A stretch of 26,629 bases of DNA, taken from a virus. Below the pieces are notes generated by a model. The model saw only the letters and a list, made by a program, of their open reading frames with translations. It was not told the DNA's origin and did no database searches. This document shows positions 1 through 26,629 of this stretch, one piece after another; the first letter of the stretch is position 1; each line of letters begins with the position of its first letter. The position numbers were made by a program, and so were the translations under genes. The DNA is taken from positions 1-26,629 of the IMG/VR virus record IMGVR_UViG_3300031877_000321. One strand, 5' to 3'.

Positions 1-267
1 ATGTCTCTAATGCAGAGTTCTAGACTAGGAAGGAAACTTCAACGCTCGCTAGACGACCGGCGGCCCAAGGGAGTCAGAGTCAGCGTCAGCCTTGACGAGG
101 ACCTGATCAAGACGCTGGAGCAGATCAGGAGAGACCTCAGTGAGCCATCATTCAGCGGCCTCATCAGAAGACTACTGAAGGAGCGATTGGGCGAGCTGGG
201 CATACTGAGCGACGACGCGAGAAAGGCCCTCGGACTGACGAGAGTGAAAGACTCACAAAATCTGTGA
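1..267 (+). CDS. Ribbon-helix-helix-like DNA-binding protein
   Basis: An 88-residue basic protein. Residues about 24-63 fit the ribbon-helix-helix pattern: a short strand (VRVSVSLDEDL), a helix (IKTLEQIRRDL) and a second helix after a Ser-rich turn (FSGLIRRLLKERLGEL). Such proteins bind DNA as dimers and usually repress transcription, in viruses often of their own operon. The N-terminal 23 residues are rich in Arg and Lys. The window begins exactly at this ATG, so the ribosome-binding site and any promoter cannot be seen and a longer N-terminus cannot be excluded. Assignment rests on the pattern only; the target is unknown. Confidence 0.6.
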   Translation: MSLMQSSRLGRKLQRSLDDRRPKGVRVSVSLDEDLIKTLEQIRRDLSEPSFSGLIRRLLKERLGELGILSDDARKALGLTRVKDSQNL

Positions 268-334
268 AGCTCTCGGAAGATTGCCGCTCGCATCGGAACG
301 CTTCTCAACCGGCCTTAACTAGTTCCTCGACACC

Positions 335-698
335 ATGAGCGGCAGTAAACAGCACGATAACCCGACTTTGCGACCGCCCTTTTGGGACTGGAACACCCAT
401 GACAAAGCCTCATCTCTGGCGCTCCAGATCGATTCACCAAATGTCCCCTAACGCAATTGGATATTCACCCGAAAGTCGCTCAAGCCCATCGAGATATCTT
501 CGAAACACCACGCGAGTCACGAAGCATCTGTCGATTCTCACCATCAAAGCTTCGTTGCGGAGCATCTTTCAAGACTCATTCATAGACAAAGAGCTATCTG
601 AGATCGTCTCTTTGAAGGATTCTGAGGACATCGATGTGGTCCGAGGAGAGGTGCTCAGATCGCCCAGGTACTCGCGAACATTTCGTTTTGGCGGCTGA
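335..698 (+). pseudogene. Degenerate or frameshifted coding-like region
   Basis: No clean gene fills the 440 bases between the first gene and the phosphoesterase. Coding-like peptide appears piecewise in three frames. An ATG at 335 opens a 38-codon frame ending at 451. A -1 shift at its CCCC run (445-448) would extend it to a stop at 583-585. Another frame, open from an ATG at 399 to 698, has a plausible C-terminal half (around FIDKELSEIVSLKDSEDID) but a Ser/Arg-rich, non-coding-like N-terminal half. This pattern suggests a decayed gene or indel errors in the assembly. It could also be one real small gene (399-698). No family is recognised. Confidence 0.3.
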
Positions 699-737
699 TC
701 ATGGCCCTTATTGAGTTCTCATTCGGCGACATGTTTC

Positions 738-1532
738 ATGAGATGTGTCAAGGCGCTAGTAGTCAGCGACACGCACACCGGCAGCGTGTTTGGAATCTGG
801 CACAGGTCGTTCAGCTCTGACCGTTTGGCTTCGATGAACCCGGTTCAGCAGGTCCTCTTTCGGTACTGGATGAACCTCTGCAAATTCCTACGTGATTGGA
901 AACCAACGCTTCTTCTATTGAACGGCGATCTCATCGATGGGCCCAATTATCGTTCCGGAGGAAGATACCTGACCACGACCAGCATGACTAAGCAAGCAGA
1001 ATGCGCCTTGGCTCTTCTCAGGATGATTCCGCTCAAAAGCGTCGAGATCTATGGACTCGCCGGCGGTGACCACTCGAGTAGCGAGTTCATCGACTCGCAC
1101 CAAATGATTGTGGAATCTCTCGGAGGCAGTTTCTGTGATGATCACTTGTTTCTCGACGCAAAAGGGCATACGATCCACCTGTCGCATGGAAGTTCAACAG
1201 CTTTCGTGTACTACGAACAAGTCCTCGCACGGGAGGGAATGTTTGCGGATCAAACCTCAGTCGCTGGCAAGACTCCCGATGTGGAGGTTGTGCTTCGAGC
1301 GCACTGGCACAAGTGGATACACATTCAGCGAGCTTGGAAGGGCGAGACCGACCGACACATCATCGTAGGACCAGGTTTCCAGGGACAAGACGAGTACATG
1401 TCAAAGCGCAGCCCTCTGAGATTGGTGCCTGATGTGGGAGCTGTCCTATTGTCTGTCTCTCGGGATCGGATACTGGTCGATCGCATCCTCTATCCGACAC
1501 CCTTGGTTCGAGAAAGCGCGGTGACCTTGTAG
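738..1532 (+). CDS. Calcineurin-like metallophosphoesterase
   Basis: Predicted two-metal phosphoesterase. Motifs in order: SDTH (residues 10-13, metal-binding Asp and His), NGDLID (62-67), GGDHS (109-113, in place of the usual GNHD), HLSHG (147-151) and AHWH (188-191, in place of GHTH). All metal-ligand positions of the family appear present, though the third motif has Asp where Asn is usual. The frame stays open back to an ATG at 711; I prefer the ATG at 738 because the family fold begins directly before the SDTH strand. No strong Shine-Dalgarno is seen at either. Viral members act on DNA, RNA or nucleotides; the substrate here cannot be told. The next gene starts 2 bases after the stop. Confidence 0.75.
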   Translation: MRCVKALVVSDTHTGSVFGIWHRSFSSDRLASMNPVQQVLFRYWMNLCKFLRDWKPTLLLLNGDLIDGPNYRSGGRYLTTTSMTKQAECALALLRMIPLKSVEIYGLAGGDHSSSEFIDSHQMIVESLGGSFCDDHLFLDAKGHTIHLSHGSSTAFVYYEQVLAREGMFADQTSVAGKTPDVEVVLRAHWHKWIHIQRAWKGETDRHIIVGPGFQGQDEYMSKRSPLRLVPDVGAVLLSVSRDRILVDRILYPTPLVRESAVTL

Positions 1533-1534
1533 CA

Positions 1535-1828
1535 ATGAGAAACGTCATAATCATTGATGCCAAGCGCCTTAGGGAAGCGATTAAGCCGAAATCAATGCTG
1601 GAACTGTGGCCCCAAGCGTACCAGACCGTGCAGGTAGTTCGCAACGCGCCCGGAATCACGGCACGTCAACTGTGCACGTACTTCGGCTGGAAACGGAACA
1701 CCAAGGAGAAAATGTTACTGCGCTTGGTGAAAGAAGGATATCTCACGACGAAACTCGTTCCCGTCGCCGGAAGAAACGGAAAGAAAAGCAGAACAAGAGC
1801 CTACTGGGCCGGCAAGAGGCCCGTCTAA
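1535..1828 (+). CDS. Small winged-helix DNA-binding protein
   Basis: A 97-residue basic protein. Residues about 31-72 fit a winged helix-turn-helix: a helix (YQTVQVVRNAPG), a recognition region (TARQLCTYFGWKRNTKEKML) and a following helix into a hydrophobic strand (LRLVKEGYLTTK). A basic, Gly/Lys-rich wing and tail follow. This resembles the MarR or replication-initiator type of small winged helix, with probable transcription control in the virus. It starts 2 bases after the phosphoesterase stop, so the two are probably co-transcribed. A perfect palindrome lies 12 bases after its stop and could be its binding site (inference). Confidence 0.55.
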   Translation: MRNVIIIDAKRLREAIKPKSMLELWPQAYQTVQVVRNAPGITARQLCTYFGWKRNTKEKMLLRLVKEGYLTTKLVPVAGRNGKKSRTRAYWAGKRPV

Positions 1829-1839
1829 GGGCGAACTCT

Positions 1840-1855
1840 GCAATTCTCGAATTGC
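1840..1855. promoter_or_regulatory. 16-bp perfect palindrome, possible operator
   Basis: GCAATTC-TC-GAATTGC: two 7-base arms that are exact reverse complements with a 2-base centre. The 2-base centre is too short for a stable RNA hairpin loop, so dimeric protein binding is more likely than a terminator. It lies in the 125-base gap between the winged-helix gene and the start of the envelope cluster at 1954, where an operator would be expected. Which of the two DNA-binding proteins in this window would bind it is not known. Confidence 0.4.
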
Positions 1856-1953
1856 GCGCCTCGACCACACGTGAGCTGCTCCAGAACGGCTGACAGACGA
1901 CACGATGTCCTAGACAACTCTTAGATTCACATGACATCTGAGGAGGTGAAGAT

Positions 1954-2202
1954 GTGAGTCCGAAAGAGGAACAGCCGTCAGTTGAAGCAGCAGCCGACCT
2001 TGGCAACCCACGCGAGACACAATCGCTACTAGCGTACATCGTGACCATCGGGTTCTTCCTGATTGCCGGAATCGCCATTGCAAGGGCCACCTCGTTCCAA
2101 GACATCGTGGGAATCTTGAATATCGTTGCGCCCCTCGCAGTGATGGTTCTGGCGTTCTACTTCGCAAACAAGGCTGCACAGGCGGCCGCCGAAAGAGCGT
2201 AG
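1954..2202 (+). CDS. Small two-helix membrane protein (holin-like topology)
   Basis: An 82-residue protein with a polar N-terminus (about 24 residues) and two hydrophobic segments at about 25-44 and 51-72, ending in a short Ala-rich charged tail. The GTG start at 1954 is supported by a full AGGAGGTGA site at 1941-1949. Small two-segment membrane proteins next to other membrane genes are typical of viral holins, but the topology alone does not prove this. It is the first gene of a run of closely spaced or overlapping envelope-related genes reaching to 6005. Confidence 0.6.
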   Translation: MSPKEEQPSVEAAADLGNPRETQSLLAYIVTIGFFLIAGIAIARATSFQDIVGILNIVAPLAVMVLAFYFANKAAQAAAERA

Positions 2203-2246
2203 TCTGTCTTATCGATTGATCGTGTGGGCGGAGGTGAGCTCAAGAA

Positions 2247-2648
2247 TTGACAGTTGAAAATTGTGATGGGGAGCTAAGACAGTTACTTGAAGTCAAGAGA
2301 GCGTACCGAACGGATCTTGCCGCGTTCGAGACTGACCTGAAGGCTCGTTACGAGCGAGAACTAGCGGACGCGAGGAAGCGCTTCAAAGAACAGTACCTCG
2401 AGCGTATCGTAGATGTTGTGTTTGCTGAGGCGGCGCCGGTCCAAGAGCCGAGCCCCCAGCTCGTCCTTCCAACCGAGCCTGCTGTTGAGGTCAAGAAATC
2501 GGGAATATGCCCGGAATGCGACGCCCCGGTCGGGCCTGATGACAAGTTCTGCGCGAAATGTGCAACGCCGCTAAGGGAGGAGGATGAGCGTGAGTCGCAA
2601 GCAGTGGTTAGTGCAGGTCGCAAGTTCAGCACGAGACACCGCGCATAG
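2247..2648 (+). CDS. Coiled-coil zinc-ribbon protein
   Basis: A 133-residue protein. Residues about 8-60 are highly charged and probably helical or coiled-coil. A Pro/Glu linker follows, then a zinc ribbon with Cys88-x2-Cys91 and Cys102-x2-Cys105 (GICPECDAPVGPDDKFCAKC), a short double-CxxC form very common in archaea. The TTG start at 2247 is decided by GGAGGTGA at 2230-2237 with a 9-base spacer, the same geometry as the TTG gene at 14050. Its 3' end overlaps the next gene by 65 bases. It may be an adaptor for the membrane proteins around it (inference). Confidence 0.65.
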   Translation: MTVENCDGELRQLLEVKRAYRTDLAAFETDLKARYERELADARKRFKEQYLERIVDVVFAEAAPVQEPSPQLVLPTEPAVEVKKSGICPECDAPVGPDDKFCAKCATPLREEDERESQAVVSAGRKFSTRHRA

Positions 2649-3480
2649 GATCCTCGAATCAGACATCGAACAACTTGCAATGATCCTGACCACCATCGTG
2701 GCGGCCGGGACGTACGGATGGATCGAGGGATTTGCCATCGAATCATGGCGGTATCCCAGCGCTCAAGTCTGGTGGTTTCTCGGTCACTTCTCCACATACT
2801 CGCTTGCGATGGCTGTGCTCTTCGCCTGCATCACGGGCGGGTTTGCACTCATTAAAGGCCGCAGCATGTTCATGAAGGGCAAGCGGTACTTCCTGATCAC
2901 GTTCGCGGGTAACTATCCGTTCTCTTGGATGGTTGAGGACTTCGCGTTCTTCTGGTTCTATCCCGATCCGAACTATCGCCTGTCAAGCGAGATCTGGACG
3001 AACTGGTTCTTGGGCGGAGTGTGGCTGCAGGATCCCTGGCGCTCAGCAGTCAAGATCTGGATTCCCACTTGGTACTTCATCGTCCTACTGTTTTGGCTTG
3101 CAATGATGTGGTACGCGCACCGCTGCACCGTCTACGATAACCTGGTCAAAGACGAGATTGCCCGCGAGATTGTGCCGCGTACCATCGAGATTCCAGGCGA
3201 AGTGAAGAAACCTGTTCGACTTCCTGAAGAAGTGGCTGAGAGGCGAGAGCCCGGCGCCGAGGCGACGCTACCGAAAGCGGAGCCTGCAACCGTTGAGCCA
3301 GCTAAGCCTAGCCCGGGGGAGATTCCGCAGGCGCCGACGCCAGCGCCGCAGCCTGAGCAACCGCCCACCGAGCAGCGGCCATTAGGGCTGCCCAAGCCTA
3401 CGCGATCCCGTGAGGCTGAGGAAGCACTCCTGAAACTACGAGAGAAGTGGCTGAGAAATGCAGGCAATGCAGAAACCTAG
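2584..3480 (+). CDS. Membrane protein with Pro/Glu-rich tail
   Basis: A 298-residue protein. Hydrophobic, Trp/Phe-rich segments lie at about 31-52, 62-90, 101-127 and 157-179, suggesting four membrane passes. A highly charged, Pro/Glu/Ala-rich tail of about 115 residues follows, with a basic helix at the very end. The ATG at 2584 is directly preceded by GGGAGGAGG and lies inside the end of the zinc-ribbon gene. No known family is recognised. The long low-complexity tail could span the cytoplasm or the pseudoperiplasmic space, or bind a partner. It belongs to the envelope cluster and overlaps the next small gene by 23 bases. Confidence 0.65.
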   Translation: MSVSRKQWLVQVASSARDTAHRILESDIEQLAMILTTIVAAGTYGWIEGFAIESWRYPSAQVWWFLGHFSTYSLAMAVLFACITGGFALIKGRSMFMKGKRYFLITFAGNYPFSWMVEDFAFFWFYPDPNYRLSSEIWTNWFLGGVWLQDPWRSAVKIWIPTWYFIVLLFWLAMMWYAHRCTVYDNLVKDEIAREIVPRTIEIPGEVKKPVRLPEEVAERREPGAEATLPKAEPATVEPAKPSPGEIPQAPTPAPQPEQPPTEQRPLGLPKPTRSREAEEALLKLREKWLRNAGNAET

Positions 3481-3655
3481 GCTTGCCCTGTCCTATTATC
3501 TCGGTATGTTCCTGCTCCTTCTGTTCCTCGCGGTCTCAATCATCCGGCACATCGAGGATGTGCGAATCGAAGAGGCCGTCATATTCGCTGCGCTTGCCGC
3601 GACAATTCTCTTCGCAATATTCGCAGCGTGGAGGGCGAGCAATAGTGGCGAGTGA
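3458..3655 (+). CDS. Small two-helix membrane protein
   Basis: A 65-residue protein with hydrophobic segments at about 11-29 and 38-58 and short charged ends. It overlaps the end of the preceding membrane protein by 23 bases and the start of the subtilase propeptide frame (GTG at 3645) by 11, an arrangement typical of translationally coupled viral genes. Topology would fit a holin or a small accessory subunit; no family is recognised. Confidence 0.55.
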   Translation: MQAMQKPRLALSYYLGMFLLLLFLAVSIIRHIEDVRIEEAVIFAALAATILFAIFAAWRASNSGE

Positions 3656-4010
3656 ACTTGCACGAGAACTCGGACGGTTTCCGTTTACGAAACTGAAGCC
3701 ACGGTCTTTCAGGGTCCACATAGCGAGTTTGACAGAACAAGAACTCGAGAAGCATCCTGTGAGAATCTGGATTGAAACCGAAGATATCGCGAAAGTCGTG
3801 AAGATTGCTGGCTCCGCTCGAATCCTGCGCACCTACCCTCACCTCGACCTGATCTATTTGGAAGCTTACGCCAGTCAACTTGCTTCACTTGTTGCGAGCG
3901 ACCTCGTCCGTTCTGTCTGGAACGATCTTCCTGTGAAGGCTGAGGGCTGCCTTGTGGTCACTCAAACGGATTCACGTGCCAGACCTGTGGAGGCTTGGCC
4001 TCACAGGTGA
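3645..4010 (+). CDS. Subtilase propeptide-like protein (separate frame)
   Basis: About 121 residues from a GTG at 3645, preceded by GGAGGG at 3631-3636. The segment from about residue 20 to 100 (FRVHIASLTEQELEKHPVRI, then a helix, ILRTYPHLDLIYLEAYA, and LVRSVWND near the end) reads like the inhibitor-I9-type propeptide of subtilisins. These fold the protease and block its active site. The catalytic domain follows in another frame (from 3952). After about codon 102 this frame runs into sequence that looks like out-of-frame protease, so the last 20 residues are probably not native domain. Either the two parts are separate polypeptides or they are joined by a +1 shift within 3937-4010. Confidence 0.55.
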   Translation: MASELARELGRFPFTKLKPRSFRVHIASLTEQELEKHPVRIWIETEDIAKVVKIAGSARILRTYPHLDLIYLEAYASQLASLVASDLVRSVWNDLPVKAEGCLVVTQTDSRARPVEAWPHR

Positions 4011-4890
4011 ACGCATCCGCATCGGCATAGTCGGCACCGGGATCGATCTCACGCATCCAGACTTTCGCAATAACTCGATCAACGCGTTCAGTCTTCTAGG
4101 CCCGGATGTCAGCGACCTGGTCGGTCACGAGACCGGCATCGTCTGGCTGATCACGCGTATCGCTCCGCGAGCGGATATGATAGTTGCAAAGGACCGTGTC
4201 GGCGCTTACGGGTACATGCATCACGTCATCGATGCGTGCGAGCGCCTGCGCCAACTTGGCGTCCAGATCGTGAACTTGTCGGTCGCAACGGACTTTCCCA
4301 CAGATGGCACGGATCCAATCAGTCGTGAAGTGAACTACCTTGGTGATAATGGCGTTCTTGTGGCATGTGCCGCAGGAAACAAAGGGCCGAACTTCCAGAC
4401 GATTGGTGCGCCGGGCGCCGCGGAAGAAGCGCTCACGGTCGGCAAGACCAACGATCATGATCAAGTAAGCTGGGATAGCTCACGCGGCCCCACGCTTGAC
4501 GGACGACTGAAGCCTAACTGTGTCGCTCCTGGTTCACGAATAATTGCCGCGTCGCCGCTCGCGTTGCGTAAAGGTGCATACTACATTTTCGACTGCACCA
4601 GCTATTCGGTTCCGCATGTCACAGGCATCTTGGCGCTCCTGAAGCAAGCCTACCCAGATGTCACGGCAGGCGACTTGAAGCAGGCAATCATCGCAGGGTG
4701 TGAGCCTGCGAACCCGTCTCTGCTTTCACGCATTGTTGGCGCTCCGGGTCTGCGGAAGCGCCTCGCGACGAAACTTCGAACAGCTCTCGCAAGCCAGGCG
4801 GATCCTCGGTGGAGTATCGGCGCTGGCCGCGTGAACGCGTACCGCTCCTATGAGATGCTGAAAAATGCAAAGCAGAAGGAAACTGGTTGA
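3952..4890 (+). CDS. Subtilisin-like protease (S8), catalytic Asp replaced
   Basis: A 312-residue S8 domain. The family hallmarks are clear: GIVGTGIDLTHPDF (25-38), GHETG (58-62), VACAAGNKGPN (137-147, oxyanion Asn143), SSRGPTLDGRLKPNCVAPGS (176-195) and CTSYSVPHVTG (215-225, nucleophile Ser217). The Asp of the usual DTG is Gly28 here (codon GGC), and the HGTH motif is HETG with the putative catalytic His59 kept. So Ser, His and Asn remain but the Asp does not. It may be an inactive homologue, a decaying gene or an unusual active variant. There is no signal peptide. The TTG at 3952 has a weak GAGGG upstream; the alternative is fusion to the propeptide frame by a +1 shift. Confidence 0.8.
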   Translation: MWSLKRIHVPDLWRLGLTGERIRIGIVGTGIDLTHPDFRNNSINAFSLLGPDVSDLVGHETGIVWLITRIAPRADMIVAKDRVGAYGYMHHVIDACERLRQLGVQIVNLSVATDFPTDGTDPISREVNYLGDNGVLVACAAGNKGPNFQTIGAPGAAEEALTVGKTNDHDQVSWDSSRGPTLDGRLKPNCVAPGSRIIAASPLALRKGAYYIFDCTSYSVPHVTGILALLKQAYPDVTAGDLKQAIIAGCEPANPSLLSRIVGAPGLRKRLATKLRTALASQADPRWSIGAGRVNAYRSYEMLKNAKQKETG

Positions 4891-5215
4891 GCATCTGCTC
4901 CGCAAGCATGAACTCATACTGACGCGGGCCGTCTCGGGTCACGACCGGTTCGCAGCGCTGAAGAACCTGGAGCGAGCGGAGAAACGGTTCCTACTGTCCT
5001 TCCTCACAAGCCTCGGCGGCGGTATCTACTGGCTTACGATGGAGCTCTGGGGCCTCAACCTCAGCGATTTCGTAGGGCTTCCGATTAACCGGGTGGCATC
5101 GATCGCTCTCGGTGCCGCCGTCACAGCCACCTCAATCCTCGCTATCCTCGCGTACCTCTCAATCGGACTCGTCGTGCAGAGAGCTGTGGAAATCAAGCCA
5201 CGAGAGAGCGACTAG
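4865..5215 (+). CDS. Small membrane protein with charged N-terminus
   Basis: A 116-residue protein. A basic amphipathic N-terminal region (about 1-41) precedes two hydrophobic segments at about 42-62 and 79-104, with a short charged tail. It starts 26 bases inside the end of the subtilase gene, so translation is probably coupled. No family is recognised. It sits between the protease and a zinc-binding membrane protein as part of the envelope cluster. Confidence 0.6.
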   Translation: MQSRRKLVEHLLRKHELILTRAVSGHDRFAALKNLERAEKRFLLSFLTSLGGGIYWLTMELWGLNLSDFVGLPINRVASIALGAAVTATSILAILAYLSIGLVVQRAVEIKPRESD

Positions 5216-5217
5216 AG

Positions 5218-5571
5218 ATGAGTCGAACCGCGCCGCTCGAGGTCTGCGCTCGCTGCGAGATGTTCAAGCCAGCTACCGAGATGACGAATGTCTACGCGCG
5301 AGACGCGAACGGGCACGTCGTCTGCCTACGGATCTGCCGAACATGCGCGAGCCCTGTCCTCACATACATCGCGGGCCGCTGGCCTACGATCCCGTCAATC
5401 GATAGCGGCCGATTACTGTCGGCAGGCCTCGCCCTGGTGCTCGTGGTTCTGAATGTGATTTTCGGTATCATCATCGGACCTCCCATGGGTTTCGCTGTCG
5501 TGCTGAGCGGTATCCTGGTCGGTGCGGGGATCCTCGCGGCGGTGGCGGTGTCATGCATCCAGTCATCCTAA
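5218..5571 (+). CDS. Zinc-finger membrane protein
   Basis: A 117-residue protein. The N-terminal half has Cys10-x2-Cys13 and Cys40-x2-Cys43 (with an extra Cys36), consistent with a zinc ribbon or treble-clef-like site. Two hydrophobic segments follow at about 66-86 and 90-112. It starts 2 bases after the preceding stop and overlaps the next gene by 19 bases. No function is recognised. The membrane-tethered zinc ribbon echoes the soluble zinc-ribbon protein at 2247. Confidence 0.6.
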   Translation: MSRTAPLEVCARCEMFKPATEMTNVYARDANGHVVCLRICRTCASPVLTYIAGRWPTIPSIDSGRLLSAGLALVLVVLNVIFGIIIGPPMGFAVVLSGILVGAGILAAVAVSCIQSS

Positions 5572-6005
5572 TCATTCTCCTAGCCGTGGCCCAGGCCAGC
5601 CCAGCGGTCATGGTTACTGTGAGCACGGACCGCGGCTGGTACAGCCCAGGCGAGTCAGTCACAATCCAGATCCAAGTCGCCATGACCGAGAACCCCACGA
5701 ATATGACTTGGCTGTGGCTCTACATCGACAAGCCAGACGGACACAATGCATTGTTCATGCAGCTGAACGCCACGAATCAGACGCTAGTCTGGAATATTCC
5801 AGCCGATGCAGCTGAAGGCGCCTATACAGTCACCGTCACTTGGGATCACCGCTACAGTCAGACAGGCTTCACCGTGGAAGGTCAGCCGATCCCCGAATTT
5901 CCGCTCGCACCCTTGGTGTTGATCTTTGCCACGGCGATTGCGTTTCTTGCCATATCTCGGCGGAAAGCAAGCGCTCGTTCCGAAACTCCTGCCGCTCATC
6001 CCTGA
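5553..6005 (+). CDS. Secreted Ig-like protein with PEF-type C-terminal anchor
   Basis: A 150-residue surface protein. Residues 1-18 form a signal peptide. Residues about 20-110 resemble a macroglobulin-MG2/Ig-like beta domain (DRGWYSPGESVTIQIQV, then EGAYTVTVTWDH), with three N-glycosylation sequons (N50, N72, N75). The C-terminus has IPEF (113-116), a hydrophobic segment (117-134) and RRK (136-138). This is the layout of archaeal PEF-CTERM-like surface proteins, thought to be processed or anchored by archaeosortases. It would therefore be displayed on the infected cell, perhaps for superinfection exclusion, surface modification or egress (inference). Its anchor-coding end overlaps the methyltransferase gene by 80 bases. 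Confidence 0.7.
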   Translation: MHPVILIILLAVAQASPAVMVTVSTDRGWYSPGESVTIQIQVAMTENPTNMTWLWLYIDKPDGHNALFMQLNATNQTLVWNIPADAAEGAYTVTVTWDHRYSQTGFTVEGQPIPEFPLAPLVLIFATAIAFLAISRRKASARSETPAAHP

Positions 6006-6831
6006 GCATGTCTGCTATGTCGAGGTGTTCGGCGGAGCGGCCGCGCTCCTGCTAAACAAGCCTGCTAGCCGGATAGAAGTCTACAACGATCTTGATTCTC
6101 AGCTTGTGAATCTCTTCGAAGTCATACGCGATGATGCAGACGGGTTCCTGAGACGCGCTGACTTCTTGCTCTACAGTCGAGAGCTCTACCAGCGCTGGCA
6201 GACTGACCTCGAGAACGAGAGACAGCCGCAGGATCGCGTGGAGCGCGCCGTCAGGTTCTGGTACGTGATTCGGTCCGCGTTCGGCGCTCACCCAAGCAAA
6301 GGCTGGGCGTTCCAGAGAGCACGGCCGCGTAATTCGGCGGCCGTGGTCCAGAACGCGCTTGCGAACATTCGTGCAATCCATGACAGGCTCAAGACCGTTG
6401 AGATCGATCACCTGGACTTTCGTCGTTGCATCAAAAACCGCGACGCGGCCAGCACGTTTCTGTATGTGGATCCCCCGTACCCTGAGACGGAACAGTACCG
6501 CGCCGGCGACTTCACGCTAGAAGATCACAGAGACCTCGCCCGGATCCTTCGCGATGCAAACAGCAAGTGGCTGATGACGGTTGGCGACCATCCCGAAATT
6601 CGCAAACTGTATGTCGACTTTGATCAGGGTTCTATCACATCCGCGATGGCGGTCGAGAAAGTGATCGGCCGCAAACGCGGTCGACTGACCCACTTGCTGA
6701 TCCGCAACTATGAGCCGCCCAAGACCCCGCTGTACACAACCGTTGCGAGTCAACTACCTCTGATGGATCTGTTCGGCCTTGGTCCGTCCTCGCAAGTTCA
6801 CGGACAAACTCTGGGTACGGATGCCGCCTGA
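5926..6831 (+). CDS. D12-class DNA N6-adenine methyltransferase
   Basis: A 301-residue protein with the D12 (Dam/DpnM-like) signatures: PYLGGKQ (9-15, AdoMet-binding motif X region), EVFGGAAALL (33-42, motif I), YNDLD (53-57) and the catalytic DPPYPETEQY (182-191, motif IV). It methylates adenine in double-stranded DNA at an unknown site. No restriction nuclease is nearby, so it is an orphan enzyme, most likely protecting viral DNA from host restriction or marking it for packaging. The TTG at 5926 overlaps the surface-protein gene by 80 bases; in-frame TTG codons at 5938 and 5947 are alternatives. No clear Shine-Dalgarno decides the start. Confidence 0.9.
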   Translation: MPRRLRFLPYLGGKQALVPKLLPLIPEHVCYVEVFGGAAALLLNKPASRIEVYNDLDSQLVNLFEVIRDDADGFLRRADFLLYSRELYQRWQTDLENERQPQDRVERAVRFWYVIRSAFGAHPSKGWAFQRARPRNSAAVVQNALANIRAIHDRLKTVEIDHLDFRRCIKNRDAASTFLYVDPPYPETEQYRAGDFTLEDHRDLARILRDANSKWLMTVGDHPEIRKLYVDFDQGSITSAMAVEKVIGRKRGRLTHLLIRNYEPPKTPLYTTVASQLPLMDLFGLGPSSQVHGQTLGTDAA

Positions 6832-7306
6832 ATACATCGCCGTGCTCAAGGCGTTCGCTTTCCACTCCGGCGTTCCACTTGCGGAGTATGTGCGCGACAT
6901 CGTGCATGACCACATTCTCCAAAGAGGTGGCGCTTTCCGGGAAAGAGGTGGCGCTTTGAGAGCTCTGATTAACGCCGGAAAGGCGTGGGTCATCGCCTAC
7001 CATGGATGCGTAGCCATCGCGGCAGGTCTGCCGGGAAAGGAGAGACGCGCTGAACTCGAAAAGCTCACTTGGGAAGCTGTGAAGAAAGCGCACGAGTTCT
7101 TCGAAACCGAGGAAGCCGCCAAGAACGCCAAGTATCGAATGATGGCCCTCCAGGCCATCGCGTTGATCACCCGCGCCGAGGAGGAAATACTCGCGGACAT
7201 GGACAAGGCTGAGGTCGATCAGATCGTTCAACGCATCGAGGCGGCACTAAATGTCATGGACAAGGCTGCTGGACAGATTCCTACGAAAGCTGCTCGCAGC
7301 AAATAG
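6779..7306 (+). CDS. Possible small terminase subunit
   Basis: A 175-residue protein directly upstream of and overlapping the large-terminase ATPase gene, the usual place for the small terminase subunit that recognises DNA for packaging. Residues about 8-46 resemble a ribbon-helix-helix or helical DNA-binding start (KLWVRMPPEYIAVLKAFAFH). The rest is Ala/Glu/Lys-rich helix, which fits oligomerisation. Residues about 49-60 carry a duplicated RGGAxRE motif encoded by a tandem DNA repeat. It starts at a TTG inside the end of the methyltransferase gene. The role comes mainly from position; it could instead be another DNA-binding protein. Confidence 0.45.
   Translation: MVRPRKFTDKLWVRMPPEYIAVLKAFAFHSGVPLAEYVRDIVHDHILQRGGAFRERGGALRALINAGKAWVIAYHGCVAIAAGLPGKERRAELEKLTWEAVKKAHEFFETEEAAKNAKYRMMALQAIALITRAEEEILADMDKAEVDQIVQRIEAALNVMDKAAGQIPTKAARSK
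6921..6957 (+). repeat. Tandem 16-bp direct repeat, possible packaging site
   Basis: AAAGAGGTGGCGCTTT occurs exactly at 6921-6936 and again at 6942-6957, a 21-base period (7 codons), inside the putative small-terminase gene. Each copy begins AAAG and ends CTTT. Packaging (pac) sites of several headful phages such as P22 and SPP1 lie in or next to the small-terminase gene, and SPP1 pac includes repeats. A similar role here is inference; a simple coding duplication is the alternative. Confidence 0.4.
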
Positions 7307-8162
7307 AAAGGCCTCGGCGACCGTATCAACGGAAGCATTCGAGCGCCTGAAAGCCGTCGCTGACGAAGGTATCATAGCTTTCTGCGAGAAAGCCTTGGGA
7401 TTCGAACCCACTGAATACCAGATCGCGTTCCTAGAAGAGACAGCGCAGTTTCAGGCTCAATGCTGGAGCCGGCAATCGGGAAAGGATCACACCGCCGCGA
7501 GCAAGCTGCTATGGTATGCGGTTGAGAATAAGGGAGCACAGTACGCGGTCGTCGGGCCAAGTTTCCGACAGAGCAAACTCGTCATCCGGAAGATCAACAA
7601 CTTCCTACAGAACAAGTTGCCCAAGGACATCCCTTGGCCTGAGATCCTGGTCGGTCGAAAGACGCTGAGAACGAAGGTCCCGCTCGTCAACGGCGCGGTG
7701 ATTGAAGCTTATCCCTGCAATCCTGACACGATCCGCGGTCCAACGCTTGACGGGATCTTGGCGACCGAGTTCAACTTCGTGAAAGACGACGAGGAGATGT
7801 ATGACGCTATCCTGTTTACCCTTGGCACGACAGACGGTTTCTTCATTGCAAACTCGACACCGTGGTCCCGCGACCACACCTTCTACAAGATCATGAATGA
7901 CAGAGACTTTGAAGATTTCAAGCGGTTCCACGTGACTTGGAAGGAAGCGCTCGAACCCAAGGGGCCGCTCAAGAAGAACATCCTTGAGAAAATCAAGAAA
8001 CAACTCGCGTCTGATCCTTGGCGTTTTAGACGCGAAATGTGCGCCGAGTGGAGCGAAGATGAGTCCTGCTGGTTGTCGACGACTCTGATCGGAGGCTGCC
8101 AGGACAGTATGCTTGAGATCCGCGTGATCGATAAGCGACATAGCTTCTGGGTTGCAAACTGA
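7251..8162 (+). CDS. terL: Terminase large subunit, ATPase part (split gene)
   Basis: A 303-residue N-terminal half of a phage large terminase, the motor that pumps DNA into the head. Walker A is SRQSGKD (73-79). The Walker B region is DGILATEF (167-174), with Glu173 as the likely catalytic acid but Thr at the usual Asp. The coupling motif is NSTPWSR (201-207). WRFRREMCAEWSEDE near the end is the usual transition to the nuclease domain. The frame then stops at 8162 after a non-matching tail from about IRVIDKRH. The nuclease half is a separate frame from 8335. The ATG at 7251 overlaps the preceding gene by 56 bases. The two products may associate, or one may be lost. Confidence 0.85.
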   Translation: MSWTRLLDRFLRKLLAANRKASATVSTEAFERLKAVADEGIIAFCEKALGFEPTEYQIAFLEETAQFQAQCWSRQSGKDHTAASKLLWYAVENKGAQYAVVGPSFRQSKLVIRKINNFLQNKLPKDIPWPEILVGRKTLRTKVPLVNGAVIEAYPCNPDTIRGPTLDGILATEFNFVKDDEEMYDAILFTLGTTDGFFIANSTPWSRDHTFYKIMNDRDFEDFKRFHVTWKEALEPKGPLKKNILEKIKKQLASDPWRFRREMCAEWSEDESCWLSTTLIGGCQDSMLEIRVIDKRHSFWVAN

Positions 8163-8334
8163 AGTCTATGATGGGTCATCTGGCTATGGCTAAGTAGAGC
8201 AACGAAACTCCTGTGCCGGCCAGAACCCCGGGACCAATCGTGTCAATAATGCGCCAGAACTCCTCGTCGAAGATCCACAAAGTCGGTCAAGACCTGATGG
8301 TCATTTTCTCACCCATAAGCGTAGTGAGATCGCT
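8163..8334. other. Gap that splits the large terminase gene
   Basis: 172 bases between the two terminase halves. On the plus strand neither half's frame reads through: the ATPase frame stops at 8162, and the nuclease frame has a stop at 8191 then stays open from 8194 but with non-terminase-like sequence until about 8344. There is no transposase, no inverted-repeat pair, and no obvious tRNA or intron core that I can recognise. The only coding-like content is the minus-strand mini-ORF at 8176-8280. Confidence 0.55.
8176..8280 (-). CDS. Mini-ORF with one membrane segment inside split terL
   Basis: A 34-residue frame on the minus strand, from a TTG at 8280 to TGA at 8178-8176, inside the gap that splits the terminase. 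It begins with an acidic, aromatic part (WIFDEEFWRIID), followed by a hydrophobic stretch (GPGVLAGTGVSLLYLAIA) and a terminal Arg. The composition looks like a real small membrane protein more than an antisense shadow. No convincing Shine-Dalgarno is seen, so expression is uncertain. If real, it resembles other small minus-strand genes in gaps of this operon. Confidence 0.3.
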   Translation of the reverse strand: MWIFDEEFWRIIDTIGPGVLAGTGVSLLYLAIAR

Positions 8335-8889
8335 TTGGCCGCTGCGATTCCAGAGCTCAAAGGCGACTTCTATGCCGGCTGCGACCTTGCCAAAAAGGAA
8401 GATTTCAGCGTCGTCGCAGTTCTCAGAAGAGATGAGGATGCGTTTCGTCTCATTCACTTGAACGTGTTCCCGCAAGGAACCGAGTATGTCGGTGTGATCA
8501 ACTACCTCAAAGCTCTCTCCGAGCGACTGAGGACGATTCACCGCTTCTTGGTCGACCAAACAGGTGTCGGCGAAGCCGTCATAGAACAGGCGAAAGGCAC
8601 GGTTCCAAACGTCGAAGGCGTCATCCTGACAGCGCCTGCCAAACAAGAGATCCTAGGCTACCTGAAGCTGATGATGCAGGAGAAGCGCGTGCTCTTCCCC
8701 TACGAACTCGATTTCCTGCAAGAACTGAATGTTGAGCGCTTCGAGCTGTCGAAGTCGGGGCAGATCTTGTTCTCCCACCCGAGTGGAACACATGACGACC
8801 GATTCTGGGCATTCGCGTTGGCCGTGTATGCGACCAGGGCTGGCACGAGCGGAAGCATGATTCCGGTCAAACGATCCGATTCACGATAA
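8335..8889 (+). CDS. terL: Terminase large subunit, nuclease part (split gene)
   Basis: A 184-residue C-terminal half of a large terminase. It is the RNase H-fold nuclease that cuts the concatemer at the start and end of packaging. The acidic metal-binding residues are seen in GCDLAKKEDFSVV (Asp17), LVDQTGVGEAV (Asp74) and THDDRFWAFALAVYA (Asp154/155). The TTG at 8335 is the only start codon after the upstream in-frame stop at 8191; the frame is open from 8194. No strong Shine-Dalgarno precedes it. Compared with one-piece terminases, the domain itself is complete. Only the linker to the ATPase part is broken by about 170-200 bases. Confidence 0.85.
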   Translation: MAAAIPELKGDFYAGCDLAKKEDFSVVAVLRRDEDAFRLIHLNVFPQGTEYVGVINYLKALSERLRTIHRFLVDQTGVGEAVIEQAKGTVPNVEGVILTAPAKQEILGYLKLMMQEKRVLFPYELDFLQELNVERFELSKSGQILFSHPSGTHDDRFWAFALAVYATRAGTSGSMIPVKRSDSR

Positions 8890-8899
8890 AGGAGGAAGA

Positions 8900-8995
8900 A
8901 TGTGTGTCTGTGAGAAAACGACGAGGGAAGGCTGTGACCCCTGCAGAGCCTGTAGCTGCTCCGCCGACAGAGATCCCGCGACGGGTGCCGCGTGA
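8900..8995 (+). CDS. Cys-rich mini-protein (alternative frame)
   Basis: A 31-residue frame whose ATG at 8900 has an ideal ribosome-binding site (AAAGGAGG ending at 8895, 4-base spacer). Six or more Cys residues are packed into about 20 positions (MCVCE, then GCDPCRACSC), which could bind zinc. A GTG at 8904 opens a different, longer frame behind the same site, so only one of the two, or both, may be used. No family is recognised. Confidence 0.35.
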   Translation: MCVCEKTTREGCDPCRACSCSADRDPATGAA

Positions 8996-9044
8996 TCCGT
9001 CAGCCCGCGCTGATCGATCGGCTCAGAACGATCGCTCCGCATGA
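8904..9044 (+). CDS. Small basic Pro/Ala-rich protein
   Basis: A 46-residue frame from a GTG at 8904, behind the AGGAGG at 8890-8895 with an 8-base spacer. It starts VSVRKRRGKAVTP, then has a Pro/Ala-rich middle and an Arg/Asp-rich end. Its stop overlaps the ATG of the next frame as ATGA at 9041-9044, a sign of translational coupling that favours this frame over the Cys-rich one at 8900. It lies between terminase and portal; function unknown. Confidence 0.45.
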   Translation: MSVRKRRGKAVTPAEPVAAPPTEIPRRVPRDPSARADRSAQNDRSA

Positions 9045-9229
9045 GGGTCTTGCGCTTGGCGAGCAGGGAGCGGAGAGCGCGGAGAGCTCTCCCTCGGAAG
9101 CGCAAGGTGAAGCCCAAGACAGAGCGAGTGAAGAGACGCGTACACGAGCGCCAGTTTCTTGTCCCTTCCGCGGGTGCGCCGGCTCCGCTTGAGCAAGGAA
9201 TCCTGATTGCGGTAAGGCGTCCTTGGTGA
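9041..9229 (+). CDS. Small highly basic protein before portal
   Basis: A 62-residue protein whose first 37 residues are nearly half Arg and Lys (for example RERRARRALPRKRKVKPKTE), followed by a neutral tail. It is coupled to the upstream frame by ATGA and overlaps the longest portal frame at its 3' end. Such a basic protein could bind DNA or RNA, for example during packaging, but no family is recognised. GC-rich Arg-rich frames can also arise by chance; the start/stop overlaps on both sides are the main support. Confidence 0.4.
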   Translation: MRVLRLASRERRARRALPRKRKVKPKTERVKRRVHERQFLVPSAGAPAPLEQGILIAVRRPW

Positions 9230-10470
9230 GTATGATGAGTTTTTTCGCTCGAGCGCGGCGTTTCCTAGGGTCTCTCCGCGAGGCAGGCATGATCGTACCT
9301 ATTCACAAAGCCGCAGGCGAGACCGCTCCGATAAGCCTCAGCATCTATCGCGACGCATACCTAAAAGATCCGGCGACCGCAGCCGCGTGCGACTACTTGG
9401 CGGAGCAGGCTGTTGGCGTCGGCATCTTCATCACCTCAGAGAGCCCTCGAGCAAAAGACCTCGCGGACGACTTCAACACTGAAGTCGGCATGGACCAGCT
9501 GCTGATGCAGAACGGGAGGGAATGCGTCTATGCCGGCAATAGCTTCCTCGAGAAAGTCCGTGATGAGAACAAACGCTTGGTGGATCTGAAGCTTCTCCCG
9601 GTCACGAGCATACGGAAGATCAAACGGGACAAGACCACAGGCAAGGTCCAGCAGTATGTGCAGCAACTCGGCGGCGCGACGAACGTGCTGGAGCCCGCGG
9701 ATGTCGTGCATTTCAAGTTTAACGCGCAGGACGGAGAGGCGTTCGGTTCGCCGGTCATCAGGAGCCTACTCGAGAGCTACCAAATCGACGATCGATACAC
9801 GCGTGATAGCTTCCTGAAAATCAAGGCGAAGATGGAGGCTATCATGCCTAAGATCTTCGAGCGGTATGCGGCGCCGAAGAATGTGTGGGTCTTCCCTGGC
9901 GTGAGCGACGCAAAACTGCAGGAATACAAGGCTGCGATCGAGCAGACCCCGCCTGACGAAGATCTTGCGTTCAACCCGAGCGCTCAGGCAACTTTCGACA
10001 TCAAGAGTTTGGTGATTGACCCGCGCGCTCGTTTCGAGGGCTTCGTCAACTACATCGAGTCGCAGTACATCGCGGGCATGCAGACGCCCGTAGTTAAGCT
10101 GTACACGGCCCCGGGGTTCACGGAAGCAAGCGCCACGGTGGCCAAAGAAATTAGCGATCGGAAAATCGCCTTCCTACGCAGGTTCCTCAAGCGTGTCGTC
10201 GAACGTGAGATCTATCGTGACCTGCTCGAGAGCCACGGCATGAAGTGGACGGCTAACCGTGTCACCTTGAACTGGGGAATGGAGCGGCCTGAGCTGAGTT
10301 TCGCGGATATTGTTACGCTCGCGCAGATCAGCGGTCAGACTGGGGTCGCATATGTGACACGGGAGGAGGTCAGGCGCATGCTCCGCAAGTTCGGCTTCGA
10401 AGTCGAAGAGGAACCAGAGCAGCCTGAGCAGCCACCAAGTGAGGAGCAAAAGAGAGGAGAGCCTGAATGA
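9223..10470 (+). CDS. Portal protein
   Basis: A portal protein of the HK97/lambda-like group, about 410 residues. It forms the 12-subunit ring at one head vertex through which DNA enters and leaves. Typical features: an early LKDPATAAACDYLAEQAVGV helix, a central GNSFLEK region after NGRECVYA, RLVDLKLLP, a DVVHFKFN strand, and the long helical stretch around DDRYTRDSFLKIKAKMEAIM. A Glu/Pro-rich tail ends the protein. Position right after terminase and before the capsid protease agrees. The frame opens at TTG 9223; GGTGAG at 9225-9230 suggests the true start may be the ATG at 9235 or 9232. It overlaps the protease gene by 4 bases (ATGA). Confidence 0.85.
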   Translation: MVSMMSFFARARRFLGSLREAGMIVPIHKAAGETAPISLSIYRDAYLKDPATAAACDYLAEQAVGVGIFITSESPRAKDLADDFNTEVGMDQLLMQNGRECVYAGNSFLEKVRDENKRLVDLKLLPVTSIRKIKRDKTTGKVQQYVQQLGGATNVLEPADVVHFKFNAQDGEAFGSPVIRSLLESYQIDDRYTRDSFLKIKAKMEAIMPKIFERYAAPKNVWVFPGVSDAKLQEYKAAIEQTPPDEDLAFNPSAQATFDIKSLVIDPRARFEGFVNYIESQYIAGMQTPVVKLYTAPGFTEASATVAKEISDRKIAFLRRFLKRVVEREIYRDLLESHGMKWTANRVTLNWGMERPELSFADIVTLAQISGQTGVAYVTREEVRRMLRKFGFEVEEEPEQPEQPPSEEQKRGEPE

Positions 10471-11345
10471 GTGAGCAGAAGCAAATTCTAGCCAAGCTGT
10501 TGTGGTTGAAGGAGAGCTTCCAGTGGGCGCCCGACGAATACATTCGCTTCCTACGACAGACCGAGGCGGGAAGCGTTTACCGGGTTCGTGCCATCCATGT
10601 CGCGAAGTCTCTGAACCGGATGGCCTACACGGAGGAAGAGTTACGAGCAGCAGGACGGACGCTGGGCTACCGGCCGCTCAACCTGAACCATGAGCAACCT
10701 CCTCTTCCGTTTCCCGTGAACCGTGTCATCGACTCTGAGTACGAAGACGAATGTGTTGAGGCGCTGATTGTTGTCGCTGATCCCTGCATCATTCAGCTGA
10801 TCGAGGCGAAGAAGATTGTCGGCGTCAGCATTGAAGGCCAGTACCGCTGGGCCGATGTGGTATGCGACGAGTACGAATGCGCGTGGAATCCACACGGCAT
10901 CGTCTTGACGGGTCTGGCGCTCTTGACGCCTGGTGTGGAGCCGGGGGATCCGTTGGCCTCGATTGTGATGAAGAAGAGATTGGAGTCTGAGGGCACAACC
11001 AGTACGGCGCTCATGCAGAGATTGGAGCCCCCGTCATCCGTCATCCCGGGTATGACCTCGCTTGAGGTCGATACCAAACCAAACCAGGGAGGTGTCTTAA
11101 TGGAAAAGAAGGAAGAGGCTACACCTCCACTTGAACCCGCCAAAACCGAACAAGCCCACCCCGTAACAGTGCCAGCAGCCGCGCTGCATGAGGAACCACC
11201 GAGCGCTACCGTCGAAAAGGAGCCGTGCCAAGAGCTCATCGGCAAAGCCAACGAAGAGATAGCGAAGCTACGGGATCAGGTCTCGACTCTCGAGAGCCAG
11301 GTAAGGCTCCTGCAGGAGCGCCGGAAAGGATCTCGAGCAGACTGA
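10467..11345 (+). CDS. Capsid maturation protease with scaffold-like coiled coil
   Basis: A 292-residue protein. Residues about 36-170 match the prohead serine protease fold: NLNHE (His75), KIVGVSIEGQYRWAD (nucleophile Ser121) and GIVLTGLALLTPGVEPGDPL (144-163). It cleaves scaffold and capsid proteins during head maturation. A Pro/Glu-rich linker and a coiled coil (about 252-285, EEIAKLRDQVSTLESQVRLL) follow, as in protease-scaffold fusions. The frame ends at 11345. Skipping one base near 11328 would continue the coiled coil as RKDLEQTEEPAQTIHEA straight into the next frame (11389-12783). It starts with ATGA overlap to the portal gene. Good confidence for the protease; the C-terminal end is uncertain. 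Confidence 0.8.
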   Translation: MSEQKQILAKLLWLKESFQWAPDEYIRFLRQTEAGSVYRVRAIHVAKSLNRMAYTEEELRAAGRTLGYRPLNLNHEQPPLPFPVNRVIDSEYEDECVEALIVVADPCIIQLIEAKKIVGVSIEGQYRWADVVCDEYECAWNPHGIVLTGLALLTPGVEPGDPLASIVMKKRLESEGTTSTALMQRLEPPSSVIPGMTSLEVDTKPNQGGVLMEKKEEATPPLEPAKTEQAHPVTVPAAALHEEPPSATVEKEPCQELIGKANEEIAKLRDQVSTLESQVRLLQERRKGSRAD

Positions 11346-11388
11346 GGAACCCGCGCAGACAATCCATGAAGCCGCTGTCAAGCACCAG

Positions 11389-12783
11389 ATGAGTTACGGT
11401 AAGGCGCCAGTCGAACGCGAATGGGATGCCGACGCTGCTGACGGACGACTGCGCTCCTGGGCAGGCGGACCAGAGAAGGAGAATGTGGACTGGGCGAAGT
11501 ACCGTGAAGGCTTCGCCTGGTACGACGCCGAGAACGCTGAGGTTTTCGGCGCCTACAAGCTCCCGCACCACGACATAATCGACAGCCGACTGAATGTCGT
11601 CTGGCGTGGTGTGGCAGCAGCAGGCGCTGTGGTCCAAGGCGGACGAGGCGGAGCCGACATCCCCGGCGCCGACATGGCCGCCGTCAAAACGCATCTGGCC
11701 CGCCACTATGAGGAGTTCGAGCGTACAGCGCCTTGGGAGCAGCGTGCTTCGGAGGCGGTTCAAGAGAGCGAGAAAGAGCCTCTCGAGAAACCTCAGGAAA
11801 AGGAGGTGGAAGAGAAAATGCCGGAAACCATCACTGAAGGGAAGGCTAGCGCAGGCAAAGGGATCGTTGCAGCTGAGGAAGTTGCCATGATGGACAACAA
11901 CCCACGCAGACAGCTACGTGAAAGCATCGTCAAGCGCTTGAAGGCGGGAAGCCTCAAGGAACAGTGGACCGCGCCTATAGGACTGACACCTGCGCCCGCG
12001 AGCCGACTCAGGAACTTCATCATCGTGAGCGAGATTCTCGTCGGCGCAGCAGGCGACACCGTCACCGTGCCTTATGTCAAGGACTTTGATCTGGACATTC
12101 TCGCGAATGTCGGTGACGCTCTAACTCCTAAGACGGGCCTGCTTGGCACCGTGACCACGACACTCAAGGAAGCCGCAGCAACCACGAATGTGCCGTACGC
12201 GGACATCGAGAAGATGAGTGAGCAGGCCATCGCCGAGCTCGAAGCAAAGTTCGAGCAAGCAGCCTACCGAGCAGAAGACAAGGAACTTGTCAATCTCCTG
12301 TATGCTGACAGCGACGTTCCTGAAGTCGACCACAGCGCCGACGACCCAGCAGACTTCAAGGCAGACTACATCGCGCAAGCACTCGGCAAGATGCTCGCGC
12401 AAGGCAAGGAAGTCAACTTCCTCGACTGCGTCCTAGTGATCAGCGCGAGCATGTATGAGAAACTGCTCGAAGACATTGCGGGCACACAGAGCCTCGCGTT
12501 TGCTAAACCAGACGCGATCCAAGACGGGCAACTCAGGCGACTGATGGGCGTCAATATCTCCATCAGCAACTATCTCCCGAGCGGAGGTACGCCCGCCAAA
12601 TACAGCGCCTACCTGATCCACCACAACGCAGAGGTTCTTACGCCGAAGCGTGAGATACTCATTGAGACTGAGCGTGACACGCAAAACCGAAAAGTCAAGG
12701 TGACAGGCTCGCATACATACGGCCGCGTCGAGCTCGACAACAAAGCCGCCGTCGAGATCAAGACAGCATTCACAACGCTGTAG
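11389..12783 (+). CDS. HK97-fold major capsid protein with N-terminal extension
   Basis: A 464-residue frame of two parts. Residues about 1-118 (REWDADAADGRLRSWA, then WAKYREGFAWYD, then FGAYKLPHHD) match a domain usually found at the end of phage head proteases, not in capsid proteins. Residues 144-464 look like a 321-residue HK97-fold capsid protein. An ATG at 11818 with AGGAGGTG at 11801-11808 (9-base spacer) would start the capsid protein alone and is very likely used. The ATG at 11389 has no good site. The frame is open upstream to 11305, overlapping the protease gene. The extension is then made either by +1 shifting from the protease or not at all. Confidence 0.8.
   Translation: MSYGKAPVEREWDADAADGRLRSWAGGPEKENVDWAKYREGFAWYDAENAEVFGAYKLPHHDIIDSRLNVVWRGVAAAGAVVQGGRGGADIPGADMAAVKTHLARHYEEFERTAPWEQRASEAVQESEKEPLEKPQEKEVEEKMPETITEGKASAGKGIVAAEEVAMMDNNPRRQLRESIVKRLKAGSLKEQWTAPIGLTPAPASRLRNFIIVSEILVGAAGDTVTVPYVKDFDLDILANVGDALTPKTGLLGTVTTTLKEAAATTNVPYADIEKMSEQAIAELEAKFEQAAYRAEDKELVNLLYADSDVPEVDHSADDPADFKADYIAQALGKMLAQGKEVNFLDCVLVISASMYEKLLEDIAGTQSLAFAKPDAIQDGQLRRLMGVNISISNYLPSGGTPAKYSAYLIHHNAEVLTPKREILIETERDTQNRKVKVTGSHTYGRVELDNKAAVEIKTAFTTL
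11801..11820 (+). promoter_or_regulatory. Internal ribosome-binding site and start of capsid protein
   Basis: AGGAGGTG at 11801-11808, nine bases, then ATG at 11818-11820, all in the middle of a long open frame. It is one of the strongest Shine-Dalgarno sequences in the window and sits exactly between the protease-type domain and the capsid domain. Capsid protein is needed in hundreds of copies, so independent initiation here would explain how it is made in excess over the upstream part. Confidence 0.65.
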
Positions 12784-12873
12784 ACCCTTCCCCAATCCTG
12801 ATCGTTGCATCTGAACCTCTTAGACCCGATTATCTTACGGGAGTAGCGTCAGCTTTGCGAAGAGTGAAAGCAC

Positions 12874-13485
12874 TTGCCATATACGACCGCGGCTGAAGTG
12901 CGCAAACGCACGCTCGTCAAGTGGGATAGTCTCAACTATGCAACGAGCCCGCCGGCGCCGTTCGCTGACGAGACAGCGTTCGATAACTGGCTCACGAACA
13001 CAGTCATACCTGAAGCGGAGAAGCTGATCAACGACTATTGTCGCCGCCCAGACTTCTCCGAGCATGCGAATGAAGTGGAGTATTTCGACGGCGATGGTTT
13101 CCGCAAATTCGTGATCGTCAGCAAGAAGCCAATCATCGCCGTGAGCAAGCTTGAGTTCGAGATAAACGAGGACACTTGGAACGAGAGACCTGCTTCATAC
13201 TACAAGATCCAAGGCGACCGCGTCGTCTACAGGACCGTGCTGCCGAAAGGCTTCCAGAATATCCGCGTCACATACAGCTGGGGATTCCCTGAGGTCCCAC
13301 TCGATGTGAGTTACGCAGCCGCCGAGATAGTCGCCCGCTTCGTTCAGAAGCGCGTGGTCTACAAGATGGGCCCGCTCGTGCGCGTCGAGGACTTCCGCGT
13401 CGAACTCGCAAACCCTGACGTTTTCACGGACGATCTCCGCTCGACTCTCGACCACTACCGAAGAGCCATGGCCACAATGGCCTGA
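12874..13485 (+). CDS. Head-tail connector (gp6-like adaptor)
   Basis: A 203-residue protein directly after the capsid gene. It starts PYTTAAEVRKRT and has the acidic helix PEAEKLINDYCRRPDF (about 50-65), then a beta-rich middle (FVIVSKKPIIAVSKLEFEI) and a C-terminal helix. This fits gp6/gp15-type adaptor proteins, which form a ring under the portal. The TTG at 12874 is used; GAGTGA lies just upstream. A 90-base gap with nothing notable separates it from the capsid gene. Confidence 0.55.
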   Translation: MPYTTAAEVRKRTLVKWDSLNYATSPPAPFADETAFDNWLTNTVIPEAEKLINDYCRRPDFSEHANEVEYFDGDGFRKFVIVSKKPIIAVSKLEFEINEDTWNERPASYYKIQGDRVVYRTVLPKGFQNIRVTYSWGFPEVPLDVSYAAAEIVARFVQKRVVYKMGPLVRVEDFRVELANPDVFTDDLRSTLDHYRRAMATMA

Positions 13486-13499
13486 CATGAGAGGATACG

Positions 13500-13715
13500 A
13501 TGATGCACCCAGATGACGAGAGACTGGCGGCAAAAGTCAAGGTGAGGCCGCGAAACGTCAGGGTCTCAGCGCGAGTCTACAGAGCCGCAGAGGGCAGGTG
13601 GGTCGATCTCGGTGTGATAGCCACCACCGAGCGTAGAGTTGGAGTCATGATTAAGTTGCGGGAGGTGATCAATCGATGGCTACTGTTCTTACGCAGGTCG
13701 GGGAAGAATGGATAG
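13500..13715 (+). CDS. Small basic virion-region protein
   Basis: A 71-residue protein rich in Arg and Val with a beta-like middle (NVRVSARVYRAAEGRWVDLG). Two adjacent ATG codons (13500, 13503) follow GAGGATACG; the first is given. Its end overlaps the next gene by 40 bases and contains that gene's GGAGGTGA site. No family is recognised; position suggests a head, neck or assembly role. Confidence 0.45.
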   Translation: MMHPDDERLAAKVKVRPRNVRVSARVYRAAEGRWVDLGVIATTERRVGVMIKLREVINRWLLFLRRSGKNG

Positions 13716-14032
13716 TCGACGTGCTTGACGGCACCGCGCCGGGCACGCAGTACATTGGCTGGGGCACAGGCACAGGAACCGCCTCGAAGTCCGACACCAC
13801 ACTGTTCACCGAGGCATCGGAGGCGAGACAAAGCGCAACTCGCTCGCAACCGGTAGCTGACAAGATCCGCTACGTTGCCACTATGACGGCAGACGGCGCG
13901 AAGACCATCACAAACGCCGGTGTCTTGACCGCCTTGACCGCCGGCACCCTGATCATACACGGCGACTTCACCGGGATCCCGCTTCAGCAGAACGACCAGA
14001 TCCAGTTCACGATCGATATGGAGATCACCTAA
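13676..14032 (+). CDS. Small beta-rich virion protein
   Basis: A 118-residue protein, Thr/Gly/Ala-rich and predicted mostly beta. The motif QYIGWGTGTGTAS (about 25-37), then TEASEARQSAT and a C-terminal strand pair (LIIHGDFTGIPLQQNDQIQF), resembles a small structural protein often found in the morphogenesis region of tailed phages. The ATG at 13676 has GGAGGTGA at 13661-13668. It may be a head decoration or fibre component; the exact role is not recognised. Confidence 0.6.
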   Translation: MATVLTQVGEEWIVDVLDGTAPGTQYIGWGTGTGTASKSDTTLFTEASEARQSATRSQPVADKIRYVATMTADGAKTITNAGVLTALTAGTLIIHGDFTGIPLQQNDQIQFTIDMEIT

Positions 14033-14049
14033 GGAGGTGACTCGAAGAA

Positions 14050-14340
14050 TTGGCAATACTAGATGTTGCCAGCGGATTAAGCAGTGTTGCGGCGTCGGGG
14101 TATCTCGACATCCAGCCCTCCGGAACCGTGGAATGGGTCATCCATAACATCTACCATGAGTCCGACATCCAACTCGAATACTATGACGGCTCGCTGTCAT
14201 GCATCTTCGACACAGACCCAGGCGCAGGCGTCTACGCGAAATACGCATTCCACTGCACCAGCGCCCGGCGCATACGAGTCAAGAACACCGCTGCATCGGC
14301 GAAGCTGATCGGATACGACGGAATCGTGACGCATACATGA
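14050..14340 (+). CDS. Small beta-rich virion protein
   Basis: A 96-residue protein with alternating hydrophobic strands (VASGLSSVAASGYLDIQPSG, WVIHNIYHESDIQLEYYDG) and a C-terminal IRVKNTAASAKLIGYDG turn, suggesting one compact beta-sandwich. The TTG at 14050 is set by AAGGAGGTGA at 14031-14040 with a 9-base spacer. Its stop overlaps the next gene as ATGA. Likely a head or tail surface protein made together with its neighbour at 13676, whose stop TAA lies directly in front of the ribosome-binding site. Confidence 0.6.
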   Translation: MAILDVASGLSSVAASGYLDIQPSGTVEWVIHNIYHESDIQLEYYDGSLSCIFDTDPGAGVYAKYAFHCTSARRIRVKNTAASAKLIGYDGIVTHT

Positions 14341-14603
14341 TCGTGGTACTGGAGAATATTCGCCCCGGCTCGTTCAATGTCAACGCCGTTGACGCGAAAC
14401 TTCGCAAGAAGTTTCCGTCCCTGCTCGGCTGGAGTTACGGCTTCCTAGATGATGCTTTGACGCTTGAGTTCCCAAATTCCGAAGTCGAGACCGTCATTGA
14501 GGACAAGATCTCCGATGCGCTCTCAAAAGTGAGGGCGGACTATCCGGATGCCAGACACCGCGAGAGCCTACTCAAGGGCGGAGCTGTACGTTGGGCCACC
14601 TGA
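14337..14603 (+). CDS. Small hypothetical protein
   Basis: An 88-residue protein. An N-terminal strand (MIVVLENIRPGSFNVNAVDA) leads into a short helix (AKLRKKFPSLLGW), a strand, and a charged C-terminal helix (VIEDKISDALSKVRADY). ATGA at 14337-14340 couples it to the preceding gene. The frame stays open upstream to 14199, but that part is antisense to reading-frame logic and overlaps the real gene at 14050, so the ATG at 14337 is chosen. No family is recognised. Confidence 0.55.
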   Translation: MIVVLENIRPGSFNVNAVDAKLRKKFPSLLGWSYGFLDDALTLEFPNSEVETVIEDKISDALSKVRADYPDARHRESLLKGGAVRWAT

Positions 14604-15340
14604 GAGACATACTGGGCGGCCGCAAGGTCGTATCTGTCACGATGCAGACGCCGCAGGAGACACTCGGGTCAGCTGTATATCTTCCCACAAGCGAGCCCGC
14701 GACGCCGCAGGTCAGTTACACAGTCGCCAGCGGTGATTTGCCCGCCTTCAATGTTGCGCCGGATAGTAAGAAATGGATGGCGTACATGATTGCCGCGGGG
14801 AGCGCCGTCACAGCAGCAACGCTCTACTGGCGAATGAAGAAGAACGGCTCCTCTGTGGCCAACGGCTCCCAAGCTGTGACGGCCGCCTACTACTACACGC
14901 AGCACAGTTACTTCTACGATGTGGCAGTAGGTGATGTCCTAGAGATCGCATTATGGTCGAGTGTGACCAACACTAAGTACGACTACAAGGCTTATCAGAT
15001 TCAACCGACGCGAGTCTTGCCCAAGAACGGGGCGCCGATTCTATCACCCTTCAACATCACGACCCTCACCGCGTATCCAACTTTAACTTCGGGAAACCCA
15101 GCGGTATTCAGCACGGTTGGCTTCTATGTCTATCATGATGACGTACAGTTTCTGGAACGTTCGACGACGGTAAGCTTCCGTTCACTACACCCTGGCCTGA
15201 CATACGGGCTCGGTCGCCTGTACCGCGGAGATATGAACTATCAAAATTCGGGACATGTTATCACAGGCGCTACCTATCGTCCGTACTATTGCAAGCAGTA
15301 CATCCCCGATGGATTCGTTTTCCGCGCGATGAAGATTTGA
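14591..15340 (+). CDS. Beta-rich virion protein
   Basis: A 249-residue protein rich in Tyr, Thr, Ser and Ala with many short strands. It has no signal peptide. Residues about 40-140 read like a jelly-roll or lectin-like fold (YTVASGDLPAFNVAPDSKKW, then VGDVLEIALWSS). It starts at a TTG 13 bases inside the preceding gene. The composition fits a fibre, spike or decoration protein exposed on the particle. No family is recognised. Confidence 0.55.
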   Translation: MGHLRDILGGRKVVSVTMQTPQETLGSAVYLPTSEPATPQVSYTVASGDLPAFNVAPDSKKWMAYMIAAGSAVTAATLYWRMKKNGSSVANGSQAVTAAYYYTQHSYFYDVAVGDVLEIALWSSVTNTKYDYKAYQIQPTRVLPKNGAPILSPFNITTLTAYPTLTSGNPAVFSTVGFYVYHDDVQFLERSTTVSFRSLHPGLTYGLGRLYRGDMNYQNSGHVITGATYRPYYCKQYIPDGFVFRAMKI

Positions 15341-15367
15341 CTCCTGGTGCCTGACCGGTGACATATA

Positions 15368-17338
15368 ATGCCGGTCTCTGAGTACGGCGAAGCCGTTGCC
15401 ACATCTCTTGACGAATTAGGCTTTGCCAATGCCAACGGTTTACTCGAAGACGGAAGGATTGCTGCTGCGGCAGGCGCGCAGCTCTACTACAAGTCCCTAT
15501 CAGTCACCGAGATCGCCACCTCCCTCGTCAAACGCAAGACTAGCAAGACCCTCACTCTCAGTGAGATCGCCAGCTCATCCGTCAAAAGGAAGACCGCCAA
15601 AACCTTCAGCCTGACCGAGGCTTCGTCGCCGTCGCTCGCGCGGTCGGCGCTCTTCAAGCGCGGCCTTTCAGTACTTGAATCCGCGGCAGCGTCACTCATC
15701 AGACAAGTTGCATTCAAGCGTGTCCTATCCGCTATCGAAGTTGCGGCTACCACGATCGGACGGAAGACATACCGACTCCTCAGCGTCGCCGAGTCCGCAG
15801 TTACCGCGCTGCAGAAGAAGACCCTGCTCAGCTTGGTCGTTACGGAAATCTCACCGCTGAGCCTTGCCGCGAAGCGGCTCTACAAGCGCGCCTTGGGCGT
15901 AGTCGAATCCGCCGCCGTCACATTGGGTCGAGGTCTCTCGCTGAAACGGGCTTTGTCCGTGGCGGAAGCCACCGTTGCCTCGTTGGTCCGTGAGGCGGCA
16001 TGGTACCGGACGCTTGCAGTGACCGAGGTCACCATAGCAACGCTGAAACGAAGTATCTCAACGCTCCTCAGCCTTGTCGAGGTCGCATCGATAACCCTGG
16101 CACGGAAGGCGACATGGTACCGAACTTTAAGCGTCCTGGAGTCATCCGCCGTCGGCCTGCTCAAGAAAACGATCCTCGCCCTGCTTGTTACCGAGATCTC
16201 GAACATTGCGCTCGGGACCAAGCAGCTGCTGAAACGCGTTCTCTCAGCGGTGGAACTTAGCGCCGCCTCGTTGGCTCATCAAGCGATAAGATATCGCTGG
16301 CTCATCGCGACAGAAATTGCAGTGCTCGCTCTCGCGCCAACGAGCCTATTCAAACGGCTCCTGTCGGTGAGCGAGATTGCCGTACCCGCTCTGAAGCGGA
16401 CTACCTCGCGGCTGCTAATCGTCATAGAGGCTGCCTCAATCTCCCTGGCGCGGCAGATACTCTTCAAACGCACGCTCTCAGCGATTGAAACGGCAGCCGC
16501 GTCGCTCCTCCATCAACTCACCCTCAAACGAACTCTATCCGTCATGGAGGTCGCATCCGCCAGGATCGAACGGAAGATATCGCGGCTCCTAATCGTCGCG
16601 GAATCATCTCTGACATCGCTTGCCCGCACAGCGCTGAGATACCGAAGTCTCATCGTGACAGAAGTCGCGGTTGCTGGCATCGAGCGGAAAATATCGCGTC
16701 TCCTGAGCATCGCAGAGTTCTCGTTAGTCGCTCTGCAGAAGAGGGTCGTCATCACGCTCGCTCTGGGAGAACTCTCAGTCCTTACGCTTGGAGCGAGGGG
16801 TCTGTTCAAGCGTGTTCTCTCGGTGATTGAGTTCGCGTCGCTCGCTCGCAAGTTGGCAATCTACCGCAGGCTGACGGTCACAGAGATCACGGTAGCCTCC
16901 CTCAGCCGGATCAAGAAACTTTTCCGAACGCTAACAGCCGCCGCCGTCACGATTGCCATACTCGCCCGAAGTGCAGCGCTTCATATCCTCATATCCACGA
17001 GCGCCATCGCGCTCGCAGCGGTCACGCGAAAGATCACAAAAACTCTATCCCTCACTTCCTCGACACTGGAAGCGCTTGCCACCAGGCAGCTGCTGAAACG
17101 AGCCTTCACACTCACCATGACAACGATCACAAACATCGTCTATCGACAACTTCTGCGACGCGCACTGAATGTCACCGCCCAGGCTGTAGTCGCCGTTGCG
17201 CTGACTTTCATAGGCGCCTTACGGGCGATCATTCGCCTGCTGGCGCAGGTTCTAGGTCTCGGAATGACTGGCGAGCAGTTGGGCGTTAGCTTAACCGCGA
17301 GCCAGTACGGCCTCACATTGAGATATGAAAAAGAATAG
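15368..17338 (+). CDS. Virion protein of about 30 short repeats
   Basis: A 656-residue protein. After 39 non-repeat residues come about 30 imperfect units of 18-20 residues, consensus near KR-x-LSV-x-E-x-A-x-x-x-L-x-R. Each unit has hydrophobic alternation, one central Glu and Lys/Arg at the boundaries, so the protein is very basic overall. The last five units lose the Glu. A 44-residue tail ends in LGVSLTASQYGLTLRYEKE. Such regular units suggest a solenoid or a fibrous rod. The ATG at 15368 has GGTGA 7 bases upstream. Location among virion proteins points to a fibre or structural scaffold; no named family is recognised. Confidence 0.75.
   Translation: MPVSEYGEAVATSLDELGFANANGLLEDGRIAAAAGAQLYYKSLSVTEIATSLVKRKTSKTLTLSEIASSSVKRKTAKTFSLTEASSPSLARSALFKRGLSVLESAAASLIRQVAFKRVLSAIEVAATTIGRKTYRLLSVAESAVTALQKKTLLSLVVTEISPLSLAAKRLYKRALGVVESAAVTLGRGLSLKRALSVAEATVASLVREAAWYRTLAVTEVTIATLKRSISTLLSLVEVASITLARKATWYRTLSVLESSAVGLLKKTILALLVTEISNIALGTKQLLKRVLSAVELSAASLAHQAIRYRWLIATEIAVLALAPTSLFKRLLSVSEIAVPALKRTTSRLLIVIEAASISLARQILFKRTLSAIETAAASLLHQLTLKRTLSVMEVASARIERKISRLLIVAESSLTSLARTALRYRSLIVTEVAVAGIERKISRLLSIAEFSLVALQKRVVITLALGELSVLTLGARGLFKRVLSVIEFASLARKLAIYRRLTVTEITVASLSRIKKLFRTLTAAAVTIAILARSAALHILISTSAIALAAVTRKITKTLSLTSSTLEALATRQLLKRAFTLTMTTITNIVYRQLLRRALNVTAQAVVAVALTFIGALRAIIRLLAQVLGLGMTGEQLGVSLTASQYGLTLRYEKE
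15485..17203 (+). repeat. Degenerate 54-60 bp coding repeats (about 30 units)
   Basis: The DNA of the repeat protein is built of units of 54, 57 or 60 bases, in phase with codons. The protein consensus is much better kept than the DNA, so the units are old duplications under selection for the protein pattern and not a fresh expansion. Two unit types partly alternate: one with YR or KR before LSV, and one with a shorter SRLL or STLL lead. Confidence 0.75.
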
Positions 17339-17353
17339 GGGCTGCTGGCACCC

Positions 17354-17632
17354 GTGCCAAACCTGGGGGAAACCGTCAGGATCCTGGCGTCCATCACCGA
17401 CTACGATGGCGAAGCCATGAACCCTGACACGCAAGAGGTTAAGGTGTACGATCCAAGCGGCGCGCTGAAACATACAGAGACATCGCCGACCAAGAAGGCC
17501 GACGGTATCTACTATGTGCTTTACACGTTTCCAGGCGACGGCGCTGTAGGCAACTGGACCGTCAACTGGAAAATTGTCAAGTGGAACGCGGTGCGGTCAC
17601 GACGTCTTTCGGTTCCGGTGACGAGCGCCTAG
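17354..17632 (+). CDS. Ig-like beta-sandwich protein
   Basis: A 92-residue single domain: strands around VRILASITDYDGEAM, EVKVYDPSGALKHTETSPT, DGIYYVLYTFPGDG and GNWTVNWKIV. This pattern (a loop with YDPSG, then GxYxYxYxxP) is that of macroglobulin-like or Ig-like domains found on many viral surface proteins. The GTG at 17354 begins 15 bases after the repeat protein. It probably decorates the particle or is a fibre subunit. Confidence 0.6.
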   Translation: MPNLGETVRILASITDYDGEAMNPDTQEVKVYDPSGALKHTETSPTKKADGIYYVLYTFPGDGAVGNWTVNWKIVKWNAVRSRRLSVPVTSA

Positions 17633-17671
17633 CAGGTCGGATGTCCGAGCGGTGACTGATGAGACGACATC

Positions 17672-17824
17672 TCAAGCAACATTCTCGAGACGAAATTCAG
17701 AGCCAGGGTCGGACTCGCTGAGAAACTTCTCAAATCTGTCTCTAGCTTGCTCGATGGTCAGACCCCGTGCTAGCAAGACGAGACCTGAGTAGCCCCCGTA
17801 AAGGTCGAACAATCTCTCGCTCAT
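17672..17824 (-). CDS. Small minus-strand protein
   Basis: A 50-residue frame on the minus strand, ATG at 17824, stop at 17674-17672. Reading MSERLFDLYGGYSGLVLLAR, then a charged helix (EQARDRFEKFLSESD), it looks like a real helical protein. It fills a 240-base gap that otherwise holds no gene. No strong Shine-Dalgarno is seen. It joins two clearer minus-strand genes at 18251 and 18489. Function unknown. Confidence 0.5.
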   Translation of the reverse strand: MSERLFDLYGGYSGLVLLARGLTIEQARDRFEKFLSESDPGSEFRLENVA

Positions 17825-17873
17825 ACTCGGTCATCAGAATAAACGCCCCGGCAAGACAAAAGGATATGGATAG

Positions 17874-18254
17874 ATGGGACGAGCCCTGATGCGCCTCTTC
17901 ACGGTCATTAGGCATTCAACATTTGAGCGCCGTCTCTACGGCCAAGGTGAAGTCAAAGAAGCGAATGTTACACATTTGGAGATACGGTTCAGCCCTGACG
18001 GCTTCCCGAAGCTCCCGCAGCGCTCGTTCGTGATGCCTTGTCGCTCTCTATGCGGCTTCGACCTCAAACGCGTACACTGGACCTGTCTCTTCACCTGCCG
18101 TTACAGGCGAATCCATGTGAAACAAATCCCGCCTCTGAACGAGCTTCAAGGCATCTATCGCCTCTACATCCTCAAGAAACGCCGTTTCGCGGCCGCGAAA
18201 GATGCGCTGCTGCGGAAGATCCTCTTGCCGCTCGCGGAAGCCTGCGCGAACTAG
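17874..18254 (+). CDS. Basic hypothetical protein
   Basis: A 126-residue basic protein. Beta-like first half (LFTVIRHSTFERRLYGQGEV, THLEIRFSPDG), four Cys in the middle (PCRSLCGF, WTCLFTCRY) and a basic C-terminal helix (LKKRRFAAAKDALLRK). The ATG at 17874 follows AAAAGGATATGG. It converges on and overlaps the minus-strand gene at 18251 by 4 bases. It is the only plus-strand gene within the minus-strand island; no family is recognised. Confidence 0.5.
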   Translation: MGRALMRLFTVIRHSTFERRLYGQGEVKEANVTHLEIRFSPDGFPKLPQRSFVMPCRSLCGFDLKRVHWTCLFTCRYRRIHVKQIPPLNELQGIYRLYILKKRRFAAAKDALLRKILLPLAEACAN

Positions 18255-18487
18255 AGAGACCTTTCGAGGCGAATGACGAAGTATTCTACGATGCCTGTGG
18301 CAACGAGAATCGTTGTAGCTATGACGACTCGATAGGACGATGATACAGGACCTGGCAGTGAGAGGGCTGCCCATGCGAATAGTAGCATGACGATAGCCAG
18401 AGTTCCTTGAAGAAGCCGCCACGATAATTTCTGAAAGGTTGCTGAGATTTCGGCGAATGTATCCTCGATGATTTCGGTCCAGCCCAA
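18251..18487 (-). CDS. Minus-strand two-helix membrane protein
   Basis: A 78-residue protein with an amphipathic start (MGWTEIIEDTFAEISATFQK) and hydrophobic segments at about 28-45 and 52-72. The TTG at 18487 lies 1 base after the stop of the minus-strand gene at 18489, so the two form a small operon opposite to the structural genes. Holin-like or antiholin-like topology, or superinfection exclusion, are possible; none is proven. Confidence 0.6.
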   Translation of the reverse strand: MGWTEIIEDTFAEISATFQKLSWRLLQGTLAIVMLLFAWAALSLPGPVSSSYRVVIATTILVATGIVEYFVIRLERSL

Positions 18488-18488
18488 A

Positions 18489-18701
18489 TTAGTCGCTAGC
18501 CCGTGAAATCTTGGCGAGCAGATTCTTGAAATCCGGGTGATCTCTAAGAGCAGCTTGAACGTTGGGATCTTTCAGGAGTTGGTCGGCCCAAGCGTTGAGC
18601 GCTTGCCAGAGATTCGTCATTGAATCATAAACTGCTTCGAGTAGCGGTTTCACTTGTCTGAGAAACTCCTCGTGCTCTGCCGGGGTTAGTTTTCTCCCCA
18701 C
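18489..18701 (-). CDS. Minus-strand helical protein
   Basis: A 70-residue, all-helical, charged protein (LTPAEHEEFLRQVKPLLEAV, then a Trp-rich helix WQALNAWADQLLKD). The GTG at 18701 is set by GGGAGG five to ten bases upstream on the minus strand. It is the first gene of a two-gene minus-strand operon with the membrane protein at 18251. A promoter for it must lie in the about 80-base divergent gap to 18779; I see no clear TATA element there. No family is recognised. Confidence 0.6.
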   Translation of the reverse strand: MGRKLTPAEHEEFLRQVKPLLEAVYDSMTNLWQALNAWADQLLKDPNVQAALRDHPDFKNLLAKISRASD

Positions 18702-18778
18702 ATTTCGGCCTCCCGTACTGTCAAGAGAGGATGGTCATGTCTCGCCCATTCGGATAAGGCTTGTCCAGTGAATGAACG

Positions 18779-19225
18779 ATGACCGATCAGACTACGCCTC
18801 GTGAGAGCGTACGCGCCGCATTCAAGACCGTGCTTGACGCCGCGAACCTAGGCGTCACAGTCTACGATCGACGAGCCTCCGAGGGTGAAGAGCAACGGAG
18901 TGTCGTTCTCACCGTAGTTTCGGGGTCGAATCGCAGCCCAGGCGTGGGCTTGCGTAAGAGCACGAGCAAGCGCGGGCTCGAGGAGTGGTTCAGGCTCCAA
19001 GTCGACTGCTACTATGACGACGAAACCGAGGTCGGCAAGCTGGCCGATAAGGTGGAGCAGGCGCTAATGGATGCGATCGACACCCTGCGAGCCACCCACG
19101 ATATCCATGACCTGCGAAAGGTTATGGACACGGACTCGGTCCCAGCGGGGGCTACGGTGGGTAGCACGCTGACCCGCGTCCTGATGGACTTCACATTCTA
19201 CACGCACCGCGAGTTGACAGCCTAA
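18779..19225 (+). CDS. Probable tail terminator / completion protein
   Basis: A 148-residue alpha/beta protein: an N-terminal helix (RESVRAAFKTVLDAANLGVT), a strand with VVLTVVSG, an EEWFRLQVDCYYDD strand, a helix (KLADKVEQALMDAIDTL) and a final strand (LTRVLMDFTFYTHREL). This order is usual for tail terminator proteins (gpU-like fold), which cap the tail tube and join it to the head. Position next to a gp10-like protein and two genes before the tail tube agrees. It begins just after the divergent minus-strand operon. Confidence 0.5.
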   Translation: MTDQTTPRESVRAAFKTVLDAANLGVTVYDRRASEGEEQRSVVLTVVSGSNRSPGVGLRKSTSKRGLEEWFRLQVDCYYDDETEVGKLADKVEQALMDAIDTLRATHDIHDLRKVMDTDSVPAGATVGSTLTRVLMDFTFYTHRELTA

Positions 19226-19575
19226 TGCCCGGTTGGTCCGTTCAGGTCCTTGAAAACACGGTCACGCCTCTACTCGATAAGGTTGCCTCGCAACTTCAGG
19301 AGGCTGACCGTCTTAGTCTACAGTTCGGCGCGACCGCAGATTACGCACCGTTTGTTGAATTTGGTACATCCCGCATGGTAGCGAGGAGTTTCATCCGGGC
19401 CTCTCTGGACGCAAACCAAGAGAGGATACTTGACGCAATCCTGACCGGGGCTGTGAATGGAAGTATGCTTCAAGAGTTAGAAGTTTTGGGACAAGTGCTA
19501 GAGGACTACGCCAAGAGCATCGTAGTAGTCCGCACGGGATATCTACGGAGCACGATCTTCCATCAGGTAAGTTGA
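19225..19575 (+). CDS. HK97 gp10-like neck protein, motif order changed
   Basis: A 116-residue protein with DYAPFVEFGTSRMVARSFIR (39-58), the hallmark of HK97 gp10-like neck or tail-completion proteins. The family's other hallmark, a TG-x-L-R-S strand, is present too (RTGYLRSTIF, about 103-112), but at the C-terminus. In the usual order it precedes the EFGT motif. It starts at the last base of the preceding gene's stop (TAATG). The altered order suggests a circular permutation. Confidence 0.65.
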   Translation: MPGWSVQVLENTVTPLLDKVASQLQEADRLSLQFGATADYAPFVEFGTSRMVARSFIRASLDANQERILDAILTGAVNGSMLQELEVLGQVLEDYAKSIVVVRTGYLRSTIFHQVS

Positions 19576-19707
19576 CGCATCATAGTCATGCCCTATTTGT
19601 TTCCATAATGTGGGGTCGGGTTGAGTTCTCGCAGACCAGCGGGAACGCTCGTCGAGCATGACCAGCCCGTCACCCATTTTCTCGGTCACAGCCTCATCGG
19701 GCTGCAA
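19543..19707 (-). CDS. Possible small minus-strand protein
   Basis: A minus-strand frame of up to 54 residues (TTG at 19707; GTG at 19689 and ATG at 19677 are inner alternatives), ending at 19543. It reads like real protein: QPDEAVTEKMGDGLVMLDER, then a Trp-containing part and DYDASTYLMEDRAP. It fills most of the 177-base gap between the gp10-like and tail-tube genes and overlaps the former's end by 33 bases. The frame stays open further upstream. No ribosome-binding site is convincing, so confidence is limited. Confidence 0.35.
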   Translation of the reverse strand: MQPDEAVTEKMGDGLVMLDERSRWSARTQPDPTLWKQIGHDYDASTYLMEDRAP

Positions 19708-19752
19708 GAGCCTGAGAGGTTTTGACGAATCGAACAGGAGGAATGTGGAAAA

Positions 19753-20193
19753 TTGGTCAAGTACGATGCTGACGAAGTTGATGTCCGCATAGGCACCAGC
19801 GCTGCAAACGTTGGCTCGGCGCCAGCGCTAACGAACCTTCAGAGCGTCGAGTACGACCCCGGCCAAACCTTCGACCAGCCCGCGGTCGGCATTGGTTCGC
19901 GGCAAACTGAAGTCCATGAGAAGCTGATCAAGCCGAAGGGCACCCTGAAGCGGTGGCATGATGAGGTCGCGGTCGTCTGCGGCGGCACGGGCACGCTCGA
20001 GAAGAATGTTGGCGCCTTCACGACGGGAGCATTGACGCCGCTGTACATAGAGATCAAGAACAAGACCACGAACAAGAAGGTTACGCTCGCGAAGTGCATG
20101 GGCCCGTACGCGAAGACCTTGGACAGCCCGGAAGGCTACATTGAGGAAACCTGGGACTTCTTCTTCGAAAGCCTAAGCGAATCCGAGAGCTGA
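19753..20193 (+). CDS. Major tail tube protein
   Basis: A 146-residue beta-rich protein in the tail-tube position before the tail chaperone and tape measure. Features: an early DVRIGTSAANVGSAPALTNL, VEYDPGQ, a glycine-rich turn, LYIEIKNKTTNKKV, and a final strand pair (YIEETWDFFFESL). It would polymerise around the tape measure to form the non-contractile tail tube. The TTG at 19753 is set by AGGAGGA at 19736-19742 with a 10-base spacer. No sheath gene follows, which fits a siphovirus. Confidence 0.7.
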   Translation: MVKYDADEVDVRIGTSAANVGSAPALTNLQSVEYDPGQTFDQPAVGIGSRQTEVHEKLIKPKGTLKRWHDEVAVVCGGTGTLEKNVGAFTTGALTPLYIEIKNKTTNKKVTLAKCMGPYAKTLDSPEGYIEETWDFFFESLSESES

Positions 20194-20239
20194 TTCGAGC
20201 AGCCTCGGCTGGAAGAATGAAGATTGGAGACTGAAGATT

Positions 20240-20548
20240 ATGAAAACAAGATCCCCGACCAGACCGGAGACTGAACCCTCTATTTCTTCCAATGCTAGTC
20301 CCCCCAGCGGTAGCGAGGCCGGCGGTGAGCCCTTCGCCTCGCTGGGACTGATCATCAGTTGCCGACCAAGCGATGTCGACCTAATCTGTAGAGTCATCCA
20401 AGCCTGCGGCGGCAAGCTGGTTTTTCAAACCACCACTAACGGCTCCCTGTTCGTCTTGCGTGAGGCTCAGATCGAGCGGATCCTGCAAGGTGACCTCAGC
20501 GAACTCGTTGAGATCATGAAGAAGAAAGAGAGGAGGAGTGAGAAGTGA
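20240..20548 (+). CDS. Small tail-region protein
   Basis: A 102-residue protein. A Pro/Ser-rich, probably disordered N-terminus (about 1-33) is followed by a compact domain (LGLIISCRPSDVDLICRVIQ, KLVFQTTTNGSLFVL, a helix EAQIERILQGDLSELVEI) and a lysine-rich end. It ends with GTGA overlap to the chaperone gene at 20545, so the two are coupled. The domain is in the place where some phages have an extra tail assembly protein; no family is recognised. Confidence 0.55.
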   Translation: MKTRSPTRPETEPSISSNASPPSGSEAGGEPFASLGLIISCRPSDVDLICRVIQACGGKLVFQTTTNGSLFVLREAQIERILQGDLSELVEIMKKKERRSEK

Positions 20549-20910
20549 GCACAGAAGAGAGAAGAAAGGAGATCCAACAAATTCGTGAAGAACACAAACA
20601 TCTCGCAGAAAAACTGGTCCTCGGCACCGAATACTCCGAGACATTGACGGTCTACGGAAAGGACAGGCAACCGCATGAAGTCACCGTGCACGCGTTGAGC
20701 GACGGTGAGTTCCTCGCAGCTGCCAAGGAAGCTCACGCTAACTTAGCCGACTTGAAAGGCCCTGAAACGATCTTGGCCAACATGGACCTGATGATGCTTC
20801 TGGCCGCGAAATCAACGCGTATCCCTGACATTCGCGACCAACTAATCCAAGGTGAAACCTACAAAATCGCTAGGAAAGCGCTGGAGATCTCGCAGCCCCC
20901 AAAATCCTAG
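20545..20910 (+). CDS. Tail assembly chaperone, short form (gpG-like)
   Basis: A 121-residue protein: a charged N-terminal helix, a beta part (ETLTVYGKDRQPHEVTVHAL) and a helical C-terminal half (LMMLLAAKSTRIPDIRDQLI). It sits immediately before the tape measure, as in lambda and most siphoviruses, where the short chaperone coats the tape measure protein during tail assembly. GTG start at 20545 overlaps the preceding stop. A slippery heptamer lies 4 bases before its stop codon, so part of the ribosomes would make the longer form. Confidence 0.7.
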   Translation: MSTEERRKEIQQIREEHKHLAEKLVLGTEYSETLTVYGKDRQPHEVTVHALSDGEFLAAAKEAHANLADLKGPETILANMDLMMLLAAKSTRIPDIRDQLIQGETYKIARKALEISQPPKS

Positions 20911-21053
20911 ACCGGTTCACACGCGGCGTCTATTCGGCGCCGCTGGAAGTTCTCACAGCGCACTTCCATCTGACATTCGACCAGATCCGAGCGTTGACGC
21001 CGCTCCAGAAAGCCTGGCTGCTGAAAGTCTACTCGAAACCGACGCGAAAATGA
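20545..21053 (+). CDS. Tail assembly chaperone, frameshifted long form (gpGT-like)
   Basis: A -1 shift at C-CCA-AAA (20898-20904) would take ribosomes from the short chaperone into a frame that is open from 20874 to the stop at 21051-21053. The extension reads ILDRFTRGVYSAPLEVLTAH, then LTFDQIRALTPLQKAWLLKV, giving a product of about 169 residues. The extension has no start codon with a ribosome-binding site of its own, and its sequence looks clearly coding. This is the classic gpG/gpGT arrangement. A large overlapping frame at 20852-21094 is a shadow. Confidence 0.7.
20898..20904 (+). other. Slippery heptamer for programmed -1 frameshift
   Basis: CCCAAAA placed as C-CCA-AAA in the zero frame, the exact X-XXY-YYZ form. 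After a double-tRNA slip the reading becomes CCC-AAA-ATC-CTA. The zero-frame stop follows 4 bases later. The -1 frame is open from 20874, so the heptamer falls inside the overlap as required. Whether a stimulatory RNA structure follows (the GC-rich stretch from about 20910) needs folding. Confidence 0.7.
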
Positions 21054-21118
21054 GGCGTGATTCTTCTTGCGACTGTTCCTCGCAGCAGACCTAGCCTTGG
21101 CGCTGAAGGTGAGATGAG

Positions 21119-23758
21119 ATGGTTGAGGCCGTCCTGAGTTATGTCATCAAGGCGATCGACGAAGCCTCAAGTGTGATGGACAAGGTCAAGGCTAGCGTAG
21201 GCATTCTAGGCACAAGCCTCGGCGAGCTCGGCGGCGGCTTCGAATCCGTCGGCTCAATCATGACCGGGTTCGCAGGTGCAGGCGTAGTAGGCGCCGTCTC
21301 CGCGGGGATTGGTGAAGTCATCCAGGGTCTCAAATGGTCGGTCGGTCAGGCTGCTGAAGCGGAGCAAGCGATCAAGAATCTCTCCGTCGCCGTCGAAAAA
21401 TCAGGCACCAGCTGGGAGTCCGTCAAGGAGGGCACACTCTCCGCTCTCTCTGAGTTGCAGAAGTTCACCGTTTACTCAGATGAGCAGCTCGCGGGCGCGC
21501 TTCAGCGTTTGCTCACTTTCGGCATGTCATACGATGAGGCGATGAAGGCGCTTGGAACCGCGACTGATCTAGCGGCCGCAAAGAACATGGATCTTCAGAG
21601 CGCCGCCGACCTCGTCGGAAAGGCGTTCATGGGTAACACAGGCATCCTCCAGCGGTACGGCATCGACATTACAACGAGCAAAGAAGCCACCGCCGCAATG
21701 AAGGAAGCTGTCGACGCGATCACGGGCTCACTCAAGACGGCGGGGTCTGATGCGCTGGCGCCATTCGCGGATGTCCTCGGCGAAGCTGGCGTCGCGCTCA
21801 CGGACTCAGAGGGGAAGACGCGAAAGTTCAAAGATGTCGCGCAGGAGCTGATCGGTGCCTTCCAGAGCGGACAGGTTGACGCGGAAAGCTTCTCACAGGT
21901 CATGTCAGCGCTCGGCGTCTCAATCGACGCGTCGAAACTGAAGGCCGCTGACTTCCCCGCCGTCATGTCCGCGCTGAACGAGCAGTTCGGCGGCACCGCC
22001 CAAGAGCAGGCCAAGACCTATGCGGGCATCCAGGAACGCTTCAAGAATGCGGTCAGTGACCTTGGCGAGAAAGTTGGCGGTATTCTCCTTCCCGCTCTCT
22101 CGGGTATCACGGAGGCCATGATCCCAGTCGCGGACTGGTTCGGGAAAGGAGTTGACGCCGTCCAGGCCTGGATCACTGAAGTCGGTAAGATGCCTGAGGT
22201 CAAGGGATTCGTGGACGCCGCCGGCTCAGCGTTAGAAGGATTCTGGAAGTATCTCGAAGATGTAGGAAAATTCATCCAAGACACGTTCGGGCCTGTCCTG
22301 CAAGAGCTCTGGGCGGCCTTCAAGGACCTCTGGGATGCGCTGTCACCGATCGGCGAAGCATTCTCGGAGATTCTCGGCATCTTCGGTGAAGGCACGGAAG
22401 GCATCGACCTGCTCAAAGCTGCGGTGATGGCTATCGCCTTCGAGATCAGAGGCTTCGCTGAGATCATCAAAGCGATCGCGCCGTATGTTCGCGAGTTCGC
22501 GGAGGCCTTCAAGGCCGCGGTAGATTTCATCGCGCCAATTCTCGGGCAGATCAAAGACGCGATAGTGGGCTTCCTAGACGCTCTCAAGAACGCGTTTCAG
22601 GGCTTCTACAACTGGCTTGTCGGCGGCTCGCTCTGGATGGATATGTGGAATCAACTGCTAAGCGTGGCGAGCGAGCTCATAGGAAAACTTCTCGGCGACT
22701 TGGGATCCAAACTCTTCGAGCCCATGAAGAATGCTTTCACGGGAGCGATGCAGGCGGTTGGAGAGCTCTGGGACAAAGGCTGGCAGGCAGCTCAAACAGC
22801 CTTCGGGACCGTCAGCGAGCAAATCAAGACAGGTATCACGGATTTTCTGGATTCAACGAAGACCACGGTCACCGCAGGTATCGACAGCATCAGAATGAAC
22901 TGGGAAACGGGTTGGAACGCGGTTCAAACGGCCTTCAACACAGTCACCGACCAAATCCAGACAGACCTGAACATGAAATTTGAGACGATGAAATCCTTCG
23001 TGCAAGCGAACTTGGGCGAATACGCTCCTATCGCCACAAACGCCCTCACAGCGATGCAGGCCGCGATGAACGCAGTCACGGCCCTGGTTCACGGTGACTG
23101 GCAAGGTTTTCTGACGAATATGAAGACGGCACTTGACTCGTTCTGGGCCGCAGTTCAAGCCGCCACCTCCGCAGCCTTCGCGGCGCTTCAAGCCGCGTTC
23201 TCATCGTCGATGAGCGCCCTTCAGGGTATCTTGAGCGGCGCCATCAGCGCCATGCAGAGCGCATGGGGCGCATTCACTTCTTGGTTAAGTTCGAGCATTG
23301 CTGCCGCTCAATCCGCTGTCCAGTCCGCGGCGGCATCGGTCTCTTCCACACTGTCGAGTATGCAGAGCGCGGCTGCATCTGCAGGACAGTACATCAGCAA
23401 CGCGATCACGGGAGCGTATAACACAATTGCGAGCGGCGCGTCTGATCTGTGGAAGTGGCTCACAGGCGGTTCAGTCTGGACAGACATGCTTAATGAGATG
23501 CAGTCGGAGACCGCCGCGGCGCTCGGGAACATCGTCGGCGATTTCCAAGGCGCCTTCGATAGCATTGCGATATCTGCGCCCGAGTTCGCCGGATATAGGG
23601 CTGACGGCTATGAGGCGCCAGCTACGGCGCCCGCGCTTGCAGCGCCTCTCCAGACTTCCGTCACGGTCCCCGTGCAGGTACAGATTGACGGCGCAACCGT
23701 CACACGCACGATTGAAACACGGCTAATCAGGAACCGACGCGCCAGAGGAGGCTACTGA
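21119..23758 (+). CDS. Tape measure protein
   Basis: An 879-residue, mostly helical protein rich in Ala, Gly and Gln, the largest in the window, right after the tail chaperone. It sets tail length and is ejected ahead of DNA. Its N-terminus (VIKAIDEASSVMDKVKASVG) and the YSDEQLAGALQRLLTFGMSY region fit phage tape measure proteins. Hydrophobic helices lie in the middle, two GGS-x-W motifs (GGSLWMDMWNQ and GGSVWTDMLNE) recur, and amphipathic Ala/Ser-rich repeats fill the C-terminal third. At about 1.5 angstrom per residue, known from other phages, the tail would be near 130 nm. Upstream GGTGAG supports the ATG at 21119. Confidence 0.85.
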   Translation: MVEAVLSYVIKAIDEASSVMDKVKASVGILGTSLGELGGGFESVGSIMTGFAGAGVVGAVSAGIGEVIQGLKWSVGQAAEAEQAIKNLSVAVEKSGTSWESVKEGTLSALSELQKFTVYSDEQLAGALQRLLTFGMSYDEAMKALGTATDLAAAKNMDLQSAADLVGKAFMGNTGILQRYGIDITTSKEATAAMKEAVDAITGSLKTAGSDALAPFADVLGEAGVALTDSEGKTRKFKDVAQELIGAFQSGQVDAESFSQVMSALGVSIDASKLKAADFPAVMSALNEQFGGTAQEQAKTYAGIQERFKNAVSDLGEKVGGILLPALSGITEAMIPVADWFGKGVDAVQAWITEVGKMPEVKGFVDAAGSALEGFWKYLEDVGKFIQDTFGPVLQELWAAFKDLWDALSPIGEAFSEILGIFGEGTEGIDLLKAAVMAIAFEIRGFAEIIKAIAPYVREFAEAFKAAVDFIAPILGQIKDAIVGFLDALKNAFQGFYNWLVGGSLWMDMWNQLLSVASELIGKLLGDLGSKLFEPMKNAFTGAMQAVGELWDKGWQAAQTAFGTVSEQIKTGITDFLDSTKTTVTAGIDSIRMNWETGWNAVQTAFNTVTDQIQTDLNMKFETMKSFVQANLGEYAPIATNALTAMQAAMNAVTALVHGDWQGFLTNMKTALDSFWAAVQAATSAAFAALQAAFSSSMSALQGILSGAISAMQSAWGAFTSWLSSSIAAAQSAVQSAAASVSSTLSSMQSAAASAGQYISNAITGAYNTIASGASDLWKWLTGGSVWTDMLNEMQSETAAALGNIVGDFQGAFDSIAISAPEFAGYRADGYEAPATAPALAAPLQTSVTVPVQVQIDGATVTRTIETRLIRNRRARGGY

Positions 23759-23759
23759 G

Positions 23760-25841
23760 ATGCCGCTGACGCGAACCACTCAAGGCCTCATCTGCTTCGA
23801 TGAGCTCGATTCGTCAACAGGGTGGACGTTTCGGAACTATGACGGGGGAAGTTTCACGCTTGATACTTCAATCAAGAAGAGCGGCTCAGCCAGCTTCCAA
23901 GACCGCGTACTCGCCTATTCGTCTGGCTGGAAACGGTGCATGATGTGCAAGAATCTTGACCTCGCCTCCACATCCGGAAGGCGTGTCCATGTCTGGCATA
24001 GGGTCTACAAGTACAAGGCATCCAGCTGGTCTGCCATACCATTCCGTATCGCAGTCAGTGAAAGCAATTGGTACACCGCGCAGTGGAATTGTGACGGAGC
24101 GAGCGGTTCAGGAGGCGGACTGCCGCCGGTCTTCGAAGACTGGCATGAAGATACTGGAACCATCCCAGACTCTATCACGGGCATCCAATACTGTGGTGTC
24201 GCATGGGTTCAAGGACTATACGAGGGAGACCCGCCCGTAACGGATGTTACATGCTGGGCTGATCATCTCGTAATCTGTCTGAACGATAATGTCACTATAA
24301 CGAGCCTGATTCCAGGTCAGAAAGTGGAGCTGTACCGTGCAAGTGACAACGTGAAGATCGGCGAAGCCACCTGTCAGCCTGGCGAGACGTCGGTATCGAT
24401 CAGTATCAACGGTCAGCTTTTCCCGTTGCAGCTCTACGCGAAAATCTACGGCACTGACGGAGTAACCCTCATCGAGACGACGCTCGCGTATGAGATGTGC
24501 GGCGGCGATGTCTGGGAGTGGTACTCCGGCACAGGGCCTCTCACCGTTGTCAGCGATGTCTTCGTTATTTATCGTCAGGCAGCGGCCGGAACGCCGAAGA
24601 CGGCAAATATCACTGCAACGCTCAAGACCAACGGAGGAGCGCCGTATCCTGGCAAGACTGTTTACTTCTCAACAACGCTGGGCACCGTGAACCCCACATC
24701 GGACGGGACGGATTCGAATGGTCAAGCTCACACCCAACTGACGGGCACGACGCATGGCGTCGCGGTTGTGCGGGCTGAATGGCTCGGCGACAGTAACGCG
24801 GTGGCGGCGACGGCGCACTGCATGGTTCACATCTTCTATGAGGCTGAGGCTGGAGATTCAGGGAAGGACTTCCAGTTCTACTGTGAAGGAATCGAGTACT
24901 TCTACTGCACGGGCCGGTACACGTTCAATGAAGAAGGCGAGACGGATAGTTTCGAGGTCGAGATCCCCGAGTGGCTTGGCACGATCACGAAGAACGGACT
25001 TGTCAGCATCTACAGGAGAGGAGTCAAGGAGTTTGCAGGAGTTCTGAAACACCATAACCGGTCGCTTGCTTCCACACGCGTCGTCCTAAGCGGCTCAGAT
25101 GTCTCCATCCTGCTTGACACCCGAGTCGTTGAACTCAAAATGTATGAGACCAAGACGGCCGATTATATGATCAATGACCTGTTGACCACGTACCAGTCTG
25201 GGATAACGCCTGGGTCACTTGCAGCCTATCCGAACACTCTCTATGTTACGATTGACACCGAATCTCTCCTGAAGGCTATCACACGCATAGTCGACCAGGT
25301 CGGCTGGCTCTTTCGCGTCAACCATGACCGGACGCTCGACTTTGCGGATAACTTCACAGGCGGCGCGACGGCCGCCGTCTTCATCGAGGACGACAACATC
25401 TTCGATATTGACAGAGACGAGGACTATTTCGCGGTGAAGAATTGGATTCGGATGAAAGGCGACGGTATCACAAGCATGAAGCAGGACTCCGTCAAGATCC
25501 AGCAGCAGAGCCTCCTACAGGGACCGGCTTACCAGAAGAAGATCAGCGACCAAGCCACACTCGACATCGCATGTCAGGCCGAGCTTGATCTTAAGAAAGA
25601 AGTCGCCGAAACGATCGCCCTTCTAGTTCTAGACGATTACCCAGTTGGTACATACGGTTGCGAGGATCAAGTCACCGTTGAATCTCCCACGGTCGGGCTT
25701 TCCGGCTATTACACGGTCAAGAGCATTGAACGCGATATGACGGACGCGGACTTCGCTTGCCTTGAACTGTCAAATCGCTCGATCGAGTACTGGGAGCTTG
25801 ATGAAGCCTACAGACGCATGACGAAGGATGTCTCAGTCTAG
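23760..25841 (+). CDS. Tail hub / receptor-binding chimera
   Basis: A 693-residue protein of several parts. Residues about 1-175 look like a LamG/carbohydrate-binding beta domain (GWTFRNYDGGSF, DTSIKKSGSASFQD). A small beta domain follows (180-245). About 265-355 is an invasin/Big-1-type Ig domain (TANITATLKTNGGAPYPGKT, DGTDSNGQAHTQL). From about 365 on, DSFEVEIPEW, a long helical part and KIQQQSLLQGPAYQKKI match baseplate hub or gp27-like proteins. It would close the tail tip and carry host-recognition domains. GGAGG lies 9 bases before the ATG. It begins 1 base after the tape measure stop. Confidence 0.65.
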   Translation: MPLTRTTQGLICFDELDSSTGWTFRNYDGGSFTLDTSIKKSGSASFQDRVLAYSSGWKRCMMCKNLDLASTSGRRVHVWHRVYKYKASSWSAIPFRIAVSESNWYTAQWNCDGASGSGGGLPPVFEDWHEDTGTIPDSITGIQYCGVAWVQGLYEGDPPVTDVTCWADHLVICLNDNVTITSLIPGQKVELYRASDNVKIGEATCQPGETSVSISINGQLFPLQLYAKIYGTDGVTLIETTLAYEMCGGDVWEWYSGTGPLTVVSDVFVIYRQAAAGTPKTANITATLKTNGGAPYPGKTVYFSTTLGTVNPTSDGTDSNGQAHTQLTGTTHGVAVVRAEWLGDSNAVAATAHCMVHIFYEAEAGDSGKDFQFYCEGIEYFYCTGRYTFNEEGETDSFEVEIPEWLGTITKNGLVSIYRRGVKEFAGVLKHHNRSLASTRVVLSGSDVSILLDTRVVELKMYETKTADYMINDLLTTYQSGITPGSLAAYPNTLYVTIDTESLLKAITRIVDQVGWLFRVNHDRTLDFADNFTGGATAAVFIEDDNIFDIDRDEDYFAVKNWIRMKGDGITSMKQDSVKIQQQSLLQGPAYQKKISDQATLDIACQAELDLKKEVAETIALLVLDDYPVGTYGCEDQVTVESPTVGLSGYYTVKSIERDMTDADFACLELSNRSIEYWELDEAYRRMTKDVSV

Positions 25842-25855
25842 AGCGAGCGTGAGCG

Positions 25856-26629
25856 ATGTTGGTGAAGTTTGGAATCTTGACGCTACCGCACGTGCTTTCC
25901 GTTGAGGAGGAAACGACCAGGACGGTCATTGAGAAAGACATCCCTGGGCGAGAGTTTCCATACCGTCGAGACCGCGGCGGCATGGGCAAGCGGTTCACTC
26001 TCGCGGGAGAGATAAGAGGCGACGTTGAGCTGATGCGGGACAAGATCGCTAGACTGGCCGACGGTGTCGCGCGAACACTTGACTTCGAGCTGACCGCCTT
26101 GGTGACGGGCGCGGAATGGTCGGCCCTGGAGAAAGCGCTCCGGTATGAGACAGGTCCGACTTGGACGGACGACACGGATGAGGCCGAGTCGCCTGGCGGG
26201 ACGCCTTTCACGCTTCTCGGCGCCGCGTCGGACTATTTCTACTTCGGCCATCGTGAGCGTTTGAATACGCTCTACTTTGACCTCCAAACATTAGGGAGCT
26301 ATGGCGCGCGCACTTGGGAGTACTCGAAAGGCAACGGGTCCTGGGGAACGCTTGCTCTCACAAGCGACGGCACAAACGGTTTCTCACAAGACGGCACCGT
26401 TGTTTTCTCTCCACCTTCGGACTGGAAACAGGATACAGTGAACTCAATCGCTGACAAGTTCTGGATTCGCGTCAAGGTCGCGTCGGTCACAACGGCGGCG
26501 ACCGTGAACCAGGTCAAAGTCAGCTTGGTCTACAATTGTCTATTGCTTTCGCCCAGATTCGGCCGCGCTGTCGAGAACCCCTACAGGATTCCGTACGAGT
26601 TGACGTTCGCACAGCAGGAAAATCCCTAG
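25856..26629 (+). CDS. Distal tail protein with inserted domain
   Basis: A 257-residue protein. The N-terminal part (about 1-80, with GREFPYRRDRGGMGKRFTLA and a helix RDKIARLADGV) and the final strand (PYRIPYELTFAQQ) fit a Dit-like ring protein at the tail tip. Between them, about 120-225, an inserted beta domain (ARTWEYSKGNGSWGTLALTS, FSQDGTVVFSPPSDWK, DKFWIRVKVA) matches a small sandwich domain that recurs in phage tail-tip proteins and could bind sugars or the host surface. The stop codon is the last codon of the window. ATG at 25856, 14 bases after the hub stop, with a weak site. Confidence 0.6.
   Translation: MLVKFGILTLPHVLSVEEETTRTVIEKDIPGREFPYRRDRGGMGKRFTLAGEIRGDVELMRDKIARLADGVARTLDFELTALVTGAEWSALEKALRYETGPTWTDDTDEAESPGGTPFTLLGAASDYFYFGHRERLNTLYFDLQTLGSYGARTWEYSKGNGSWGTLALTSDGTNGFSQDGTVVFSPPSDWKQDTVNSIADKFWIRVKVASVTTAATVNQVKVSLVYNCLLLSPRFGRAVENPYRIPYELTFAQQENP

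What the first reader, a model, noticed from the sequence alone, without database searches (positions are those of the whole stretch)
15368..17338. Giant array of about 30 18-20-residue repeats in a virion-region protein
The unit KR-x-LSV-x-E-x-A-x-x-x-L-x-R recurs about 30 times with strict alternation of hydrophobic and charged positions. The protein is strongly basic, has one conserved Glu per unit that disappears in the last units, and has unique ends. I do not recognise a named repeat family. A solenoid or fibre with salt-bridge ladders, or a DNA/glycan-binding filament, would fit. Length is likely tuned by unit number.
Basis: seen in the sequence. Interest (0 to 1): 0.7.

Follow-up and report, generated by a model that had tools for sequence, protein, structure and literature searches.

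The report
Repeat stalk of a virus fibre
The gene encodes a stalk built from 30 copies of an 18- or 20-residue beta-strand-like unit, most likely the backbone of a fibre on the outside of a tailed virus of archaea, and the same unit turns up unnamed in dozens of bacterial viruses and in giant surface proteins of archaeal cells.

Summary
ORF 15368-17338 (656 aa) carries 30 units at residues 40-615, each 18 or 20 residues long, never 19. No named repeat family matches. Direct searches found nothing, but the 118-aa gene upstream (13676-14032) passes Pfam's cut-off for gp80, the fibre-I protein of Ralstonia phage GP4. Of 48 related viral loci with room to look, 43 carry the same kind of array within a few kb. 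In several relatives the next gene is GP4's fibre-tail adaptor gp77, and in L062 that adaptor is fused to the array's C-terminus. Adhesin-like domains sit at the N-terminus. Cultured mycobacteriophage Faith1 has adaptor, bead and a periodic protein in a row. Best reading: the stalk ('rope') of a GP4-type adaptor-bead-rope fibre, base at the C-terminus, length set by unit number. The unit also occurs in giant proteins of 15 further genomes among 201 sampled from a Bathyarchaeota MAG's class; most of those read in full have a signal peptide and a membrane anchor. The fold is beta, but AlphaFold gives a meander for six units and a poor solenoid for twelve, so folded rod or extended rope is open.

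The parts
15368..17338 (+). Repeat protein (656 aa): candidate stalk/rope of the fibre
   Evidence: ORF; no Pfam/PHROG/PDB match; relatives
15485..17212 (+). Array of 30 units of 18 or 20 residues (residues 40-615)
15368..15484 (+). Unique N-terminus (39 aa); relatives carry adhesin-type domains here
16919..17212 (+). Last five units (26-30), without the conserved Glu
17213..17335 (+). Unique C-terminus (41 aa) with a hydrophobic/basic stretch (ALRAIIRLLAQVLGLG); likely virion-proximal end
   Evidence: Gp77 adaptor fused at this end in L062
13676..14032 (+). 118-aa bead protein, Pfam PF23140 (GP4 fibre I gp80), 29.5 bits against cut-off 27
13500..13715 (+). Small ORF (71 aa), apparent equivalent of the N-terminal extension fused to the bead in L009, L010, L018
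14050..14340 (+). 96-aa ORF between bead and stalk, no match
14591..15340 (+). 249-aa ORF just upstream of the stalk; weak match to phrog_792 major tail protein (E 0.001); possible separate payload, unproven
17354..17632 (+). 92-aa Ig-like (MG2-type, below cut-off) protein just downstream; positional equivalent of the gp77 fibre-tail adaptor
   Evidence: adaptor in relatives

Best explanation
The protein is the stalk ('rope') of a surface fibre of a tailed virus, made by a module of the kind seen in phage GP4: an Ig-like adaptor that docks on the neck or tail, a small bead protein (gp80 family) and a long repeat protein. The array's C-terminus faces the virion through the adaptor and its N-terminus points outward, carrying an adhesin domain in relatives (perhaps supplied here by a separate small protein). 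Each 18/20-residue unit is one beta element; units differ by exactly two residues because the side-chain alternation of a continuous beta structure must be kept. Fibre length is set by the number of units. Shown here: the repeat, its parity, linkage to gp80- and gp77-family genes, the array-adaptor fusion, adhesin-type domains at the N-terminus of relatives. Inferred: that the protein is in the virion, that beads assemble along it, and the orientation.
For: The gene 1.3 kb upstream is a gp80-family protein above Pfam's cut-off, and 14 of 19 relatives match that family at E<=0.01. 43 of 48 bead loci with more than 3.5 kb downstream have an 18/20 array nearby; the detector of 1705 sense ORFs and 1 of 1435 antisense ones, that one being the array of the L089 genome read in inverted orientation. 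The next gene is the gp77 adaptor in L089 (3.8e-30, and PDB 8jou_D at 3e-7), L007, L082, L085, and the adaptor is fused to the array's C-terminus in L062. Mycobacterium phage Faith1 gp22-gp23-gp24 are adaptor (1.2e-28), bead (7.8e-30) and a protein with lag 20/18/40 periodicity. The LSH1 paper (PMC13243795) finds three co-occurring proteins: a GP4-fibril-like dimer, an Ig fold and a payload with an unexplained, badly predicted C-terminal region beside a lyase-like N-terminal domain. The same array forms the bulk of giant proteins in the class of a Bathyarchaeota MAG, of which most read in full have a signal peptide and C-terminal membrane anchor, so it serves as an extracellular element there too. 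503 of 528 unit spacings in the family are even.
Against: The adaptor-position gene of the window matches MG2, not gp77. The GP4 genome is not in the collections here, so its rope could not be compared; the phrase 'elongated rope protein' rests on my recollection of the GP4 abstract, which is not held. The array profile finds no PDB chain. Related arrays in cells mostly lack a bead gene (bead in 3 of 201 genomes, array in 16), so the array does not need beads. The periodicity in Faith1 gp24 is weak (z about 4-5) and it does not match the array profile. No structure of the oligomer could be computed.
Confidence: 0.7

Rival explanations
1. A self-standing folded beta rod (solenoid or meander) that is a fibre shaft by itself; the gp80-like protein only anchors or caps it and does not coat it. 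The 30 units would then make a rod of roughly 14 nm (30 x 4.8 A) instead of an extended strand of about 190 nm. This is a sub-question of the best explanation (both are stalks), so the two confidences overlap.
For: Cellular arrays occur without beads. AlphaFold folds six units on their own as a long-stranded antiparallel meander (pLDDT 83 in the best model) and twelve units with solenoid-like matches.
Against: Only 2 of 5 six-unit models are confident; the 12-unit model is poor (pLDDT 66) and does not agree with the six-unit topology. The tight linkage to the bead gene asks for a role of the bead.
Confidence: 0.35
2. A membrane- or lipid-associated amphipathic beta sheet (outer-membrane-barrel-like or apolipoprotein-B-like) that acts on the host envelope.
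For: Best structural neighbours of the six-unit model are the apoB-100 beta belt (Z 10.0, rmsd 3.7, 101 aligned), vitellogenin and outer-membrane barrels; K/R and aromatics flank each strand.
Against: Conserved Glu in mid-strand, hydrophobics on both faces, unit number from 6 to 37 with no even-number rule; in archaeal cell proteins the array sits outside a separate C-terminal membrane helix. Z near 8-10 may mean only a common arrangement.
Confidence: 0.07
3. An internal basic virion protein that binds packaged DNA.
For: Strong excess of K+R, even more in L063 (25.6% K+R).
Against: Lectin-like, glycine-rich and LRR-type domains on the same chain in relatives, fibre-type neighbours, and secreted cellular relatives.
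Confidence: 0.04
4. A low-complexity, largely disordered chain without a defined fold.
For: Poor AlphaFold confidence for twelve units; the LSH1 authors also suspected hallucination.
Against: Strict 18/20 spacing over 528 intervals, column-specific conservation, no odd lags; six-unit model confident in two of five.
Confidence: 0.05

Closest known systems
Ralstonia podophage GP4 fibre I (gp80, PF23140; adaptor gp77, PF23148; PDB 8JOU)
   Same: Bead-family and (in relatives) adaptor-family genes flank the array gene; the array is in the place expected for a linking protein; the GP4 protein is described as a fibril connecting an adhesin to the collar (PMC13243795)
   Different: Window virus is a tailed virus of probable archaeal host; its adaptor-position gene is a different Ig-like protein; the GP4 linking protein was not available for comparison
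Alishewanella phage LSH1 gp34-gp35-gp36 module (PMC13243795)
   Same: Three genes always together: payload with N-terminal adhesin/lyase domain and poorly predicted C-terminal region, GP4-like dimeric fibril protein, Ig fold
   Different: LSH1 sequence not in the collections, so 18/20 periodicity of gp34 could not be tested
Anabaena myophage A-1(L) neck fibre gp82-gp81-gp80 (PMC10966104)
   Same: Bead-chain neck fibre; about 6 nm per bead, close to one extended 18-20-residue unit
   Different: Trimeric beads joined head to tail without a described rope; no repeat array
phrog_23524, phrog_5211, phrog_14730
   Same: Match arrays of L034/L016, L007 and L017
   Different: Unknown function, repeats not described; no match for the window protein itself
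Mycobacterium phage Faith1 gp22-gp23-gp24
   Same: Adaptor, bead and a periodic (20/18) protein in a row, in a cultured phage
   Different: Repeat sequence does not match the array profile; annotated head protein / minor tail protein
Giant proteins in the class of the L089 Bathyarchaeota MAG (e.g. L119, 2027 aa)
   Same: Same 18/20 unit, matched by a profile made only of viral arrays (whole-protein E 1e-45 to 1e-71; shuffled copies none)
   Different: Cell-encoded, signal peptide and C-terminal membrane anchor where read, usually no bead gene

Membership tests
GP4-type adaptor-bead-rope fibre | gp80-family bead gene in the same gene cluster | tested here: met
   window 13676-14032, PF23140 29.5 bits, cut-off 27
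GP4-type adaptor-bead-rope fibre | gp77-family fibre-tail adaptor next to it | tested here: inconclusive
   Window 17354-17632 is Ig-like (MG2 26 bits, below cut-off) and does not match PF23148; met in relatives L089, L007, L082, L085, L062; not every window ORF was scanned
GP4-type adaptor-bead-rope fibre | elongated chain that links the beads | not testable with these tools
   No multimer prediction; GP4 genome not found in the collections
GP4-type adaptor-bead-rope fibre | component of the virion | not testable with these tools
   Metagenomic contig, no particle data
18/20 array family defined here | unit spacing 18 or 20 with K/R at columns 0 and 14, L at 2 and 12 | tested here: met
Any Pfam or PDB repeat family | profile or sequence match of the array | tested here: not met
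   No Pfam or PDB match of the window protein above chance, none of the array profile in the PDB; PHROGs match only relatives
Outer-membrane beta barrel / lipid-binding beta sheet | one hydrophobic face towards lipid, the other polar | tested here: inconclusive
   Hydrophobics on both faces and Glu mid-strand; fold neighbours of moderate Z

The most novel reading that the evidence does not exclude
Each unit is one bead-binding strand on an extended continuous beta rope, so the gene counts beads: the number of 18/20 units sets the number of gp80-like beads and hence the fibre length (about 30 beads and 190 nm here), a molecular ruler for surface fibres; and the same ruler repeat has been exchanged between archaeal viruses and archaeal cell-surface proteins.
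Probability: 0.25. Interest if true: 0.85.

Novelty: new variant of a known kind. Interest (0 to 1): 0.6.

Why it matters
It gives a sequence signature (18/20 spacing, K/R-x-L ... L-x-K/R) for a stalk that annotation pipelines miss or mislabel (minor tail protein, hypothetical, even antisense ORFs). It offers a concrete answer to an open remark in the LSH1 paper about an unexplained region that always accompanies a GP4-like fibril, links a fibre module across viruses of bacteria and archaea, and shows the same repeat in proteins of archaeal cells. Unit number against fibre length is directly measurable in a cultured phage.

Tried and rejected
Direct search for relatives of the array in viral contigs, phages and the PDB found nothing: the sequence is too degenerate and partly low-complexity, so relatives were reached through the neighbouring 118-aa gene instead. 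A first alignment with overlapping segments was useless and replaced by non-overlapping ones. TRF finds no DNA repeat. A gp80-array fusion that would show direct contact was sought and not found. Several GP4/Gervaisevirus accession numbers were guessed and are not held. EBPR-type distant bead relatives (Pro-Nvie1, phiA008, vB_Ade_ART) have other genes next to them, not arrays of this kind. Slicko01 (first 50 kb only) shows no array there. The apoB and barrel matches of the six-unit model were considered and set low because twelve units give a different answer.

Full report
WHAT IS THERE. The ORF at 15368-17338 encodes 656 residues. A position-specific parse trained on the family gives 30 consecutive units from residue 40 to 615, with 12 intervals of 18 and 17 of 20 residues and no other length. 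Lag analysis of the window protein alone gives z = 6.8 at 18, 11.9 at 20, 10.2 at 38 and 10.3 at 58, and no peak at 19, 37 and 39; none of 200 shuffles is called an array. There is no DNA-level tandem repeat. The conserved Glu at position +6 is present in units 1-25 and absent from 26-30.

FIRST SEARCHES. Pfam, PHROGs, the PDB, phage records and viral contigs give no convincing match to the protein itself. The window is a 26.6-kb IMG/VR record with terminase, portal, capsid, head-tail adaptor and tape measure genes in usual order.

THE WAY IN. The 118-aa gene at 13676-14032 has at least 80 relatives in viral contigs. Most of these contigs carry, close downstream, an ORF with the same 18/20 periodicity. 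Counting loci with more than 3.5 kb downstream, 43 of 48 have an array (42 downstream, one upstream in L063). The detector called 57 of 1705 sense ORFs and 1 of 1435 antisense ORFs, the latter a true array in a locus of opposite orientation. Unit number ranges from about 6 to 37. The detector was trained on part of these proteins, so its counts are descriptive; the lag analysis is independent of it.

PARITY. Averaged over 33 family proteins, similarity peaks at lags 18, 20, 36, 38, 40, 54, 56, 58 and 60 and is flat at odd lags. In a parse that allowed any spacing from 15 to 25, 503 of 528 were even (204 of 18, 284 of 20). Length changes of exactly two residues keep the in/out alternation of a continuous beta structure. 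This follows from general knowledge of beta structure and is the firmest structural statement available.

STRUCTURE PREDICTION. Six units (window 16229-16576) with 56 segment rows gave pLDDT 82.8 and pTM 0.67 in the best model, each unit one strand of 13-17 residues, but only two of five models were confident. Fold neighbours are long-stranded amphipathic sheets: apoB-100 beta belt Z 10.0, vitellogenin, outer-membrane barrels. Twelve units with 16 rows gave pLDDT 66 and solenoid-like weak matches. I conclude beta structure and leave the arrangement open. The LSH1 authors obtained similarly poor beta-helix models for the region that I think is equivalent (PMC13243795).

WHAT THE PARTNERS SAY. 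The 118-aa protein passes the Pfam cut-off for gp80, 'Podophage GP4 fiber I protein' (29.5 bits against 27); 14 of 19 members match. The gene directly after the array, often overlapping it by a few bases, is Ig-like in several loci: MG2-type in the window (below cut-off), BppU_N in L010, and gp77, the GP4 fibre-tail adaptor, in L089 (3.8e-30), L007, L082 and L085. L089's copy matches GP4 chain 8jou_D directly at 3e-7. In L062 the gp77 domain is fused to the array's C-terminus (1.4e-13), which puts the adaptor, and so presumably the virion, at that end. N-terminal to the array, relatives carry ConA-like, glycine-rich, LRR-like and other adhesin-type domains; only the Laminin_G_3 match of L058 was scored, the others are read from sequence. 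A small ORF upstream of the bead (13500-13715 in the window) resembles the part fused to the bead in L009, L010 and L018.

CULTURED EXAMPLES. The adaptor family is common in cultured actinophages (166 records match). In Mycobacterium phage Faith1, gp22 is adaptor (1.2e-28), gp23 bead (7.8e-30) and gp24 a 762-aa protein with a glycine-rich region and lag 20/18/40 periodicity (z 4-5). It does not match the array profile, so it is an analogue or a distant relative. GP4 itself was not found in the collections. I recall from its abstract (J Mol Biol 2023, 435:168258, not held) that fibre I consists of gp80 dimers linked by an 'elongated rope protein'; a paper that is held confirms that the GP4 protein forms a dimeric fibril connecting an adhesin to the collar (PMC13243795).

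CELLS. A Candidatus Bathyarchaeota MAG holds the whole module with a similar gene order (L089, bead 71% identical), and a window gene (5553-6005) has a C-terminal ending that I associate with archaeal surface proteins; an archaeal host is likely but not proven. In that MAG's class, 16 of 201 sampled genomes match the array profile, 15 of them in proteins of about 800-2700 aa. The five read in detail have 56-84 units at 18/20 spacing; N-terminal hydrophobic signal-like segments are seen in L118-L121 and a C-terminal membrane helix with basic stop in L118, L119, L120 and L122. A profile made only from viral arrays scores them at 1e-45 to 1e-71; no shuffled copy scores at all, and of their reversed copies only that of L122 appears, at E 0.08. 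The reversed window protein does score 1.5e-25, so part of the profile's signal is composition and near-palindromic pattern; real and reversed cellular sequences are nevertheless far apart. The bead occurs in only 3 of 201. So the array appears to be an extracellular stalk element that works with or without beads. Whether viral and cellular arrays share descent or converged on the unit was not settled.

HOW IT MOST LIKELY WORKS. The array projects an N-terminal adhesin away from a C-terminal base: the adaptor on virions, a membrane helix on cells. In viruses the bead protein probably assembles on or with the array. An extended unit of 18-20 residues measures about 6.0-6.8 nm, close to the roughly 6.25 nm per bead of the A-1(L) neck fibre (16 beads in about 100 nm, PMC10966104); this is suggestive only, because A-1(L) beads are trimers without a known rope. 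A folded rod would be about 14 nm for 30 units, an extended rope about 190 nm, so electron microscopy decides.

VERDICT. Real, widespread and unnamed, but its role is readable as the stalk of a known kind of fibre: new variant of a known kind.

Noticed in passing
L104 (MW202615.1) about 4710-7700 +: A 997-aa sense reading frame with an 18/20 array is missed in the GenBank record; an antisense ORF (UOF79353, 5774-7585 minus) is annotated instead.
   Followed up: partly
L091 10001-12807 (Moraniibacteriota MAG contig): Bead gene and glycine-rich array protein lie among cellular genes, beside a Tat-signal-like protein and a TatC-like gene; a prophage remnant or a cell-owned fibre in a candidate-phyla bacterium. 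Only this genome of about 360 sampled in the phylum matches the array.
   Followed up: partly
L118-L122 (genomes of the L089 MAG's class): Giant proteins (1.5-2.6 kaa) with 56-84 units of the same repeat, mostly with signal peptide and membrane anchor.
   Followed up: partly
L007, L089 array C-termini; L124 gp24 and L126 gp25 C-termini: A short repeat of the kind R-x-hydrophobic-x-V-x-x-E/D-x-R, about 10 residues, closes the protein in archaeal-virus relatives and in mycobacteriophages Faith1 and Bernal13.
   Followed up: no
L011, L016, L019, L023, L026, L031, L034, L070 array C-termini: Many members end in a TFIPG-like linker and a short basic, possibly amphipathic stretch (e.g. VKRVIKIQINKWL, RSKFKRFVKLIKRR).
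   Followed up: no
window 11389-12783: The capsid ORF starts with a segment whose relative in Thermus phage Riverbug lies under 'head maturation protease' (56% identity over residues 12-118).
   Followed up: no
window 3952-4890 and 5926-6831: Subtilase (PF00082, 4.7e-34) and D12-class adenine methyltransferase (PF02086, 1.8e-23) upstream of the terminase; similar ORFs upstream in L089.
   Followed up: partly
window 5553-6005: Secreted Ig-like protein ending in IPEFP plus a transmembrane helix and RRK, an ending I associate with archaeal surface proteins.
   Followed up: no
window units 7, 13, 23 (15821, 16169, 16745): These three units share an aberrant form without K/R at position 0 and with similar neighbours, suggesting block duplication within the array.
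   Followed up: no
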